Origin: Candidatus Gastranaerophilales bacterium
GTDB lineage: Bacteria; Cyanobacteriota; Vampirovibrionia; Gastranaerophilales; Gastranaerophilaceae
DNA: 64,000 nt
Assembly (NCBI GenBank): GCA_944325865.1
Contig: CALVBS010000003.1
Location: forward strand, 137,223-201,222
Direction: 5' to 3'
Notes under the pieces: generated by a model
Database searches by the model: none
What the model saw: the letters and a program-made list of their open reading frames with translations, nothing else
What the model was told of the DNA's origin: nothing
Shown here: piece by piece, positions 1 through 64,000 of the stretch
Position numbering within the stretch: the first letter of the stretch is position 1
How the letters are laid out: the number at the start of each line of letters is the position of its first letter
Position numbers and translations under genes: made by a program

Positions 1-612
1 AATTTCAGGATATTTTGTTGACTCACAGTAAACATTAATTATTGAATTTTTATTATATCTTTTCATTGCTGCAAACATATTTTTTAAGTTATCAGCATGT
101 CTGTCATACCAGTAAGAATCTCCTGGTGTTATAGAACCATGGGTTATCCCCTCGGGCATAAGTGTTTCAATCATAAAATCAAGTTTTTCCGGTAAACAGT
201 CATATGCGGCATGATATAGACTGTGGGTTCCTGTTTTTTGATTATAAAGATACATAACAGAGCAGTCGTGTACAAAAGAGGTAGATATCGGAACATCAGA
301 TTTTGCTTTTAAAAAACAATGTGGAAATCCGTCTTTATTGGTAGAAATACCTTTTGCTCTGATTTCATTAAATGAATCCGGATCAAACATAGACCAGAAA
401 TTTTTCATTGTAATTGCTCCGTTACAGGTGGTTCCCGGACCATTTTTACCGCTGATACCGCTTATATGAGTCAATCCATATTCTTTTGGAAGTGTGGATA
501 TTTTACTTTTTATAAAAATATCTTTAAAAAGTTTTGTCTTATGACCGCAGAAACTCGGTTCGGTTGTAATTGGTTTATTATATGTAATTGCCGGATTAAA
601 TGTTACTATCAT
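1..612 (-). CDS. Hypothetical protein, N-terminal part (runs off the left edge)
   Basis: An open frame of 204 codons reads leftward from an ATG at 612 to base 1 without a stop, so only the N-terminus is visible. The frame is closed by a TAG a few codons upstream, which fixes this ATG as the first possible start; no clear Shine-Dalgarno is seen. The product begins MIVTFNPAITYNKP and has SFCGHKTK around residues 20-27, resembling the short Phe-Gly-type N-terminal segments of other proteins in this window. The rest is soluble-looking, with His, Cys and Trp-Tyr-Asp patches (for example GDSYWYDRHAD) but no motif I can name. It is divergent from the AlgJ-like gene at 741. Function unknown; coding is likely because of length and codon use. 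Confidence 0.7.
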   Translation of the reverse strand, partial: MIVTFNPAITYNKPITTEPSFCGHKTKLFKDIFIKSKISTLPKEYGLTHISGISGKNGPGTTCNGAITMKNFWSMFDPDSFNEIRAKGISTNKDGFPHCFLKAKSDVPISTSFVHDCSVMYLYNQKTGTHSLYHAAYDCLPEKLDFMIETLMPEGITHGSITPGDSYWYDRHADNLKNMFAAMKRYNKNSIINVYCESTKYPEI

Positions 613-681
613 TATGGTTATTATAAACTATGAACAAAATTTTTTTTGCGAAAAAATTGAGACTGTTGTAATAACTTTATA

Positions 682-710
682 TTGTAATTTTATATTATGC
701 ATACTATAAT
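682..710 (+). promoter_or_regulatory. Sigma70-type promoter of the AlgJ-like/MBOAT operon
   Basis: TTGTAA at 682-687 and a perfect TATAAT at 705-710 are separated by 17 bases. The ATG of the AlgJ-like gene lies 30 bases further on, leaving a leader of about 24 nt. Confidence 0.6.
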
Positions 711-740
711 TAAGCAATAAAAGTCATGGAATAAGAGCTG

Positions 741-1058
741 ATGATTATTAAAAAGAGAGTATGCATTTCAGTTATATTAACTGTTTTTGCGATTATTTTT
801 ACCAATCATTTCTGGCTGGTGAGAAAACCTTTAGATGTCAAGCTGTATGCATCGGGTGATAATATAAAACAGATAGAGGTACAGCTTAGTAAAGAAAACT
901 CTCCAGAATTTAAAAAGTTTAAGTCGAGGATATCATCAGAGGATATATTATACGGAACAACCCTTGAGTATATCTTTAAAAAGCCGAGGAATCCCAAATG
1001 GCTGAAAATCGTTGCAGTATCTGACACCACCGGGGGGGGGGGCACGCCTAACTCTTAG
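741..1058 (+). CDS. AlgJ/AlgX-like polysaccharide O-acetylation protein, N-terminal fragment (frame lost at poly-G)
   Basis: 105 codons: one N-terminal membrane anchor (about residues 5-25) followed by a periplasmic-type segment, then four Gly codons from an 11-G run at 1032-1042 and a stop at 1058. The reading frame that continues the protein is the adjacent one (1012-2349). Removing a single G would join the two as one protein of about 550 residues. I therefore read this as the 5' part of one gene, switched off or broken at the G tract, not as a free-standing protein. A good promoter lies at 682-710; the start has only a weak purine-rich stretch (ggaataagag) before it. See the entries for the tract and for the downstream part. 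Confidence 0.6.
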   Translation: MIIKKRVCISVILTVFAIIFTNHFWLVRKPLDVKLYASGDNIKQIEVQLSKENSPEFKKFKSRISSEDILYGTTLEYIFKKPRNPKWLKIVAVSDTTGGGGTPNS

Positions 1059-2349
1059 CAATATCAGTATTAAGAACCATAAATACAAGCTAAGTGATTT
1101 AGAAAATTTTTCCGCTAAAAATGCATCTTTAAGAATTCAGGAAAATCAATTAATTATAATTCCTGACAATAAGGAATTTGAGATTAGTTATAATAAATCT
1201 CTTGATATCAGAGGAAGTATAAAATTTGATATAAAAATTTTACTGATAATAGTAATTCTGACGTATTTAGCATCTTATAAGTTAACATCCTATCTTGCAG
1301 ATTTTAAAGTTTCAGAAAATAAATCAAGACTGGATATTATATTTTTAACAATATTTTTCATTTTATTGTATATACCAATGATGAAAATTTCAGATGAGGA
1401 AATCTCCCCAAAAGAAAACCGGAGACTAGCAGCATATAAACCATTTATCGAGCATAATGAAATAAATTATAATTTCGGCAAAGATTTCGACAGCTGGTTT
1501 TCCGATAGATTCTTGTTAAGAGATGTCTTAATACCGCTATATAATAAAATTAATTTGACCTTAAGAAGTGATTTTGTTGAAACTCGAAAAGTTGATTTAA
1601 TAAAAAGTAACGGTTGGATGTTTGAAAAATATCCAAATATATTAACACAAGAAGAGCTTATCAAAATAGCTTCTAATTTAAATACACTAAATCAATTTTG
1701 TATTAATCATAATATAAAATTATATATACTTATCCCTCCAGCTAAAGAATTTTACTATAGAAAATATTATTCCAGATATAAAAATGCACCGAAAGATCCT
1801 ACCCCTTACTTAGTAAACTATGCAAAAGAAAAATATAAGTTGGATATAATTTATCCGGAAAAAGAATTAAGGCAAGAAGAAAAAGAAAATTATATCTATT
1901 TTAAAACTGATCATCATTTAACTGATTATGGGAGTTATATTGTTTATAAGGTGTTAATGACTAAAATGTCTCATGAGTTACCTATGTTAAAACCTACTTC
2001 ATTAAAAGACTTTAATATTTATAAGAGAAATTTAGCAAGATATGAGTGGGGTAGAGATTTTAATGAAGGTTGGTCATATCTTGGTAGTGGTATTTCTGAT
2101 GAAAATGTTTTAAAAACTGAATATGAGTATTATGACTACAAATATCCTGAGAATATTAATATATTAAAAAATAACAGCGGTTATCCTTATATGCAACTCA
2201 ACCGAAAAGGTTCCTATAAATTATTACTACTTGGAGATTCTTTCCAGGAGAATTTGACATATTTTCTCAATACAAATTTTAATGAGATAAGAAAATACAG
2301 ATTAAATTCTCCAAATATACTCCAAAAAGATCTTATAAACTGGAAATGA
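1012..2349 (+). CDS. AlgJ/AlgX-like SGNH-fold polysaccharide O-acetylation protein, main body
   Basis: This frame carries most of the protein: a membrane segment near residues 70-90 of this frame, a second near 115-130, then an SGNH/AlgJ-type domain. Family-type signatures are the KTDHHLTDYGSY block (Asp-His pair about residues 310-320) and LLLGDSFQEN near residue 405 (Ser-containing block). Proteins of this type work in the periplasm with an MBOAT transporter-acyltransferase to O-acetylate a surface polysaccharide, and an MBOAT gene follows directly. The formal ATG at 1012 is only an in-frame Met before the poly-G tract; the native start is probably 741 in the other frame. The 3' end is also disturbed: family-like residues (KPFENIAQKVKPDAILLIW) continue in another frame to a TAG at 2457-2459. 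So the gene carries two frame breaks in this sequence: pseudogene, phase-off state or sequence error. Confidence 0.65.
   Translation: MQYLTPPGGGARLTLSNISIKNHKYKLSDLENFSAKNASLRIQENQLIIIPDNKEFEISYNKSLDIRGSIKFDIKILLIIVILTYLASYKLTSYLADFKVSENKSRLDIIFLTIFFILLYIPMMKISDEEISPKENRRLAAYKPFIEHNEINYNFGKDFDSWFSDRFLLRDVLIPLYNKINLTLRSDFVETRKVDLIKSNGWMFEKYPNILTQEELIKIASNLNTLNQFCINHNIKLYILIPPAKEFYYRKYYSRYKNAPKDPTPYLVNYAKEKYKLDIIYPEKELRQEEKENYIYFKTDHHLTDYGSYIVYKVLMTKMSHELPMLKPTSLKDFNIYKRNLARYEWGRDFNEGWSYLGSGISDENVLKTEYEYYDYKYPENINILKNNSGYPYMQLNRKGSYKLLLLGDSFQENLTYFLNTNFNEIRKYRLNSPNILQKDLINWK
1032..1042 (+). repeat. Poly-G tract (G11) inside the AlgJ-like gene
   Basis: Eleven consecutive G residues in a strongly AT-rich context. 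With 11 G the upstream frame ends 16 bases after the tract; with 10 (or 13) G it continues into the downstream frame. This is the classic layout of a slipped-strand contingency locus, but also a place where sequencing errors occur. Confidence 0.85.
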
Positions 2350-2458
2350 AACCTTTTGAAAATATTGCTCAAAAGGTTAAACCTGATGCAATTTTATTAA
2401 TATGGAATACGGGTTGGCTGGAGCATCTTGAATATATGTATCCATCGGAGGGTGAGTA

Positions 2459-3850
2459 GTGCTTTTTAGTTCAATGACATTTGTATTTATGTTTTTGCCG
2501 CTTGTGTGTGCGTTGTATCTTCTCAGTAAAAAAGAATTGCACAATCCTATTTTACTAGTTGCCAGCATTTTGTTCTATGCCTGGGGTGAGCCAAAGTTTT
2601 TGGCCATTATGCTTATAACAATCATATTAAATTACTATGGTGCAATTATTGTTGAGAAATCTGTAAATAAGAAAATTCCTTTAATAATAACAATAATATC
2701 CAATTTAGGTTTTTTGATATATTTCAAGTATTTTAATTTTATATTAGATAACCTAAATGCTCTTTTGCATTCAAATATAGACCCATTGAATATAATTATG
2801 CCAATAGGAATTTCTTTTTATACATTTCAGGCCCTTTCATATGTAATTGACGTTTACAGAGGAGAATGTAAAGCTCAAAAAGACATATATAAGCTGGCTT
2901 TATTTATTTGTTTGTTTCCTCAATTAATTGCCGGGCCTATTGTCAAGTATCATGATATTGCAGATCAGATAGATGACAGGGAGGTAAATTTTGATAAGGT
3001 AACTCTCGGTGTTAAACGTTTTATAATAGGCCTGGCAAAAAAGATGTTAATAGCAAATACAATGGGGGCTATTGCAGATAAAATATTTATGCAGCCTGCT
3101 GATTCGTTTACACCTCTGACCGCATGGCTTGGAGCTTTATCCTATACAATGCAGTTATATTATGACTTTTCCGGATATTCGGATATGGCAATAGGATTAG
3201 GGTTGATATTCGGATTTACATTTATGGAAAACTTTAATTATCCTTATATATCTAAGTCAATCACAGAGTTTTGGAGAAGATGGCATATTTCGCTTTCAAC
3301 TTGGTTTAAGCAGTATGTGTATATTCCATTAGGCGGAAATAGAAAAGGAAACAATAGAACTTATATAAATTTATTTATTGTTTTTCTTTTGACGGGTATC
3401 TGGCATGGTGCAAGCTGGAATTTTGTATTCTGGGGTATATGGAACGGATTTTTTATAATACTGGAAAAAGCTACAGGCTGGTGTAATGAGACCGGTAACC
3501 GTTTTGTAAACATTTTAAAACACATATATACAATATTTGTTTTTGTAATAGGCTGGGTTATGTTTAGGTCAGAAGATATGACGTATGCACTGACTTATAT
3601 AAAAAATATGTTTGGTTTAATTGATGTGCATGATGTAACTTATAATATGATTTATTATGGTGATTATATCGAAATCTTTATCTTTATTACTGCGATATTA
3701 TGTGCAATGCCGTTTTTTAAAAATATGATATATAAAGAAAAAAAATGTATTAAGTTTGCAGTAAATATTTGGTTATTATTGTTGTTTATTATTTCGGCGG
3801 CATCTATCGCAAATTCAACTTACAATCCATTTATTTACTTCAGGTTTTAG
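2459..3850 (+). CDS. MBOAT family O-acyltransferase (AlgI-like)
   Basis: A 463-residue polytopic membrane protein of the membrane-bound O-acyltransferase family. AlgI-type members move acyl groups across the inner membrane for O-acetylation of an exported polysaccharide. Visible family features are FWRRWHISLSTWF near residues 272-284, the PLGGNRKG loop, and LLTGIWHGASWNF with the near-invariant His near residue 320. The start is GTG at 2459, overlapping the TAG (2457-2459) that ends the out-of-frame tail of the AlgJ-like gene, with GGAGGG a few bases upstream; the pair are therefore translationally coupled. Length is normal for the family. Partner and substrate polysaccharide are not identified, but the pairing with an AlgJ-like protein is the usual one. 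Confidence 0.9.
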   Translation: MLFSSMTFVFMFLPLVCALYLLSKKELHNPILLVASILFYAWGEPKFLAIMLITIILNYYGAIIVEKSVNKKIPLIITIISNLGFLIYFKYFNFILDNLNALLHSNIDPLNIIMPIGISFYTFQALSYVIDVYRGECKAQKDIYKLALFICLFPQLIAGPIVKYHDIADQIDDREVNFDKVTLGVKRFIIGLAKKMLIANTMGAIADKIFMQPADSFTPLTAWLGALSYTMQLYYDFSGYSDMAIGLGLIFGFTFMENFNYPYISKSITEFWRRWHISLSTWFKQYVYIPLGGNRKGNNRTYINLFIVFLLTGIWHGASWNFVFWGIWNGFFIILEKATGWCNETGNRFVNILKHIYTIFVFVIGWVMFRSEDMTYALTYIKNMFGLIDVHDVTYNMIYYGDYIEIFIFITAILCAMPFFKNMIYKEKKCIKFAVNIWLLLLFIISAASIANSTYNPFIYFRF

Positions 3851-3854
3851 GTAT

Positions 3855-4817
3855 TTAAAATCCAATATTTACAAAAATTGGCAAGTGATCACTCCCAAAG
3901 TATTTTCCGATTTTGAATTCAATTACATTTAATTTTGAATTTACAAGTATATGTTCTAGAGAAATTCTAAAAATTGGCAGAAATTTGCTATTCCATGTTC
4001 CAGCAATGTTTTTTCGTATAGATTGTGCCTCTTTGAAATTTGCTGATTGGATATGTTTTTTATAAGAAAATGAATAAATTGTGGTATTTAAATCCCCGGC
4101 AATGATTAGCGGGGTGTTTTGATTCTCTTTTTTTAGGTCATGTATTTTTTTTAACATTTCATTTCTTATACGTAAATATTCTTTTGACGTTGGTGGTAAT
4201 GTATGTATGCAATATAGTTTAATGTTTTTATCTGAAATCTTAATTTCTGTATTTATTACAGGTACTTCATAGTCAGTCCAATTTTCAACTGATGCATTGT
4301 GTAAAGGAAATTTTGAATATAGTGCGATTCCAAAGTTATCGTCACGCGGGTGCTCAATGTAGTAAGGGTAGTCTTTTTTTAGTTTGTTAATACTTTTAAG
4401 CCAGTTGTAATCAACTTCTTGGGTAATAATTATGTCCGGCATTTCACTGCTTATTTGACTTGTAAGCTTGTTATATTCTTTATTCTGCGTTAAAACATTA
4501 TACAATGCAATTTTTATTGTATTTTTGCTCTCAAATTTAGGTGTATTTCCTATATAAGGAGTTATGTCCTTAAAGTTAATACATATAAGTAGAATTGAGA
4601 TGATACCACATACTATAAATTTTTTATTATTGAAAGATAAATAGATGAAGATTACAAAAAATAGAATATTAACTATAATATACTGCAATTTGAAATGAGA
4701 AAATATATCAGCGTATAAATTAATATATGGCAAATTTGCCAGTATATTAATAAAAATAAATACAATGAAGACACATAAACTGCGTGTTTTTAAATAATTA
4801 TCAATTTTATGTTTCAT
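3855..4817 (-). CDS. Membrane-anchored endonuclease/exonuclease/phosphatase family protein
   Basis: About 320 residues from the Met at 4817: three hydrophobic segments in the first 90 residues, then an EEP-fold domain. Recognisable family blocks are QEVDYNWL (metal-binding Glu), the HTLPP strand, AGDLNTT (Asp-Leu-Asn) and the C-terminal GSDHLPIFV (Ser-Asp-His catalytic block). Members are Mg2+-dependent phosphoesterases; membrane-anchored ones are often of unknown substrate. An open frame continues 44 codons upstream to 4949, but that part looks like non-coding promoter DNA, so I take the internal ATG; its Shine-Dalgarno is weak (aagaaaaaa). It is convergent with the MBOAT gene, with only 4 bases between the stop codons. 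Confidence 0.75.
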   Translation of the reverse strand: MKHKIDNYLKTRSLCVFIVFIFINILANLPYINLYADIFSHFKLQYIIVNILFFVIFIYLSFNNKKFIVCGIISILLICINFKDITPYIGNTPKFESKNTIKIALYNVLTQNKEYNKLTSQISSEMPDIIITQEVDYNWLKSINKLKKDYPYYIEHPRDDNFGIALYSKFPLHNASVENWTDYEVPVINTEIKISDKNIKLYCIHTLPPTSKEYLRIRNEMLKKIHDLKKENQNTPLIIAGDLNTTIYSFSYKKHIQSANFKEAQSIRKNIAGTWNSKFLPIFRISLEHILVNSKLNVIEFKIGKYFGSDHLPIFVNIGF

Positions 4818-4974
4818 ATTTTTTCTTAGATTAACATTTTTAACTAAATATGTAAACCTTTTGACTTGAAGTAAACTAGTCTCTGCAATAGTAGAGTATA
4901 ATGCCTCCTGTATTAGACTAAATGTGAGAATAGAGACTATTAAGACCAACTTTTAAAAAGATAGAAACAAAAAC

Positions 4975-5046
4975 TGGGCCCGGAGGGATTCGAACCCACG
5001 ACCAAAGGATTATGAGTCCTCTGCGCTACCGCTGCGCCACAAGCCC
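4975..5046 (-). tRNA. tRNA-Met (CAT)
   Basis: The reverse strand folds as a full cloverleaf: acceptor GGGCTTG pairs with CGGGCCC (two G-T wobbles), the T arm carries GGGTTCGAATCCC, and the anticodon loop is CTCATAA with anticodon CAT. Discriminator base is A and no CCA is encoded. It could be elongator Met or the Ile tRNA whose C34 is modified to lysidine; the sequence alone does not decide. Confidence 0.93.
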
Positions 5047-5190
5047 AAGTTTTATATTTAATTTTCTTAAATTCCAGATTGATTCTGAAATTTAATCCGC
5101 TCCCGTCTTAAACTAAGTGCTATTAACTATCTCTAGCCCAAGCGTTTGCATTTATAAACTTATCATTAAAGTATAAAAAAATCAAGAGGA

Positions 5191-6216
5191 TTATCTGATT
5201 TTTAACTCTATTCCACCTGTAACACTACTGGGCGGGATGATTTTGTCGCAAATATTTTCTCTGATTTCACTTCCGCTTGCTACAACACAATTGGATATTT
5301 TAACGCCATCCGCAATTTTTACATTATCCCAGATGATTGAATTTTCAATAATAACATTCCGTCCGATACTACAGTTGCATCCTATTGTAGAATTTCCTAT
5401 GAATTTTAAATCATCAGGCAATGTGCTTGTAGCTGAAATATATTGACCGTAAGCAGTACGTATCACCTGTCCGTGAGAAAAAGAACATGCTCCGTCAAAT
5501 AAATCCTGAGTTGATTGTTTATATTGTTCAAGGGTTCCTATATCTGTCCAGTAATTTTCAATAATAAATGTGTTTATGTTTTTTTCTTTTAACAATTTTG
5601 GAAACACATTTTTAGCGAAATCATAAAAAGTATTTTCCGGAATATAATCAAAAATTTTGTAATCAAATATGTAAATTCCGGTATTAATAAAATTACTTTT
5701 AGCCTCTTCAATAGATGGTTTTTCCTGAAATTCCGTAATAAAGCCGTTTTCATCTGTAACAACCACCCCGAAATGGGAAACCTCTTCATGCGGAATACGT
5801 TTAATTCCGATAGTGGCTATAGCACCTGATTTTCTATGAATGTCAATTCCTTTTTGTAAATCAGCATTAGTTAATCCATCTGCTGACAATACAAGGAATT
5901 CATCGTTTTTATCAAAGAAAAACTGGCATTTTTTTAAACCGCCTGCAGTTCCGGATAGAGTTTGTTCTTTAATAAACTCAAAATTTACTCCGAAATTAAT
6001 ATTTTTATATCTGTTTATAATTTTATCTGCAAGATAATATGTATTGGCGACAATATCTTTTACCCCTATGCTTTTTAGATTATCAATAAGAATGTCCATA
6101 ACAGGACGGTTTGCAATCGGAACAAGGGGTTTGGGAACAGCTTTTGTAAGCGGATCAAGTCTGCTTCCGACTCCTGCGGCCATTATCATTGCTTTCAAAC
6201 GTTTATTAGTATTCAT
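5191..6216 (-). CDS. Sugar-phosphate nucleotidyltransferase with C-terminal beta-helix
   Basis: NTP-transferase of the mannose-1-phosphate guanylyltransferase/glucose-1-phosphate nucleotidyltransferase type. The N-terminus has the nucleotide-binding signature AAGVGSRLDPLTKAVPKPL, followed by LSGTAGGLKK, LVLSADGLTN (metal Asp) and EFQEKP. After residue about 260 a hexapeptide-type left-handed beta-helix follows (STIGCNCSIGRNVIIENSII). It would make an NDP-sugar for cell-envelope glycans. An open frame extends to 6261, but a TATAAT on this strand lies 10 bases before the Met at 6216, so I use this start; the Met two codons upstream is an alternative. The exact nucleotide and sugar cannot be told from sequence. 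Confidence 0.85.
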   Translation of the reverse strand: MNTNKRLKAMIMAAGVGSRLDPLTKAVPKPLVPIANRPVMDILIDNLKSIGVKDIVANTYYLADKIINRYKNINFGVNFEFIKEQTLSGTAGGLKKCQFFFDKNDEFLVLSADGLTNADLQKGIDIHRKSGAIATIGIKRIPHEEVSHFGVVVTDENGFITEFQEKPSIEEAKSNFINTGIYIFDYKIFDYIPENTFYDFAKNVFPKLLKEKNINTFIIENYWTDIGTLEQYKQSTQDLFDGACSFSHGQVIRTAYGQYISATSTLPDDLKFIGNSTIGCNCSIGRNVIIENSIIWDNVKIADGVKISNCVVASGSEIRENICDKIIPPSSVTGGIELKIR

Positions 6217-6438
6217 AATCATTTCGATTATAATGATTACACGAACCTGATATAATTGCAATATATTAATATTATTTCTTTAAAATTCATAATAAAATGT
6301 TACACAACAGCAACAATGGTGGTTGAAAATTATTCGAACTTATCAGGGGCTATTTACAATCGAAACGGGTTCCTGTACAATAATAAAGAAATATCTTGAA
6401 CCATGCCGGTGACGGAGTTGCCGGAATATACTAACCAT

Positions 6439-6525
6439 AGAGAGGTGTCCGAGCGGTTTAAGGTGCAATCTTGGAAAGGTTGTGTAGGTGCAAATCTACC
6501 GTGGGTTCGAATCCCATCCTCTCTG
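6439..6525 (+). tRNA. tRNA-Ser (GGA)
   Basis: 87 nt. Acceptor AGAGAGG pairs with CCTCTCT, discriminator G; class II tRNA with a long variable arm; anticodon stem CAATC/GGTTG with loop TTGGAAA, anticodon GGA. T arm GGGTTCGAATCCC. No CCA is encoded. Confidence 0.95.
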
Positions 6526-6538
6526 TTTTTTAAATTAA

Positions 6539-6625
6539 GGAGAGGTGTCCGAGTGGTTTAAGGTGCGGATCTCGAAAGTCTGTGAGGGGTAACACTCTCC
6601 GTGGGTTCGAATCCCACCCTCTCCG
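6539..6625 (+). tRNA. tRNA-Ser (CGA)
   Basis: 87 nt, 13 bases after the first tRNA-Ser. Acceptor GGAGAGG pairs with CCTCTCC, discriminator G; loop CTCGAAA gives anticodon CGA; long variable arm. The two genes are almost identical outside the anticodon and variable arms, suggesting an old tandem duplication. Confidence 0.95.
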
Positions 6626-6664
6626 TTTATAGTTTAATAAGCAGTTTGTAGTTTTTTGTCCAGG

Positions 6665-6860
6665 TTGATTTGTACGGTGTTTTTGTATATTATACTTTAA
6701 CGTCCAGTTTGTTACACTAATAATAAACTGTCAGTTGGGCATACTTGCCCAACAATACTAAACATTAGCCGTCGGAAGCTCTGTGATGCATTGTTTTTAA
6801 ACTGGACTGAACTGGACTTTATTAGGACTTGGATTTACAAATGATACTTTTAAATTAGCC
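6665..6860 (+). repeat. Diverged direct repeat, copy A (non-coding)
   Basis: About 195 bases that recur, clearly diverged, at 7631-7834. Shared blocks include TTGATTTGTACGGTGTTTTT, GTCCAGTTTGTT, TAATAATAAA and GACTTTATTA. It contains a perfect 20-nt hairpin at 6734-6753, and GTCCAGTTT near 6703 can pair with AAACTGGAC near 6799 to make a larger stem. No ORF with coding character is seen in 6626-7072. Confidence 0.7.
6734..6753 (+). repeat. 20-nt palindromic hairpin (8-4-8)
   Basis: GTTGGGCA-TACT-TGCCCAAC, perfect 8-bp arms. The exact reverse complement occurs at 6916-6935, and a copy with one mismatch at 7712-7731. Confidence 0.85.
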
Positions 6861-6915
6861 TGATGCTTACTCAAATTTAAGAATTTTTACAGTCCAATTA
6901 ATGTCCAAATTTATC

Positions 6916-6935
6916 GTTGGGCAAGTATGCCCAAC
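6916..6935 (-). repeat. 20-nt palindromic hairpin, inverted copy
   Basis: GTTGGGCA-AGTA-TGCCCAAC, the exact reverse complement of the hairpin at 6734-6753, lying 162 bases after it, so the two copies bracket that stretch in opposite orientation. Confidence 0.85.
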
Positions 6936-7072
6936 CAACAAGCCAAGTTTGATATTTGAAATTGGAAAGATTTTATTTGTTTTTATTGTTTGTATGGCTG
7001 TATATGTGCCATTGAATTTTCTAATGAAGATGGATTATGCTAGCGAGCTTGCTATAAGACTAAAAAATAAGC

Positions 7073-7471
7073 TTAGTTAGACTTGAACCGAACTATTTTA
7101 TACAATATGATGCTTCTTTTATTCCCACTATTCGGGTAATAAAGCTTATATTTATTTTCAAATTCCCTATATAGTTTCCTCAAATTCTTATCCCTTGCAA
7201 TTGTTTTCATAATTCTTATTGGAGCTAGGAGTACATTTTTTAGTTCAATAAGATGGTCTTTTATCCTCATTGGATACGAAACAGAATCCATATATTTTGC
7301 TCTATCAGCAAAATAGTCAGCCATATTTTCTATTTCCAAATATTTAGCGATCCCTGGGGCCTCAAGCCCTTCTTTCAGGTATTTTTCAACTGCTTTACCC
7401 AGTCGCTTATCATTATTTGTAGCGTAGCGCCACATAGCATTAGTACTTTTTGTTATAACATCGTAATTCAT
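7073..7471 (-). CDS. Hypothetical protein between repeat copies
   Basis: 132 codons, Lys/Arg/Tyr-rich and predicted mostly helical, with no signal peptide or membrane segment and no motif I recognise. A TATAAT on this strand ends 8 bases before the ATG, which supports a real, nearly leaderless gene; there is no Shine-Dalgarno. It sits alone between the two copies of a diverged ~200-bp repeat, as though cargo of a decayed element. The opposite strand has a shorter open frame with no better claim. Moderate confidence that it is coding; function unknown. Confidence 0.5.
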   Translation of the reverse strand: MNYDVITKSTNAMWRYATNNDKRLGKAVEKYLKEGLEAPGIAKYLEIENMADYFADRAKYMDSVSYPMRIKDHLIELKNVLLAPIRIMKTIARDKNLRKLYREFENKYKLYYPNSGNKRSIILYKIVRFKSN

Positions 7472-7547
7472 AAGATTTCATTATATATTTTATTATAAAT
7501 CAAAGAATTTTTTTGCTATTATTATTAAAAAGGAGATAAGTTTGTAG

Positions 7548-7567
7548 GTTGGGGTTTCTACCCCAAC
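7548..7567 (+). repeat. 20-nt palindromic hairpin, variant (8-4-8)
   Basis: GTTGGGGT-TTCT-ACCCCAAC: the same length, loop size and GTTGGG...CCCAAC ends as the hairpins at 6734 and 6916, with a different centre. It lies in the gene-free stretch 7472-7906. Confidence 0.75.
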
Positions 7568-7630
7568 ACAAAGTGTCCCAAAATAATCAAACCATCTGTA
7601 ACAAGTAGCCAAACCATGTGTTCTTTTACA

Positions 7631-7834
7631 TTGATTTGTACGGTGTTTTTGTATATTTTCCCGTCCGCTGTACTTTAATGTCCAGTTTGTTGCCCTAATA
7701 ATAAAATGTCGGTTGGGCATACTTGCACAACAACACAAAGTATTAGGCGTCGAAAGTGGCTTGATATTGTATTTTTAAACTATCTTAAATCGGACTTTAT
7801 TATGACTTGAATTTAAAAAACTTTTTTAAATTAG
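7631..7834 (+). repeat. Diverged direct repeat, copy B (non-coding)
   Basis: Second copy of the ~200-bp repeat at 6665-6860, with an extra ~11 bases near 7659 and many substitutions. Its internal hairpin at 7712-7731 has one mismatch (TTGCACAAC), and the larger GTCCAGTTT/AAACTGGAC pairing is lost, so this copy looks more decayed. Nothing coding is supported in 7472-7906. Confidence 0.65.
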
Positions 7835-7906
7835 ACTATTACTTTAAAATCAAAGAAAATTTAAAATCAGATTAATCTCCAAAGCTCTTGTTTTGCATAT
7901 TTTATA

Positions 7907-9043
7907 TTAACCTAATTGGTTAATATTTTGTTTATTTAACAGTTTCTTGCTATTTCTATAGAAAATTCTGCTGATTAGCTTATTTGCGTCATCTCCAAAA
8001 TTATTTTTAATCGCATTTTTAATATTTCTTATATTAGTATCATAAGCACCATTTTGTTTAAGAGCTTTTTCGCCAAATACACCCAGAGGGGCATCTGTTC
8101 CAAATAAAAGACGGTTTGTCATATCACCTTTTGATGTATGTAGAAGTTTATCAATTACATATATAATATTAGGTTTTGTAGGATTATCCCAATCTACCCA
8201 CGCTAAATCTGCGTATAATTTAGCATCATCGTTTTCAATAGATTTAAGAAGGGTATTTATTCCAACTTTGTGTGCTTTATCCCCGCCTAACCCCATATGT
8301 CCTAGTATAACCGGAACATCTGGAAATTGTTTCGCCGTTTCATAGATAAAATCAGGATCTGAAACTCCGTTTCTAAGGATATTTCCTGTTTCATCAGATA
8401 AAACTTCACTGTGAAAAAGGCAAGGTTTGTTATATTTTTCAGCCAGCTTCATATACGGTATGTACCGTACATCATTTGCCGCTAAATCCAAACAAGCAGG
8501 GTGAAATTTAAGCCCTTTTATAATATCAGGATATTTCTTTAGCAAAATTTCAATATTTTCTGCGGAACCGTGCCCTGGCTGACATACAACAAATGGAATA
8601 AATTTTTTATTTTTTATTGCGGCTTTTAATAATAGTAAATTGCCGTTAATTTCATCTTTCAGCGGTTTATTATTTTTTCCGTTTTTAATGCAATCAAGAT
8701 TTGAAATTATGACTCTGTCAACATAATCTTTTCCGTTATTAAATTTTTTGCTGAAAAATTCTATAATATCATTACAAGGAAATTTGTCATAATTCCATTG
8801 GCCGCAGTGGACATGTGCATCAATTATTTTACCTTTAAATTTTAAATTAGAATCATTTCTAATTGATGATATTGAATTTAAAATATTGTATGTTTCCATA
8901 TATAAATTATTAAAACTATAAATAAGAATTTTTGTTAGCTTATTGTTTTTATTTTTATAAAATGTAATATTCTTTGTCTTAAATTTGTAGTCTGTGAGTT
9001 TTAGGCAATAAGTGTAACGTAAATTACAAAGTTTTATTCTCAA
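7907..9043 (-). CDS. Amidohydrolase family protein (TIM-barrel, amidohydrolase-2 type)
   Basis: A metal-dependent hydrolase of the amidohydrolase superfamily. Visible ligands and blocks in order: IIDAHVHCGQW (His-x-His on strand 1, about residues 74-84), FHPACLDLA, CLFHSE (His), ILGHMGLGGD (His) and LLFGTDAPLG (catalytic Asp near residue 325). The substrate is not evident. Start choice is uncertain: an ATG at 8899 gives the barrel almost directly, but the frame stays open for 48 more codons to a TTG at 9043 after a purine-rich ggaataatag, which is unlikely by chance in such AT-rich DNA. The extra segment contains YKFKTKNITFYKN, similar in flavour to the N-terminal tags on other proteins here. 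It is a single gene, divergent from mscL. Confidence 0.8.
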   Translation of the reverse strand: MRIKLCNLRYTYCLKLTDYKFKTKNITFYKNKNNKLTKILIYSFNNLYMETYNILNSISSIRNDSNLKFKGKIIDAHVHCGQWNYDKFPCNDIIEFFSKKFNNGKDYVDRVIISNLDCIKNGKNNKPLKDEINGNLLLLKAAIKNKKFIPFVVCQPGHGSAENIEILLKKYPDIIKGLKFHPACLDLAANDVRYIPYMKLAEKYNKPCLFHSEVLSDETGNILRNGVSDPDFIYETAKQFPDVPVILGHMGLGGDKAHKVGINTLLKSIENDDAKLYADLAWVDWDNPTKPNIIYVIDKLLHTSKGDMTNRLLFGTDAPLGVFGEKALKQNGAYDTNIRNIKNAIKNNFGDDANKLISRIFYRNSKKLLNKQNINQLG

Positions 9044-9130
9044 CTTATCTATTATTCCATTGATGAATTTTTTATTAGTTCAACTATATGTTATTATATG
9101 TATGTATTTTTACTGAAATAGGAGTTTTTT

Positions 9131-9601
9131 ATGTTTAAGAATTTATCTAAAGAATTACGAGAGTTTATTCTTAGGGGAAATGTTTTGGATATGGCTGTCG
9201 GGATAATTATTGGAGCATCGTTCGGAAAAATTGTTGATTCTTTAGTTAAAGATATTATAATGCCGCCTATCGGTTTACTATTGGGAAAAGTTGATTTCTC
9301 GAATTTGTATTTTCAGATTTATCCTTACGGAATTCATTATGATTCACTGGAATCTGCAAAAGCTGCAGGGGCGGTAACTATTAACTATGGTGTTTTTATA
9401 AATAATATCATAAGCTTTTTAATTGTAGCCTGTGCTGTTTTTATTTTAATAAAATCTATCAATAAATTGAAAGATTCTGTTTGTAAGAAAGAAGAAATTG
9501 AAAAAGAGAGTACTACAAAAGAGTGTCCTTATTGTTTTTCCACAATCTCAATAAAAGCAACCAGATGTCCGAATTGTACTTCATTACTTACAGATGATTA
9601 G
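9131..9601 (+). CDS. mscL: Large-conductance mechanosensitive channel MscL with C-terminal zinc ribbon
   Basis: 156 residues. The N-terminal amphipathic helix and pore helix TM1 ([19 protein letters not shown], residues 17-35) are typical of MscL, as is [10 protein letters not shown] after TM1; TM2 lies around 90-110. The channel opens under membrane tension to release solutes during osmotic downshock. Instead of the usual short C-terminal helix alone, the tail ends in a four-cysteine ribbon (C132, C135, C146, C149; CPYC...CPNC), so the cytoplasmic end may bind zinc. AGGAG precedes the ATG by seven bases. Monocistronic; convergent with the UvrA-like gene. Confidence 0.95.
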
Positions 9602-9640
9602 CAAATATGCATATACTCGAAACTGTATTTATGATTTCTC

Positions 9641-12148
9641 TTATATTTGTTTTAAATATTTACCGGTTAAACTATCCGAGCATTTCATAATTTCTTCCGG
9701 AGTTCCGGATATGACAATTTTACCCCCTTCATTGCCTCCTCCCGGTCCCATATCTATAATGAAGTCTGCATTACTTATCACATCTAAATCATGTTCAATT
9801 ACAATAACTGTTGCATTATTTTCAATCAGCTTTTGAAATACTCCGAGTAACGATTGAACGTCAAGCGGATGTAATCCTATTGTCGGTTCATCAAATACAA
9901 ATACGGAATCTTCCTGTCTGCGTCCCATTTCTGAGGCTAGTTTTAAACGTTGGGCTTCTCCGCCGGAAAGGCTGGGGGTGGCTTCTCCAAGTGTAAGATA
10001 GCCGAGCCCTAAATCTTTCAAAACTTGAAGCCGTTGCTTTACAATATTTATATCCTTACAGGCAAGCAGTGCATGATTTACATCCATTGCCATAATTTCA
10101 GGCAAGGAAAATCTTTCTTTATTTTTTGAAATATATTTTATGTTTTCAGCACTTTTGGAATATCTGGAACCTCTGCAATCAGGACATGTAACATCCACAT
10201 CAGGTAAAAATTGTACATCAAGACTGATACTTCCTGTTCCATCGCAGGTCGGGCAGCGGAGACTGCCCGTATTATAAGAAAAATCTCCGGCTTTAAGCCC
10301 CCTATCTTTTGCGGCTTCAGTTTTGGCAAAAACTTTTCTGAGTTCATCATGAACATTTGCATAAGTAGCAACCGTAGAGCGTACATTTATTCCTATAGGA
10401 GTTGCATCTATAAGTTTTATATGTTTGATGCCTTCAGCATTTATTTGTTTTATATGTTCGGGTAACTTTTGTCCGGCAATATGTTTTTCCAGTGCAGGAA
10501 TCAAGCTTTCTAATATTAGTGTTGTTTTACCGGAACCGGAAACTCCTGTAATAACGGTAAGACATCCTTTTGGAATTCTTACTTCCAGAGGTTTCACAGT
10601 ATGTATTTCTGAAGTTGAGAGAGAAATTTCGCCATTTTTAAATATTTCGGAACTTTTTAGTTTCGGACGAATCTGTTTTTTACTATTTTCAGCTAAAAAC
10701 GGACCGATTTTTGATAAAGGATTTTTGATAACTTCCGGAATTGTTCCCTGAGTAATGACTTCTCCTCCATCTGAACCTGAGTCCGGTCCCATTTCTATAA
10801 TCCAATCGGCTTCTGATAATATTTGTGTATCATGATCTACAAGTACTATAGAGTTACCATCTGCTATAAGGTCATGCATAACGGAATTCAATCCTTTAAT
10901 GTTTGCAGGGTGCAATCCTATAGACGGTTCATCAAGTACATAAAGAACTCCTGTTGTACGATTTCTGACGGAGCGTGCAAGCTGCATTCGCTGTCTTTCT
11001 CCGGTAGAGAGTGTTGACGCTGCACGATCAAGTGTAAGATAACCTAATCCTAAATCCATTAATCTTTTTGCTGTTGTTTGAAAAGATTCGCAAATTGATT
11101 CTGCCATAGGTCGCATTTTAGCAGGTAGTGAGGCAGGAACTTTTTCTACCCAATTTATCAGTTCAGATAAAGTCATTTCACAGGCTTTATCCAGTGAAAT
11201 TCCTTGAAGTTTTGGTGCTCTGGCTGCTTCTGATAATCTTGTTCCGTGACAATTAGGACAAATATCTTCTTTCAAAAATTTTTCGACACGTTTCATGCCT
11301 GATTCATCTTTTACTTTTTTCAATGCGTTTTCTACAGTGTAAACGGCATTGTAATATGTAAAATCAATCTCTCCTGCCTGATTGGAATTTTTAGCTTTAT
11401 AAAAAATATGTTTTTTTTCTGCAGGACCATGGAATACGATATCTCTTTCTTTTGTGGTAAGTTCTTTAAACGGAACATCTGTTCGAACTCCCATTGCACG
11501 GCAGACATCCGTCATCAATGACCACATTAATGAATTCCATGGCAGTACGGCACCTTCATCTATTGTTAAAGATTCATCAGGAACAAGAGTTGATTCATCA
11601 ACGGTTCTGATTGTTCCGACACCGCCGCAGTGTTCGCAGGCTCCCTGACTGTTAAAGGCAAGTTCTTCAGCCCCCGGAGCGTAAAAATGAACTCCGCATT
11701 CAGGACATACAAGCTCTTTACCTGCAGCAACAAGAAGTGTAGGTTCAAGATAATGCCCGTTCGGACAGCGGTGATTTGCCAATCGTGAATACATTAGTCT
11801 TAAACTGTTTAATAATTCAGTGCCGGTCCCAAATGTACTGCGAATACCGGGCACTCCCGGTCTTTGATGCAGTGCAAGTGCTGCCGGAACATATAAAATT
11901 TCATCAACCTGAGCTTTTGCAGCCTGTGTCATTCTGCGTCTTGTATAAGTGGATAAAGCTTCAAGATATCGTCTTGAACCTTCCGCATATAATACACCTA
12001 AAGCAAGAGAAGATTTCCCCGAACCTGAAACTCCGGCTATTCCTACAATTTTGTTAAGAGGAATATCAACATTGATATTCTTTAAATTATGTACACTTGC
12101 TCCGCGAACAAGAATTTTATTTGGTTTTAGGTTTTTTTCATTTTGCAT
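9641..12148 (-). CDS. UvrA-like ABC ATPase (short paralogue of excinuclease subunit A)
   Basis: 835 residues with two ABC ATPase halves. Half one has GVSGSGKSSLALGVLYAEGS (Walker A, about residues 38-57), a STGERQRMQLA signature and YVLDEPSIGLHP; half two has GVSGSGKTTLIL, LSGGEAQRLKLASEMG and VFDEPTIGLHP. Cysteine pairs (CPNG/CPEC, CEHCGG, CPNCHG, CPTCDG, CPDCRG) are the zinc modules of UvrA. It is about 100 residues shorter than canonical UvrA and resembles the UvrA2/drug-resistance-type paralogues that lack part of the UvrB-binding region. It probably binds damaged or drug-modified DNA, but a direct role in repair is not assured. No strong Shine-Dalgarno precedes the ATG. Confidence 0.88.
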   Translation of the reverse strand: MQNEKNLKPNKILVRGASVHNLKNINVDIPLNKIVGIAGVSGSGKSSLALGVLYAEGSRRYLEALSTYTRRRMTQAAKAQVDEILYVPAALALHQRPGVPGIRSTFGTGTELLNSLRLMYSRLANHRCPNGHYLEPTLLVAAGKELVCPECGVHFYAPGAEELAFNSQGACEHCGGVGTIRTVDESTLVPDESLTIDEGAVLPWNSLMWSLMTDVCRAMGVRTDVPFKELTTKERDIVFHGPAEKKHIFYKAKNSNQAGEIDFTYYNAVYTVENALKKVKDESGMKRVEKFLKEDICPNCHGTRLSEAARAPKLQGISLDKACEMTLSELINWVEKVPASLPAKMRPMAESICESFQTTAKRLMDLGLGYLTLDRAASTLSTGERQRMQLARSVRNRTTGVLYVLDEPSIGLHPANIKGLNSVMHDLIADGNSIVLVDHDTQILSEADWIIEMGPDSGSDGGEVITQGTIPEVIKNPLSKIGPFLAENSKKQIRPKLKSSEIFKNGEISLSTSEIHTVKPLEVRIPKGCLTVITGVSGSGKTTLILESLIPALEKHIAGQKLPEHIKQINAEGIKHIKLIDATPIGINVRSTVATYANVHDELRKVFAKTEAAKDRGLKAGDFSYNTGSLRCPTCDGTGSISLDVQFLPDVDVTCPDCRGSRYSKSAENIKYISKNKERFSLPEIMAMDVNHALLACKDINIVKQRLQVLKDLGLGYLTLGEATPSLSGGEAQRLKLASEMGRRQEDSVFVFDEPTIGLHPLDVQSLLGVFQKLIENNATVIVIEHDLDVISNADFIIDMGPGGGNEGGKIVISGTPEEIMKCSDSLTGKYLKQI

Positions 12149-12254
12149 TTTATTCTGTCTGTATTATTCCGGATAGATAAACTATCCCTGTAAACTTCTC
12201 GTATTCCTAATGAATACTAACATAAAACTAACAAATTTTCTTTATTTTTAATAT

Positions 12255-13031
12255 ATGAAAAGATTGTTAATTTTATGTTTTGTTTTGTTGGAATTATTTA
12301 CTCCGGCTTATTCCAAAAGTGTAAGATTTATTCAGGTTACGGATGTTCATTTAACCGAGCATAATGCCAAATATCTGAAAGATTTTGTTGATGATATTAA
12401 TGCCAAATATAGCGGTATTGATTTCGTTGTTTTTACGGGTGACAATTTGGACAAACCCGAACAAAAAGACTTAGGCATATTTTCGGATACAATCAAACAG
12501 TTAAACGTTAGACCTTACGTTTTGGTTGGTAATCACGATTTGTACAGAAATAAAAATATGTCAAGTGAATTTTATATGGGGCTTGTACGCAAAAAATTGG
12601 GGTTATATCACAGTGCAAAACCAAATTACGTATTTAAAAAGAATGATATTGTTTTTATTGCAATGAATGGCGTACGTGAGTTGATACCCGGACCATGCGG
12701 TTATTTTAAAGAAAAAGAACTTGTATGGCTGGATTCCATGTTGACAAAGTATGCCGGTAAGAAAGTCGTAATCCTGCAGCATTTTCCGGTATTGGATTCT
12801 CCGTTAAGAAGCCATAATTTGCATAACAAAGACGATTACCTTAAAGTTATAAAAAAACATAACAATGTAATTGCTGTGATATCAGGGCATTATCATCAAA
12901 ATAGAGAAGAATTTGAAGATAATATTTATAATATAGTTACGAAAAAATTTGATAATAACAGGTATTATAAACTGATAGAAATAGAAAACGGATTTGTTTA
13001 TACCCTTTTAATTGATAATAATGATATTTGA
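12255..13031 (+). CDS. Secreted calcineurin-like metallophosphoesterase
   Basis: 258 residues with a signal peptide (KRLLILCFVLLELFTPAYS, cleavage near 21). The metallophosphoesterase signature is complete: TDVHL (Asp-x-His), FTGDNLD (Gly-Asp), GNHD, LQHFP and SGHYH (Gly-His-x-His). A dinuclear-metal phosphoesterase acting in the periplasm or on the cell surface is expected; the substrate is unknown. It is divergent from the UvrA-like gene and lies 89 bases before purA on the same strand. No Shine-Dalgarno is visible before the ATG. Confidence 0.88.
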   Translation: MKRLLILCFVLLELFTPAYSKSVRFIQVTDVHLTEHNAKYLKDFVDDINAKYSGIDFVVFTGDNLDKPEQKDLGIFSDTIKQLNVRPYVLVGNHDLYRNKNMSSEFYMGLVRKKLGLYHSAKPNYVFKKNDIVFIAMNGVRELIPGPCGYFKEKELVWLDSMLTKYAGKKVVILQHFPVLDSPLRSHNLHNKDDYLKVIKKHNNVIAVISGHYHQNREEFEDNIYNIVTKKFDNNRYYKLIEIENGFVYTLLIDNNDI

Positions 13032-13120
13032 TAAAGTCATTGTATATTTTTATTTGTGTTCGGTAAAATTTTCCGTGGTAGAATAAAAGAGTATTGAAAG
13101 ATTAACGGAAGGGATATGAA

Positions 13121-14395
13121 ATGACTAATAAAGTTGTTGTAGGATCGCAGTGGGGCGATGAAGGAAAAGCTAAAATTACAGACTTGCTGGCACATGATGC
13201 TGATTTGATTATCAGATATCAGGGTGGTTGTAATGCAGGACATACTGTTGTTGCAGATAACAAAACCTATAAATTTCACCTTATTCCGTCCGGAATTTTA
13301 TATAAAGGTAAAACCTGTTTTATTGGTGCAGGAACCGTTATTTTACCGGAGGCATTTGAACAGGAAGTATCGGAACTTATAGCTCATGGAATTGATGTTT
13401 CCGGACTTAAAATTAGTCCGCTGGCTTCCATTACTATGCCTTACCATACAGAAGTTGACGGCTATTCCGAAAATAATGCCAGAAAAGGTAAAATCGGTAC
13501 AACCAAAAAAGGAATAGGGCCTACTTATACTGATAAAGCTGCAAGAATCGGTTTTAAAATAGGCGATTTATATAACACTGAAACATTAAATGAAAAATTA
13601 GACATAATTTTGCCGATAAAAAATAAAATGTTGGAAAAAGTGTATGGCCTTGAGCCTTATTCAAGAGACTGCATACTGTCTCTTTGTGAAAGATATGCAA
13701 AAATATTTAAACCTTATGTATGTTTTGAGTGGCAGGAACTTCTTGAAACTTCCCGCCAAAAAAGTATCCTTTTTGAAGGTGCACAGGGAGTAATGCTTGA
13801 TGTGGATTACGGAACATATCCTTTTGTAACCTCGTCAAATCCTATAGGCGGCGGTGCTGCAACAGGAAGCGGATACGGTCCTACAATGATTGATGAGGTT
13901 ATCGGGGTCGCAAAAGCTTATGTAACCCGTGTTGGAGAAGGCCCATTTGTAACCGAACTTAAGGATGAAACCGGTGATAAAATCAGAGAGATAGGGCATG
14001 AATTCGGGGTTACAACAGGACGTCCCAGACGCTGCGGCTGGTTTGATGCTGTGATTATAAAGTATTCCGTTCTTGTTGGAGGTTTAACTTCGATTGCTCT
14101 TACAAAAGCTGATGTATTTGATTCATTTGATGAAATTAAAGTTTGTACGGCATACAAAGATAAAAGGGACGGAAAAATTTATAAATCTTATCCGACAGAT
14201 GTATTTATGCATAAGTATTTGGAACCTGTTTATGAAACACATCAGGGCTGGAATACTGATATTTCCGGAATTCGTGAATACGGAAAACTTCCGCTTAACT
14301 GCAGAAAATATCTGGAAAGACTGGAAGAACTTCTCGGAGTTCCTATTTCTATCGTTAGCGTCGGACCTGATAGAGAACAGACGATTTTTAAATAA
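13121..14395 (+). CDS. purA: Adenylosuccinate synthetase
   Basis: 424 residues, normal length. It catalyses the GTP-dependent joining of IMP and aspartate in AMP synthesis. N-terminal GSQWGDEGKAKITDLL is the GTP-binding loop with the catalytic Asp; NAGHTVV contains the catalytic His; GTTKKGIGPTY, FEGAQGVMLD, TTGRPRRCGWFD and GGLTSIALTKADV are further family blocks. The start is the ATG preceded by GGAAGGG; an overlapping ATG four bases upstream is closed at once. A strong bidirectional terminator follows. Confidence 0.98.
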   Translation: MTNKVVVGSQWGDEGKAKITDLLAHDADLIIRYQGGCNAGHTVVADNKTYKFHLIPSGILYKGKTCFIGAGTVILPEAFEQEVSELIAHGIDVSGLKISPLASITMPYHTEVDGYSENNARKGKIGTTKKGIGPTYTDKAARIGFKIGDLYNTETLNEKLDIILPIKNKMLEKVYGLEPYSRDCILSLCERYAKIFKPYVCFEWQELLETSRQKSILFEGAQGVMLDVDYGTYPFVTSSNPIGGGAATGSGYGPTMIDEVIGVAKAYVTRVGEGPFVTELKDETGDKIREIGHEFGVTTGRPRRCGWFDAVIIKYSVLVGGLTSIALTKADVFDSFDEIKVCTAYKDKRDGKIYKSYPTDVFMHKYLEPVYETHQGWNTDISGIREYGKLPLNCRKYLERLEELLGVPISIVSVGPDREQTIFK

Positions 14396-14402
14396 GAATA
14401 TA

Positions 14403-14437
14403 AATAAAGCCCTGAAAAATACTTTCAGGGCTTTATT
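14403..14437 (+). terminator. Bidirectional Rho-independent terminator after purA
   Basis: Perfect 15-bp arms AATAAAGCCCTGAAA / TTTCAGGGCTTTATT with a five-base loop. It sits between purA and the convergent aldo/keto reductase gene, and works in both directions. Confidence 0.92.
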
Positions 14438-14455
14438 ATTTGATGGTTTGTTTGA

Positions 14456-15460
14456 TTAATCTTTAAAATCCTGTGATTTTACAGAACCGAGTTTGGCAAT
14501 ATCTTTATCTGTTCTGTTACCGTAAATTGTGATTTTATTTAGTTCTTTTTCTATATTATTAAATTCTTCATCAGTAAGTTCTATATCTGCAGCTCCAAGG
14601 TTTTCGACGACTCTTTCATCCTTTCTCATACCCGGAATCGGTACGACATGAGGGTATTTATGAAGCATCCATGCAAGTGAAATTTGTGCAGGTGTTATCC
14701 CTTTTTTGTCCGCAACTTCGTGTAATAAATCCAATAGCGGCTGATTCTTTTCAACATTTTCCGGATTAAATCTCGTAATAACACGTCTTACGTCATCACC
14801 TTTGTATTCAGTATTTTTGCTGTATTTCCCGCTTAAAAATCCGCTTGCCATAGGCGAAAATGCAACAAATCCGATATTAAGCTCCTGACAAGCAGGTATA
14901 ACATCTTTTTCAAACATTCTCTCCATCATTGAATATTCACTTTGTATCACTGTAAGCGGTGTAATAGCATGAGCCTTTCTTATTTGTTCTTCAGTGGATT
15001 GAGACTGACCCCAGTCCCGAATTTTCCCTTCTTTTATAAATTCTCCCATCCAGCCGGCAACTTCTTCAACATTGCTGTCAAGCGGAACTCTGTGTTCATA
15101 GTAAATATCAATGTAATCAGTCTGTAGTCTTTTTAATGAATCATTCAATGCATTAGTAATCCCTTTTTTACTTAGTTTCCCTTCAGGAATTTCCTGACCA
15201 GTCTGGAATACCGGTGAAAATTTAGTCGTTAAAATAATTTTATCCCTGAATGGTTTTACTGCTTTCCCTACAAGCTCCTCATTGATGTATGGCCCGTAAG
15301 CTTCTGCTGTATCAAATAGTGTGCAGCCCAGATCATAAGCTTTTCTAATAAGTCTTATGGATTCTTCTTCCGGCGGTAATGCTCCATAACCGTGACTGAA
15401 TCCCATACAGCCCATTCCAACTGCGGAAACTTCAATATCTCTCAATTTTCTGTATTTCAT
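14456..15460 (-). CDS. Aldo/keto reductase
   Basis: 334 residues from the ATG at 15460, which follows AAAGGATGAGG; the frame is open to 15502 but that part overlaps the TetR gene. NAD(P)H-dependent reductase of the AKR superfamily: GMGCMGFSHGYG at the N-terminus, LFDTAEAYGPYINEELVG with catalytic Asp and Tyr, LTTKF with the Lys, YYEHRVP with the His, and AFSPMASGFLSGKY in the cofactor region. It is the second gene of a two-gene operon behind a TetR regulator whose promoter holds a palindromic operator, so it is likely induced by whatever ligand that regulator senses. Physiological substrate unknown. Confidence 0.92.
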   Translation of the reverse strand: MKYRKLRDIEVSAVGMGCMGFSHGYGALPPEEESIRLIRKAYDLGCTLFDTAEAYGPYINEELVGKAVKPFRDKIILTTKFSPVFQTGQEIPEGKLSKKGITNALNDSLKRLQTDYIDIYYEHRVPLDSNVEEVAGWMGEFIKEGKIRDWGQSQSTEEQIRKAHAITPLTVIQSEYSMMERMFEKDVIPACQELNIGFVAFSPMASGFLSGKYSKNTEYKGDDVRRVITRFNPENVEKNQPLLDLLHEVADKKGITPAQISLAWMLHKYPHVVPIPGMRKDERVVENLGAADIELTDEEFNNIEKELNKITIYGNRTDKDIAKLGSVKSQDFKD

Positions 15461-15479
15461 TGCCTCATCCTTTCTTTTT

Positions 15480-16085
15480 TTACTTAATAATGTATTTTCC
15501 AATCACTGCGTCAATTTGTAATCTGCAAAATTTATCAGTCCATTCTAAAGGTTCAAATTTTCCGTCAGACATACACCAGCATGTCATCATACCATATAGC
15601 TGGCTTATGATAATGTGGGTTAATGTTTCAAGCGGGGTATCCTTTTTAAGTTCTCCGTTATCTATGGCGTTTCGCAAAATGTTTTTAAGCATATCTGTAT
15701 CATATTCCCATTTTTTACCATCTTTATTCTCAGGAACATTATTCGGATCCAGTACGTCGCGTGTCCACTGTCTGCATATATGAATTCCGCATGACTCTAC
15801 ACATTCCATAAACCTGTGAAAATAGTGGGTTAATTTTTCTGTAATTAGCATATTCTCCATATTTTCCAATTCTTTTGCTATTTCTCCAAAAGGGCTTCTG
15901 CTTATTTCCAAAACGATATCTTCTTTACGTTTAAAATAAGTATAAAAAGTGCCTTTAGCAACTCCTGCTTTTTGAGTTATATCTTCGACATTTATTGCGT
16001 CAAAGCCTTTGCTTTTAAGGAGGTCTAACCCTGCTGTTATCAATCTATGTTTTGTTTCAAGTGCTGAAATTTGTCTTTTATTCAT
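15480..16085 (-). CDS. TetR/AcrR family transcriptional regulator
   Basis: 201 residues. N-terminal helix-turn-helix with the usual TetR pattern (LLKSKGFDAINVEDITQKAG, then GTFYTYFKRKEDIV), and a helical C-terminal ligand-binding domain. The ATG has AAGGATG upstream. Its own promoter (16104-16132) contains tandem TTGACT-AAA-AGTCAA palindromes, so it very probably represses itself and the aldo/keto reductase gene that starts 19 bases after its stop codon. The inducer is unknown. Confidence 0.93.
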   Translation of the reverse strand: MNKRQISALETKHRLITAGLDLLKSKGFDAINVEDITQKAGVAKGTFYTYFKRKEDIVLEISRSPFGEIAKELENMENMLITEKLTHYFHRFMECVESCGIHICRQWTRDVLDPNNVPENKDGKKWEYDTDMLKNILRNAIDNGELKKDTPLETLTHIIISQLYGMMTCWCMSDGKFEPLEWTDKFCRLQIDAVIGKYIIK

Positions 16086-16103
16086 ACTTACATCCTTAAT
16101 ATA

Positions 16104-16145
16104 ATCATAACAAAATATTGACTAAAAGTCAATGACTAAAAGTCA
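16104..16145 (-). promoter_or_regulatory. Promoter and tandem operator of the TetR-aldo/keto reductase operon
   Basis: Read on the minus strand, TTGACT (16132-16127) and TATGAT (16109-16104) are 17 bases apart: a near-consensus promoter. The -35 box lies inside a perfect palindrome (16118-16132, TTGACT-AAA-AGTCAA), and a second one follows directly (16133-16145, TGACT-AAA-AGTCA). Binding of the regulator here would block RNA polymerase. Confidence 0.85.
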
Positions 16146-16162
16146 ATATTTTGTTAAACAAT

Positions 16163-16193
16163 AAAAAAGACCCTTTTTAAAAGGATCTTTTTT
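16163..16193 (-). terminator. Rho-independent terminator of the 16215-16775 gene
   Basis: AAAAAAGACCCTTTT / AAAAGGATCTTTTTT, 15-bp arms with one mismatch and a short loop. It lies 22 bases past the stop codon of the minus-strand gene and before the TetR promoter. Confidence 0.8.
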
Positions 16194-16214
16194 ATATTTT
16201 AAATATTCAGATGA

Positions 16215-16775
16215 TTAAAATTTTTCGTGGCTTGGAGTACCGAATTTATTTATTAAATCTAGTGCGGCCGCTTTGATTTTTGCTTTTAGCTCATTGTCCG
16301 CGTTTTGTTTTTCTATTTTTTTTACTTCTTTCTCATCAAGCAGCTTTGTAATTTCTACAGCTCTGTCTAAATCAGAGTGCATATTATTAAGTTTGTCATA
16401 TGCTTTTTGGGCTTGTTCTGCTGTATTGAATTGAATTGATACATGATATTTATTCCCTTTGGATACTCCGGATATATTTGTTCCGTCCCATGTAGTTTCT
16501 ATAGGTAAAAATTCATCGTATTTTGCTGGTTTTATTGGTTTAAATGGTGGTACATAGGAGTTTGCATAAGGTGAATCAATTCTCGGAGTTAAATTTTCTC
16601 CGATTTCCAGATGATAATATTTTGTATCTTTTAGTGCTTCACCTACTTTTTGGAGTTTTTCTATTGTTTCCATAGAAGCTTCTTCCAGAGCTTTTTCTGC
16701 TTTCGGGGTAATTTTAAGAGCCATTCCGAATGAAGTTGATTTCGGATAGTGACATTGAATGTTGTTAATTTGCAT
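16215..16775 (-). CDS. Hypothetical protein with N-terminal Phe-Gly tag
   Basis: 186 residues from the ATG at 16775, which has AAAGGAAG five bases upstream; a GTG two codons earlier is rejected because it lies too close to that ribosome site. The protein starts MQINNIQCHYPKSTSFGMAL: a short polar leader ending in Ser-Phe-Gly, the same plan as several other unrelated proteins here. The remainder is soluble, mostly helical and Lys/Glu-rich, with no signal peptide or known domain. It has its own terminator. Function unknown; coding is secure from the ribosome site, codon use and terminator. Confidence 0.85.
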   Translation of the reverse strand: MQINNIQCHYPKSTSFGMALKITPKAEKALEEASMETIEKLQKVGEALKDTKYYHLEIGENLTPRIDSPYANSYVPPFKPIKPAKYDEFLPIETTWDGTNISGVSKGNKYHVSIQFNTAEQAQKAYDKLNNMHSDLDRAVEITKLLDEKEVKKIEKQNADNELKAKIKAAALDLINKFGTPSHEKF

Positions 16776-16889
16776 AAACACTTCCTTTCATGATATTAGT
16801 TCAGTATTGTAATGTAAAGATATTAAATACCCTCAAAATAAAAATTGTCCTAATAATTCTCTTTTTTTACAAATCTTAACTAAAAATAA

Positions 16890-18116
16890 TTAAAACCTTG
16901 ATATAAATTTAAGATGATGGAATTTTAGCAGAAATAGAAAAGCTGCAGCCAGCAAAATAATTCCGAATATTATAAAAGTATTTGCAATTCCGGTCATTTG
17001 AGCAACCGAGCCGGCAACAAAGTTGCTTATTGAAGTTGCTCCCATAAAACATACCGCATAAATACTCATTACTCTGCCTCTTTTATCATCATCAATGACA
17101 GATTGTAAAAGGGTACTGTCAGATGTAAAGGCTGATGTCATACCAAAACCTACACAAAACATAATCAGGCAGGCTGTTGCAATGTGATTATTGAATCCGA
17201 GTTCAATAAATCCGCAGCTTAAAAGTATTGCACCAAAGCATAATATATATTTCAGTCCTCGCAATGAGGTTTTTGATGCCAGAAACATTGATGCGGTTAC
17301 CGCACCTATTCCTGCATTGCTCATTACATAACCCAGTATTTGAGCATTTGCGTGCAATATCTCTTTTGTATAAACCGGCATAAGCATAGGATATGTTAAT
17401 GCAATAAAGCTGAAAATTGCTGAAAATAAAAGCAGTAATATTATTTTTTGTGAATGTATAGAGTAATCGAGTCCTTCCTTTAACCCTTCAAATATAGTTT
17501 CATTTTTAACCTTTTCTGACTTCTCGTCTTTGAATTTCATCATTGCAACTAAAAATACACAGGGAAGTATGCATAAAAAGTTTATTGCAAAACACCATCC
17601 GGCTCCGACTGCCGATAATAATACTCCTGCGACAGCAGGACCCAAGAGTCTTGCCATATTAAAGCAGGTTGAATTAAGTGAAATTGCATTACCTAAATCG
17701 TTTTTATCGTCAACAAGAAGAACATAGGTTGATTGTCTTAACGGGGCATCTATTGCCGCAACAATATTTAAAAAAACTCCAAGAATAATGATGTTCCATA
17801 TTCTCAAATATCCGCCGAGAGTAATTGCGGCCATCAAAAATGCCTGTAGAGCAAAACAAATTTGAATTATCATCAAAAGTCTGTGTCTGTTGAATTTGTC
17901 AACAATAACACCGGCAAACGGAGTTATTATAAACAGCGGAATTGTATTCAAAAACATTATTGTCCCCATCATGAAAGGAGATTGCGTCATATCATATACA
18001 ACCCAGCTTAGTGCAACATTTTGAATCCATATTCCAACCTGTGATGTGATAAGTCCCGGAAAAAATAAACGAAAATTCCTGTATTTAAGAGACCTGAAGG
18101 TTTGCGTCAGTTTCAT
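16890..18116 (-). CDS. Major facilitator superfamily transporter (EntS-like)
   Basis: 408 residues, about 12 transmembrane helices. The MFS loop signature appears between helices 2 and 3 (GVIVDKFNRHRLLM), and the second half has DDKRGRVMSIYAVCFMG, typical of the EntS/DUF894-like branch that exports siderophores or drugs. The cargo is not known. The start ATG follows GAGGTG and overlaps the 3' end of the cysteine-cluster gene by 32 bases, so the two are translated together. Confidence 0.9.
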   Translation of the reverse strand: MKLTQTFRSLKYRNFRLFFPGLITSQVGIWIQNVALSWVVYDMTQSPFMMGTIMFLNTIPLFIITPFAGVIVDKFNRHRLLMIIQICFALQAFLMAAITLGGYLRIWNIIILGVFLNIVAAIDAPLRQSTYVLLVDDKNDLGNAISLNSTCFNMARLLGPAVAGVLLSAVGAGWCFAINFLCILPCVFLVAMMKFKDEKSEKVKNETIFEGLKEGLDYSIHSQKIILLLLFSAIFSFIALTYPMLMPVYTKEILHANAQILGYVMSNAGIGAVTASMFLASKTSLRGLKYILCFGAILLSCGFIELGFNNHIATACLIMFCVGFGMTSAFTSDSTLLQSVIDDDKRGRVMSIYAVCFMGATSISNFVAGSVAQMTGIANTFIIFGIILLAAAFLFLLKFHHLKFISRF

Positions 18117-18717
18117 TCATTTTCACCTCACCATTATCTATTAACCATTCAATAAGCGGTTTTTTATCTCCAAATTTAAAGTTAAATAATTTTTCAAAGT
18201 CAGAATCTGTCAGAAAATTATAATTAACATTAAATGCTGACGGGATTTCTTTTACGCCCAGTGCTTTAAATTTTTCCTCAGATATTATACTTTTACCATC
18301 TTCCATAACATTTGCATAATTCAGTCCCTTAAAACAACAAAACGGAACCTTTATTCTTCCGTCGCTGCCGATATTCATTAATCCGAATGAGCGGCAGATA
18401 ATTCCCCTGTAGTCATAAACCGAGCATTGATTATTTATTAAAAACGGACAATCATATTTGAAGTTTTCACCTTTAAATTCCGCTTTTTCCTGACTTATTT
18501 TTTTAATGTTCTGGGCAATAAGTTTTTTAGATTCTAAATCCAGCTGCCAGGCACCTATCATCAAATACTGAATTTCAATTTCGGTATATGGAAATTCCGC
18601 ATTTTTGCAGCATAATCCGCAGCCTTTTTTACAGCATATATAAGGCTTTTGTTTTTCAAAAAAGTTACTTAGTTTATTATTTAGAAATTGTAGATATTTG
18701 ATATAGTTTTTCAGCAT
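18085..18717 (-). CDS. YkgJ-family cysteine cluster protein
   Basis: 210 residues. The metal-binding cysteine pattern is clear: CCKKGCGLCCKNAEFP near residues 28-43, then YDCPFLINNQCSVYDYRG and CRSFGLM around residues 88-115. This is the zinc/iron-chelating (CxxxCxxCC) domain found in YkgJ and relatives; the biological role is not established. AGGAT precedes the ATG, next to an inverted repeat at 18731-18764. It is the first gene of an operon with the MFS transporter. Confidence 0.88.
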   Translation of the reverse strand: MLKNYIKYLQFLNNKLSNFFEKQKPYICCKKGCGLCCKNAEFPYTEIEIQYLMIGAWQLDLESKKLIAQNIKKISQEKAEFKGENFKYDCPFLINNQCSVYDYRGIICRSFGLMNIGSDGRIKVPFCCFKGLNYANVMEDGKSIISEEKFKALGVKEIPSAFNVNYNFLTDSDFEKLFNFKFGDKKPLIEWLIDNGEVKMNETDANLQVS

Positions 18718-18730
18718 GATTTTTATCCTG

Positions 18731-18764
18731 CTCCAAGCGTCTTAATTTTTAAGACAGCTTGGAG
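18731..18764 (-). promoter_or_regulatory. Inverted repeat next to the ribosome site of the YkgJ-like gene
   Basis: CTCCAAGCGTCTTAA / TTAAGACAGCTTGGAG, 15-bp arms with one bulged base. It lies between the truncated aldo/keto reductase gene and the YkgJ-like ATG on the same strand. It has no T tract, so it may be a remnant terminator or a leader hairpin that touches the AGGAT ribosome site. Confidence 0.6.
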
Positions 18765-18803
18765 ATTTATTGGAAGGTTTTAGTTAGTCAATTAAAATTG
18801 TTT

Positions 18804-19334
18804 TTAAATAGGATTCCTTTTGTTTGAGATTCCTATTGCCCGTATTTTACCAGAAAGTTGGGCTTTTTCCAAATCTTTCCAGGCACCTTCAACATCACCT
18901 ACCGGTTGATGAAGATATACAAGATCTATATAATCAAGTCCGAGCCGGTTAAGCATTCTGTCCAGTGCTTTTTCGGTAATTCCTTCCCCGTATTCATTCG
19001 GCCAGAGTTTTGAGGTAACCCAGATTTCTTCTCTCGGAATCCCGCTGTCTTTAATCGCACGTCCGACACTTCGTTCATTGCCATATGCATGTGCTGTGTC
19101 GATATGGCGGTAGCCGGATTTTAATGCTGTTAATACTGCATTATAGGCTTCCCCGTCATCGTCATTTAGCATGAATGTTCCAAGTCCGAATCCCGGCATT
19201 TTTACGTCATTATTTAATTTAATATACGGAACAGTATTGTTTTTTCGGGAAAATAAATCCATTGCATCCGCACAGGTAAACATTCCTGCTGCAAGAGTAA
19301 GTGTTAATGAGATAAATAATAATTTACGAAACAT
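18804..19334 (-). pseudogene. Truncated, exported aldo/keto reductase
   Basis: 176 codons with a signal peptide (LLFISLTLTLAAGMFTCADA), then an AKR domain: MPGFGLGTF, HIDTAHAYGNE (Asp, Tyr), WVTSKLWP (Lys) and YLHQPVGD (His). The catalytic tetrad is present, but the protein stops just after AIGISN. The last ~100 residues of the barrel, which form most of the NADPH site, are missing, and no continuation is found in the 87 bases before the next gene in any frame. Family length is about 280 residues. I read it as a 3' deletion remnant; ribosome site GGAGAGA is intact. Confidence 0.7.
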
Positions 19335-19359
19335 TATTTATCTCTCCATTCATTTAATC

Positions 19360-19590
19360 CTAAATATTTTTTCCGTAGAATTCAGTGAGTTTGTCCACAG
19401 CCTGAGTAACATATTCAGGTTTATAATACATTTCCATATGAGTTGCATTTGGAATTACGAGATATTCTTTAGGTTGTGTGTAATAAACTTTCTCTTTCAT
19501 AATTTTAACCTCTGCTGTTTTTGCATTTGTCAAAGTTCCGCATGATATCAACAGGCAGGCTGTTAGTAATGCAATAAGACTCTTTTTCAT
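19360..19590 (-). pseudogene. Lipoprotein signal joined to the tail of an alpha/beta hydrolase (internal deletion remnant)
   Basis: 76 codons after a good AAGGAG. The first 23 residues are a lipoprotein-type signal (LLTACLLISCGTL). The remainder, from PKEYLVIPNATHMEMYYKPE to VDKLTEFYGKNI, matches the C-terminal end of an alpha/beta hydrolase, including the His-containing block (ATHMEMY). The catalytic Ser and Asp regions are absent, so the middle of the gene seems to have been deleted. It lies between a flavodoxin gene and a truncated aldo/keto reductase, which is also decayed. Confidence 0.6.
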
Positions 19591-19602
19591 AAAATCTCCT
19601 TT

Positions 19603-20187
19603 TTAAAATTTAATTGATTTTAACCATTCTTTGAGTTCATTATTAGTTTCAGCGTTACCTCTTGAGTAAACAACAAATGGTTTGAGTACGGTTGAACCTT
19701 TTGCCAGTTTGCCCATATCTTTATCTATTGTATAGCCGCCACCGCCGCCGTGTGTTATAAATGGTATAATAGTTTTGCCTTCAAAGTTATTTTCGGACAA
19801 GAAGGTCATAACCGGCGGGGCCATTGTGTACCACCAGGCAGGAGTTCCTACAAATACAATATCATATGCGGAAATATCAGTATTATGTATTGGCGGATGA
19901 ATACCTTTTTCTTTTTGTTCTTTTGCTATACCGTAAGCAGTTTCATTATAGTCGCTCGGGTATGGAGTTACAGGCTCAATGCTGAAGATGTCTCCTCCGA
20001 CCAAGTCATGAATTTTTTCAGCAATCGATTTTGTATTTCCGCTCCAGGAAAAGTATGCCACTAATATTTTTTTGTCCATGAGACCTCCTTGATTGTCAGA
20101 TTGAGATTTTTCAGGCGAAGGTATTGCAAATACCAGTCCTGCCGTTAAAAGTATTACGGGAATTATAATGAGCAATAATTTTTTCAT
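19603..20187 (-). CDS. Exported flavodoxin-like protein
   Basis: 194 residues. An N-terminal hydrophobic segment (KKLLLIIIPVILLTAGLVFA) is a signal or anchor; the flavodoxin fold follows with the FMN phosphate loop FSWSGNTKSIAEKI near residues 46-59, VGTPAWWYTMAPPV and THGGGGGYT. It probably carries FMN and transfers electrons outside the cytoplasm. AAGGACG precedes the ATG. It is the first gene of a small operon with two decayed neighbours (hydrolase tail and truncated aldo/keto reductase), all with export signals, so the operon once encoded an extracytoplasmic redox set. Confidence 0.88.
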   Translation of the reverse strand: MKKLLLIIIPVILLTAGLVFAIPSPEKSQSDNQGGLMDKKILVAYFSWSGNTKSIAEKIHDLVGGDIFSIEPVTPYPSDYNETAYGIAKEQKEKGIHPPIHNTDISAYDIVFVGTPAWWYTMAPPVMTFLSENNFEGKTIIPFITHGGGGGYTIDKDMGKLAKGSTVLKPFVVYSRGNAETNNELKEWLKSIKF

Positions 20188-20435
20188 ATTTCGTCCTTAT
20201 ATCGGCTGAATAATTTTGTACTATTGTTTATATTTCTATTATTTAATTTTTTTTGATATTTAAAAGACCTGATTCTACCTAATTCTTATCTGATTCTCTC
20301 ACTATAATTGTAAAATATAACTTTTTGTAAAGTTTTTGTGTTTATGTGCAGATAAGGAGTAGTATCAAAATATAGCTTAATAAGCTTTAAGTATGCATAA
20401 ATTAATTTGGAAAATTATAATTTGGGGTGATTGAT

Positions 20436-21257
20436 ATGCAAAATTTATCTGATAAAGAGGACGTATTATGCGATTATAATATTCAAGATATTAAAAATCT
20501 TATTTGCGAAAATCGAAAACTTAATGAGATAATTGATGAACGAAACCAGCTTGATGCTAAAAAGGAAATATTTCTTGCAACATTAATACATGATTTGAAA
20601 AATCCGCTTCTGGCCCAGATACGAAGTTTAGAGATGTTGTCTGATGGAATGTACGGGGATGTATCTTTAAAACAGAAAAATATTATTGGAGTGACTCTTG
20701 AATCAATCCGGTTTGTAGAAGAATTGCTTGATTCAATTATGACTTCCTATAAGTATGATAATGGTGTTATTGTTCTGGATAAAAATTCTTTTGATGTTGA
20801 AGTCTTGATGCAAAACTGTATAAATGAAATTCAGGTTCTTGCCGGAGATAAAAATATAGAAATTCAATTAAATTCCGAGCTTGAAAGTGATGAAAGGTGG
20901 CTGTTCGCTGATATTTGTCAGATAAGGCGTGTAATATCAAATATTTTGAATAACAGTATTAATTATGCTTTCAGAGGAACTAAAATAAGAATCAATATTT
21001 CGAAAAATAATAACCGGCTGATTTTTGAAATAGAGAATTCAAGCCCTGAAATTCCTGCGGATATACAGGAACATTTATTTGAAAAATACGTATCCGGTTC
21101 TGATATTTATCACAGGACCGGAAGCGGACTCGGATTATATCTTGCAAGAAAAGTTATAGAGGCTCACAACGGTAAAATTTATTTAACGGCAAATTCAACT
21201 GACAATCGTTTTACTTTTGAAATACCTATTGAAGAGCATACAAATAAAACTGTGTGA
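20436..21257 (+). CDS. Soluble sensor-less histidine kinase
   Basis: About 273 residues from the ATG at 20436, eight bases after GGGGTGA; the GTG at 20427 is part of that ribosome site. A short coiled-coil N-terminus (residues 20-45) leads to a HisKA domain with LIHDLKNPLLAQ (phospho-acceptor H52) and a HATPase_c domain with ISNILNNSINYA (N box), FEKYVSGS, and GSGLGLYLARKVIEAHNG (G box). No membrane or PAS/GAF sensor domain is present and no response regulator lies next to it: an orphan kinase, presumably with partners elsewhere. A terminator follows. Confidence 0.9.
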   Translation: MQNLSDKEDVLCDYNIQDIKNLICENRKLNEIIDERNQLDAKKEIFLATLIHDLKNPLLAQIRSLEMLSDGMYGDVSLKQKNIIGVTLESIRFVEELLDSIMTSYKYDNGVIVLDKNSFDVEVLMQNCINEIQVLAGDKNIEIQLNSELESDERWLFADICQIRRVISNILNNSINYAFRGTKIRINISKNNNRLIFEIENSSPEIPADIQEHLFEKYVSGSDIYHRTGSGLGLYLARKVIEAHNGKIYLTANSTDNRFTFEIPIEEHTNKTV

Positions 21258-21259
21258 AA

Positions 21260-21294
21260 AAAGAGCAGACTAACTTTGATTAAGCCTGCTCTTT
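21260..21294 (+). terminator. Terminator between the histidine kinase and the flavin reductase genes
   Basis: AAAGAGCAG / CTGCTCTTT, 9-bp perfect arms, just after the stop codon of the kinase; convergent genes on both sides can use it. Confidence 0.75.
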
Positions 21295-21312
21295 GGATAT
21301 TAAGTGCTTTAT

Positions 21313-21951
21313 TTATCTTATAAAGTTCGTCATAATTTTTTGTTCACATATCGGCTTGTTGATTCCGGCTTTTTTACCTGCTTCAATGCATTTTAGTATC
21401 CATGCCATGTTTGTTCCAAGAACTCTCATAATTTGTAATCCTTCCAAATCCTGTCTTACATCATCAGGTTTGTTCTGGCCTCCATGTACCATAGGCCAGT
21501 AATTTGAAGAGATTACAGGCATGTTTGTAATTGTGAAGTGTTTTGTAATCGCATCCAGTGAAGCTGTAGTGCCTGCTCTTCTTGCAGAAACTATTGCGGC
21601 CGCCGGTTTGTATGCAAAAACCGGAGAGGCAGCATAAAATACTCTATCCATAAATGATAAAAGTCTGCCTGACGGATGTGCATAATATACCGGTGAGCCG
21701 AAAATGAATCCGTCTGCACTTTTTGCTTTTTCTATGAATTCGTTTACCAGATCGTCTTTAAAAATACATTTCCCTTCGTGACCTTCTTTACGGCAGCCCT
21801 GACACCCGCAGCAATCTCTTAATTCTGCATTGCCGAGTTGGAAAATTTCTGTTTCAATTCCTTCCGCATTTAATGATTTCTCAATTTCGCTTAATGCTGT
21901 GAATGTACATCCGTGTTGGTTTGAGCTTCCGTTAACCAGTAATACTTTCAT
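21313..21951 (-). CDS. Flavodoxin-fold NAD(P)H-dependent FMN reductase (iron-sulfur flavoprotein type)
   Basis: 212 residues. LLVNGSSNQHGCTFTAL is the FMN phosphate-binding loop; CCGCQGCRKEGHEGKC (near residues 47-62) is the cysteine cluster found in iron-sulfur flavoproteins of the NADPH-dependent FMN reductase family; FGSPVYYAHPSGRL and SARRAGTTASLDAI are further flavin-contact blocks. It is likely a cytoplasmic flavin or quinone reductase. Its ATG overlaps the TGA of the ClC gene (ATGA) with AAGGAGG upstream, so the two form an operon. Confidence 0.9.
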   Translation of the reverse strand: MKVLLVNGSSNQHGCTFTALSEIEKSLNAEGIETEIFQLGNAELRDCCGCQGCRKEGHEGKCIFKDDLVNEFIEKAKSADGFIFGSPVYYAHPSGRLLSFMDRVFYAASPVFAYKPAAAIVSARRAGTTASLDAITKHFTITNMPVISSNYWPMVHGGQNKPDDVRQDLEGLQIMRVLGTNMAWILKCIEAGKKAGINKPICEQKIMTNFIR

Positions 21952-23666
21952 ATAGCCTCCTTCTTTATTGTTTCCACTGCACTATGAATGTCTTCTCTTG
22001 AAATTATACCTTGAAGTTTATTGTTTTTGTCAACTACAGGTAATTTATCAATATTATTGCAATGTAGTCTAAAATAAGCCGTATAAAGATTTTTCCCGTC
22101 AGAAATTACAACCGGAGACGGGTTCATAATTTTATTAATGGTTGTATTAGATGGGTTCCCTTGAAAAAATGCATCTTCAATATCATATTTTGAAATTATA
22201 CCAAGCAATTTTTTGTTGTTATTGATAATCGGATAAACTTTATATTGGTAGGTGTCAATAGCTTTTTCCGCTTCACATATTGTCATATCGGGTGTGAATG
22301 TGATAACATCAGTGCTCATGTAATCTTTTACTTTCAAATCCGTAAGAATTTTTGCATCTCCGCTTTTAGTATTCTGGTTTACAATAAGTGAGGCGTATAT
22401 TGGCTTTTGGTTAAATCTTTCTGCTGTTAGATCCGCTATTGCGGCACTCAGCATAATCAAGAGAATATGACTGTATCCGCCTGTCATTTCGAAAACCATA
22501 ACCACAGCAGTAATAGGGGTTCTTGCAACCGCGGAAAGAAAAGCTCCCATCCCAAGAATTGCAAAGATAAGCGGGTTTGTGTGAAATCCTATAAGATTCG
22601 CAATGCTTCCGATAAGATAACCAAGAAATGAGCCGAGCATTAACATTGGTAAAAATATTCCGCCAGCAGCACCGGAGCCAAAGCAAATCGGGGTTATAAA
22701 GAATTTCGCTATAAATATAACAAAAACAACTAATATCGGGAATTTATGTGCCAAAAGCATATCAACGCTGAGGTTTCCGGAACCAAGAATATACGGAATT
22801 ATTAGTCCTAGACAACCTGTAATAAATCCGGCAATGGCCGGTTTTGCCCAGTTCGGAATCCTATTTAACCTGTCAAATAACGCGTTATTTAGAAATATAA
22901 CTTTTGAAAACAAAACGCCAAATATTCCGGCAGTAATCCCGAGAATTATACATACAGTAATTATTTCAAGATTGATTTCACTCTGAACTTGCGGAATTGT
23001 AAATGAAGGATTGCTTCCAAGAAAATGTCTTGCAAATGTTGCAGCACTTACTGTTGCAACAAGCACCGGAAATAATAGTGACGGTGTGAATTTTTGTACA
23101 AGCTCTTCCAGAACAAAAACGGTTCCGGCAATAGGAGCATTGAATGTTGCACCAATCGCAGCACCGGCTCCTGAGGCAATGAGTTTATCCTGCTGTGCAC
23201 CTTTCATTTTAAATAATCTTCCGACAAGAGCTCCTGCACCTGCCCCCAGTTGTACACTGGGGCCTTCACGTCCGAGTGACATACCTGTTCCGATTCCGGC
23301 TACACCGGCAAAAAATTTAACAAGAATGCTTCTTATTCTGGTCATATTTCCCATTCTTGCCATTGTCATTTTTACGTATGGAATTCCGCTGCCTTTTGTC
23401 TCCGGAGCTATTTTGAATACAAGCAGTCCGGATATTAAACCTCCGGCAGCTGTAATTAACGGAAAAATTATCCATTTATGGATATTGGATAATTGGGCAC
23501 ATAATTTTTGTATAAATATAAATAATTCGTTTATACTTATCTTAAACAGCACAACAAGCAAGCCTGATATAATCCCGACAAGTAGTGCCTGAATTACAAT
23601 TTTGCTTCGGGTTATTTCCTGTAAAAAGTACTCAGTATTTCTGAAAAGCCGCTTTCCTGTTGTCAT
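21948..23666 (-). CDS. ClC-family chloride channel/transporter with CBS pair
   Basis: 572 residues. The membrane domain has the three anion-pathway signatures: GSGIP (92-96), GREGP with the gating Glu (E134), and GSGAAGGIFLP. FVLEEL (E187/E188) matches the proton-glutamate region of Cl-/H+ antiporters, so exchange seems more likely than a simple channel. The C-terminal ~125 residues form two CBS domains (MSTDVITFTPDMTICEAE and MNPSPVVISDG), probable nucleotide sensors. A TATACT lies six bases before the ATG and no Shine-Dalgarno is seen, so the message may be leaderless. It is followed by a translationally coupled flavin reductase gene. Confidence 0.93.
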   Translation of the reverse strand: MTTGKRLFRNTEYFLQEITRSKIVIQALLVGIISGLLVVLFKISINELFIFIQKLCAQLSNIHKWIIFPLITAAGGLISGLLVFKIAPETKGSGIPYVKMTMARMGNMTRIRSILVKFFAGVAGIGTGMSLGREGPSVQLGAGAGALVGRLFKMKGAQQDKLIASGAGAAIGATFNAPIAGTVFVLEELVQKFTPSLLFPVLVATVSAATFARHFLGSNPSFTIPQVQSEINLEIITVCIILGITAGIFGVLFSKVIFLNNALFDRLNRIPNWAKPAIAGFITGCLGLIIPYILGSGNLSVDMLLAHKFPILVVFVIFIAKFFITPICFGSGAAGGIFLPMLMLGSFLGYLIGSIANLIGFHTNPLIFAILGMGAFLSAVARTPITAVVMVFEMTGGYSHILLIMLSAAIADLTAERFNQKPIYASLIVNQNTKSGDAKILTDLKVKDYMSTDVITFTPDMTICEAEKAIDTYQYKVYPIINNNKKLLGIISKYDIEDAFFQGNPSNTTINKIMNPSPVVISDGKNLYTAYFRLHCNNIDKLPVVDKNNKLQGIISREDIHSAVETIKKEAI

Positions 23667-23774
23667 AGTTTTAGTATATTACAAAAATTTGTCACAAAAC
23701 TTAAAAAAGTAGCAATAAAACAGTTTTTTGATTTTTTATAATTTTATAAAGGTAAGTTAATAGGAGTAATATGT

Positions 23775-25412
23775 ATGTTAGATTCAGTTAATTTTTCGCA
23801 GGTAAATTTTAAGGGTTCCACAAATCTTATAGAGCAGTTTAAGGAAAAACAAAGTTCCTCTGCAGTAACAAATCCTGTACAGCCGCAGAAATCTGAAGTT
23901 TCTGCTCAAACAGGTGCTGAGGCTCTGGCAAATTATAATAGAGTGGCAATTTCAAAACCTGAACAAAAAAATCTACCTTCTGAAAAAAATATTGAAGCTG
24001 ACCTGCTTGCAAAATATAGCGATTTAAAACCTGCAGAGCCTATTAAAATAGATCAAAACTTTATGACAAACTTTAAAGGCGATAAAGTTACAGGTTCGGA
24101 TGGTATTGTCGAATATTATGAAGAAAAGTCAGGTGATATTTCAAAAATATACTTTGTTTTTGATAATAAAGTTTCTACAGCATATGAAGTTAATAATAAA
24201 ACCGGCAATATGATAAGAGAAGATTTATTTGATAAGGATGGGAAACCTCTTTCTGTGCTGGAGTACAATCCTGAAACAGGTATGGTAAATAAATATACTT
24301 CATTTGATTTGGACACAGGAAAACTTAATTCTGTTGCTGAATACGATGGCAGTGGTAATTGTGTAAGAAGTGTTATTTATGATACCAATACCGGCAATAT
24401 ATCACGTATATTTGAACATGATAAAGGTATTGACGGCGGTGTTGATGTTCATTATAAGTTTGAAAACGGAAAACTCGTAAGTAAAAAAGTAGAAAGTCCT
24501 CTGGATGGTAATACTATGGAAGCAACAAGATTTGTTGACGGAAAAGAACTTAAAACAGTAAAAACTAAACTGTATCCTGTAATCAATAATTCAGATATTG
24601 ATTTTTCAAAAATTGATATTCAGCCGTCAACTCTCGGCAATGTTGAATTGGATGTAAGTAAATTAAATGGTGAAAAGAAATTCCGTTCAAATAATACACT
24701 TGAATCGATTACGGTAAAAGACGGAAATATCACAAGAATTTATACAATGGATCCTACAGGAAATAAACTTGGTAACATTGAAGAAAAAGAAAATGACATA
24801 ATAAAACGCTCGATACATATAGACAAAGAAACCGGTAAATTAAATTCTATTGATGAGTTTGATGCACAGGGTAACAATATTAAATCTACTTATTTTAATA
24901 AAGACGGAAAGCCGGAAGGTGTATATGATACTCCAGCAGGAGCAAAAGACGGTGTTATGAGACGTGTATTCTATTACGATGACGGCAAACTCCGCGGCTA
25001 TGATATCAGCGATGGCAAAACTTTTGACTTGAAACATACTTTCCGTTTTGATAAATCCGGCAATCTGATTGAACATATGGAATATAACGAAGACGGTAAA
25101 AGTAAAGACCGTTATTATAATGAAATGATTGATTTCGTGGAAAACAAAACAGAAGATCCAAAAAATGCGGAAAGCATTGAATGGTTTAGAAAATTGTTAG
25201 CAAATCCTAATTGCGAAAAAACATATGTTCCGCAGGCAAACATTGTTCACGTTAAAGAAAAAGGTTTGATTGACGGTATGGAATATGATGTTTTCTCAAA
25301 CGGAACAGTCAGAGCTTACAGCAACTGGGGCAATGATGCAATTATTATGAATTCTAATGAGGAAATGATTAAACTCTTTAATGACTGTAAAGAAGAGCAT
25401 CATGATGATTAA
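23775..25412 (+). CDS. Tagged protein with YwqK/MORN-like beta repeats
   Basis: 545 residues. It starts MLDSVNFSQVNFKGSTNL, a short leader ending in Phe-Lys-Gly like other tagged proteins in this window, followed by a Pro/Gln/Ser-rich linker to about residue 95. The rest is a run of degenerate ~22-residue units of the type 'D..TGKLNSV.EYD..GN', for example around 150, 170, 190, 355 and 430, resembling YwqK/MORN or RHS-like strands that stack into a beta sheet. A final globular part (residues about 450-545) carries several Trp and Asn. There is no standard signal peptide. AGGAG precedes the ATG by eight bases. Function unknown; a structural or surface-contact role is a guess. Confidence 0.85.
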   Translation: MLDSVNFSQVNFKGSTNLIEQFKEKQSSSAVTNPVQPQKSEVSAQTGAEALANYNRVAISKPEQKNLPSEKNIEADLLAKYSDLKPAEPIKIDQNFMTNFKGDKVTGSDGIVEYYEEKSGDISKIYFVFDNKVSTAYEVNNKTGNMIREDLFDKDGKPLSVLEYNPETGMVNKYTSFDLDTGKLNSVAEYDGSGNCVRSVIYDTNTGNISRIFEHDKGIDGGVDVHYKFENGKLVSKKVESPLDGNTMEATRFVDGKELKTVKTKLYPVINNSDIDFSKIDIQPSTLGNVELDVSKLNGEKKFRSNNTLESITVKDGNITRIYTMDPTGNKLGNIEEKENDIIKRSIHIDKETGKLNSIDEFDAQGNNIKSTYFNKDGKPEGVYDTPAGAKDGVMRRVFYYDDGKLRGYDISDGKTFDLKHTFRFDKSGNLIEHMEYNEDGKSKDRYYNEMIDFVENKTEDPKNAESIEWFRKLLANPNCEKTYVPQANIVHVKEKGLIDGMEYDVFSNGTVRAYSNWGNDAIIMNSNEEMIKLFNDCKEEHHDD

Positions 25413-25433
25413 ATAATTTTTTCCAAATAAAAA

Positions 25434-25455
25434 GGGCTTTTAAAAATAAAAGCCC
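25434..25455 (-). terminator. Terminator between convergent genes
   Basis: GGGCTTTT / AAAAGCCC with a six-base loop; read on the minus strand it is followed by TTTTTATTT, so it serves the 25552-26382 gene best. Confidence 0.7.
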
Positions 25456-25551
25456 GGTTGGAATTAAGAATAGCTGGAAGTATGAAAAAGATTTATGTAA
25501 TGTAATTATATTTAAATCGGTTCATACTTCCTTTTCAATTCTCCTGTTAGG

Positions 25552-26382
25552 CTAATCTTCTTCACTATTCTTTAATTTTTTGTCATATATATATGCACAG
25601 CCGTAATAATATGCGAAATAACAAATAATTAGTGAATAGCAAATTATGACTGTTAAAATTCCTTCAATCATTGGGTCTCCGATAAATCTGAAGAAAATTG
25701 CAAGAATAAATGCAATAAGTATTGTGATAACGGATACAAGTAGGATAAGTAATAGCACCCTAATTATGAGCCACCATACAGGAAGAAATGTGTTTTTTAG
25801 TATATTGATAGCACATAAAGGATTTACTACCGACTTAATCTCATAGTTTTCACAAAATCTTGTAATTACCATTGCATATATTGGTGTTATCGCAAATATA
25901 ATCGCAAATAATACCAGTACGGTAAAAAGTTTAGCTTTTATTATTGCTGTCGCAAGTAAACATATTGTTATGAAAATTGTCAGGTAAAATATCCACAAAA
26001 TGAAGACTACAATAATTTTAGGAAGAACTTTCAAAATTTCTATAATATTTAAATTAGGGAAAATATCATAATTTTTCCCCTCTTGATCAGGTTGTTTAAG
26101 CGAAAAGAATTTTACCATATTGTGGATGGTATTAAATAAATAGCCGCTGAGAAGTAATACCGCAATCAAATAAATTACTCCAAGAATCGGATCCTGTGTA
26201 GTAAAGTATTTATAAAGCATGGCCTCATTCAAAGTTTTGCCTGCAGGTACTTCAATTTGAGTTCCTGCGTAACATAGTATAATACTCATTACAAGTGTAA
26301 GCCCAAAAATCCATAAATGAATTTTCCAGGCATTAGAGCCGGTATAAATTTTCTTTAATCCTTCAATTAATCCGCCATTCAT
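25552..26382 (-). CDS. Polytopic membrane protein of unknown function
   Basis: 276 residues with about six hydrophobic helices (near residues 22-40, 68-88, 122-150, 152-172, 198-226 and 236-258) and short charged loops. The overall plan, with a small first loop and paired helices near the C-terminus, is like the DUF4013-type bacterial membrane proteins, but I see no decisive motif. AGGAG lies before the ATG. Single gene with its own terminator. No transport or enzymatic residue pattern is evident. Confidence 0.8.
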   Translation of the reverse strand: MNGGLIEGLKKIYTGSNAWKIHLWIFGLTLVMSIILCYAGTQIEVPAGKTLNEAMLYKYFTTQDPILGVIYLIAVLLLSGYLFNTIHNMVKFFSLKQPDQEGKNYDIFPNLNIIEILKVLPKIIVVFILWIFYLTIFITICLLATAIIKAKLFTVLVLFAIIFAITPIYAMVITRFCENYEIKSVVNPLCAINILKNTFLPVWWLIIRVLLLILLVSVITILIAFILAIFFRFIGDPMIEGILTVIICYSLIICYFAYYYGCAYIYDKKLKNSEED

Positions 26383-26565
26383 TTAATTTCTCCTTTCATT
26401 AATTCCTATAATATTAGCATAATTCACTCGTTTTTCTATACCATATTTAGATTATTTATGACTGCAGATTTATGCCTTGTATTTATTGATATTTTACCCT
26501 TGCGGCGGATGTAAAAGACAGGGGTTTTATTAAGAATTTTTCTATAAAGACAAAAAGGAGATATT

Positions 26566-27537
26566 ATGTTTGAAATGTACCCTAAAAAGCCTCATCTTGA
26601 TAATGTTACCGGAAATTTTATTGAGCAGGTGAGTGAAGCCGGCGGTAAACCTTTATATGAATTAACTCCTGAGGAAGCCAGAGAATTTCTCCTTATGATT
26701 CAACGCAATTCTCATAAACATATTCCTGCCGCAGTTAAAGATTTGGATATAGTAATAGACGAAAATAAGAGTGTAAATGTAAGGTTTGTACGTCCGGAAA
26801 ATTATAATGAATCGCTGCCCGTAATTATTTATCTTCACGGCGGCGGCTGGGTAATGGGTGATAGTGAAACCCACGATATGCTTATAAGAAAACTTTCGGT
26901 TTGTACAAATTCCGTTGTAGTTTTTGTAAATTATTCACGTTCGCCTGAAGCCGTCTATCCCCAGGCCGTTAACGAAATATACGGCGTTTTGAAATTTTTA
27001 TACCAGAATGCTGATAAATTCAACATTGATTCTGACAGAATTGCTATAGCAGGTGACAGTGCTGGTGGTAATCTTGCGACGGTAGTTGCTTTAAAAACTT
27101 TAAAGGAAGGCGGTCCTCAAATATTATTACAGGCTCTTTTATATCCTGTAACTGATGCTAATATGGATTCTGATTCCTATAAAGAATTTAAAGACGGGCC
27201 ATGGCTTACGAAAAAGGCAATGGAATATTTCTGGAATGCTTATCTGCCTGATAAAAGTTATAAAAACGATATGTATGTATCTCCCTTAAGAGCATGTGTG
27301 GAAAATCTTGCGGGACTTCCTCCGGCACTGATTATTACGGCGGAAAACGATGTGCTCAGAGATGAAGGCGAAGCGTATGCCAGAAAACTTGATTTTGCAG
27401 GAGTAAAAGTTATGAATGTCAGAATAAACATGACCTGTCATGATTTTATGATGCTTAATGATTTGCAGCATAGTCCTGCTGTAAAAAGTGCTTTTGCTCT
27501 TTTTTGTAAAGTTTTGAGCCATAAATTGCATAACTAG
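26566..27537 (+). CDS. Alpha/beta hydrolase, hormone-sensitive-lipase (HSL) family
   Basis: 323 residues, cytoplasmic. The oxyanion-hole motif HGGGW (about residues 94-98), the nucleophile motif GDSAGGN (Ser near 166), ENDVLRDEG with the acid Asp, and CHDFMML with the catalytic His complete the HSL/acetyl-esterase pattern. It should hydrolyse small acyl esters. AAAAGGAG precedes the ATG. It stands just upstream of the aminotransferase fusion on the same strand but with a 35-base gap that lacks a ribosome site. Confidence 0.92.
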   Translation: MFEMYPKKPHLDNVTGNFIEQVSEAGGKPLYELTPEEAREFLLMIQRNSHKHIPAAVKDLDIVIDENKSVNVRFVRPENYNESLPVIIYLHGGGWVMGDSETHDMLIRKLSVCTNSVVVFVNYSRSPEAVYPQAVNEIYGVLKFLYQNADKFNIDSDRIAIAGDSAGGNLATVVALKTLKEGGPQILLQALLYPVTDANMDSDSYKEFKDGPWLTKKAMEYFWNAYLPDKSYKNDMYVSPLRACVENLAGLPPALIITAENDVLRDEGEAYARKLDFAGVKVMNVRINMTCHDFMMLNDLQHSPAVKSAFALFCKVLSHKLHN

Positions 27538-27572
27538 CAAAAAAATATTTTCAGTGGTTTTTTATTTGTATT

Positions 27573-29675
27573 ATGAAAATTTATGCAATAAACACGACGG
27601 AAAAGTATCGTCAAAATCCATTGAAAATAAACGACAGTAAAAATAATAATACTGTTATCGGTAAAAGTGTTGACAGACAATACAATAGCGGGATTCCGAA
27701 AAATTTGTCATTAATTTATTTCGGAAGTTTAATTCAGCCTGCAAAGAGGCTTACAAAATCAGATTACTTGATTTCTGCATATATAAAAGAAATCGGTAAA
27801 GCCCGTTATCTTCACGGAGATCGGGCAGTTGTGGATTTATCGATGGGAAATCCTGATTTGACACCGCCGGAAAAAGCAAAGCAGGCATTGAAAGAAAAAG
27901 TTAATGACCTGTGGTCGCACAGATACAATAATCCTAAAGGTGAAGGGGCCTTATTTTATGCAGTTGAAAATTGGATGAAAACAAGATTTGGTGTGCAAAT
28001 TAATCCCAGAACCGAGGTTATGGCAACATCCGGTTCCTCAGATGCGGTTGACCATATCTTTACGGCATATGCAAACTACGGCGACAAAGTCCTTGTCCCT
28101 AATCCGGGCTACTCACTGTATGATGATTTGATAACAAGACATGATCTTAAAAAAGTCCAATTTGATTTGAAGCCAGAAAACGGTTATCTTCCGGATTTCT
28201 CAAAAATGCCTGATGATGCAAAAATTTTAATACTCAATTATCCTCATAATCCGACAGGTTCTTTCGCTCCAAAGAAAGTTTTTGAACAAGCAGTTGAGTG
28301 GGCTAAAAAACATAAAGTTCTGATTATACATGATATGGATAACAGTGAGGTTACTCACACAGGTCGAAAACCTGCAGGTATTATGCAGATTCCAGGAGCA
28401 AAGGAAGTTGCTTTTCAAGTGCATACAATGAGTAAGGCTCAAAGTATGCCGGGATTTAGAGTAGCATTTACAATAAGCGATAAAGAAAATATTGATAACC
28501 TTTTAAATGCGAAATATCTTTCAGGCGGCAGCGTTTATGTTCCGGTTCAACATGCGGCGGTTGCGGCGTTAAAAGATGAAGAAGGTTTTATCAATAAAAT
28601 TAACAAAATATACAGAGCCCGTAAAAATACAGCAATAAAATGGCTTAATAAGCTGGGCAGCGATGCTAAACCGACAGACGGAACGTATTATCTCTGGGCT
28701 AAAGTTCCTCCTGAATTTACTTCAGACGAATTTTTTAAATACGTACTTCATAAATCGCAGGTTGCATTTACTCCCGGTACGGTTTTTGGAACAAACGGAG
28801 AAGGGTATGTGCGTATTGTAATGTCTGCAGACGAAAATACTATTAATAAGTGTTTTGAAAGAATTGAAAAAGCCGGAATTCGTTTTGATGTGCCAAAAAG
28901 TAAACTGCCTCTGGAAACTCAAAAAGAAATTGCAAGTATGGCAGACGGTTCATATACGATTATACCAAAGGAGGACAGAGATTTTGCTCAATATATGGAA
29001 ACTCTGGCTTTAAGACGAACTCAACTTATACAAAGATTTGCTGATAAGGATTCAAAATTTTCAAAATTTATTCCTCAAAAAGACGTAAATTTACCGTGGA
29101 ATATTTTAAAAGACGGGCAGAGTGTTTATGTTCAGAATGTCAGAGAAGGCAAGCCTTTATTTGCAGATGTAAAAGATATCCTGCCTTTTAGTGATAAGTC
29201 TGAATACCTTACACTTGCAAATGACATTAAAAATCAATGGTTGAAAAAATCTTATCCCGATGCGGATATTTTACCTGCATATAAGTCAGTAACTTTATAT
29301 CCTGATGCAAATTACTTTACATTGCGGACTGAAGACGGAAGACTTCAGGCAGTTGCAAATGTTGAAATTCAAAATAATGGTGAAGTTTGGGGCAGAAGCC
29401 TTAATACTGCACCTTGGAATCAGGGTTCTGAGGCTGAAATTCGAGGCTGCGGAAAGGCTGTTATTGCACGTATGGTAAGTTTTTGTCTTGAAACCGGTAA
29501 TAAAATTCTGAAATTTGCAACTAATAAACCTGAAAACATCAAATTCTACAAAAATCTCGGGATGGTTGAAGACGGTACAAGAAATTTCAACGGTGAAATT
29601 CATACGGTTTTGAAATTTGATGAAGATTCAATGAAGACATTCCTAAATAAATATCAGATTAATTTGAGTTTTTAA
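27573..29675 (+). CDS. Fusion of a class I/II aminotransferase and a GNAT-like domain, with N-terminal tag
   Basis: 700 residues in three parts. Residues 1-60 are a polar leader with LSLIYFGSLIQ (Phe-Gly near 50). Residues about 65-435 are a fold-type I PLP aminotransferase: SMGNPDLTPPE, ATSGSSDAV, LNYPHNPTGS, HTMSKAQSMPGFRVAF with the PLP Lys K288, and R-containing GEGYVRIVMS. The usual Asp-x-Ala-Tyr motif is altered (HDMDN), so the Tyr that contacts PLP seems to be missing. Residues about 560-690 resemble a GNAT acyltransferase (RGCGKAVIARM, NIKFYKNLGMVEDG). Neither substrate is known; aminotransfer followed by N-acylation of the product is one hypothesis. No Shine-Dalgarno is seen. The 3' end overlaps the convergent gene by 17 bases. 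Confidence 0.85.
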   Translation: MKIYAINTTEKYRQNPLKINDSKNNNTVIGKSVDRQYNSGIPKNLSLIYFGSLIQPAKRLTKSDYLISAYIKEIGKARYLHGDRAVVDLSMGNPDLTPPEKAKQALKEKVNDLWSHRYNNPKGEGALFYAVENWMKTRFGVQINPRTEVMATSGSSDAVDHIFTAYANYGDKVLVPNPGYSLYDDLITRHDLKKVQFDLKPENGYLPDFSKMPDDAKILILNYPHNPTGSFAPKKVFEQAVEWAKKHKVLIIHDMDNSEVTHTGRKPAGIMQIPGAKEVAFQVHTMSKAQSMPGFRVAFTISDKENIDNLLNAKYLSGGSVYVPVQHAAVAALKDEEGFINKINKIYRARKNTAIKWLNKLGSDAKPTDGTYYLWAKVPPEFTSDEFFKYVLHKSQVAFTPGTVFGTNGEGYVRIVMSADENTINKCFERIEKAGIRFDVPKSKLPLETQKEIASMADGSYTIIPKEDRDFAQYMETLALRRTQLIQRFADKDSKFSKFIPQKDVNLPWNILKDGQSVYVQNVREGKPLFADVKDILPFSDKSEYLTLANDIKNQWLKKSYPDADILPAYKSVTLYPDANYFTLRTEDGRLQAVANVEIQNNGEVWGRSLNTAPWNQGSEAEIRGCGKAVIARMVSFCLETGNKILKFATNKPENIKFYKNLGMVEDGTRNFNGEIHTVLKFDEDSMKTFLNKYQINLSF

Positions 29676-30132
29676 ACATTTTAGAATCATGTTCCGCTAT
29701 GTATTCTGAAATAATTTCTGCGGCGTCACCGATTATTTTTTCACACGGGCGGACTGCATAATATTCTTTTGTCCTGTCGGATGGTATATAACTGTCGTCA
29801 GCAAGAGGGCCGAGAAGTTCGCGGCAGATTATTGTGCCGTGTTTTTCTTTGAAAAGTTGTGCAAGTTCCTGAATCCGTTTGTAATGCTCGGTTTTCACAT
29901 CTTTATTGTTTGGTTCTGTATAACCGTATTTTAATCCTGCTATCATAAACATTGCACTTACGGCTCCGCAGACTTCACGCATTCTGCCCATTCCTCCGCC
30001 GAAAGATGAGGAAAGCTTCAGTGCTGAGTCAAAATCAATACCTAAATCTTCCGCAAAAGTGCAGAAAACCGATTGGGCACAATTATAGCCTTCCCTGAAT
30101 AATGTTTTTGCTTTTTGTGAATAATTGTTCAT
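29659..30132 (-). CDS. C_GCAxxG_C_C family redox/metal protein
   Basis: 157 residues. The family-defining pattern is complete: YNCAQSVFCTF, SSFGGGMGRMREVCGAVSAMF (GCAxxG-type variant CGAVSA), ICRELLG and VRPCEKIIG. These small proteins are often next to redox genes and are thought to bind a metal or cofactor through the cysteines; the exact role is unproven. AGGAT precedes the ATG. Its 3' end overlaps the convergent fusion gene, and it is divergent from the antiporter gene. Confidence 0.88.
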   Translation of the reverse strand: MNNYSQKAKTLFREGYNCAQSVFCTFAEDLGIDFDSALKLSSSFGGGMGRMREVCGAVSAMFMIAGLKYGYTEPNNKDVKTEHYKRIQELAQLFKEKHGTIICRELLGPLADDSYIPSDRTKEYYAVRPCEKIIGDAAEIISEYIAEHDSKMFKNSN

Positions 30133-30190
30133 GATATCCTGCTTTAAAAATTTTTAAGTTAATTCATGTTCATGATACCATAAATGCGTT

Positions 30191-31507
30191 ATGACAATTA
30201 TATTTAATCCCGTAATAGTATCAGTAATTTTATTATGTGTTTTATGTCTTTGCAGAATTAACGTTCTGCTGGCAATTATAATTTCAGCGATTGCAGCTGG
30301 TTTAGTCGGCGGATTGCATATAACAGAGGTTATGAATACTTTTATTTCGGGTATGGGCGGAAATTCCGAGACAGCTTTGAGTTATATTTTGCTCGGAACT
30401 TTTGCTGCTGCAATGACGCATACCGGACTTGCTACAATTCTGGCAAAGAAAATAGCAGGTATTATAGGAAATAAAAAAATAATGCTATTGTTTATACTTG
30501 CCGGAATTGCGGTTTTATCTCAGAATCTAATTCCTGTTCATATAGCGTTTATTCCTATAATTATTCCTCCGTTGCTGCATGTTATGAATAAACTTGAACT
30601 GGACAGACGTGCTGTTGCGTGTTCGCTGGCATTCGGGCTTAAAGCTCCTTATATAACTATTCCTGCGGGATTCGGGTTGATTTTCCAGGGGCTGATTGCT
30701 GAGAATATGACGGTTAACGGTATGACTGTTTTGAAAAATGATGTTTGGAAATCAACATGGATTTTAGGTTTAGCAATGATTGCGGGACTTCTGGCGGCAA
30801 TTTTTATTGCTTACAGAAAACCTAGAAAGTATGAAGATAAAGAAGTTTTGCAAAATGAACTTGAAAAAGAAGATGAAAAAGCACTTAAACTTAATAAAAA
30901 TCACTATATAACCCTTATTGGAGCTTTTGCTACTTTGATTGTCCAGCTTTTAACGAAATCACTGCCGCTCGGGGCTCTGGTAGGGCTTGGTATAGTATTC
31001 GGCGGCGGAGCCGTAAGCCACAGAAAAATGGATAATCTCATAAATGAAGGTATAGGTTTGATGGGGTATGTCGCATTTGTAATGCTTGTGGCTGCAGGGT
31101 TTGCAATGGTTTTGAAAGCAACCGGAGGCGTTGATACACTCGTTAATGCGATGATTCCTTTTATGCAGAACAGCAAGCTGCTTGCGGCTGTTCTTATGCT
31201 GGTTCTCGGGTTATTTATCACTATGGGTATTGGAACTTCTTTCGGTACAATTCCTATACTTGCTGTTTTGTTTATTCCTATTTGTATAAAATTGGGATTT
31301 TCTATTCCGGCAAGTGTTGTTGTGCTTGCTGCAGCAGCGGCTCTCGGTGATGCGGGTTCGCCGGCTTCCGATACTACACTTGGCCCTACTGCAGGACTGA
31401 ATGCTGACGGACAGCACAACCATATAACAGATACATGTATCCCGACATTCTTATTCTTTAATATTCCTCTGATTATTTTTGCAATTATTGCAGTATTTCT
31501 TTTTTAA
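30191..31507 (+). CDS. Na+/H+ antiporter family protein (NhaC/YuiF-like)
   Basis: 438 residues, around 11-12 transmembrane helices with the long central loop near residues 215-240. LSQNLIPVHIAFIPIIIPPL, GLKAPYITIPAGFG, and the C-terminal GDAGSPASDTTLGPTAGLNA are typical of the Na_H_antiport (YuiF/NhaC-related) group; organic anion exchange is also known in this superfamily. It may help with sodium or pH homeostasis in the gut. No Shine-Dalgarno is visible before the ATG. An extended -10 promoter for the next operon begins about 35 bases after its stop. Confidence 0.88.
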   Translation: MTIIFNPVIVSVILLCVLCLCRINVLLAIIISAIAAGLVGGLHITEVMNTFISGMGGNSETALSYILLGTFAAAMTHTGLATILAKKIAGIIGNKKIMLLFILAGIAVLSQNLIPVHIAFIPIIIPPLLHVMNKLELDRRAVACSLAFGLKAPYITIPAGFGLIFQGLIAENMTVNGMTVLKNDVWKSTWILGLAMIAGLLAAIFIAYRKPRKYEDKEVLQNELEKEDEKALKLNKNHYITLIGAFATLIVQLLTKSLPLGALVGLGIVFGGGAVSHRKMDNLINEGIGLMGYVAFVMLVAAGFAMVLKATGGVDTLVNAMIPFMQNSKLLAAVLMLVLGLFITMGIGTSFGTIPILAVLFIPICIKLGFSIPASVVVLAAAAALGDAGSPASDTTLGPTAGLNADGQHNHITDTCIPTFLFFNIPLIIFAIIAVFLF

Positions 31508-31543
31508 GGTATTGTAATAAATTTTATAGTGGTAATAAGGTTG

Positions 31544-31552
31544 TGTTATAAT
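31544..31552 (+). promoter_or_regulatory. Extended -10 promoter of the polysaccharide operon
   Basis: TG-T-TATAAT (TG at 31544-31545, TATAAT at 31547-31552) lies 50 bases before the TTG start of fdtA. No clear -35 box is seen, as is usual for extended -10 promoters. All genes from 31602 to 40795 run in the same direction with gaps of at most about a dozen bases. Confidence 0.6.
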
Positions 31553-31601
31553 ATTTCTGTCTAAAAAGTAGTATTTTTATTAAACTGTAAGGAAGTTACT
31601 T

Positions 31602-32000
31602 TTGAATTATAAACTTATAAATATGGAAGTTTTCGGGGACGAAAGAGGAAAACTTGTATCTCTTGAGGGTGGTATGAATGTCCCTTTTGATATAAAAAGG
31701 GTTTATTATATTTTTGATACACTTCCTGAACAAGAAAGGGGAAAACACGCACATAGAGAGCTTGAGCAAATTATTGTTGCAATGGACGGCTCGTGTCAGT
31801 TTGTTCTTGATGACGGTGAAAAAAGAGAATATGTATGGCTTAACCGTCCGGATGTAGGGTTATATATCGGAAAAAATATGTGGCGTGAAATGCGGCATTT
31901 CTCTTATGGTTGTAAATTAATGATTCTTGCAAGCACCCATTATGACGAAAGCGAATATATAAGGGATTATGATGAATTTTTAAAGGGTTTGAATAGATAA
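31602..32000 (+). CDS. fdtA: FdtA/QdtA-type dTDP-4-keto-6-deoxyhexose ketoisomerase (cupin)
   Basis: 132 residues, a WxcM-like cupin. GKHAHRELEQ holds the conserved His pair and DGSCQFVLDDG the cupin turn. FdtA-type enzymes move the keto group of dTDP-4-keto-6-deoxyglucose from C4 to C3; a PLP aminotransferase (DegT family, here at 37769) then makes the 3-amino sugar. The start is TTG, supported by AAGGAAG five to six bases upstream; the next in-frame ATG is seven codons later. First gene of the polysaccharide operon. The choice between FdtA (galacto) and QdtA (gluco) cannot be made from the sequence. Confidence 0.82.
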   Translation: MNYKLINMEVFGDERGKLVSLEGGMNVPFDIKRVYYIFDTLPEQERGKHAHRELEQIIVAMDGSCQFVLDDGEKREYVWLNRPDVGLYIGKNMWREMRHFSYGCKLMILASTHYDESEYIRDYDEFLKGLNR

Positions 32001-32001
32001 A

Positions 32002-32745
32002 ATGGAAACTCGGGATATTGAAAAATATACAAATGATTATTTAAACCATGATTTTGAGGCGGTTATGGTTAAATTTCGCCGTAAAAAGGTTCTCGAGGTC
32101 TTGAATAAATACAGGGCTGAAAATATTCTGGAAATAGGATGCGGAGCAGAATCAATATTCGACTATTATAAAGATTATAATCATTTTACTATTGTTGAAC
32201 CTTCTGAAACTTTTTGCACCGGAATTAGAAAATCAGAGAATTATAATGAAAAAATTACTGTAATTAATGATTTTTTAGAAAATAGGGTTGAAGAACTAAA
32301 AGAAAGAAATTTCGATTTTATAATATTGAGCGGCCTTTTGCACGAAGTTACAGAACCTGAAAATTTATTAGCGTGTGTAAAATCTTTATGTAATTCAAAA
32401 ACTGTTGTGCATATAAATGTACCTAATTCGGAAAGTTTTCACTTGTTGTGGGCGTATAAATCAGGACTAATTTCACATATAGGAGATTTAACAGCTACTG
32501 CAAATGTTCTTCAACAGCATACAACATTTAATATGAAAACTCTTGCAGAGATGGTTGAAAATTCCCATTTTTCTATCATTGATAACGGTTCTTATTTCAT
32601 AAAACCGTTTAACCATAAAAAAATGCAAACATTGCTAAATGAGAATATTTTAGATGAAAATTTACTTGAAGGATTATATGATATGGTTGACTATTTCCCG
32701 AATAACGGTGCAGAAATTTTTGTAAACTGCAGGGTGAAATCATGA
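32002..32745 (+). CDS. Class I SAM-dependent methyltransferase
   Basis: 247 residues. ENILEIGCGAES (about residues 37-48) is SAM-binding motif I, NHFTIVEPSE motif II with the acidic residue, and FDFIILSGLLHEVTEPENLL the post-II region. It is likely to methylate a sugar, amine or carboxyl in the surface polysaccharide made by this operon; the substrate is unknown. It starts one base after the fdtA stop and ends in an ATGA overlap with the next gene, so it is co-translated. Confidence 0.85.
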   Translation: METRDIEKYTNDYLNHDFEAVMVKFRRKKVLEVLNKYRAENILEIGCGAESIFDYYKDYNHFTIVEPSETFCTGIRKSENYNEKITVINDFLENRVEELKERNFDFIILSGLLHEVTEPENLLACVKSLCNSKTVVHINVPNSESFHLLWAYKSGLISHIGDLTATANVLQQHTTFNMKTLAEMVENSHFSIIDNGSYFIKPFNHKKMQTLLNENILDENLLEGLYDMVDYFPNNGAEIFVNCRVKS

Positions 32746-33680
32746 TAATAAAAGAATACACAGATGAATATAAAAATTTATGGAATTCTTTTATTGATGT
32801 TGCCAAGAATTCTCTGTTTATGCATAAAAGAGATTTTATGGAATATCATGCAGACAGATTTGAAGATAATTCGTTGATGTTTTTTGATGATAAAGACAGA
32901 TTGCTTGCCTTGCTTCCGGCAAATAAAAAAGATAATATTTTATATTCACACGGCGGTTTAACTTTTGGAGGGTTTATTACTAACGAAAAAATGAAACAGT
33001 CTAAAATGCTCTCCTGTTTTGATGCTTTAAAAATTTATTTAAAAGAACATAATTTTGAAAGTTTAATTTATAAAACAATCCCGCATATTTATCATTCCCA
33101 GCCTGCAGAAGAAGATTCTTATGCTCTGTTTAAAAATAATGCAAAGTTATTGAAAGTGGAATCTTCTTCCACGGTCGATTTAAAAGAATCTTTTAAAATT
33201 TCAAAAGCAAGAAAATCGCATATTTCAAGAGCAAAAAGAGAGGGGATTGAAGTTGGTGATTTCGTTCAATTTAATGATTTTATTGAATTGGTGAATACGG
33301 TCTTAATCTCTCGTCATAATACGAAAGCTGTCCATAGTGCAAAAGAGTTGGAATATTTGTATTCAAAATTCCCTGAAAATATAAGACTTGTTGCGGCAAT
33401 GTATAACGGACAGATGATTGCAGGAACGTTATTATTTGTATATAAAGATATTGTTCATACCCAATATCTGGCTTCAAATGAAAAAGGTCGGGAAATAGGT
33501 GCATTAGATTTAGTTATAAGTTCCTTAATAGAAGAGTATAAAAATGAAAAAAGATATTTTGATTTCGGAATATCAACGGAAGACGGCGGAAAATTTTTAA
33601 ATGAAGGCTTAATCAGTCAGAAAGAAGGCTTCGGAGCCAGAACAGTTTGTTATAATACCTGGGAGGTGTGTAGTGACTAA
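32742..33680 (+). CDS. GNAT/FemAB-like acyltransferase
   Basis: 312 residues with the double-GNAT plan of FemAB/BioF2-like proteins: YSHGGLTFGGF near residues 68-78, KARKSHISRAKREG near 155-168 (the typical basic stretch), GQMIAGTLLFVYKDIVHTQY and YFDFGISTEDGG near the C-terminus. Such enzymes in sugar operons N-acylate an amino sugar or add an amino acid; here it could acylate the 3-amino sugar made by FdtA and the DegT aminotransferase. AGGGTGA precedes the ATG, which overlaps the upstream stop (ATGA). Confidence 0.78.
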   Translation: MIIKEYTDEYKNLWNSFIDVAKNSLFMHKRDFMEYHADRFEDNSLMFFDDKDRLLALLPANKKDNILYSHGGLTFGGFITNEKMKQSKMLSCFDALKIYLKEHNFESLIYKTIPHIYHSQPAEEDSYALFKNNAKLLKVESSSTVDLKESFKISKARKSHISRAKREGIEVGDFVQFNDFIELVNTVLISRHNTKAVHSAKELEYLYSKFPENIRLVAAMYNGQMIAGTLLFVYKDIVHTQYLASNEKGREIGALDLVISSLIEEYKNEKRYFDFGISTEDGGKFLNEGLISQKEGFGARTVCYNTWEVCSD

Positions 33681-34272
33681 ATTTATATTTGATTTGGATG
33701 GTACTGTTACCAAACAGGAAACTCTGCCTATAATTTCCAAATATTTTGGAATTGAAGCAGAAATAGATAAGCTGACCGAGGAAACCGTAAAGGGAAATAT
33801 CCCTTTTATAGAATCTTTTATCAGACGGGTATATATTCTGGGTCAGTTACCGATTGATAAAGTATCAGATTTACTTGAAACTGTTGATATATATCAAAAG
33901 GTCGGCAGTTTTATTTTACAGCATAAAGAAAATTGCATTATAGCGACCGGAAATCTTGAATGCTGGGTTGATAAATTGGCGAAAAAGGTCGGATGCTGTT
34001 GTTATTGTTCAGACGGAATTATTGAAGATAATAAAGTTGTCAAACTTACACGGATTTTAAGAAAAGAAAATCTTGTGGAACGTTTTAAGTCTGAAGGTGA
34101 AAAAGTTGTGTTTATCGGTGACGGAAATAATGATGTTGAGGCTATGAGGCTTGCCGATATTTCTATTGCATCAGGATTAACACATATGCCAGCTAAAGGT
34201 GTTTTATCTATTGCAGATTATCTTGTATTCAGTGAGGAGGCATTATGTCGTCAGCTAAATCAGTTATTATAA
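33673..34272 (+). CDS. HAD-superfamily phosphatase (phosphoserine-phosphatase-like)
   Basis: 199 residues. FIFDLDGTVTKQE is HAD motif I with nucleophile and acid Asp, ATGN motif II, and FIGDGNNDVEAMRLAD motif IV. The cap is small and helical, as in HAD-IB phosphatases. The start is GTG at 33673 after GGAGGTG, overlapping the previous gene by eight bases; its 3' end overlaps the next gene by 28. Paired with a nucleotidyltransferase it may make or recycle a phosphorylated precursor of a polysaccharide substituent. A role as SerB is less likely given the context. Confidence 0.85.
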   Translation: MTKFIFDLDGTVTKQETLPIISKYFGIEAEIDKLTEETVKGNIPFIESFIRRVYILGQLPIDKVSDLLETVDIYQKVGSFILQHKENCIIATGNLECWVDKLAKKVGCCCYCSDGIIEDNKVVKLTRILRKENLVERFKSEGEKVVFIGDGNNDVEAMRLADISIASGLTHMPAKGVLSIADYLVFSEEALCRQLNQLL

Positions 34273-34877
34273 GTTGTGCCGGAATTGGTTCAAGATTAGG
34301 CCTTGCAACAACAAAGGCTCTTATTAATATTGACGGAAAATCATTAATAAGATGGCAGCTTGAATTGTTTAAAGATATAGAAGATGTAAGAATTGTCGTA
34401 GGTTTTCAGGCAAATGACGTTGTTGAGGAAGTGAGAAAATACAGAGATGATGTTATTTTTGTATTTAATCATAATTATTTTGAAACAAAGACCGGAGCAA
34501 GTTACTATTTAGGAGCAAAGGACGGTAATGAATTTGCCATTGAATTTGACGGGGATTTGCTGGTTCATCCTGATGATATGAAACAGTTGCTGGAAATTGA
34601 CGGTGAATGGATAGCATATGCAGATAAAATGTCTGATGATGCTGTGTTTGTTAAAACCAATGAAATTGGAGATGTTTTATCTTTTTCGAGAGAAAACGGT
34701 GATTTTGAATGGACCGGACCTTGTTGTATTAAAAAAGATAAATTAAAATATTCCTCGGGCCATGTATTTAATCAGCTTGAGCCGTATCTGCCGATGAAAG
34801 GTATTAAAATAAGAGCATGCGATATCGATACATACGATGATTATCAAAGAGCTCTGGAATTTATAAAAAGGTGGTAA
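34245..34877 (+). CDS. Nucleotidyltransferase (NTP-transferase fold)
   Basis: 210 residues. SCAGIGSRLGLATTKALINI is a variant of the NTP-transferase signature (Gly-x-Gly-x-Arg ... Lys), and FAIEFDGDLLVHPDD carries the metal-binding Asp. The size and the unusual signature are closer to small cytidylyltransferases (phosphocholine or similar) than to hexose-1-phosphate enzymes; no beta-helix is present. AGGAGG precedes the ATG. The overlap with the HAD gene argues that the two act in one pathway, perhaps making a CDP-activated substituent transferred by the glycerophosphotransferase-like gene downstream. Confidence 0.8.
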   Translation: MSSAKSVIISCAGIGSRLGLATTKALINIDGKSLIRWQLELFKDIEDVRIVVGFQANDVVEEVRKYRDDVIFVFNHNYFETKTGASYYLGAKDGNEFAIEFDGDLLVHPDDMKQLLEIDGEWIAYADKMSDDAVFVKTNEIGDVLSFSRENGDFEWTGPCCIKKDKLKYSSGHVFNQLEPYLPMKGIKIRACDIDTYDDYQRALEFIKRW

Positions 34878-34885
34878 CATAAACT

Positions 34886-35521
34886 ATGAATGAAGACGCA
34901 CTTAATTTTTTTCAGAATATGGCAAATGACCCTAATTGTACGCAGAATTCTTGTAAAATGGCTAAAAATAGTGATTTCTCCAATATTGATGCCGAATTTG
35001 TATTAAATTATGCATCAAAGGAATCCTCTATACTCGATTTAGGTGCGGGTACAGGTTTGTTAATAAACAAAATATATGATAAAGTAAGTAAAATTGTAGC
35101 TGTTGAACCGTTTGTGAAATTTACCGATTATATTGTAAAGTCAGATAATATTAACATAATTAATCAAACTATTAATGATTATGATACTGATGAAAAATTT
35201 GATTTTGTTACCCTGTTTGGAGTAATGCAATATTTTAGTGAACAGGAGGCTGTAGATATTTATAACAAAATCAGAAAATATCTTAAGCCTAAAGGGAAAA
35301 TTATTATTAAAAATCAATTCGGAACCGAGAATGATGTAAATGTTCAGGGATATTCCGAAGAATTAGGAAAAGAGTATTTCTCACAGTATCGATATTTACA
35401 AAAAGAAGTAAAAATACTTGAAAACACGGGGTTTAAAAATATAGAAATTTTTGATATATATCCACCTGAGTGCAACCGCTGGCAGAATACTCATTTTTAT
35501 GCAATAGTCGGAGGCGTGTAA
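34886..35521 (+). CDS. Class I SAM-dependent methyltransferase
   Basis: 211 residues. SILDLGAGTGLLINKIYDK (about residues 49-67) is SAM motif I; KIVAVEPF gives the acidic residue of motif II; FDFVTLFGVMQYFSEQEAVD is the post-II region. It is the second methyltransferase of the operon and not obviously a duplicate of the one at 32002. The target is probably a sugar or a substituent of the same polysaccharide. The gene begins nine bases after the nucleotidyltransferase stop. Confidence 0.85.
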   Translation: MNEDALNFFQNMANDPNCTQNSCKMAKNSDFSNIDAEFVLNYASKESSILDLGAGTGLLINKIYDKVSKIVAVEPFVKFTDYIVKSDNINIINQTINDYDTDEKFDFVTLFGVMQYFSEQEAVDIYNKIRKYLKPKGKIIIKNQFGTENDVNVQGYSEELGKEYFSQYRYLQKEVKILENTGFKNIEIFDIYPPECNRWQNTHFYAIVGGV

Positions 35522-35525
35522 AATA

Positions 35526-36815
35526 GTGAATTGGAAAAAGAAAATAAAATATTTTCTGCTGGATAAAATTAATCCGTACAGAATTGAGTATTATAAAAAA
35601 CAAAACAAAGAAAAAAGTTACAAAAAATCTTTGCGAAAAGAAAAGATTAATATTGTTTTTGTTTGTCATAGGCCGGCTATATGGGGATATCAGAAAACTA
35701 TATTTGAGGCCTGTATAAGTGATATCGATTTTGATGTTACGATAGTTGCAATCCCTAATAAAAAAGAATTGCCACAGGCGGGGTTATTGCATGAAGTTTA
35801 TGAATCTGAAGGGGCAGAGGAATATTTTAAGGAGTATCCTTGTCGTGTAATTAACGGATATAATTATGAAACACATGAATGGTTTGATTTAAAAGAATTG
35901 AAGCCGGATTATGTGTTTTTTCAAACTCCTTATAATATTTGCAGGCCAAAACTTTATCACAGTAAAGAAGTAAATAAGTTTGCCCGTATTTGTTATGTCC
36001 ACTATGGATTATCTATGTTGAAGGACCAGTGTGTGTTTAAAGAATTTGCTAAAGAATTTTTTCAATACTGTTCTTTAATATTTGCAGAAACCGAATACCA
36101 TAAACGGTCATATAAAGATGAAATTATAAAATATAATAGCCGTTTTAATTTTAATAACATTTTTTTATCAGGAAGTCCTGTTTTTGATAATCTGAAACCA
36201 TACAAAGATGCTGAATCATCATTATGGCGTCATCGAAATCATGAAAATTTCAGAATAATCTGGACTCCGCGGTGGAGTACCGGCGAGAATAATTGTAATT
36301 TCCTTGAGTATAAAGATGAATTATTTGGTTATGCGGAAAATAATAATTATGATTTTATATTTAGACCTCATCCGCAGGCTTTTTTAAACTATATTGCAGA
36401 AGATATTATGTCGGAAGCTGACATTGAGTCTTTGAAAAAAGATTATACAAATTCAAAAAATTGTACACTTGATTTATCAAAAGATTACCTTGCAACTTTG
36501 TATTCTTCAGATGTTCTTATTTCTGATCCGTCAGGAATTGACTTTGAATATCTGCTAACCGGAAAACCCATTATTTACACAAAAAAGTCTGATGAATGGG
36601 CAAATGATTTTGCAAAAAATGTTTTTATTGCAGCTTCTTACGTTGTTACTAATTGGGATGAGCTTCAAAAAACTCTGGAAATGCTAAGAAACGGCAATGA
36701 CCCTATGAAAAAGAAAAGGGCTGAAATTGTAGAAAAATATTTTTATTTTCCTGAAAACGGTGCGGGATATACAATAAAAGAATTAATCAAAAGGGATTTT
36801 TATGGCAAAAATTAG
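35526..36815 (+). CDS. CDP-glycerol glycerophosphotransferase family protein
   Basis: 429 residues. The C-terminal half carries Glyphos_transf-type blocks: IWTPRWSTGENN near residue 240, FIFRPHPQAF near 277 and SDVLISDPSGIDFEYLLTGKP near 335-355. Family members (TagB/TagF type) transfer a polyol phosphate from a CDP donor to a growing chain; a basic N-terminus without a membrane segment fits a peripheral protein. Start GTG at 35526, four bases after the methyltransferase stop; an ATG start would lose the conserved N-terminus. With the upstream nucleotidyltransferase it suggests a phosphodiester-linked group on the polysaccharide. Confidence 0.85.
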   Translation: MNWKKKIKYFLLDKINPYRIEYYKKQNKEKSYKKSLRKEKINIVFVCHRPAIWGYQKTIFEACISDIDFDVTIVAIPNKKELPQAGLLHEVYESEGAEEYFKEYPCRVINGYNYETHEWFDLKELKPDYVFFQTPYNICRPKLYHSKEVNKFARICYVHYGLSMLKDQCVFKEFAKEFFQYCSLIFAETEYHKRSYKDEIIKYNSRFNFNNIFLSGSPVFDNLKPYKDAESSLWRHRNHENFRIIWTPRWSTGENNCNFLEYKDELFGYAENNNYDFIFRPHPQAFLNYIAEDIMSEADIESLKKDYTNSKNCTLDLSKDYLATLYSSDVLISDPSGIDFEYLLTGKPIIYTKKSDEWANDFAKNVFIAASYVVTNWDELQKTLEMLRNGNDPMKKKRAEIVEKYFYFPENGAGYTIKELIKRDFYGKN

Positions 36816-37803
36816 TTTTCTGGTTACATATTATAATCAAAAAAATTTTGTTGAACGCTCTCTGATGAGCGTTTTGAATCAGAATCTGCCTTATGATTAC
36901 GAAATTCTTATTGGAGATGACGGCTCAACAGATGGAACTGTTGAAGAAGTTAATCGTTTTGTTGAAAAATATCCCGATAAAATTAAACTTTTTCAAATGC
37001 CGAGAAATAATGAACCTATGCAAAAATCAATACACAGGGCCGCCGCTAACAGAATTAATCTTTTAAAACATATGCATGGTGAATATTTCTGTGTTCTTGA
37101 CGGTGATGATTATTATAACAATATGAATTTTGCATCTAAAGGCATAAGTATTTTAGACAATAATAAAAGTTTGTCATGTTGTGCCTTTGATTTTGAACTG
37201 GTGTATAAGGACCGCAAAGAAACTTATAATACCGGAATAAAGAAAGAATGTATAATAAATGCCAAAAATTACGTGAAAAATTTATATCTGCATTCAGGGG
37301 CCTTTGTGTTCAGAAATATATTTACGCCTGAAAAAATAGATATTGCTGAGAAATCTAAAAATTTTGATGATAACTTAATCACAATATTTATGCTGCAGTT
37401 TGGGGATATGTACTATTTTAAGGAATTGGCTTATTCTTATTTACAATCTGAAAATAGTTTGTGGAATTCTTTTTCAAAGCCTGAACAACATTTGTTAAAT
37501 ACTATGGATTATGAAATAATATCAAAAGCGGCTCCTGTATTTAAGAGAGAATTGTTTTCCAGACAGTTTCAAAATATAAAATTCATATACCAAAATAAAA
37601 GTAGGCTGAAATTTTTACTTGGAGACATACTTTATGAGAAATATATTCAGGAGAACAAAGAATTAAACAACAAGATTGTTCTTGATTTTTTAAATTGGAA
37701 CATAATAAATTCTTTTCGGAAATGTGAACTTGTATTGTGGTATAATTCAGGAAAAATAAGAAGACAGTATGATAAAGTTTTTAGATTTATACAAAATAAA
37801 TGA
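36802..37803 (+). CDS. Glycosyltransferase family 2
   Basis: 333 residues, GT-A fold. [17 protein letters not shown] at the start, [15 protein letters not shown] with the nucleotide-binding Asp pair and [10 protein letters not shown] with the DxD-type metal motif (about residues 93-102). The C-terminal 130 residues are helical and may contact the acceptor. It overlaps the glycerophosphotransferase gene by 14 bases, with AAAGGGA before the ATG. It should add one sugar during synthesis of the surface polysaccharide repeat. Confidence 0.88.
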
Positions 37804-38857
37804 AAGATTCAGAGACGAAATTGATTTAAGGATAAAAGAAGTTCTTGATTCAGGCTGGTATGTGCTCGGTGAGCAAAACAAACGATTTACGGAGAATTTT
37901 GCAAACTTTTGTGGAGTTAAACACTGCATAGGCTGTGCAAACGGGCTTGAAGCTTTAAGTTTAATAATTAAAGCTTACGGCTTCGGTGCCGGAGATGAGA
38001 TAATGGTTCCTGCAAACACTTATATTGCATCGATTCTAGCAATTTCTGAAAACGGTTGTACCCCTGTGCTTGTTGAACCGGATATTAATACTTATAATAT
38101 AAATCCTGATTTAGTTGAAGAAAAAATTACATCTAAAACAAAAGCCATAATGGTTGTCCATCTTTACGGGCAAGCTGTGCAAATGCAAAAAATTCAGGAT
38201 TTGGCAGACAAATATAACTTAAAAATTATTGAAGACGCTGCTCAAGCTCACGGGGCTAAATATTTTAATAAACGGACCGGAAGCCTTGGTGATGCAGCAG
38301 GGTTTTCATTTTATCCCGGAAAAAATCTCGGATGTATGGGGGACGGCGGCTGTGTAACAACAAATGATGACGAACTTGCGGAAAAGATTAAAGCTATAGC
38401 AAATTATGGCAGTGACAGAAAGTATCACCATATTTATAAAGGGGTAAATTCCCGTCTTGATGAAATTCAGGCAGCAATTCTGGATGTGAAATTAAAATAT
38501 TTAGATAGTGATAATCAAAGACGCCGGAAAATTGCAAAATACTACAGAGAAAATATTAACAATCCTCTTATAATTTTGCCGCAAACTTATGATGAGATGT
38601 CTCATGTATGGCATATATTTGCGATAAGAACCAATAAACGTGACAGATTACAGCAATATTTGAAAGAAAACGGAATTGAGACTAATATTCATTACCCTAC
38701 GCCTCCGCATAAACAAATTGCATATAAGGAATGGAATAGTGTAAATCTTCCTGTGACTGAAAAAATACATAACGAAATTCTATCAATTCCAATGAGTCCG
38801 GTATTAACTGATTCAGAAGTTGAAAAGGTTGTTGAGGTATTAAATGACTGGAAGTAA
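37769..38857 (+). CDS. DegT/DnrJ/EryC1/StrS-family sugar aminotransferase (FdtB-like)
   Basis: 362 residues, PLP enzyme. [47 protein letters not shown] and [16 protein letters not shown] with PLP Lys K185 are all standard. DegT-family enzymes transaminate keto-sugar nucleotides; with FdtA in the same operon, C3 amination of dTDP-3-keto-6-deoxyhexose is the likely reaction. The gene overlaps the glycosyltransferase before it by 35 bases and the DUF4422 gene after it by 14, so coupling is tight. Confidence 0.93.
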
Positions 38858-39746
38858 TAATAAAAGTATAAAGATTTTAGTCGCATTTCACAAACCATCC
38901 AAATTAATAAAAAGTGAAATATTAGTACCTATTCATGTCGGACGGGATATAGCTTTCCAAAAGTCAAAAGACGGTGTTATTTCACAAAAGGACTATGATT
39001 GGCTTATGGCTAACTGTATCGGAGATAATACAGGGGAGAATATATCGAGTCTAAATCGGGATTTTTGTGAGCTTACAGCTGTTTATTGGGCATGGAAAAA
39101 TTACGATAAACTTGATAATCCGGATTATATAGGCCTTATGCACTATAGAACCTTTTTTGATTTGTATGAATATGCAAAAAGTAACATTGCAAAATTTAAT
39201 GGTTTGGATTATCTCGGATACAATTATTATCTTATGGGAGATATATTATCCAAATATGAGGGCATAATTTCTAAAACACTGAATACAAGGATTGATTTTA
39301 ATCCTCCATGGTCTTTTGACTACTCAAATTCAAAATACTGGAAATTATCTGATAGTTATCATAAAGAGTTATATGAAATGTTTCTGCAATATCATGATGA
39401 TATTCATTTTAAGAATATGTTTGTATTAAAAAAAGAGGATTTTTTTGAGTATTGTGAAACTTTATTTGAAATTCTTTTTGATATGCAGCATAAATATGCT
39501 GACGATGAAAATATAACTGCCGAAAGATCTCTGGCTAGACATGCCGAAGGTATTTCTTCATTATTTTTTATGTATTTAAAAAAGATAAAGAACAGGCGTT
39601 TGCTGGAGTTACCATGGATAGGAATAAGTTCTCCACGGGCTTCCATATTCCATAAAATAGCTGCAAACTATTATTTTGTGAAATATAATATTTGGAAACA
39701 GGAAGAGACATACGTTAAATTTTTGAATCATGAAAAGAGAATTTAA
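38844..39746 (+). CDS. DUF4422 glycosyltransferase-like protein
   Basis: 300 residues. [13 protein letters not shown] at the start, [28 protein letters not shown] and [12 protein letters not shown] form the DUF4422 domain found in capsule and LPS loci, thought to be a glycosyltransferase. The C-terminus is helical. GAGG precedes the ATG. It lies between the aminotransferase and another family-2 glycosyltransferase, which fits a role in assembling the same polysaccharide. Confidence 0.88.
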
Positions 39747-39757
39747 GGGGAGTTGTT

Positions 39758-40795
39758 ATGATACCTGAGTTATTATCATTTTGTTGTGTTTCTTATAATC
39801 ATGAAAAATATATAGAGTCTTGTATAAAAAGTATCTGGAATAATGATTATAAAAATATTGAGATTTTTGTTCTTGATGACGGTTCGGAAGATAATAGCGT
39901 TAATGTTTTGAACGGGTTAAAATCCATCAGTCCCTGTCCAATGACGGTTATTTCGCAGAAAAATACCGGATGTATAGGAGCAAATTATAATAAACTTCTT
40001 AAAATGGCAAATGGAGAGTTTATTTCAATTATTTCATGCGATGATGCATTAATTGAAAATACTGTTAACCAAAAAGTTCAAATGATGCTTGATGATAAAA
40101 ATATTGCATATATTTGTAACTCCAGAATAACAGGTATAGATGAGAATGGTAATGAAACTAACGGTGTTCCGAAAATGAAACTTGATAGCTATAAGAATCC
40201 GGGTTCTCAAGATATTCTTGAATTGGATTTTAATGATTTTCATTCTTATTTTACACAGGGTTCCGTTTACAGACGGGATGTCATTCTGGCTTTTGGCGGT
40301 TTTGATGAGGATATGATTTGTGATGATATTATATTTAGGACAAAACTATCACGTTATATGCTTGAGCATCCGGAATTGCAGTTTAAAGTTTTGCATTCAC
40401 CGGCAGTATATTACAGGCTCCACTCTTCAAATGTTTCCAGAAACAGTTTGAGACAACTGAGCGGTATTATCGAATATTTGGATAGATACTGGAATGACAT
40501 GGCTCCTCCTGATATTTTGTATAAATGGCTGGATTTTTACGCAGCTTCAGCGGACAGCAAAGAAGACTTTTTAAATTTATTTGAAAACAATAATTATGCA
40601 TCTAAAATTCTTGAAAAGAAAAATTATCGTGATTGGTTTTTAAATAATAAAGAGTTTAAATCCATGGGTATATTATATAAACGGTTCGGAATTCCTTATA
40701 TACTTTGTTGGGAAAAATACAAAAAACAAAATTCCAGAACTTTAGTGATAAGGTTATTTAATATAAAAATTTTTAAATATACATTTCAGCTTTAG
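39758..40795 (+). CDS. Glycosyltransferase family 2
   Basis: 345 residues. FCCVSYNHEKYIESCIKSIW, EIFVLDDGSEDNSV (donor-binding Asp residues) and ISIISCDDALIENT (metal motif region) mark the GT-A fold; YRLHSSNVSRNSL near residue 222 is a common acceptor-side block. GGGGAG precedes the ATG by seven bases. Last gene of the polysaccharide operon; its stop overlaps the convergent STAS-like gene. Confidence 0.88.
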   Translation: MIPELLSFCCVSYNHEKYIESCIKSIWNNDYKNIEIFVLDDGSEDNSVNVLNGLKSISPCPMTVISQKNTGCIGANYNKLLKMANGEFISIISCDDALIENTVNQKVQMMLDDKNIAYICNSRITGIDENGNETNGVPKMKLDSYKNPGSQDILELDFNDFHSYFTQGSVYRRDVILAFGGFDEDMICDDIIFRTKLSRYMLEHPELQFKVLHSPAVYYRLHSSNVSRNSLRQLSGIIEYLDRYWNDMAPPDILYKWLDFYAASADSKEDFLNLFENNNYASKILEKKNYRDWFLNNKEFKSMGILYKRFGIPYILCWEKYKKQNSRTLVIRLFNIKIFKYTFQL

Positions 40796-41037
40796 ACAAA
40801 TTCAATATTTTGCAGGGCAAGTCCTGCGATAAAGTTTTTTATATTATCGGATTTAAGTCTGCATTTTATTTTTCCTGTCGGATTTGTTCCGTAATAAACG
40901 GCAGACGAAAGTACGGCTATTTTGGAGGCTTCAATTATATTCATTGAACTTAAATCCAGTTCAATGTCTGAATTTTTAGCCGTTTTAATTTTTTGTTTTA
41001 GCGTATTGATATTTTTTTCTTTTAATAAAACCGTCAT
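40792..41037 (-). CDS. Small STAS-like domain protein
   Basis: 81 residues. The pattern LKQKIKTAKNSDIELDLSSM followed by NIIEASKIAVLSSAVYY matches the beta-strand and helix of a stand-alone STAS (anti-sigma antagonist-like) domain, but the usual phosphorylated Ser after the strand is not clear. It is convergent with the glycosyltransferase (stops overlap by four bases) and divergent from kdsD. If real it could be a signalling adaptor. The ATG has no strong ribosome site. Confidence 0.55.
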   Translation of the reverse strand: MTVLLKEKNINTLKQKIKTAKNSDIELDLSSMNIIEASKIAVLSSAVYYGTNPTGKIKCRLKSDNIKNFIAGLALQNIEFV

Positions 41038-41141
41038 AATAGTTATTTCGTTTCAAATGATTACAAAGTTTAAATTTTGTAGCAAAAGTACTACTTTTAT
41101 ATGATTTTATTGTATAATTACCTTAAAGACGAGGTGGAAAT

Positions 41142-42113
41142 ATGATGACATTAGCAAGTATGAATGAACTGGCAAAAGAAGTTTTTGATATTGAAGCAAA
41201 TTCAATTTTGCGTCTGAAAAATAATATCGGTGAAGAATTTGATAAAGCGATTGAACTTATGTATGACTGCAAAGGCAGAGTGATTATTACAGGCATGGGA
41301 AAATCCGGACTTATCGGAAAGAAAATTGCCGCAACCTTGACTTCAACCGGAACTCCTTCATATTTTCTACATCCTGCGGAAAGTACACACGGAGACAGCG
41401 GTATTATAACGAAAGATGATGTGGTTGTTGCTATTTCCAACAGCGGTGAAACACAGGAATTATTAAATCTTCTGCCGTTGATTAAACGTTTTGGCGTAAA
41501 AATGATTGGAATGACAGGAAAGTTAAATTCTACTCTTGCACAGGCAAGTGATGTAGTTCTTGATATTTCAGTTGAAAGAGAAGCATGTCCTTTGAATAAA
41601 GCTCCTACCGCATCAACAACTGCAACTCTTGCTATGGGTGATGCTCTTGCGGTCTGTCTTTTGAAAAAACGCGGATTTACTGAAGAAGATTTCTTAATTT
41701 TCCATCCGTCAGGTGCTCTTGGTAAAGGTTTCTTATACAGAGTGTCGGATTTAATGAAAACAGAAGACTTGCCTCTTGCTCATGAAAATGACAAGTTTAG
41801 TGATGTCGTTGAAATTATTACCGAACATAAGCTGGGTATGGCAATGATTCTTTCTCCAAACGGCGAACTTGCAGGTGTTCTTACAGATGGTGACATCAGA
41901 AGAACACTGATGAAATACGGAGATACCTCAAAACTTATTATAAAAGATGTCATGACTGTTAATCCGAAAAGAATTACCGCAAATTCATATGGTGCAAGTG
42001 CATTGAATTTAATGGAAAAATATTCTATTACAGCTCTTGCAGTTGTTGATGAAAATAATAAACCTATTGGCGTAATTCATATTCATGACTTATTGAAAGC
42101 AGGTGTTGCATAA
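41142..42113 (+). CDS. kdsD: Arabinose-5-phosphate isomerase (KdsD/KpsF type)
   Basis: 323 residues: SIS sugar isomerase domain followed by two CBS domains. GMGKSGLIGKKIAATLTSTG, ESTHGDSGII (catalytic His) and ISNSGETQELLNLL are the SIS blocks; VSDLMKTEDLPLAHENDK and VMTVNPKRITANS begin the CBS units. It converts ribulose 5-phosphate to arabinose 5-phosphate for Kdo synthesis, implying an LPS-bearing outer membrane. GAGGTGG precedes the double ATG; a TATAAT lies near 41112. The stop overlaps the start of kdsC. Confidence 0.95.
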   Translation: MMTLASMNELAKEVFDIEANSILRLKNNIGEEFDKAIELMYDCKGRVIITGMGKSGLIGKKIAATLTSTGTPSYFLHPAESTHGDSGIITKDDVVVAISNSGETQELLNLLPLIKRFGVKMIGMTGKLNSTLAQASDVVLDISVEREACPLNKAPTASTTATLAMGDALAVCLLKKRGFTEEDFLIFHPSGALGKGFLYRVSDLMKTEDLPLAHENDKFSDVVEIITEHKLGMAMILSPNGELAGVLTDGDIRRTLMKYGDTSKLIIKDVMTVNPKRITANSYGASALNLMEKYSITALAVVDENNKPIGVIHIHDLLKAGVA

Positions 42114-42580
42114 TGATTAAACTTGCAGCTTTTGATGTTGACGGTGTTATGACCGACGGCAGTATTACATACGATGATAACGGTGTTGAATATAAAACAT
42201 TTAACGCAAAAGACGGGCATGGTATAGTTGAACTTCATAAAGCCGGTATTAAAACTGCAATTATTACAGGGCGGACTTGCAAGGCTCTTGAAAGGCGTGC
42301 TAAAGATTTGCAGATTGATGAATTATATCAGGGAGTAAAAAATAAACTTGACGTTTTGGATGAAATATTGAAAAAATACGAGATTTCTTATAATGAAGTT
42401 GCTTATATGGGAGATGATATTCCGGATATATGCATACTCGAAAAAGTTGAAATTGCAGGATGTCCAAAAGATGCGGTTCAAGAGGTTAAAGAGATTGCAA
42501 ATTTTGAGGCTGATAAAAATGGCGGGTGTGGTGCCGTCAGAGAATTTTGCGATTGCATATTAAAACAGATTCAAAACTAG
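42113..42580 (+). CDS. kdsC: 3-deoxy-D-manno-octulosonate 8-phosphate phosphatase
   Basis: 155 residues, a capless HAD phosphatase. FDVDGVMTDGSITYDDNG (motif I), ITGRTCKALERRAKDL (motif II, with the KdsC-type Arg) and YMGDDIPDICIL (motif IV) match KdsC. It removes phosphate from Kdo-8-phosphate. Coupling with kdsD (one-base overlap) supports the assignment. Confidence 0.95.
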   Translation: MIKLAAFDVDGVMTDGSITYDDNGVEYKTFNAKDGHGIVELHKAGIKTAIITGRTCKALERRAKDLQIDELYQGVKNKLDVLDEILKKYEISYNEVAYMGDDIPDICILEKVEIAGCPKDAVQEVKEIANFEADKNGGCGAVREFCDCILKQIQN

Positions 42581-42589
42581 GAGAAATTT

Positions 42590-42952
42590 ATGTACGAAAT
42601 AAAAACACAGGCTTTTTTTGCAGCAGCACATCATCTTTTAAATTATGACGGTAATTGCGAAAATCAGCATGGACATAACTGGATGGTAGAAGCTTATGTT
42701 ACCGGTGAAACGTTAGATAAGAGCAATATTCTTATTGATTATAAAGTTTTAAAACGCGAATTGAATGCGGTTTTAGAATTGTTGGATCATAAAGATATTA
42801 ATGAACTTCCGGAATTCAAAGGAGAAAGTCCTTCAAGCGAGATGATTGCAGCATTTATATACAGTAAATTAAAAGAAAAAATCGTGCAGTTAAGTAAAGT
42901 TTCAGTATGGGAAACCCAAACTTCATGCTGTAGTTATTATGAAGCCGAATAG
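42590..42952 (+). CDS. queD: 6-carboxytetrahydropterin synthase / 6-pyruvoyl-tetrahydropterin synthase family
   Basis: 120 residues. FFAAAHHLLNYDGNCENQHG carries the first zinc His pair and the catalytic Cys, and GHNWMVEA the third His; LDHKDIN and a C-terminal Glu (SVWETQ) complete the active site. The family makes 6-carboxytetrahydropterin for queuosine/7-deazaguanine synthesis. No other queuosine gene is nearby. AGGAG precedes the ATG, nine bases after kdsC. Confidence 0.9.
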   Translation: MYEIKTQAFFAAAHHLLNYDGNCENQHGHNWMVEAYVTGETLDKSNILIDYKVLKRELNAVLELLDHKDINELPEFKGESPSSEMIAAFIYSKLKEKIVQLSKVSVWETQTSCCSYYEAE

Positions 42953-42979
42953 TAAAAATATAATAAGGAAAGAGAGATT

Positions 42980-43825
42980 ATGAATTTAATACAGGCAGTT
43001 TTAATGGGAATAGTTCAAGGACTAAGCGAATTTTTACCGATATCAAGTTCTGCTCACCTTGTATTCACGTCAAATTTTTATAAGGTTTTTAAAGGCATAG
43101 AAATTGTAAAAGAATCAAATCAAGAAGTTTTTCTTGATATCATGCTTCATCTTGGAACCCTGATTGCCGTATTGATTTTCTTCAGAAAAGAAATCTGGCA
43201 GATTTTGAAAGCTCTTATAGAGGCATGCCGTAAAAAAGATTTTTCTAATCATGATGCAAAAGTAGGTTTGTACATAATTCTTGGTACAATAATAACCATT
43301 GTAATGGCACTTCCTATGGAAAAATTTGCGGAACGTCTCGTTTACAGTCCGCAAATTGTAGGGGTATTGCTTGTAATTACGGGATTTGTACTTTTTGCAA
43401 GTGAATACATGTCAAAACATTTGCCAGCAAGAAAGGATAAAGTTGATTTAAAAACTTCACTTTGGATTGCCGTTGCTCAAGGTTTGGCTGTACTTCCGGG
43501 GTTTTCACGTTCGGGCTGGACTATTGCAACAGGCCTGTTTAAAGGGTTGGATAGAGTTACAGCTGCAAAATATTCTTTCCTTTTAAGTATTCCTATAATT
43601 CTTGGTGCATCAATGGTTTATCCTTTTATTAAAATAGATATGGCTGAAGCTCTTACATATAACTGGACTGCAATAGTTGCAGGTACAGTTGTCTCCGGAC
43701 TTGTAGGCTATTTGTGTATTAAGTATTTTATAAAATTTTTGTCGAAATTTTCTTTAGCAATTTTCGGATATTATTGCATTATAGCAGGTATTTTTACTGC
43801 AGTATTTTTTAATATTTACAAATAA
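42980..43825 (+). CDS. uppP: Undecaprenyl-diphosphatase (BacA/UppP type)
   Basis: 281 residues with about eight transmembrane helices. GIVQGLSEFLPISSSAHL (Glu-rich catalytic motif, residues about 11-28) and LPGFSRSGWTIATGL (second motif, Ser and Arg) are diagnostic. It recycles undecaprenyl diphosphate for peptidoglycan and surface polysaccharides and gives bacitracin tolerance. AAGGAAAGAGAG precedes the ATG; it is the last gene of the run from kdsD. Confidence 0.96.
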   Translation: MNLIQAVLMGIVQGLSEFLPISSSAHLVFTSNFYKVFKGIEIVKESNQEVFLDIMLHLGTLIAVLIFFRKEIWQILKALIEACRKKDFSNHDAKVGLYIILGTIITIVMALPMEKFAERLVYSPQIVGVLLVITGFVLFASEYMSKHLPARKDKVDLKTSLWIAVAQGLAVLPGFSRSGWTIATGLFKGLDRVTAAKYSFLLSIPIILGASMVYPFIKIDMAEALTYNWTAIVAGTVVSGLVGYLCIKYFIKFLSKFSLAIFGYYCIIAGIFTAVFFNIYK

Positions 43826-43989
43826 ATTTGTTTTTGTTAAATTTGAGACGTCAATATCTGCTTTTTGAATGTTAGGGATAACGGATTACGCTTTGAATTT
43901 GTGTAAAAAAATGTAAAGATATTATCCTAAATGGCAAAAAATAATTTTGACGTGTCTTATATGTACAGACTTATTTGTGTGGAGTAAAG

Positions 43990-44994
43990 ATGATTTTACC
44001 TATTTCAAATTACAGCAGTAATGTTAAATTTTCTTCCGAGCCGAACAACGAGGAGAAAAAACTTCCTTATTCCAAAGATACATTATTAAAAAATAATCTT
44101 GGTACAAGAGCCCGTATCACTATGGATAAGGTTACAAATGCATTTACCGTTTATCCCGTTAAAGGTTTACGCGGAAGCCGAAATTCAAATTTTTATGAAT
44201 TTTTAACTATGGGTACGGTTCCTTATCTGATTGGAAGCGGCATGCTTATGGCTGTTTTTATGGGGCCTAACGGCAAATATAATCCTTTTAGCAGTGCTAA
44301 AGCAAAAGCTCTGGGTAAGAAAATGGCACTTGGGGTTTTGTTCTATGGTGTAATGAAAGAAATCGCAAAATCTTTTGTTACTAAGCCCGTTCAACTTTTA
44401 ACCGGAGTTGACACAACGGTTCCTTATGCCAAATTTATCTATGAATTGCCGGAAAGTATTGATGATACAGATATTACAAGTATAGAATATCATCAGGCTA
44501 TGGAAAGTACGGAATTTCCTCGCTGGGATTTGTTATACGGTGATGAATCAAAGGGAGAAACCCGTAATTTCAGATATGATAAAATTGCAAAAAAACTTGG
44601 CATGGGTGACAAACTGAATGATTCGGATCAGGAAGTTAAACAGAGAATAAAAGAAATTGTAGTAAAAACCATGACTGCTAAAAATCTTTCTTCATATTTA
44701 TGGGGAGCTTTAGGCGTATGTGTTGCTTTCCAGACTCCGTGGGAAGATTTCTTTAATACAAAAGGTTTTGCAAAATCAACAAAACAGTTCGGAAGATCAT
44801 TATGGGAAAGCATGAAAGAGTTTTATAACGGCAACGGTTCAGGATTGAGAAAACACTGCGGCAAATTATTACTGGGTATTGCTGCTTTATCTTCAATTCT
44901 AGGGGTTACAAATGTTATGTCAAGTTCTAAAAAACCGTCTAAACTTGATTCGGCGGATATAATAGAAAAAGACAGAAAGTATGTGGTGAACTGA
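43990..44994 (+). CDS. Tagged integral membrane protein, lineage type
   Basis: 334 residues from the ATG at 43990, placed by GTGTGGAG just upstream; the TTG at 43975 would lie before that site. It starts MILPISNYSSNVKFSSEPNN, a polar leader with an Asn-x-Lys-Phe core like the other tagged proteins. One hydrophobic helix lies near residues 75-95, another weaker near 110-125, a third near 225-240 and a fourth near 290-305. A soluble stretch from about 150 to 220 is acidic. I recognise no domain. It is the first gene of a three-gene operon: two bases separate it from the 898-residue protein. Confidence 0.85.
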   Translation: MILPISNYSSNVKFSSEPNNEEKKLPYSKDTLLKNNLGTRARITMDKVTNAFTVYPVKGLRGSRNSNFYEFLTMGTVPYLIGSGMLMAVFMGPNGKYNPFSSAKAKALGKKMALGVLFYGVMKEIAKSFVTKPVQLLTGVDTTVPYAKFIYELPESIDDTDITSIEYHQAMESTEFPRWDLLYGDESKGETRNFRYDKIAKKLGMGDKLNDSDQEVKQRIKEIVVKTMTAKNLSSYLWGALGVCVAFQTPWEDFFNTKGFAKSTKQFGRSLWESMKEFYNGNGSGLRKHCGKLLLGIAALSSILGVTNVMSSSKKPSKLDSADIIEKDRKYVVN

Positions 44995-44995
44995 T

Positions 44996-47692
44996 ATGAC
45001 TACAAACTTACTTTCCAATTACATTCATAATATTCCCAAACAGCCGGTTATACAGAATAATAATAACGGTACAAAGCATGATGTTCAGATTATTAATGTG
45101 AAAAAAGAAAAACCTCACTTTGATATAAACAGGGAATTGGCTAACAGAACTTTTATTAAACCTCTTCCTCCAAAAGCTCATCTTGTTAAAAACAGAATTT
45201 TTGATGCTCCTGCAATTTTCGTTAAAGACGCTGTTTATGATATGAAAGCTCTCAAAGACGGCTGGAAGGGTGAGGCTAATGACCACCAGCTCGGAAAACT
45301 GAATGATCTTGGTATGAAGCTTGGAGGTTTGGGAATTGCAGCATATTTATTTACAAGAAGACAAACCCCGACAACAAAAGCTATGGAGTTCATCGGGCTC
45401 GGTTCGTTCTTTGCATCAATGGTATTATGGCCTAAACTTGCACTTCAGCTTCCTGCCAGATTGATTCACGGATTTAATGTAATGCCTGAATATGAAGACA
45501 GTTACGGACGTAAAAAGCCGCTTTATCAGGATAATCTGTTTATTCCTTGGGATGCGGCTTATACTGATAAAGATATACATAAAATAGGCGACAGACTCGG
45601 TGTTCCAAAAGACATTCCTAACAGACGCGATTATATTCAGGAAAAAATGCGAATGATTGCACTTCAGAATAACACAATGTGGATGTTAACTGCAGGATTT
45701 GCAACTCCTATCATGAGTGCATTGATTTGTAACGGTTTAGAGCAGCCTGTAACAAGACTTCTTGATAAATACAACAGTAAAAAGGCTGACAGAATGCTTG
45801 TCGAATTTACTGATATTGCCAAACGTGAAAAAACAAATTCCATTAACAAATCAATAGATTCTCTTATTGAACTGTACAAAGAAAAACCTGTTAATGAAAA
45901 AATGATTGAATCCATTGCTAATGCTCTCGGAATTCAAAGAGATATGTTGACAGTTAATGCAATTAAGAAGGATTTAAAATCAATATTATTACCTGAAAAT
46001 ATGACATATCATGTATCAAAAGAGTTTATTCCTGATATTATTAAAAATTCCAGAGAAGTTCTTCTGAAAAAGTTTGATAGCTCGCTTATTGACCAGATTT
46101 TGCCAAGTGAAAAGCAGCTTCTTGAAAGACTTCAATCGGATGATGTTATTAAAGATTGTTCAAACCAGATAGGTGAAGGAAGTCATAAAGTTTTCAGAAT
46201 TAATAAACTTATTAACAATGATCTTTATAAGGATGAGGTTCTACGTATAAGCAGAGATTTTGACTCTTTAATCAGAGAAAATATCAAACGTTATAATGAA
46301 AGTCATCCTGAAAAAGCTTTGGATGCTGATGTTGATGTACCGGTTATATTGAAAGCAATTCAGGGTGAAACGCTGGAAAGCGGGCCTGTTGCTAAAGTTC
46401 TTCTTTCAATGCCTAATAACAAGTTTAATTCAAAAGCTCAATCTCTTGTAAAATATCTGGCAGAAGTAATGACTGATTTTACGGCTGAGGGTAAAGTTTT
46501 AAATAAATATGCCTTTACAAAATTCGGTGCAACTTCATCTCTTGCAAACTATTGGAACGAAGTTGACAGCAGTATGTTGAAAATTTTGGGCTTCAGTGAT
46601 AAAGATTTGAAAATGATAAAACATGATCGAAAACTTGTTGAGCCTATGCTTAGACAAAAGATAGAAGATATTGTTTCATCAAAACAAAAGTATGCAGAGG
46701 TTCTTGAAAAGCTTTGTAAAAAATTGTCAAAACTAAGTGAAACAGTTAAAGAACAAATAGTTCCGGAAGAATATAAGAAACGTGCGGATGAAGTCTATAC
46801 AGCTACCGCAGGTAAACTTAAAGACATTACTCTTGAAGATGGTTCTAAAGTTAATATGTCGGCATTGATAAAAGAACTTGTTGGCTACGATGATTTGTTG
46901 GATCAACAGAAAAATGGTAAAGATATAAGAGCATATTCACAAAAAGATTTGCAGAAAAATTTTGCGGAAATTCGAATGAAGGGTGTTTTGAGTTCCTTCA
47001 GACAGGCTATCAATGCACTTGATTTTTATGCAAGAGTGGCTAACCTTAAAAATCTCGATGTTAAATATCTTCCTGATGTTAAAATGCCTAGAGAGGTAAT
47101 GGAAGAACTGATTGAAGCTGCAAAAGGAATACAGCTTGACGGTCATATGTGCGATTATGAAACCAAATTCTATGTTCCGCGTCAGGTGTTCCCTAATGAT
47201 AAAGATACAAGTTTGCCTGAAGTGAAAGACGGTAAGCTGAATTTGAATTATGCAGGTAAACCTTCTGATTTAAGAAAAGTTGACATCCCTGATGATTCTT
47301 ATTTCTTCCACAATCTTATGGATTTGATGTATCAAAATGATATGCTGGATGAAACAAAAGAAATATTAGGTAAATACAACAGACTTGACGATATGAAGCA
47401 GCATCGTACTGATATGTTGACAAAGATTGGTGACGAAAACTATTTTGCGAAGAAATTCCATAAGTTGTTTACTCCATATGAAGATAAGAGAATTGCTTAC
47501 GCTGAAGATAAATTCTTTACGATAGGTAAATCATTTACGGATTTAATTTTTGATGCTGCAAATAAAGTTTATAATACAAAACAATGGCTTAAGATGTTCG
47601 GTTCAATAGGAGCTGCATTACTCGGTGTAACCGTAATATCCCAATTCTTTTTTGGAAAAACATCATTACCAAAGGATACAAAAAAGGGTTAA
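44996..47692 (+). CDS. Large membrane-anchored protein of unknown function
   Basis: 898 residues. A polar N-terminus (1-100) leads to two or three hydrophobic segments (about 103-118, 128-145 and 224-241). A very long soluble region of mainly helical, charged sequence (about 250-860) follows, then one C-terminal hydrophobic helix (FGSIGAALLGVTVISQFFFG). This could form a tethered scaffold on one face of the membrane. No catalytic motif is visible. It shares arrangement, though not obvious sequence, with the shorter protein before it. It starts two bases after that gene and is followed after three bases by the GH13 gene, so all three should be made together. Confidence 0.85.
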   Translation: MTTNLLSNYIHNIPKQPVIQNNNNGTKHDVQIINVKKEKPHFDINRELANRTFIKPLPPKAHLVKNRIFDAPAIFVKDAVYDMKALKDGWKGEANDHQLGKLNDLGMKLGGLGIAAYLFTRRQTPTTKAMEFIGLGSFFASMVLWPKLALQLPARLIHGFNVMPEYEDSYGRKKPLYQDNLFIPWDAAYTDKDIHKIGDRLGVPKDIPNRRDYIQEKMRMIALQNNTMWMLTAGFATPIMSALICNGLEQPVTRLLDKYNSKKADRMLVEFTDIAKREKTNSINKSIDSLIELYKEKPVNEKMIESIANALGIQRDMLTVNAIKKDLKSILLPENMTYHVSKEFIPDIIKNSREVLLKKFDSSLIDQILPSEKQLLERLQSDDVIKDCSNQIGEGSHKVFRINKLINNDLYKDEVLRISRDFDSLIRENIKRYNESHPEKALDADVDVPVILKAIQGETLESGPVAKVLLSMPNNKFNSKAQSLVKYLAEVMTDFTAEGKVLNKYAFTKFGATSSLANYWNEVDSSMLKILGFSDKDLKMIKHDRKLVEPMLRQKIEDIVSSKQKYAEVLEKLCKKLSKLSETVKEQIVPEEYKKRADEVYTATAGKLKDITLEDGSKVNMSALIKELVGYDDLLDQQKNGKDIRAYSQKDLQKNFAEIRMKGVLSSFRQAINALDFYARVANLKNLDVKYLPDVKMPREVMEELIEAAKGIQLDGHMCDYETKFYVPRQVFPNDKDTSLPEVKDGKLNLNYAGKPSDLRKVDIPDDSYFFHNLMDLMYQNDMLDETKEILGKYNRLDDMKQHRTDMLTKIGDENYFAKKFHKLFTPYEDKRIAYAEDKFFTIGKSFTDLIFDAANKVYNTKQWLKMFGSIGAALLGVTVISQFFFGKTSLPKDTKKG

Positions 47693-47695
47693 TAT

Positions 47696-49465
47696 ATGAT
47701 AAATTCAACAAATTTACTTCTTCAAAAAGTTAATAAACCTGCACCTCAGGCTCCGGCACAACCTCAGCTTGATAATAAAGTGTCTCAGCCGCAGCAGAGT
47801 TCAGCAAATATTTTGTCTTTATATCTGCAGAATTTGTCTAATATAAATAAGCCGATGGTTAATAATGCTACAGCCGTAACTGAATCAAAAGCTGCAGACA
47901 AAGTGTCTGATTCTGCTCCTGTAAAACAGATTGTTTACAGAAATAATCTTCGTTCTATGGTTCAAAATAATGAGGCAATTATACTTGCAATACTGCCTAG
48001 ATCTTTTAATGCAAAAGATACAAATAATAATGAATACATTGACGGTAATGAGCAATGCGGAACCTTCCTTAATGCTATAGAAAGACTTGATGAGGTTAAA
48101 GCAGACGGGTTTAATACTCTTCACCTTCTCCCGATACATCCTCCGGGAAAAATAAAGGCAATGGGTACAGCAGGGTCTGTATATTCTCCGCTTGATTTGT
48201 TGGAGATTGATCCGATGCTTGTAGATAAAAATGATCCACGCAGTCCGAAAGAACAGTGTAAGGCTTTTATTGACGAATGCCATAAACGAGACATAAAAGT
48301 TATGTTTGATTTGCCGAGCTGTGCATCTTATGAACTGTTTTTGAACCACCCGGAATGGATGGCAATGGAACGTGACGGTCTGGCAAAAACTCCTCAGGGA
48401 TGGAATGATATCAGAATGTTCCAGCCTTGGGAAGATGAAGGCAAAAGAACCCTTAATCCAAAACTTCTTGAATTACATAAACAGTTCATTGATATGTGTA
48501 TAGATTTGGGTGTTGATGGTATAAGAGCCGATGTTGCAAGAGCGAAACCTGTAGAATTCTGGGATATATTAATTCCATATTCCAGAATGCGAGACCCTGA
48601 ATTTGCATGGCTTGCCGAAACTTATACATATGAAGACGCCTCTCCTCAGGCTAATATGCCATATGATCGGCCGGAAGACTCTTTAAGAGCAGGTTTTGAT
48701 ATGATATACGGTCAATACCATATTTTCCATGAATGGCCGGACGCAAAAACATTAATGGATTATGTAAAAGAAAATCTTGATATGTCATATCGTTTAAGTC
48801 CAGGAAAGTCCCTAATCGGTTCATTTGCAACTCATGACGATATCTCTCCTATGTTCCATGGCGGAGCTGATTACTGCAAAATGACGGTTGCACTGCAGGC
48901 AGGGTTGCCAATGTTGAATATGTATCAAGTTGACGGTTTCCAGACCGGAGATGATTATACATACGATTGGGCCGGTAAATATAGTCCTGAAACTCAGACA
49001 GATAGTCATATTATGACAGTTCATGAAGGTAAACTTGATTTATTTAATCTTTCAAGAAAACCGGGCGGCGATGATGAATCAATCAGAACATTTATGCGTG
49101 CTGTTAATCATTTAAGAACAGAAAATGCTGATATTCTCGGGCCTAAAGGTACTTTTATCGAACTCGATAAAGAGGGCGATAAAAATGATCAAATTATTAC
49201 TTTCGCCCGTCATTATCAGGGAAGAACTCTGCTTTGGGTTGTTAATAAGAATGTTAATCGTGCCGTTGCATGTAAGATTAAGATTCCTACATTAAAGGCT
49301 GATCAAAAACTGGAGAACATGCTTCCTTCATACGGGCATGAAAGTATTTTCCAGCCTGTTGACGGAGAACTCAGGGTTGATGTTGGACCGGCAAGAGCTC
49401 ATGTATTTGAAATTGATACCCCTAATATTGAAAATTATACAAGAAAAGTATATAAACAAAATTAA
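47696..49465 (+). CDS. GH13 alpha-amylase-family protein
   Basis: 589 residues. Residues 1-80 are a Pro/Gln/Asn-rich low-complexity leader without a signal peptide. The (beta/alpha)8 domain has the GH13 regions: LHLLPIHPPG (I), GVDGIRADVARAKP with nucleophile D279 (II), WLAETYT with acid/base E308 (III) and SFATHDD with H380-D381 (IV), so it should be active. A small beta domain ends the protein. The substrate (glycogen-like glucan, sucrose or other) cannot be assigned. Being the third gene of an operon with two membrane proteins, it may be held at that membrane complex. A terminator follows. Confidence 0.88.
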   Translation: MINSTNLLLQKVNKPAPQAPAQPQLDNKVSQPQQSSANILSLYLQNLSNINKPMVNNATAVTESKAADKVSDSAPVKQIVYRNNLRSMVQNNEAIILAILPRSFNAKDTNNNEYIDGNEQCGTFLNAIERLDEVKADGFNTLHLLPIHPPGKIKAMGTAGSVYSPLDLLEIDPMLVDKNDPRSPKEQCKAFIDECHKRDIKVMFDLPSCASYELFLNHPEWMAMERDGLAKTPQGWNDIRMFQPWEDEGKRTLNPKLLELHKQFIDMCIDLGVDGIRADVARAKPVEFWDILIPYSRMRDPEFAWLAETYTYEDASPQANMPYDRPEDSLRAGFDMIYGQYHIFHEWPDAKTLMDYVKENLDMSYRLSPGKSLIGSFATHDDISPMFHGGADYCKMTVALQAGLPMLNMYQVDGFQTGDDYTYDWAGKYSPETQTDSHIMTVHEGKLDLFNLSRKPGGDDESIRTFMRAVNHLRTENADILGPKGTFIELDKEGDKNDQIITFARHYQGRTLLWVVNKNVNRAVACKIKIPTLKADQKLENMLPSYGHESIFQPVDGELRVDVGPARAHVFEIDTPNIENYTRKVYKQN

Positions 49466-49479
49466 TTTGGCATACATTA

Positions 49480-49531
49480 AATAAACGGAAAAATACTCAG
49501 TCCTTAGCGGCTGTGTATTTTTTCGTTTATT
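49480..49531 (+). terminator. Terminator of the GH13 operon
   Basis: AATAAACGGAAAAATAC / GTATTTTTTCGTTTATT, 17-bp arms with one mismatch and an 18-base loop. Confidence 0.8.
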
Positions 49532-49563
49532 ATAAAGTAGTGGCTTTTTTGAGGATTTTTTAG

Positions 49564-49569
49564 TATAAT
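49564..49569 (+). promoter_or_regulatory. -10 box placed for a leaderless message
   Basis: A perfect TATAAT seven bases before the ATG at 49577. The expected start of transcription coincides with the ATG or lies one base before it. No Shine-Dalgarno is present; no good -35 is seen. Confidence 0.5.
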
Positions 49570-49576
49570 ACTGACT

Positions 49577-50509
49577 ATGAAGAGATTTTTATTTGTTTTA
49601 ACTTTATTATCAGTGTTGTCAATTAGTGTTCCGCTGGAAGCCCGTGCAGGTTTTATTGCGGATTACAAGGCTCGAATATCGGAAAACAGACAACTGGAAA
49701 ATACTGAGAAAGAAATCCGTGAAGTGTTTAATACTCAGGATAAATTTACAAACAGTTATAATTTTGAAGGTTTATATAAGCTTTATTCTGACGATTTTAT
49801 GAACAGCGACGGTTATAATAAGGAAGTTTACTTTAAACTTATTAAAGAAACCTGGGAAACTTATCCGGAAATTACTTATCAAACAAAAATATTGAATATA
49901 AACGTGACTTCAAACTATGCAACGGTCGAAACAAAGGAAACTGCTTTTGCCGTTACTGAAGAAAATAGTGAATATATCAGTGCCGTAGGCGAACTCCGTT
50001 CTGAAGCACATTGTATTTATCATCTTAAAAGGGATAAAGGAAAATGGCTTATTGCTGCGGAGGATATTCTTGATGAACGTTCTGCGTTGAAATACGGTGA
50101 TGCCAGATTTATTAAAATGGAGTTAAACGCTCCGACATTAATCGGTGCAGGTGAAAATTATTCTGCAGAATTAAAAGTTGATATGCCTGCGGATCAAATT
50201 GTAATTGCATCTATAGCCAGTGAAAAAATAGTTCAGCCGGTTGAACCGGCTCCTGAAAGATACAGGAAATTACCTTCCGATCAAATTTTAGAACGGTTGT
50301 TCATTGCAAATACTGATAATGTAAATGAATATAGTATCGCCTCTGTCGGAGTTACAAAGACGGAACCTGTTGATGAAGAAAATGTAAAAGTTTATATGAA
50401 CGGACTTGCTTTTTTGATGACAAGAGTAAATGTAGTTCCTAAAAATAATTTTATTAACATGGATGATAAACCTGCAGTAAAGGATGTAGAAGGTGGAAAA
50501 ACTAAGTAA
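49577..50509 (+). CDS. Secreted protein with NTF2/SnoaL-like domain
   Basis: 310 residues with a signal peptide (FLFVLTLLSVLSISVPLEARA). Residues about 40-165 look like an NTF2/SnoaL-type cone fold (FNTQDKFTNSYNFEGLYKLY, then WETYPEITYQTKILNINVTS and HLKRDKGKWLIAAEDI). The C-terminal part is beta-rich and unassigned. A periplasmic or surface binding role is possible; no catalytic residues stand out. The message may be leaderless. It overlaps lspA by 17 bases and is followed by an envelope and rRNA-modification gene run. Confidence 0.8.
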   Translation: MKRFLFVLTLLSVLSISVPLEARAGFIADYKARISENRQLENTEKEIREVFNTQDKFTNSYNFEGLYKLYSDDFMNSDGYNKEVYFKLIKETWETYPEITYQTKILNINVTSNYATVETKETAFAVTEENSEYISAVGELRSEAHCIYHLKRDKGKWLIAAEDILDERSALKYGDARFIKMELNAPTLIGAGENYSAELKVDMPADQIVIASIASEKIVQPVEPAPERYRKLPSDQILERLFIANTDNVNEYSIASVGVTKTEPVDEENVKVYMNGLAFLMTRVNVVPKNNFINMDDKPAVKDVEGGKTK

Positions 50510-50954
50510 GCTGTTATATTTGGTTGTATGTTTTGTATTTTTTCTGATTTCGGATTTATATTTATCAAACCAAATAGTACAAAGCATATCGGATGGATTA
50601 ACTCTTTCAAACCCTGTATTCAGGTTGAATTTCGTTAAAAATACAGGGGCTGCATTTAGTTTACTGCCAAATGCCAGAGAATTTTTGATAATTCTTTCTG
50701 TTGTTGTTATAACCCTGTTTTTTGTGTATGTTTACAATCACATAAAATCAATGTCGTTAAAAACTATATTTACGATCTCATTTTTATGTGCCGGAATTGC
50801 TGGAAATCTCCATGAACGTATTGTTTACGGGTATGTAAGAGATTTTTTTGAAATTACCTGTTTTAATTTTCCGGTATTTAATATTTCTGATATTATGATA
50901 AGCATCGGGGTATTGTTCCTGATTATTTTAATTCTTGTAAAGAAAACGGCTTAG
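50493..50954 (+). CDS. lspA: Lipoprotein signal peptidase
   Basis: 153 residues, four transmembrane helices. LNFVKNTGAAFSLL, GIAGNLHERI, YGYVRDFFEI with the first catalytic Asp and FNISDIMI with the second match SPase II. It removes signal peptides from prolipoproteins. The start is GTG inside the end of the previous gene; length is slightly short but all conserved regions are present. Confidence 0.95.
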   Translation: MEKLSKLLYLVVCFVFFLISDLYLSNQIVQSISDGLTLSNPVFRLNFVKNTGAAFSLLPNAREFLIILSVVVITLFFVYVYNHIKSMSLKTIFTISFLCAGIAGNLHERIVYGYVRDFFEITCFNFPVFNISDIMISIGVLFLIILILVKKTA

Positions 50955-50957
50955 CAT

Positions 50958-51869
50958 ATGAAAGTTATTGTTGATGAAAATGATATTGGATTAAGGCTGG
51001 ACAGTTTTGTTTCCGGATTGTTGAAAGATTTTTCACGTTCTAAAATTCAAAATTTTATTAAATGCGGTGATATTACTGTTAATTCAGAGATTAAAAAAAC
51101 TTCATACCAGTTAAGAGAGGGCGATTCTATTGAAATCAGACTGCCGGAAAAGGATGATGTAAAAATTATTCCTCAGAATATTCCTTTGAATATAATATAT
51201 GAGGATGAGAATATGCTTGTTGTGAATAAACCTTCCGGAATGTTGACACACCCTACATCTAACGAAAGAGAAAATACTCTGGTGAACGCTCTTTTGTATC
51301 AGTATGGTGATAATCTTTCAGACGTGAACGGAGAGTTTAGACGCGGTATTCTGCATAGACTTGACAGAAACACATCTGGTTTGTTGATGATAGCTAAGAA
51401 TAACAGAGCACATGAATTTCTTGCAGAGCAGATTAAAAACCATGAAATCATAAAAAAATACAGGGCTGTTCTGAAAGGAGACTATCCGGCAGATGAAGAT
51501 ATAATAGAAATGCCTATTGGCAGAAATCCGAATCAGCCGCATAAAATGATGGTGCGTGAAGACGGAAAGCCCAGTAAGACGATTTTGAAAGTCCTAAAAC
51601 GATTTCGGGAAGCAACTTATGTAGAACTGACTCTTGTAACAGGAAGAACTCATCAGATAAGGGTGCATACAAGTTATAAAAAATTCCCTGTTTATAATGA
51701 TACACTCTACGGAGCAGGTAAAGGAAAAGTTAATACTGAAGAGCAGGTGTTACAATCTTATTACTTAAGGTTTACAAAACCGTTCGGTGATGAGATAATA
51801 GAATTACAAATTGAGCCTGACGAAAAACTTAACAAGGTTCTGAATTACTTTGAAAGCAGGTTAAAATGA
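50958..51869 (+). CDS. rluD: Pseudouridine synthase, RluA/RluD family
   Basis: 303 residues. N-terminal S4 RNA-binding domain (RLDSFVSGLLKDFSRSKIQN), then the catalytic core with RGILHRLDRNTSGLLMIAK, whose Asp is the nucleophile, and VTGRTHQIRVH. It modifies uridines of 23S rRNA; the exact position (RluD-type helix 69 sites) is probable, not certain. It starts three bases after lspA and overlaps the next gene (ATGA). Confidence 0.92.
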   Translation: MKVIVDENDIGLRLDSFVSGLLKDFSRSKIQNFIKCGDITVNSEIKKTSYQLREGDSIEIRLPEKDDVKIIPQNIPLNIIYEDENMLVVNKPSGMLTHPTSNERENTLVNALLYQYGDNLSDVNGEFRRGILHRLDRNTSGLLMIAKNNRAHEFLAEQIKNHEIIKKYRAVLKGDYPADEDIIEMPIGRNPNQPHKMMVREDGKPSKTILKVLKRFREATYVELTLVTGRTHQIRVHTSYKKFPVYNDTLYGAGKGKVNTEEQVLQSYYLRFTKPFGDEIIELQIEPDEKLNKVLNYFESRLK

Positions 51870-52243
51870 ACAAAAAACTAGTACAGATTATTGCATTCTT
51901 AGCAGCTCTTGCTGTAATTTATATTGCAATATTAAATGTCACCGGTTCCGTAACTTTGCAGGTATGGGGACCCGGTGTTGATGCTGCATCTGGTGTTGTA
52001 ACTCACGCTACGAAGAGTTTAAATATTGCATTGTTTACATTTTTGGTTTTCGGAGTGGGGTTGTTTGTCGGAATAGCATTGTTTATGCCTTTTTATTCCG
52101 CTCAGGAAGATAAACTTAACGCATTCAGACGTGAGTTGGAAAAAAGTTCGGTTAAAACTGATGCAAGTACCTCAGAAGTAAAAGTTTTACAGGCTAAAAT
52201 TGAAGTTTTGGAAAAAGCTTTAAAAGATGCTTTAAACGGTTAG
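51866..52243 (+). CDS. Small membrane protein with C-terminal coiled coil (LapA-like)
   Basis: 125 residues: a helix at about 6-24, a second at about 55-75, then a charged coiled coil (80-125, heptads of Leu/Val). The plan matches the LapA/DUF1049 type of envelope assembly protein, but the sequence is too short to be sure. Translationally coupled to rluD. Confidence 0.75.
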   Translation: MNKKLVQIIAFLAALAVIYIAILNVTGSVTLQVWGPGVDAASGVVTHATKSLNIALFTFLVFGVGLFVGIALFMPFYSAQEDKLNAFRRELEKSSVKTDASTSEVKVLQAKIEVLEKALKDALNG

Positions 52244-52264
52244 ATTATAATAAAAGGAGAGAAA

Positions 52265-52994
52265 ATGGTGAAACTTAGTCATATAGATGCTTTCGGGGGG
52301 GGGGGCAAGTTGTCTAAGCTCTCCGCTTAAGGTTTTTGGTAGTGTCCTTAAAAAAACAGGTTTTACGTTAGCAGAAGTACTGATTACACTTGGTATAATC
52401 GGTGTGGTTGCGGCAATGACTTTACCCGCGGTTATAACGAATGTTCAGAAGAAAGTGGTAGAAAATCAACTTAAGGTATTTAATACAACAATAAATAACG
52501 CTTTTAGAATGGCACAGGTTGAACATGGCGGAAAGTTTGATGATTGGATACCAAGTTATTATAATTATTCTTTTGCAGAAATGCGTGAATGGCTTGGTGA
52601 ATACCTGTTTCCTTATATTAAATACAGTGATGTTAGTGATTGCCGTGCAGAAAATATGGTAGGTAGTGATAATATTGTTCAGGATGGAATATGCTTTCAT
52701 ATGGCAAACGGAGCATTAGTCTGGACACATATAGATAATAATGGCGGAGATTTAATTTATTATGTTAATGGAAAAATGCAATCAAATCCAAGAAACAGGT
52801 TTGGCTTTCAGTTTGCAAAAACCAATAAGAAAAGTGAATTTATTGAACCTTATATACAATATTGGAACGGAGACAAAGCAAGTCTGACTTCAGGCGGCAC
52901 ATGGGGGTGTTATAAAGGGTGTACAAACTGTGGTTATTGTACCAAATTAATCCAGCTTAATAACTGGGAAATTCCTGATGATTATCCGTGGTGA
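52265..52994 (+). CDS. Type IV pilin-like protein, start separated by a poly-G tract (candidate phase-variable)
   Basis: A good ribosome site (AAAGGAGA at 52253-52260) serves the ATG at 52265, whose frame runs MVKLSHIDAF into an 11-G tract and ends at a stop at 52328. The pilin body is in the adjacent frame: KKTGFTLAEVLITLGIIGVV is a classic class-III prepilin signal (cleavage Gly|Phe, Glu at +5). A mature part of about 200 residues with several Cys (CYKGCTNCGYC) follows, ending at 52994. An ATG at 52287 (in frame, inside the tract region) has no ribosome site of its own. With 10 G instead of 11 the two frames join. So this copy is in an off state, or the tract is miscounted. The product would be a pseudopilin or minor pilin. 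Confidence 0.7.
52295..52305 (+). repeat. Poly-G tract (G11) in the pilin-like gene
   Basis: Eleven G after TTTC. Same length as the tract at 1032-1042, and again one G too many for an open frame. Both tracts are followed by GCA and a similar TAA...CTCT stretch. Confidence 0.85.
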
Positions 52995-53009
52995 GTTTTA
53001 TTATATAAG

Positions 53010-53038
53010 AAGGCCGTTTCTATAAAAGAAACGGCCTT
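53010..53038 (+). terminator. Terminator after the pilin-like gene
   Basis: AAGGCCGTTTCT / AGAAACGGCCTT, perfect 12-bp arms, five-base loop, followed by TATTTG. Confidence 0.92.
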
Positions 53039-53062
53039 TATTTGTTTTCAGAAATGTAATAC

Positions 53063-53335
53063 CTATTCGCCTTCTTTTGCTTCCTTTTGCTGGTTAATCA
53101 TATTCTGGAGTTTTTCTTTTAATTCATCTCCTTTTTTCTGCATCTCGGAAACAACCCCGTCGGCTTTTTCCTGTATTTCTTTTACTGTTTCTTCAGTACG
53201 TTTTGATAAATCTTTAGCACCTTCTGCAATCAATGCTCTTGTTTCTTCTCCTGACTTAGGGGCAAGAAGAATTCCGGCAATAGCACCTATTGCACCGCCT
53301 ACTAAAAAGCCTGTTAAAAATTTTGTTGCTGACAT
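53063..53335 (-). CDS. YtxH-type small membrane protein
   Basis: 90 residues. An N-terminal Gly/Ala-rich helix (FLTGFLVGGAIGAIAGILLA) followed by PKSGEETR is the YtxH signature; the rest is a Lys/Glu coiled coil. AAGGAG precedes the ATG. It is the last of four small envelope genes in a row on this strand. YtxH proteins are linked with stress and the envelope but have no known activity. Confidence 0.85.
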   Translation of the reverse strand: MSATKFLTGFLVGGAIGAIAGILLAPKSGEETRALIAEGAKDLSKRTEETVKEIQEKADGVVSEMQKKGDELKEKLQNMINQQKEAKEGE

Positions 53336-53401
53336 AATTATTCACTCCTTTATTTTTTTCATATTACGGTTAAGGATTTATTATTTAATCCCCATTTTTG
53401 G

Positions 53402-53767
53402 CTATATTTTTTTGTTGAATAAGCTTAATACCGTTGTAAAACCTTTAATGATTCCGCTGATAATTGAATCAGAGATATTTTTTGTTTTATTAATTGTTTT
53501 TCCTACGGCATTTTTAATATTATCAACGCCTTCGTCCGTGTTTTTAACTATAGTATTTACCGAATGAAGGGTTTCTTTTAACTCTTCAATGGTAGGTTTA
53601 AGTTCTTCATTTACGATTTCTGTTGTTTCATTGAGGTTTTTGGTAAGAATACTCAAATCATAGAGCAGTTTTACTAAAAATCCTCCTACTACAATAATTA
53701 CAATAGCAGAAACCCAGGCTAAAAAGGTTAATCCTTGATTTAATGCTATTTGTGATAAGATGTCCAT
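53402..53767 (-). CDS. DUF948-like small membrane protein
   Basis: 121 residues: one N-terminal helix (TFLAWVSAIVIIVVGGFLVK) and a long amphipathic coiled coil (NLNETTEIVNEELKPTIEEL) to the end. The DUF948 plan fits, though the assignment is loose. AAAGGA precedes the ATG. Part of the four-gene YtxH group. Confidence 0.78.
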   Translation of the reverse strand: MDILSQIALNQGLTFLAWVSAIVIIVVGGFLVKLLYDLSILTKNLNETTEIVNEELKPTIEELKETLHSVNTIVKNTDEGVDNIKNAVGKTINKTKNISDSIISGIIKGFTTVLSLFNKKI

Positions 53768-53788
53768 ATTTTGTTCCTTTTCTGTTTA

Positions 53789-54109
53789 TTACTGGTAATC
53801 AAAGTTATCTTCAGAAGCTTCAAGTTCCTTTGCTTTTAACATTTTATTTGATTTTACCATATTATTAATTTTTCTGAATTGTCTTTCCAGCTTATATTTC
53901 ATCAAATCAATGCTTTCCATTGCCTGTTTTTTTGCTTCTTTTATTTCAGGTGCGTGTTTTTCATATAATTCACAGGCAGCTTCTTTTATTTCTCTTCTTG
54001 ATTCTTCACCCGGTTTAGGTGCATAAAGAACGCCCGCAATCAAACCGCCTACAACGCCTGCAAGCAAGCCCATTCCGAACATAAATGATTTATTACTACT
54101 CATAATCAA
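53789..54109 (-). CDS. YtxH-type small membrane protein
   Basis: 106 residues. FMFGMGLLAGVVGGLIAGVL and YAPKPGEESRREI are the YtxH membrane helix and conserved turn; a Lys-rich helix follows. It is clearly related to the product at 53063-53335 (same PKxGEExR turn), so the two are probably paralogues. GAGG precedes the ATG. Confidence 0.85.
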   Translation of the reverse strand: MIMSSNKSFMFGMGLLAGVVGGLIAGVLYAPKPGEESRREIKEAACELYEKHAPEIKEAKKQAMESIDLMKYKLERQFRKINNMVKSNKMLKAKELEASEDNFDYQ

Positions 54110-54167
54110 CCTCGTCTTTCATTTTGTGAGTTCACTATATCATATTTTTTTTGAAATTACAAGTCTA

Positions 54168-54527
54168 TTAGGCTAAAAGTCCCTTTAGTAAAGCCTTTCC
54201 GCCTTTAACAATCTTTTGCAGATTTTTTCTTTTGCTGAATTGTATTTCAATTATAAATATAAGAGCATATATCAAAATCGTTTTTATAAATTTAAGGATA
54301 TACTCTTCTTTTTTCTTTTCGACATAGTTAATTACACAGTTTACCCACTTTTCAAGTACATGGATATTCTTGCGGAATTTTCTTAATTCTTCCATAATAC
54401 TGCTGCGTGAAGCCAGTAATTGTTCGTTCAGTTTACAAACTTTTTTGTCCGTTGCCCATAAAAATCGTACAACGGTAAATGTAATGATTAATTCAGCTAT
54501 AAAGACTATTGCAATTAATAAATACAT
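54168..54527 (-). CDS. Small membrane protein in the YtxH group
   Basis: 119 residues: one N-terminal helix (LLIAIVFIAELIITFTVVRF), a charged middle, a second helix (FIKTILIYALIFIIEIQF) and a basic tail. No family is recognised. Ribosome site weak (aagaaaaga). It is the first gene of the four-gene envelope group and divergent from the MurT-like gene. Confidence 0.7.
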   Translation of the reverse strand: MYLLIAIVFIAELIITFTVVRFLWATDKKVCKLNEQLLASRSSIMEELRKFRKNIHVLEKWVNCVINYVEKKKEEYILKFIKTILIYALIFIIEIQFSKRKNLQKIVKGGKALLKGLLA

Positions 54528-54608
54528 TTTTCTTTTCTTTGCTTTTGTATTATTATTTGAAGTATAAGATAATAGAGAGATAATTGGAATACGCCCAAAG
54601 GACTATTT

Positions 54609-55946
54609 ATGTTAAAGAAAATGAAATTTTATACCTCATTACTGTTAGCAAGGGCTGCTTATACGGGAATAAAGCTTTTTTCAAAGAGTTCCGGCACTTC
54701 TTTTGCCGGTAAGCTGGTTCTTAAATTTTATCCGGATTTTCTCTCAAACTGCGGTAAATACATTAATAATCAAATTGTGACTGTTACAGGTACAAACGGC
54801 AAGACCACTACTTCCGGAATTATTTCTCATATTCTGGAAAATAACGAAAATTCAGTAATTCATAATTTGAAAGGTGCAAATATGCTGACAGGTGTTGCTA
54901 ATGTTTTTGCCCTTAATCTAAAACCGTTTAAAAATTTCGATTATGCGGTTATTGAGTCTGATGAGGCATACCTGCAAAAGCTTTATGATTATTTAACGGC
55001 TGATTATCTTGTTGTGACTAATCTTTTTCGTGACCAGCTCGACAGATACGGCGAACTTAATACAACTGCCGATTTGATTAAGAAGGCTATTGATAAAAAT
55101 TCTGATTTAAAACTGATATTGAATGCGGATGATCCTCTGGTTGCGTCGTTTGGCAAAAACAGAAATGCTTTGTATTACGGTTTTGAAGATGTAGAATACG
55201 ATTGTACTTATAATAATGAGTCTAATGCTCCTGCGGAAAATTTTAACTGTATGTGCGGTGAAGCCTTAAAGTATAAGAAGCGTTTTTTTGCACAGGAAGG
55301 CCATTATTATTGTGAAAAATGCGGCTATAAACGCAAGGAGTGTAATTATTCCGCTAAAGTTAAAGTCTATAATGACCGTTCAGAAATTTTATTGGCTCAT
55401 AATGATGAAATTCATAGTTTTACGGTGAAACTTGCCGGATTATATAATGCATATAATGCACTTGCCGCAATTTCACTTGCTCTGGAACTGCACATTGATG
55501 CTGAAAATATTCAAAAGGCTCTGGATTCCTTTAAATCAATTTTCGGCAGAACTGAAAAAAAAGTTATAAAAGGCCATGATACTGTTGTTCAGCTTATTAA
55601 AAATCCTACCGGTGCAAGCGAAGTATTAAAAACTGTTGACTTAAATTCTAATATTGTTATTGCAATAAATGATAATTATGCGGACGGCAGAGATATTTCA
55701 TGGTTGTGGGATAGTGACTTCGAATTGCTTAAAGATGCAAAAAAATTAGTTGTTACTTCCGGTACAAGAGCAAACGATATGGCTTTAAGGCTAAAATATG
55801 CCGGAATTCCGCAGGATAAAATTGTAGTTGTTCCTGTAATTAAGGAGGCTATTTGTCTTGCCGCCGACACTTCCAAAGATGGGGAAAGTTTAACTATACT
55901 TCCTTCTTATACGGCTTTGCTGGAAATTAATAAGATGAAATTTTAA
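54609..55946 (+). CDS. murT: MurT-like Mur ligase (lipid II isoglutaminyl synthase, ligase subunit type)
   Basis: 445 residues. VTVTGTNGKTTTSGIISHIL (ATP P-loop, near 57-76), LFRDQLDRYGEL and a middle zinc ribbon of four Cys (CMCGEA ... CEKCGY, about residues 204-232) followed by the C-terminal DUF1727-type domain (NPTGASEVL, DGRDISWLWD) match MurT. MurT works with the glutamine amidotransferase GatD to amidate D-Glu of lipid II. No gatD gene is adjacent; pdxJ follows instead. The weak ribosome site AAAGGA precedes the ATG. Confidence 0.88.
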   Translation: MLKKMKFYTSLLLARAAYTGIKLFSKSSGTSFAGKLVLKFYPDFLSNCGKYINNQIVTVTGTNGKTTTSGIISHILENNENSVIHNLKGANMLTGVANVFALNLKPFKNFDYAVIESDEAYLQKLYDYLTADYLVVTNLFRDQLDRYGELNTTADLIKKAIDKNSDLKLILNADDPLVASFGKNRNALYYGFEDVEYDCTYNNESNAPAENFNCMCGEALKYKKRFFAQEGHYYCEKCGYKRKECNYSAKVKVYNDRSEILLAHNDEIHSFTVKLAGLYNAYNALAAISLALELHIDAENIQKALDSFKSIFGRTEKKVIKGHDTVVQLIKNPTGASEVLKTVDLNSNIVIAINDNYADGRDISWLWDSDFELLKDAKKLVVTSGTRANDMALRLKYAGIPQDKIVVVPVIKEAICLAADTSKDGESLTILPSYTALLEINKMKF

Positions 55947-55961
55947 CGAAAGGATTAGATA

Positions 55962-56672
55962 ATGCTTTTAGGTGTAAATATTGATCATGTTGCAACATTA
56001 AGAAATGCCAGAGGAGGTTGGGAGCCTGATCCGGTTATTGCGGCCGATATCTGTGAAAAAAACGGTGCGTCTTCAATTACAACTCACCTGCGTGAAGACA
56101 GAAGACATATTAAAGATGAGGATGTTTATGCTCTTACCAAAACCATTAATACACGATTGAATCTTGAAATGGCTATGGCTGAAGATATTCAAAAAATTGC
56201 ACTGGAAATTAAGCCTTATTCTATATGTCTTGTACCGGAGAAAAGACAGGAAGTCACAACAGAAGGTGGACTTGATGTTGCCGGACAGTTTGAACAGGTT
56301 ACTGATTTTATAAAACCTCTTCTGGAAGCGGGTATTATTGTAAGTTTATTTATTGATCCTACAGAACAACAGGTTAAAGCTGCCGCAAAAACAGGTGCTC
56401 AATTTATTGAGATGCACACAGGTTCCTACTCAGAGGCTTTCGGTACTGAAAATGAAAATTGTGAATTCTTAAAATTAAAAGATTCCGCAAAATTAGCTCA
56501 AAGTCTTGGACTTAAAGTTAATGCGGGACACGGATTAAATTATGTAAACGTTCAAAGAATGCATGAAATACCGGGACTGGTTGAACTAAATATCGGACAC
56601 AGTATTATTTCAAGAGCGGTATTTACAGGGCTTGCTGAGGCTGTGTCACATATGAATGAACTTATAAAGTAA
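55962..56672 (+). CDS. pdxJ: Pyridoxine 5'-phosphate synthase
   Basis: 236 residues, (beta/alpha)8. LLGVNIDHVATLRNARGG at the start, HLREDRRHI and LVPEKRQEVTTEGGLDV, ELNIGHSII and a catalytic Glu/His set match PdxJ. It condenses 1-deoxyxylulose 5-phosphate with aminoacetone phosphate. AAAGGAT precedes the ATG, 15 bases after the MurT gene; both probably form one operon. Confidence 0.97.
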   Translation: MLLGVNIDHVATLRNARGGWEPDPVIAADICEKNGASSITTHLREDRRHIKDEDVYALTKTINTRLNLEMAMAEDIQKIALEIKPYSICLVPEKRQEVTTEGGLDVAGQFEQVTDFIKPLLEAGIIVSLFIDPTEQQVKAAAKTGAQFIEMHTGSYSEAFGTENENCEFLKLKDSAKLAQSLGLKVNAGHGLNYVNVQRMHEIPGLVELNIGHSIISRAVFTGLAEAVSHMNELIK

Positions 56673-56684
56673 AAAGGATTTGTT

Positions 56685-56999
56685 ATGAAAACAGAAAAGG
56701 AAATAGTGGAAGAAATGCAGGCTGTTGTCGAGCAAATGAGGCTTGATGATATTGCGGATAACCCTGACAGTGAAATCGAAACTTTCGGATGTGACTGCTG
56801 CGGGCAGGAAAAGCCTCTTGCAGGTTCCATTGAATATGAAGGTTACAGGCTTTGTAATGATTGTGTACTTTTGGCAGAAGTAGGATTTGCTCTGAAAAGA
56901 ATTGCAAATGTACAGGATTTGATTGATGCTATGGAAGATAAACGTCTTGAAGGCCTTTGTGATTTTATTAAAAAAGAAGAAAATAAAAATAATAATTGA
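56685..56999 (+). CDS. Small cysteine-rich protein
   Basis: 104 residues, acidic. CDCCGQEKPLAGS and LCNDCVLLAEVG give a four-cysteine zinc-ribbon-like pair (about residues 36-39 and 57-60). No further motif. AAAAAGGA precedes the ATG; a terminator follows. It may be a regulatory or adaptor zinc protein co-transcribed with pdxJ. Confidence 0.75.
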   Translation: MKTEKEIVEEMQAVVEQMRLDDIADNPDSEIETFGCDCCGQEKPLAGSIEYEGYRLCNDCVLLAEVGFALKRIANVQDLIDAMEDKRLEGLCDFIKKEENKNNN

Positions 57000-57036
57000 T
57001 AAAATTTCGTTAAATTAATGTTATTCAATAAGTATT

Positions 57037-57065
57037 AAAGGCGGTATTAAAAATACTGCCTTTTT
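57037..57065 (+). terminator. Rho-independent terminator
   Basis: AAAGGCGGTATT / AATACTGCCTTT with a three-base loop and one G-T pair, followed by TT. It ends the murT-pdxJ-56685 operon nine bases before the -10 box of rex. Confidence 0.85.
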
Positions 57066-57073
57066 GTTTAGTG

Positions 57074-57079
57074 TATAAT
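57074..57079 (+). promoter_or_regulatory. -10 box placed for a leaderless rex message
   Basis: TATAAT six bases before the ATG at 57086; predicted transcription start equals the A of the ATG. No Shine-Dalgarno. Confidence 0.5.
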
Positions 57080-57085
57080 AATTAT

Positions 57086-57700
57086 ATGGATAAGAAAATT
57101 TCCGATAAGGTGATTAACCGATTAACCATTTATCATTGTATTTTAGATGATTATATTGAAGGTAATGTGGAATTTATTTCTAGTAAACAGATTGCTTCTC
57201 TGCTTAACATAGATGATTCACAGGTAAGAAAAGATATTAATCTGTTGAATAATTCCGGAAAATGTCGTGTCGGATATATTGTTAAAGAGTTAAAAAAGTC
57301 CATAGAGGATACTCTGGGGTTTGCTAAAACTAAGAATGCATTTATCGTAGGAGCAGGGAACCTCGGAATGGCTCTGGCGAAATATGATAACTTTACAAAT
57401 TACGGTTTGAATATAGTTGCACTTTTTGACAATGATAAGAAGAAAATTGGCGGAACCGTTAATTACAAATTAATACTTGATGTTTCAAAACTTCCTAATC
57501 TTGCAAAAAAATCCAATGTCGAAATTGCAATTCTTACAGTACCGAAACTTTATGCACAGCAGACTGCTGATTATCTTGTTAAGGCTGATATCAAATATAT
57601 ATGGAATTTTACCCCTGTTGTTTTGAAAGTTCCAAATGACGTTCAGGTTTGGAATGAAAATCTAATGGGAAATTTTTTGCAATTTACTTATAATATTTAA
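57086..57700 (+). CDS. rex: Redox-sensing transcriptional repressor Rex
   Basis: 204 residues from the ATG at 57086; a GTG 15 bases earlier lies inside the -10 box and is rejected. An N-terminal winged helix (ISSKQIASLLNIDDSQVRKD, and a GYIVKELKKSIEDTLG linker) precedes a Rossmann NAD(H) domain (AFIVGAGNLGMALAKYDNF, ALFDNDKKKIGG). Rex senses the NADH/NAD+ ratio and represses fermentation and respiration genes. The DNA-recognition Gly region (SGKCRVGY) is somewhat changed from the usual pattern. It is alone on this strand, with coaX convergent after it. Confidence 0.95.
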   Translation: MDKKISDKVINRLTIYHCILDDYIEGNVEFISSKQIASLLNIDDSQVRKDINLLNNSGKCRVGYIVKELKKSIEDTLGFAKTKNAFIVGAGNLGMALAKYDNFTNYGLNIVALFDNDKKKIGGTVNYKLILDVSKLPNLAKKSNVEIAILTVPKLYAQQTADYLVKADIKYIWNFTPVVLKVPNDVQVWNENLMGNFLQFTYNI

Positions 57701-57720
57701 AATTACACCCTTTTTTATAT

Positions 57721-58488
57721 CTAAGAAACTGCTGCAAGCTGATTTATATTATATAAATGTCTCAAGCCTTCAAGGGTGAGTGTAGGATTAATAAAATCAA
57801 AGTTACGTTTTAAATATGGAGCAACAAAACTCGCATAACCGCCTGTAGCAACAATAACGGCTTTAGTACCCAGTTCTTTTTCGCATTGTTCAATAAGGCC
57901 GTCTATCATACAAGCACAACCCCGGATTACCCCTGAAAGTATAGCATCAACAGTGTTATTTCCTATGGCCGTTCTTGATTCTGCAACTTCAATTCGTGGT
58001 AATTTTGAAGTGAATGCATTTAATGTTTTTAACTGTAAATTTATTCCGGGAGCAATAACACCGCCAACAAATTCACCTTCTTTATTTACAATATCAAATG
58101 TTGTTGCCGTACCAAAGTCAATTACTATAACAGGGTGGTTATAAAGCACGTAAGCACCGGCAGCATTCGCAATTCTATCAGCTCCGACTTCATCAAGATT
58201 CGGCATATTAATCTTGATGCCGGTATTTACTTTTGCTGAAAGCATTAACGGTTTAATCTTAAAAACATTATATACTGCACTTGTAAATTTCTCGTTTAAC
58301 TCTTCTACAACAGATGAAATAATACATCCTTTAATATCATAATTTTTAAATAAAGACTTTAACAACACTTCATATTCTTCAAGTGACAAATCTTTATCAG
58401 AGGCAAGTCTGAAATCCTCAATAAGTGCCTCATTATCAAATAAACCGAGAGTTATACTCGTATTTCCTATATCAGCTGTTAATAACAT
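57721..58488 (-). CDS. coaX: Type III pantothenate kinase
   Basis: 255 residues from the ATG at 58488; a TTG one codon earlier gives the same frame. LLTADIGNTSITLGLF, GADRIANAAGAYV and VIVIDFGTATTFDIV are the ASKHA-fold signatures of CoaX. It phosphorylates pantothenate as the first step of CoA synthesis. The ribosome site AGGA lies in the 3' arm of a 9-bp hairpin (58492-58521). Confidence 0.95.
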   Translation of the reverse strand: MLLTADIGNTSITLGLFDNEALIEDFRLASDKDLSLEEYEVLLKSLFKNYDIKGCIISSVVEELNEKFTSAVYNVFKIKPLMLSAKVNTGIKINMPNLDEVGADRIANAAGAYVLYNHPVIVIDFGTATTFDIVNKEGEFVGGVIAPGINLQLKTLNAFTSKLPRIEVAESRTAIGNNTVDAILSGVIRGCACMIDGLIEQCEKELGTKAVIVATGGYASFVAPYLKRNFDFINPTLTLEGLRHLYNINQLAAVS

Positions 58489-58491
58489 CAA

Positions 58492-58521
58492 AATAATCCT
58501 CGCTCGTCTGCAAGGATTATT
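58492..58521 (-). promoter_or_regulatory. Hairpin overlapping the ribosome site of coaX
   Basis: AATAATCCT / AGGATTATT, perfect 9-bp arms around a 12-base loop on the minus strand. The AGGA of coaX lies in the 3' arm, eight bases before the ATG. It follows the small gene at 58549 and could be its terminator or an element hiding the coaX ribosome site. Confidence 0.6.
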
Positions 58522-58548
58522 TTAACCCAAAAAAACTTTTATGCAAAG

Positions 58549-58737
58549 CTATTGATTTGTTGCAGCTGTCTGTGAACCGTTAAGAATATTTCCAATCATT
58601 GCCGGATCTCTACGCAGCATATTTACAAATGCTGATGCCTGATTATATGTCTCCTGAATTGGATTTTGTTTTTTCAATTTTTTTAATTCTTCTGCTTTGT
58701 CGCCGTGTCCGATTCCTGTAATAGCATTTATGCCCAT
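58549..58737 (-). CDS. Small conserved-looking protein of unknown function
   Basis: 62 residues: MGINAITGIGHGDKAEELKK at the start, then QNPIQETYNQASAFVNMLRR and a Asn/Gln-rich end. No signal or membrane helix. AAGGAGG seven to eight bases before the ATG makes it a convincing gene. Function unknown. It precedes coaX on the same strand. Confidence 0.75.
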   Translation of the reverse strand: MGINAITGIGHGDKAEELKKLKKQNPIQETYNQASAFVNMLRRDPAMIGNILNGSQTAATNQ

Positions 58738-58875
58738 AATGCAAGCCTCCTTAATGCTTGTACATAATACTCATATCTCATGTATATATATAAAGTATTT
58801 CTTTTCAAAGAAATTGCATGAAAACGGAAATTTCTTTACATAAATTTACAATTAATCAGGAAATTTTGATATAGC

Positions 58876-59751
58876 TTATTTCTTTAAGAATTCTTTTTCA
58901 AGTTTTAGTGCCGTTTTTGTTTTTGCAAGACCGCCCTGAGAACTTTCTTTTAAGAGCGGGGACATAAGTTTTCCGGTTTGTTCAAGAGCATCAATCACTT
59001 CATCAATCGGAATTTTTGATTCAATTCCTGCAAGAGCGAGTTCGCTCGCTGTAACTGCGTGGATTGCAAGGAACGGATTTCTTTTAACGCAGGGAATTTC
59101 AACAAGTCCGCAAACGGGATCACAGGTAAGTCCCAGAAGGTTTTTCATTGCAAGTGCTGCAGCATTCAATATTTCTTTAACAGAACCGCCTCGCATCTGA
59201 GTAAGTGCAGCAGCACTCATTGCAGATGCAACACCGCATTCGGCCTGACATCCGGCAACAGCTCCTGCAAGTGCAACTTTATTTGATATAATTCTGCCTA
59301 TTTCACCGGCCGTGATAAGTGCATTGATTTGTTCTTCCTCAGAAGTATTAAGCTCTTCGCTGACTCCGATAAGTACAGACGGCACTATTGCACATGAACC
59401 TGCCGTCGGGCAGGCAACAATTTTGCCCATTCGTAGGTTTTCTTCTATTGTCGCAAGAGCGTAAGTAGTGATTTTTTCAAAGGTTTTACCAAGTAGAGAC
59501 TGTTCTTTTTTATATCTGTTTTGCAGACGTTGGCAATCATCTCCACACATACCGCTTATTGACATTTCTTTACTGTTTAAGCCGTTTCTAATAGCCTCTT
59601 TCATAGCGTCAAGGCTTCTTTTCACTTTTGCACGGAATTCTTGAACACTAATTTCTGCAGTTTCTGCCTCTCGAAGTTGTGCTGCTTCATAAATGCTTAA
59701 ATCCTGACAAACATTTTCTAATTCTTCAAATGTGGAGATTGTTTTTTCCAT
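58876..59751 (-). CDS. sdaAA: L-serine dehydratase, alpha subunit (iron-sulfur)
   Basis: 291 residues. CPTAGSC, QAECGVASAMSAAALTQMRG and CDPVCGLVEIPCVKRN hold the cysteines that bind the catalytic [4Fe-4S] cluster. It deaminates L-serine to pyruvate and ammonia. It lies one base after the beta-subunit gene, the usual two-subunit arrangement. Confidence 0.96.
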   Translation of the reverse strand: MEKTISTFEELENVCQDLSIYEAAQLREAETAEISVQEFRAKVKRSLDAMKEAIRNGLNSKEMSISGMCGDDCQRLQNRYKKEQSLLGKTFEKITTYALATIEENLRMGKIVACPTAGSCAIVPSVLIGVSEELNTSEEEQINALITAGEIGRIISNKVALAGAVAGCQAECGVASAMSAAALTQMRGGSVKEILNAAALAMKNLLGLTCDPVCGLVEIPCVKRNPFLAIHAVTASELALAGIESKIPIDEVIDALEQTGKLMSPLLKESSQGGLAKTKTALKLEKEFLKK

Positions 59752-59752
59752 A

Positions 59753-60415
59753 TTAACTTTCCAATTTCTTTATATAGCTTATAAAATATACGTCCTCAAT
59801 CAATCCAAGAAAATCTATAACTTTTTTATCAAGATTCCCGTCAAGGCATATGGTCATAGAGGCGTCTTCTCCTTTTGCATATCTATCACAGTTTAATGAG
59901 GCTATATTTATGTGTATCGAATTTGTTACTCTTGATATCATATTCGGTATATCTTTATAAATCAAAAGTAATGTATTATATTTCCCTGTTAATTTAACTG
60001 AAAAATCGTTGATTTTTCTTATAACGATTTCCCCTGCACCTACTGATTCTCCTGATATCGTCATTTCACCGTTATTGCCATCTATGACAAAATCAACGGC
60101 ATTAGGGTGCCTGTTGAAGTCCTCAAGGTATTCATAGTTATATTCAAACTGTTTTGAGATATCCAGATCAAAAATATTTTTAATTCGGGAATCATCCACA
60201 GGAAGTCCCAGTAATCCTGCTAAAAGACCTTTATCAGTGCCGTGACCTTTTCCTGTCTGGGCAAATGAATTATAAAGTCTGAACGTAACCTTTTTAGGCA
60301 GCTCTTTATAAATATTTTTTGCCATTAATCCCAATCTTACGGCACCTGCAGTGTGGGAACTTGAAGGCCCTGCCATTATAGGGGAAATTATATCAATAAG
60401 AGTTGATTGTTTCAT
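59753..60415 (-). CDS. sdaAB: L-serine dehydratase, beta subunit
   Basis: 220 residues. MAGPSSSHTAGAVRLGLMAK at the start is the beta-subunit signature; a C-terminal ACT-like domain (VTNSIHINIASLNCDRYAKG) probably senses serine. CAGGA precedes the ATG. First gene of the sdaAB-sdaAA operon. Confidence 0.95.
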   Translation of the reverse strand: MKQSTLIDIISPIMAGPSSSHTAGAVRLGLMAKNIYKELPKKVTFRLYNSFAQTGKGHGTDKGLLAGLLGLPVDDSRIKNIFDLDISKQFEYNYEYLEDFNRHPNAVDFVIDGNNGEMTISGESVGAGEIVIRKINDFSVKLTGKYNTLLLIYKDIPNMISRVTNSIHINIASLNCDRYAKGEDASMTICLDGNLDKKVIDFLGLIEDVYFISYIKKLES

Positions 60416-60599
60416 TTTATTCCTGACCTGTATTTAATATCCTAATTATATCATTAACATGTATCCTTATTAAAGAATGTAAAAATTTTATAAAGAAATG
60501 GCAATATTTTCAAATTTTATGTTTTTATATATATGTAATGTAGAAGTGTTTTTATTATTTATCCAAATTGATTAGGTAGTGTGAATAAAAGGAGAATAA

Positions 60600-60743
60600 A
60601 TGTTTAGTCCCGAATTTATGAAATTTTTGATTAATTATCAAAAATCCGATTTTGCCCCTCAAGAAACTAAAAAAGAAATTGAATTTGATGATAAACGCGG
60701 TGGACGCAAACTTGCAGAAGTTTATGTCATCGTTAATAAATAA
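60600..60743 (+). CDS. Small ORF, 47 residues
   Basis: AAAAGGAG lies six bases before an ATG at 60600; the frame encodes 47 residues, beginning MFSPEFMKFLINYQKSDFAP, with a charged middle (KKEIEFDDKRGGRK) and a hydrophobic end (LAEVYVIVNK). The ribosome site and codon use favour a real microprotein. No known family. It is alone between sdaAB and the candidate small RNA. Confidence 0.6.
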   Translation: MFSPEFMKFLINYQKSDFAPQETKKEIEFDDKRGGRKLAEVYVIVNK

Positions 60744-60821
60744 ATTGTCAACAGTAAATAAATAATTAGCGGATTTTACAAATTTGTTGTTAAAATCGCT
60801 ATTTTGTTCTTGTGGCATAAA

Positions 60822-60950
60822 AAAAGAGCCGCAAGAAGCGGCTCTTGGAATAAACTTTTGATTCATTCCTCAAATAGTGTGAAGTGTAGTGTGTGTGCTT
60901 AAATTTCGTTTTTGATTCCTCGAATTTAAGCGTCCTCGTGTTACACTTAT
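60822..60950 (-). ncRNA. Candidate small RNA with three GAGGA motifs
   Basis: On the minus strand, this stretch ends in a strong terminator hairpin with a T run (60824-60846). Before it is a hairpin (60897-60931, stem GCTTAAATTCG/CGAAATTTAAGC) whose loop carries CGAGGAATC; GAGGA also occurs at 60864-60873 and 60931-60939. No ORF covers it. Repeated exposed GGA motifs are typical of CsrA-sponge RNAs, but other roles are possible and the promoter is unclear. The rest of the gap up to surE holds only AT-rich promoter-like sequence. Confidence 0.4.
60824..60846 (-). terminator. Rho-independent terminator, minus strand
   Basis: AAGAGCCGC / GCGGCTCTT, perfect 9-bp arms with a five-base loop; T run only on the minus-strand side, so transcription runs leftward. 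Confidence 0.85.
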
Positions 60951-61099
60951 ATAAAAAAATTTTTGTATATAAAATTGCTATATTTTATCTATTTAAAGTA
61001 TATTTTGTTACAAAACTTTATAATTCCCTCTATGAAACATTGTAGAATTGCGTTATAATATGATTAAAAAATTGGTTTCAGATTATTAAAAGGAGAGTT

Positions 61100-61891
61100 A
61101 TGAAAATATTAATTTCTAATGATGACGGAATAGCTGCTAACGGTATCAGGGTTTTGACCAAAGCCTTGGCGGCAGATCATGATGTATATGTTATTGCTCC
61201 GGACAGAGAAAGAAGTGCTGCAGGACATTCATTAACATTGCATACTCCGCTCAGAGTTGAGGAGCTGGAAACTATTACTGGAGCAAAAAGAACCTGGGTT
61301 ACAACAGGAACTCCTGGAGACTGCGTAAAAATAGGTATTAATGCAATTCTATCGGAAGAAGAACTACCGGATATTGTAATTTCAGGAATTAATCACGGAC
61401 CGAATTTAGGGTCTGATATCCTATATTCAGGAACCGTAAGCTGTGCAATGGAGGGTGCAATGATGGGAATTCCTAGCATTGCGGTTTCATTGGCAAGTAT
61501 GCAGAGTGATTATGAAGATTTTGAGTTTACAGGTAAATTTATTAATTCTCTGTTGAAAAAGCTTGAGGGGTTTCCTTTTCCTCCAAAGTCGATATTGAAT
61601 GTAAATGTCCCATCACTTGATGAAGACGATATTGCAGGGGTTGCGATTACGGAACTCGGGAGCAGGATGTTTACAAATACTTATGAAAAGAGAGTTGACC
61701 CGAGAGGTAAGGTTTATTACTGGATGGCAGGAGAATTGACTAACGAGCCGAGTGATGCAAATACAGATATTGCTGCAGTTCGTAATAATAAAATATCAAT
61801 CACTCCTGTTACTTATGAAATGACTAAAGAAGATTACATTGCAAGTTTGGATAAAATACTTTGTAGTGACGAGTCTTGCAACTGGTATTAA
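61100..61891 (+). CDS. surE: 5'/3'-nucleotidase SurE
   Basis: 263 residues. ISNDDGIAANGIR carries the metal-binding Asp pair, APDRERSAAGHSLTLH the conserved Ser/Thr region, and SGINHGPNLGSDILYSGTVS the Asn ligand. SurE dephosphorylates nucleoside monophosphates and is linked to stress survival. AAAAGGAG precedes the ATG by five bases. Confidence 0.97.
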   Translation: MKILISNDDGIAANGIRVLTKALAADHDVYVIAPDRERSAAGHSLTLHTPLRVEELETITGAKRTWVTTGTPGDCVKIGINAILSEEELPDIVISGINHGPNLGSDILYSGTVSCAMEGAMMGIPSIAVSLASMQSDYEDFEFTGKFINSLLKKLEGFPFPPKSILNVNVPSLDEDDIAGVAITELGSRMFTNTYEKRVDPRGKVYYWMAGELTNEPSDANTDIAAVRNNKISITPVTYEMTKEDYIASLDKILCSDESCNWY

Positions 61892-61913
61892 TGCTATGAA
61901 GATGTAATGCACT

Positions 61914-61987
61914 ATCAGAAAATTATAAAAGACCTCTTTGAAACTAACACCCTTATGCAACAGATTGATGAAATCATTGAGGTGTAA
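61914..61987 (+). other. Short coding remnant after surE
   Basis: A frame of about 26 codons starts at an ATG near 61909 (MHYQKIIKDLFETNTLMQQI) and ends with a stop near 61987. It has no ribosome site and may be the tail of a lost gene at the border of the accessory region. The stretch to 62290 also holds a terminator (62052-62086) and a 42-codon frame; nothing else is supported. Confidence 0.3.
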
Positions 61988-62051
61988 GATTTCTCTTCAG
62001 ATTGACCAAGAGTGGTATGTTTGACTTTTAGCACAACAAAAATATTGAAAT

Positions 62052-62086
62052 AAAAAAGACGATAGCCAAAAGCAATCGTCTTTTTT
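62052..62086 (+). terminator. Rho-independent terminator
   Basis: AAAAAAGACGAT / ATCGTCTTTTTT, perfect 12-bp arms with an 11-base loop and T run. Confidence 0.85.
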
Positions 62087-62118
62087 ATGGTGTCGTTAAC
62101 GTTACTATATTGGAACCA

Positions 62119-62247
62119 ATGGCACCTGATAAAAATACCTGTTCGCCAGCAGGCATGAACGTTTACACCGAACTTATCCGTATTATGAAAGAGTCAACAA
62201 CGGAATACTATAACATGAGGATAGCGTTAGGGATGGAGTGTGCGTGA
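62119..62247 (+). CDS. Small ORF or gene remnant, 42 residues
   Basis: ATG at 62119, 42 codons (MAPDKNTCSPAGMNVYTELI to LGMECA). The frame stays open upstream to the terminator at 62086 (for example VTILEP), so it could be the 3' end of a truncated gene. No ribosome site. No recognisable family. Confidence 0.3.
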   Translation: MAPDKNTCSPAGMNVYTELIRIMKESTTEYYNMRIALGMECA

Positions 62248-62278
62248 TATATAATAAGCAGTATGGATATTTTTACGG

Positions 62279-62284
62279 TATAAT
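62279..62284 (+). promoter_or_regulatory. -10 box placed for a leaderless message
   Basis: TATAAT six bases before the ATG at 62291; predicted transcription start equals the A of the ATG. No Shine-Dalgarno. Confidence 0.5.
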
Positions 62285-62290
62285 TACAGT

Positions 62291-63181
62291 ATGAACAGTA
62301 ATACGCAACATCTTAGTAAAACAAGCAATACACTTCAGGTTTACATCAATTCAAGTAACAGCCTTTCTAACTTTAGAGAGAGTATTGAAATATTGGGCAG
62401 TGCTTTAATAAATAATGATACTTTTAAGGCATTACAAGTGCTTAGAAATTCTTCCGTAATCAACAATCGACTTTCTCAACTTGTTCAAGAATATAGAAAC
62501 TTAAATAATGCATTCGTGAATAATCCTGTATTATCTGAATTAAGCCAGACTTTACAAGCAATAAAAAATTCCCCTATTCTTAATAATAAACTAACTAAAT
62601 TTATAGATACATATAATACTGTACAAACTACATTAAAGAAGAACCCTGAGTATATGAAAATATATAATGCGATACAAGTTCTACAAAGTTGTTCTTCAAC
62701 AAGTTTAGGGGAGAAATTATTTCTATCAAAAACCTCTCAGGTAGCAATAGAATTGGCATTATCTCAACAACGTCTAATAAACAAACTAGAAACCTTTAAC
62801 TTCTCGGAAAGTTCTAATAATATTATCGAAACTATTTCAGAAAGCAGTTTAAATGAACAACTGGAAATTATAGAAAAAGAACCTGAGAGTAATTTCAAGC
62901 AATACCTAAGACAAAATCATTTAGCAATTCTATCGTTAATACTGCAAATTGTATTTTTTATCTGGCAAAATTGTAATGATATGACAGTTGAACAAAATAA
63001 TAAGATTATTTCTCTTTTAGAGCAGTCAAGTAAAACACAAACAGAATTACTTAATGTGCAACAAGATAGATTATCAGAGGAACAGACTCAAACCGAACTG
63101 ATTAAAATAGAAACAGAATTATTGAATGAAATGCTTATTGAGATTAGAGATAATCTTAATAATAATAAAATCGCCCCCTAA
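62291..63181 (+). CDS. Repeat-bearing single-pass membrane protein, possible defence accessory
   Basis: 296 residues. Residues about 48-87 and 88-127 are two tandem ~40-residue repeats (LQVLRNSSVINNRLSQLVQE and LQAIKNSPILNNKLTKFIDT), with a partial third at 128. After a helical middle comes one transmembrane helix (LAILSLILQIVFFIWQN, 211-227) and a Gln/Glu-rich coiled coil to the end. No catalytic motif or signal peptide. Placed just before a restriction-modification gene and after a remnant-rich gap, it may belong to a defence island. A -10 box six bases before the ATG suggests a leaderless message. Function unknown. Confidence 0.75.
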   Translation: MNSNTQHLSKTSNTLQVYINSSNSLSNFRESIEILGSALINNDTFKALQVLRNSSVINNRLSQLVQEYRNLNNAFVNNPVLSELSQTLQAIKNSPILNNKLTKFIDTYNTVQTTLKKNPEYMKIYNAIQVLQSCSSTSLGEKLFLSKTSQVAIELALSQQRLINKLETFNFSESSNNIIETISESSLNEQLEIIEKEPESNFKQYLRQNHLAILSLILQIVFFIWQNCNDMTVEQNNKIISLLEQSSKTQTELLNVQQDRLSEEQTQTELIKIETELLNEMLIEIRDNLNNNKIAP

Positions 63182-63364
63182 TATCAATTGTATGAATAAA
63201 AATTATTATACATTCTTGCTTTACTCTCTCTCCTGTCTTTATTATCAATGCTTTACACAGTATAAGCCATTATGTAAGTAAGAAATTTTACCATTAAATA
63301 ACCTTAAAAATTTCATTCTTACAATTACTGCTTAACAAAAGAGGTATACAGCCAATATTCATGC

Positions 63365-63370
63365 TATAAT
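63365..63370 (+). promoter_or_regulatory. Extended -10 box placed for a leaderless message
   Basis: TG-C-TATAAT (TATAAT at 63365-63370) ends six bases before the ATG at 63377; predicted transcription start equals the A of the ATG. No Shine-Dalgarno. Confidence 0.55.
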
Positions 63371-63376
63371 CCATTT

Positions 63377-64000
63377 ATGACAGAGAAGTATCTTGATGGA
63401 ATTATCAGAAAGTTTAAGACCGGTAAGACTACAGAACACAGCTTTAGGGGTGACTTACAGGACTTTATTGAAAGAACCGTTACAGGTGTTCAGGCTATCA
63501 ATGAACCTACCAGACAAAAATGCGGTGCTCCTGATTATATAATACAGAAAAAGAACATTCCTATAGGATACATTGAAGCTAAGGACATTGATAAAAATCT
63601 TGATGTTGTTGAAAAGTCCGAACAGCTCGACAGATACAGAGCAAGCCTCGATAACCTGATACTTACCAATTATCTTGAATTTCGTTTCTTTGTGAATGGA
63701 GAGCATGTTGATACCGTCAAAGTAGCTGATATTGTAAATGGAAAGATTAAAGTATATGAGAAAGAGTATCAGAAACTGATTGACCACATCCGCAATTTCT
63801 GTGATTATCAGGGGCAGACTATTAAATCACCTAAACAGCTTGCAAACCTTATGGCACAAAAGGCAGTTATGATACGTGATGTTATTATAAACGCTCTTGA
63901 ATGTGATTGTGCAGGCTCTTTAGCAAGCCAGAGAAATGCTTTCAAACAAATCCTGTTACACGATTTAACCGACCACACCTTTGCCGATATGTACGCTCAA
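63377..64000 (+). CDS. Restriction-modification enzyme, N-terminal nuclease part (runs off the right edge)
   Basis: 208 codons are visible, open to the last base. The N-terminal nuclease half of a type IIG or type ISP enzyme is recognisable: HSFRGDLQDFIERTV, then CGAPDYIIQKKNIPIGYIEA with the PD...(E)xK catalytic pattern (EAKD, near residue 68), QLDRYRASLDNLILTNYLEF and KSPKQLANLMAQKAVMIRD linking to the helical region before a methyltransferase domain. The methylase and specificity parts lie outside the window, so subtype and target site cannot be given. The gene starts at ATG 63377 with an extended -10 box six bases upstream and no Shine-Dalgarno. An antisense frame here (63455-63787) is a shadow. 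Confidence 0.85.
   Translation, partial: MTEKYLDGIIRKFKTGKTTEHSFRGDLQDFIERTVTGVQAINEPTRQKCGAPDYIIQKKNIPIGYIEAKDIDKNLDVVEKSEQLDRYRASLDNLILTNYLEFRFFVNGEHVDTVKVADIVNGKIKVYEKEYQKLIDHIRNFCDYQGQTIKSPKQLANLMAQKAVMIRDVIINALECDCAGSLASQRNAFKQILLHDLTDHTFADMYAQ

Follow-up and report, generated by a model that had tools for sequence, protein, structure and literature searches.

What is the role of a GH13 enzyme that lacks a signal peptide and is encoded directly behind two membrane proteins without a recognizable family? The question is raised by three plus-strand genes, here called g1, g2 and g3 (43990-49465 in the ORF listing), in the genome of a member of Candidatus Gastranaerophilales, an uncultured gut order related to cyanobacteria. 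All positions refer to the window, i.e., the whole stretch of 64,000 nucleotides that was analyzed. The order inhabits the guts of animals and humans; its members have been described, from genomes only, as fermenters of starch and glycogen (PMC3787301, PMC4040986). No paper on the g1-g2-g3 operon was found in the literature.

Organization of the locus

The three genes are tightly spaced, as stated in the initial annotation, with measured gaps of 1 base between g1 and g2 and 3 bases between g2 and g3, and not of two and three bases as given there (Table 1). Read from the ATG at 43990, g1 encodes 334 aa; the mechanical ORF of 339 aa starts from a TTG at 43975 and ends at 44994. A single strong hairpin (RNA of 49466-49545, U-rich 3′ arm) follows g3, which is consistent with a terminator and in line with the proposal that the three genes share one. 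Further downstream, a 310-aa protein with a signal-peptide-like start and no family match is encoded at 49577-50509, a gene that is also located 3′ of the trio in congeners.

Table 1. Features of the g1-g2-g3 locus, with positions in the window.
Feature	Position	Strand	Evidence
g1: 334-aa membrane protein, four hydrophobic segments, no known family	43990..44994	+	AlphaFold2 pLDDT 76.7
FxG-type N-terminal tag of g1 (VKFSS)	44023..44037	+	tag in 49/73 g1 proteins vs 5.4 expected in shuffles
g1 membrane module homologous to g2	44080..44727	+	hhalign probability 97.5%, E 5.3e-12 (one-to-one comparison)
g2: 898-aa membrane protein, paralogue of g1 with large helical insertion	44996..47692	+	AlphaFold2 pLDDT 77.7
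N-terminal peptide of g2 (NLLSNYIHN)	45005..45031	+	motif in 68/78 g2 proteins vs ~1 in shuffles
g2 membrane module homologous to g1	45179..45727	+	profile comparison; hydrophobic segments in matching positions
g2 helical insertion, ~600 residues, between third and fourth hydrophobic segments	45731..47596	+	AlphaFold2 model, hydrophobic segments
g3: 589-aa GH13 enzyme without signal peptide	47696..49465	+	PF00128, PDB matches, N-terminus
N-terminal peptide of g3 (NILSLYLQN), g2 type	47807..47833	+	motif in 75/80 g3 proteins vs ~1 in shuffles
g3 D279, expected catalytic nucleophile	48530..48532	+	invariant, 22 homologues
g3 E308, expected acid/base	48617..48619	+	invariant, 22 homologues
g3 D381, expected transition-state stabilizer	48836..48838	+	invariant, 22 homologues
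Terminator-like hairpin after g3	49477..49533	+	-29.2 kcal/mol, z -6.9

Conservation of the three genes within the order

Among 39 relatives (named relatives are Candidatus Gastranaerophilales or Melainabacteria MAGs), g1 was matched in 33 genomes, g2 in 34 and g3 in 37, the last count being higher because a solo GH13 paralogue was counted too. In an order-wide set of 117 genomes, g1 was found in 110, g2 in 111 and a full-strength match to the trio-type GH13 in 110; the genes are either present together (about 110 genomes) or absent together, the latter in six genomes (G024, G030, G032, G035, G318, G319) that have neither g1 nor g2 nor a strong trio-type GH13 match. Both g1 and g3 occur in 109 genomes, and in 107 of these they lie on one contig at a distance of at most 5.3 kb, while in the remaining two (G027 and G234) they are split between contigs. 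The order g1-g2-g3 was observed in 73 of 80 named loci, the other seven being cut by a contig end, and all 80 are consistent with it; in G320 the genes are rearranged to g3-g1-g2 and still clustered. The genes flanking the trio vary between genera. Conservation as a unit is thus what the order displays, and the trio-type GH13 was never seen free: the GH13 that does occur free is a different paralogue equipped with a signal peptide.

Matches to g2 in 292 genomes of the phylum were confined to the order, bar a single marginal one (E 2.5e-4), and five genomes from another family of the same class gave none. At the level of sequence comparison, g2 is without a convincing match elsewhere in the phylum, in agreement with the earlier view of an arrangement particular to this lineage. 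Co-presence and co-absence, near-constant adjacency and the confinement of g2 to the order therefore identify the trio as an order-specific unit, and its conservation rules out chance adjacency. The retention, in nearly all genomes, of an operon that includes two membrane families without database counterparts indicates a core function overlooked by annotation.

These data also bear on a simpler reading of the locus as an ordinary operon, in which a cytoplasmic GH13 is co-transcribed with two membrane proteins of the same pathway or condition (e.g., glucan sensing or transport) and is not physically associated with them. It would be compatible with the fact that no function can be assigned to g1 or g2, but we regard it as unlikely given that the genes are co-present or co-absent in 117 genomes while their flanks change, that the clustering survives a permuted order, and that g2 and g3 have an N-terminal peptide in common (see below).

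Two paralogous membrane proteins

No family of Pfam or NCBIfam covers g1 or g2 in any member examined, and the initial statement that neither has a known domain therefore stands. A match of g2 to PF02542 (YgbB/IspF; E 4.9e-4) was rejected as spurious, being below the Pfam cut-off and present in only 1 of 23 homologues. In a profile-profile alignment (hhalign), residues 36-251 of g1, numbered from the TTG, were aligned to residues 62-244 of g2 with a probability of 97.5% and an E-value of 5.3e-12 that refers to a one-to-one comparison. Each protein has four hydrophobic segments at matching places, and separately computed AlphaFold2 models display the same order of elements, i.e., helix, helix, long helix, beta hairpin, helix, long helix and C-terminal helix. 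g1 and g2 are paralogues with a common four-segment membrane module, and they differ by a helical insertion of about 600 residues before the last hydrophobic segment of g2. The loops close to the membrane are positively charged on all sides, so that the positive-inside rule favors no particular face for the g2 domain.

Fold searches with the predicted models revealed no outstanding PDB fold for g1 or g2. Foldseek returned nothing under E 0.001, and the best VIA-align Z values of 6.4 (g1) and 7.5 (g2) are within the range common for helical models, so that we do not claim a new fold for either protein. Additionally, the C-terminal segment of g2 weakly matches (E 3e-6 to 1e-4) frames of about 1,030-1,070 aa in four genomes (G053:C4, G076:C14, G155:C53, G092:C1), which may represent further members of this membrane family.

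The GH13 enzyme and its exported paralogue

With 23.4 bits, g3 scores just over the curated cut-off of 22 for PF00128, and it matches solved GH13 structures (3dhu with 1.2e-15 and, by profile, 4gkl with 3.7e-26); its profile matches in the PDB cover several activities. The triad D279, E308 and D381 is invariant in 22 homologues, D279 presumably being the nucleophile, as expected from what is generally known of GH13. Region I reads DLPSC or DVPAC in place of DxVxNH and the usual histidine is absent, so that the "complete catalytic set" initially ascribed to the enzyme holds for the triad only. Since the region-I histidine is not universal within GH13, we keep g3 in the family.

None of the trio GH13s has a hydrophobic N-terminus (0/25 and 0/78), as correctly noted at the outset for this one, and g3 does not carry the N-terminal signal peptide that characterizes a secreted alpha-amylase. 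Such an N-terminus was found in seven of eight solo GH13 paralogues examined. The solo copy of this genome (G000:C6:89729) is 41% identical to g3 and located away from g1 and g2. With a signal peptide on the solo and none on the trio enzyme, we predict exported and non-exported branches of one GH13 family in the same cell.

A putative EF-hand-like loop recurs near the start of the GH13 catalytic domain (e.g., DLNENGIIDFDE in the solo copy). An EF-hand-like DFNKDGKVTYDDY stretch is also found at the start of two tandem, near-identical genes of about 628 aa directly 3′ of the trio in one relative (L107 11064-14983, G028). The gene following the solo GH13 (L114 8252-9259, G000:C6) encodes a protein of 335 aa that has a single hydrophobic segment and matches no family; four congeneric loci retain this gene next to that of the solo GH13.

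A fourth gene and short N-terminal peptides

In several genera the gene directly 3′ of g3 encodes a GH13-like protein of 1,100-1,600 aa (g4). Three of five g4 members match PF00128, GH13 motifs are conserved, and the triad positions are kept in those members that cover them; profile match and triad together place g4 in GH13. Of the 117 genomes, 113 have a g4 match (weak in a few cases); in most of them, including the genome studied here (1469-aa frame on G000:C5), the gene is unlinked to the trio. Judged by coordinates, g4 is the next gene after g3 in about 15 genomes, which belong to several families, and gene maps confirmed this for more than half of them. Glucan processing as the role of the locus is supported as far as GH13 family and triad go, and also by the fact that g4 belongs to the operon in several lineages. 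The genome also encodes cytoplasmic alpha-glucan enzymes, namely GlgA, one phosphorylase (TIGR02094) and three GH57 regions; no further GlgB-type GH13 emerged from a PF00128 search, which likewise failed to pick up g4 and the divergent solo copy.

About 75 N-terminal residues are variable in g2 and g3. Since the N-terminal motifs were defined only once the sequences had been inspected, and since these sequences are related to one another, the following counts reflect retention in a variable region and not independent origins: NL[IL]xxYIxN or close variants occur in 68 of 78 g2 and 75 of 80 g3 proteins from the 80 named loci (about one in shuffles; 4/293 other proteins) and in 10/26 g2 and 12/25 g3 proteins of a more divergent set, and an FxG-type tag occurs in 49 of 73 g1 proteins (5.4 expected) and 16 of 17 g4 proteins (1.9 expected). 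The NL[IL]xxYIxN peptide is absent from g1. Over all proteins, the FxG tag was found in 35 of 284 against 22.7 expected, which is not significant with the pattern used, and we therefore claim it for g1 and g4 only; a looser pattern was dropped because chance matches were too many.

Similar N-termini were observed elsewhere. A 545-aa protein of the window (23775-25412) starts with a VNFKG tag, followed by NLIEQFKEK and DUF2963 repeats, and thus has both peptide types of the trio adjacent to each other. A 700-aa protein (27573-29675) combines a variable N-terminal extension with a class I/II aminotransferase domain and an uncharacterized C-terminal part that may be acetyltransferase-like. In another genome (L105 8892-10439, G037), a 515-aa protein with a VSFSG tag is encoded 5′ of g1; it has no sequence match in Pfam or the PDB and looks like another barrel glycosidase.

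The peptides could alternatively act as non-Sec export signals, in which case the unit would be periplasmic or surface-located and work on dietary starch, in a manner similar to the starch-utilization (Sus) systems without being one of them. The order is gut-dwelling and described as using starch, multi-segment membrane partners would suit an envelope role, and an alternating topology with the N-terminus inside, as deduced from the hydrophobic segments, would put the g2 insertion outside. However, these genomes also contain a branch of this GH13 family that carries Sec signals, so that export of these GH13s already proceeds by another route, and the operon is devoid of secretion genes. Moreover, a protein of the window with a similar short N-terminal extension is an aminotransferase (27573-29675), and aminotransferases are normally cytoplasmic. 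We consider non-Sec export improbable.

A proposed membrane-tethered unit for alpha-glucan processing

The explanation that we favor, with a probability of about 0.5, is a Gastranaerophilales-specific, membrane-tethered unit in which alpha-glucan, either glycogen or maltodextrin, is processed at the cytoplasmic face. The paralogous four-segment membrane proteins g1 and g2 would form or anchor a scaffold, to which g2 would contribute its large helical domain. g3 would be an active GH13 hydrolase or glucanotransferase on glycogen or maltodextrin, drawn to the scaffold via a short peptide of the type that g2 also bears, set in a disordered N-terminal linker, and g4, with its g1-type tag, would work in the same system. 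The peptides would thus be docking elements, g3 and g4 being held at the membrane by g1 and g2.

The tethered unit is favored by the joint presence or absence and the adjacency of the trio amid changing flanks, the paralogy of g1 and g2, the invariant triad of g3, its lack of export as opposed to the exported solo paralogue, the occurrence of NLIxxYIxN on g2 and g3 and of FxG on g1 and g4, the presence of g4 as a further operon member in some 15 genomes, and the cytoplasmic glycogen enzymes encoded (GlgA, TIGR02094 phosphorylase, GH57). A non-exported GH13 beside two membrane proteins suggests that starch- or glycogen-like polymers are processed in a membrane-held assembly, and the membrane module and the peptide common to g2 and g3 fit with this. 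We infer the physical association of the trio in such an assembly, as well as the recruitment or docking by peptides, the cytoplasmic face, the substrate and the reaction. Points against the tethered unit are the unrecognizable fold of g1 and g2, loops that are positive on all sides, the mostly unlinked g4, the post-hoc definition of the motifs and the weaker peptides in distant families (10/26, 12/25). That g3 acts elsewhere (e.g., on sucrose, trehalose or an envelope glycan) or is mainly structural would accord with the many activities of GH13, the absent region-I histidine and the only distant similarity to characterized enzymes, but is very unlikely in view of the invariant triad and of nearest solved relatives that are alpha-1,4-glucan enzymes by name (4gkl, 3dhu, 1gju).

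More tentatively, and with considerable doubt, the locus might represent an undescribed membrane-anchored metabolic assembly of two paralogous scaffolds and two GH13-type enzymes with two sets of N-terminal peptide addresses, the FxG address also serving other enzymes of the lineage. Should enzymes indeed be directed to a membrane scaffold by the peptides, this would be a new bacterial way of organizing alpha-glucan metabolism.

Comparison with known systems

With the GH13 alpha-amylases 4gkl and 3dhu and the maltodextrin glycosyltransferase 1gju, g3 shares the catalytic barrel and the D-E-D triad, and with 1gju also the start motif LPRxxxA...GTF. It differs from all three in its long variable N-terminal linker with NLIxxYIxN, in the missing region-I histidine and in always being encoded with g1 and g2. 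The solo GH13 paralogue of the order has the same catalytic core as g3 and is distinguished from it by its signal peptide and its separate position. In the Sus systems of Bacteroidetes, as in the trio, a GH13 enzyme comes with its own envelope-associated partner genes. The enzymes of Sus are exported and paired with SusC/SusD, whereas g3 has no signal peptide and SusC/SusD-like partners were not found, g1 and g2 being without a Pfam or NCBIfam family in any member. Among the clustered, partly annotated neighbor genes of the trio, no microcompartment shell protein was identified. Like the encapsulation peptides of microcompartments, g3 has a short helix-like N-terminal peptide and a variable linker, and such a peptide could address an enzyme to a structure (PMC7221423); in the trio, the presumed target of the peptide would instead be a pair of membrane proteins.
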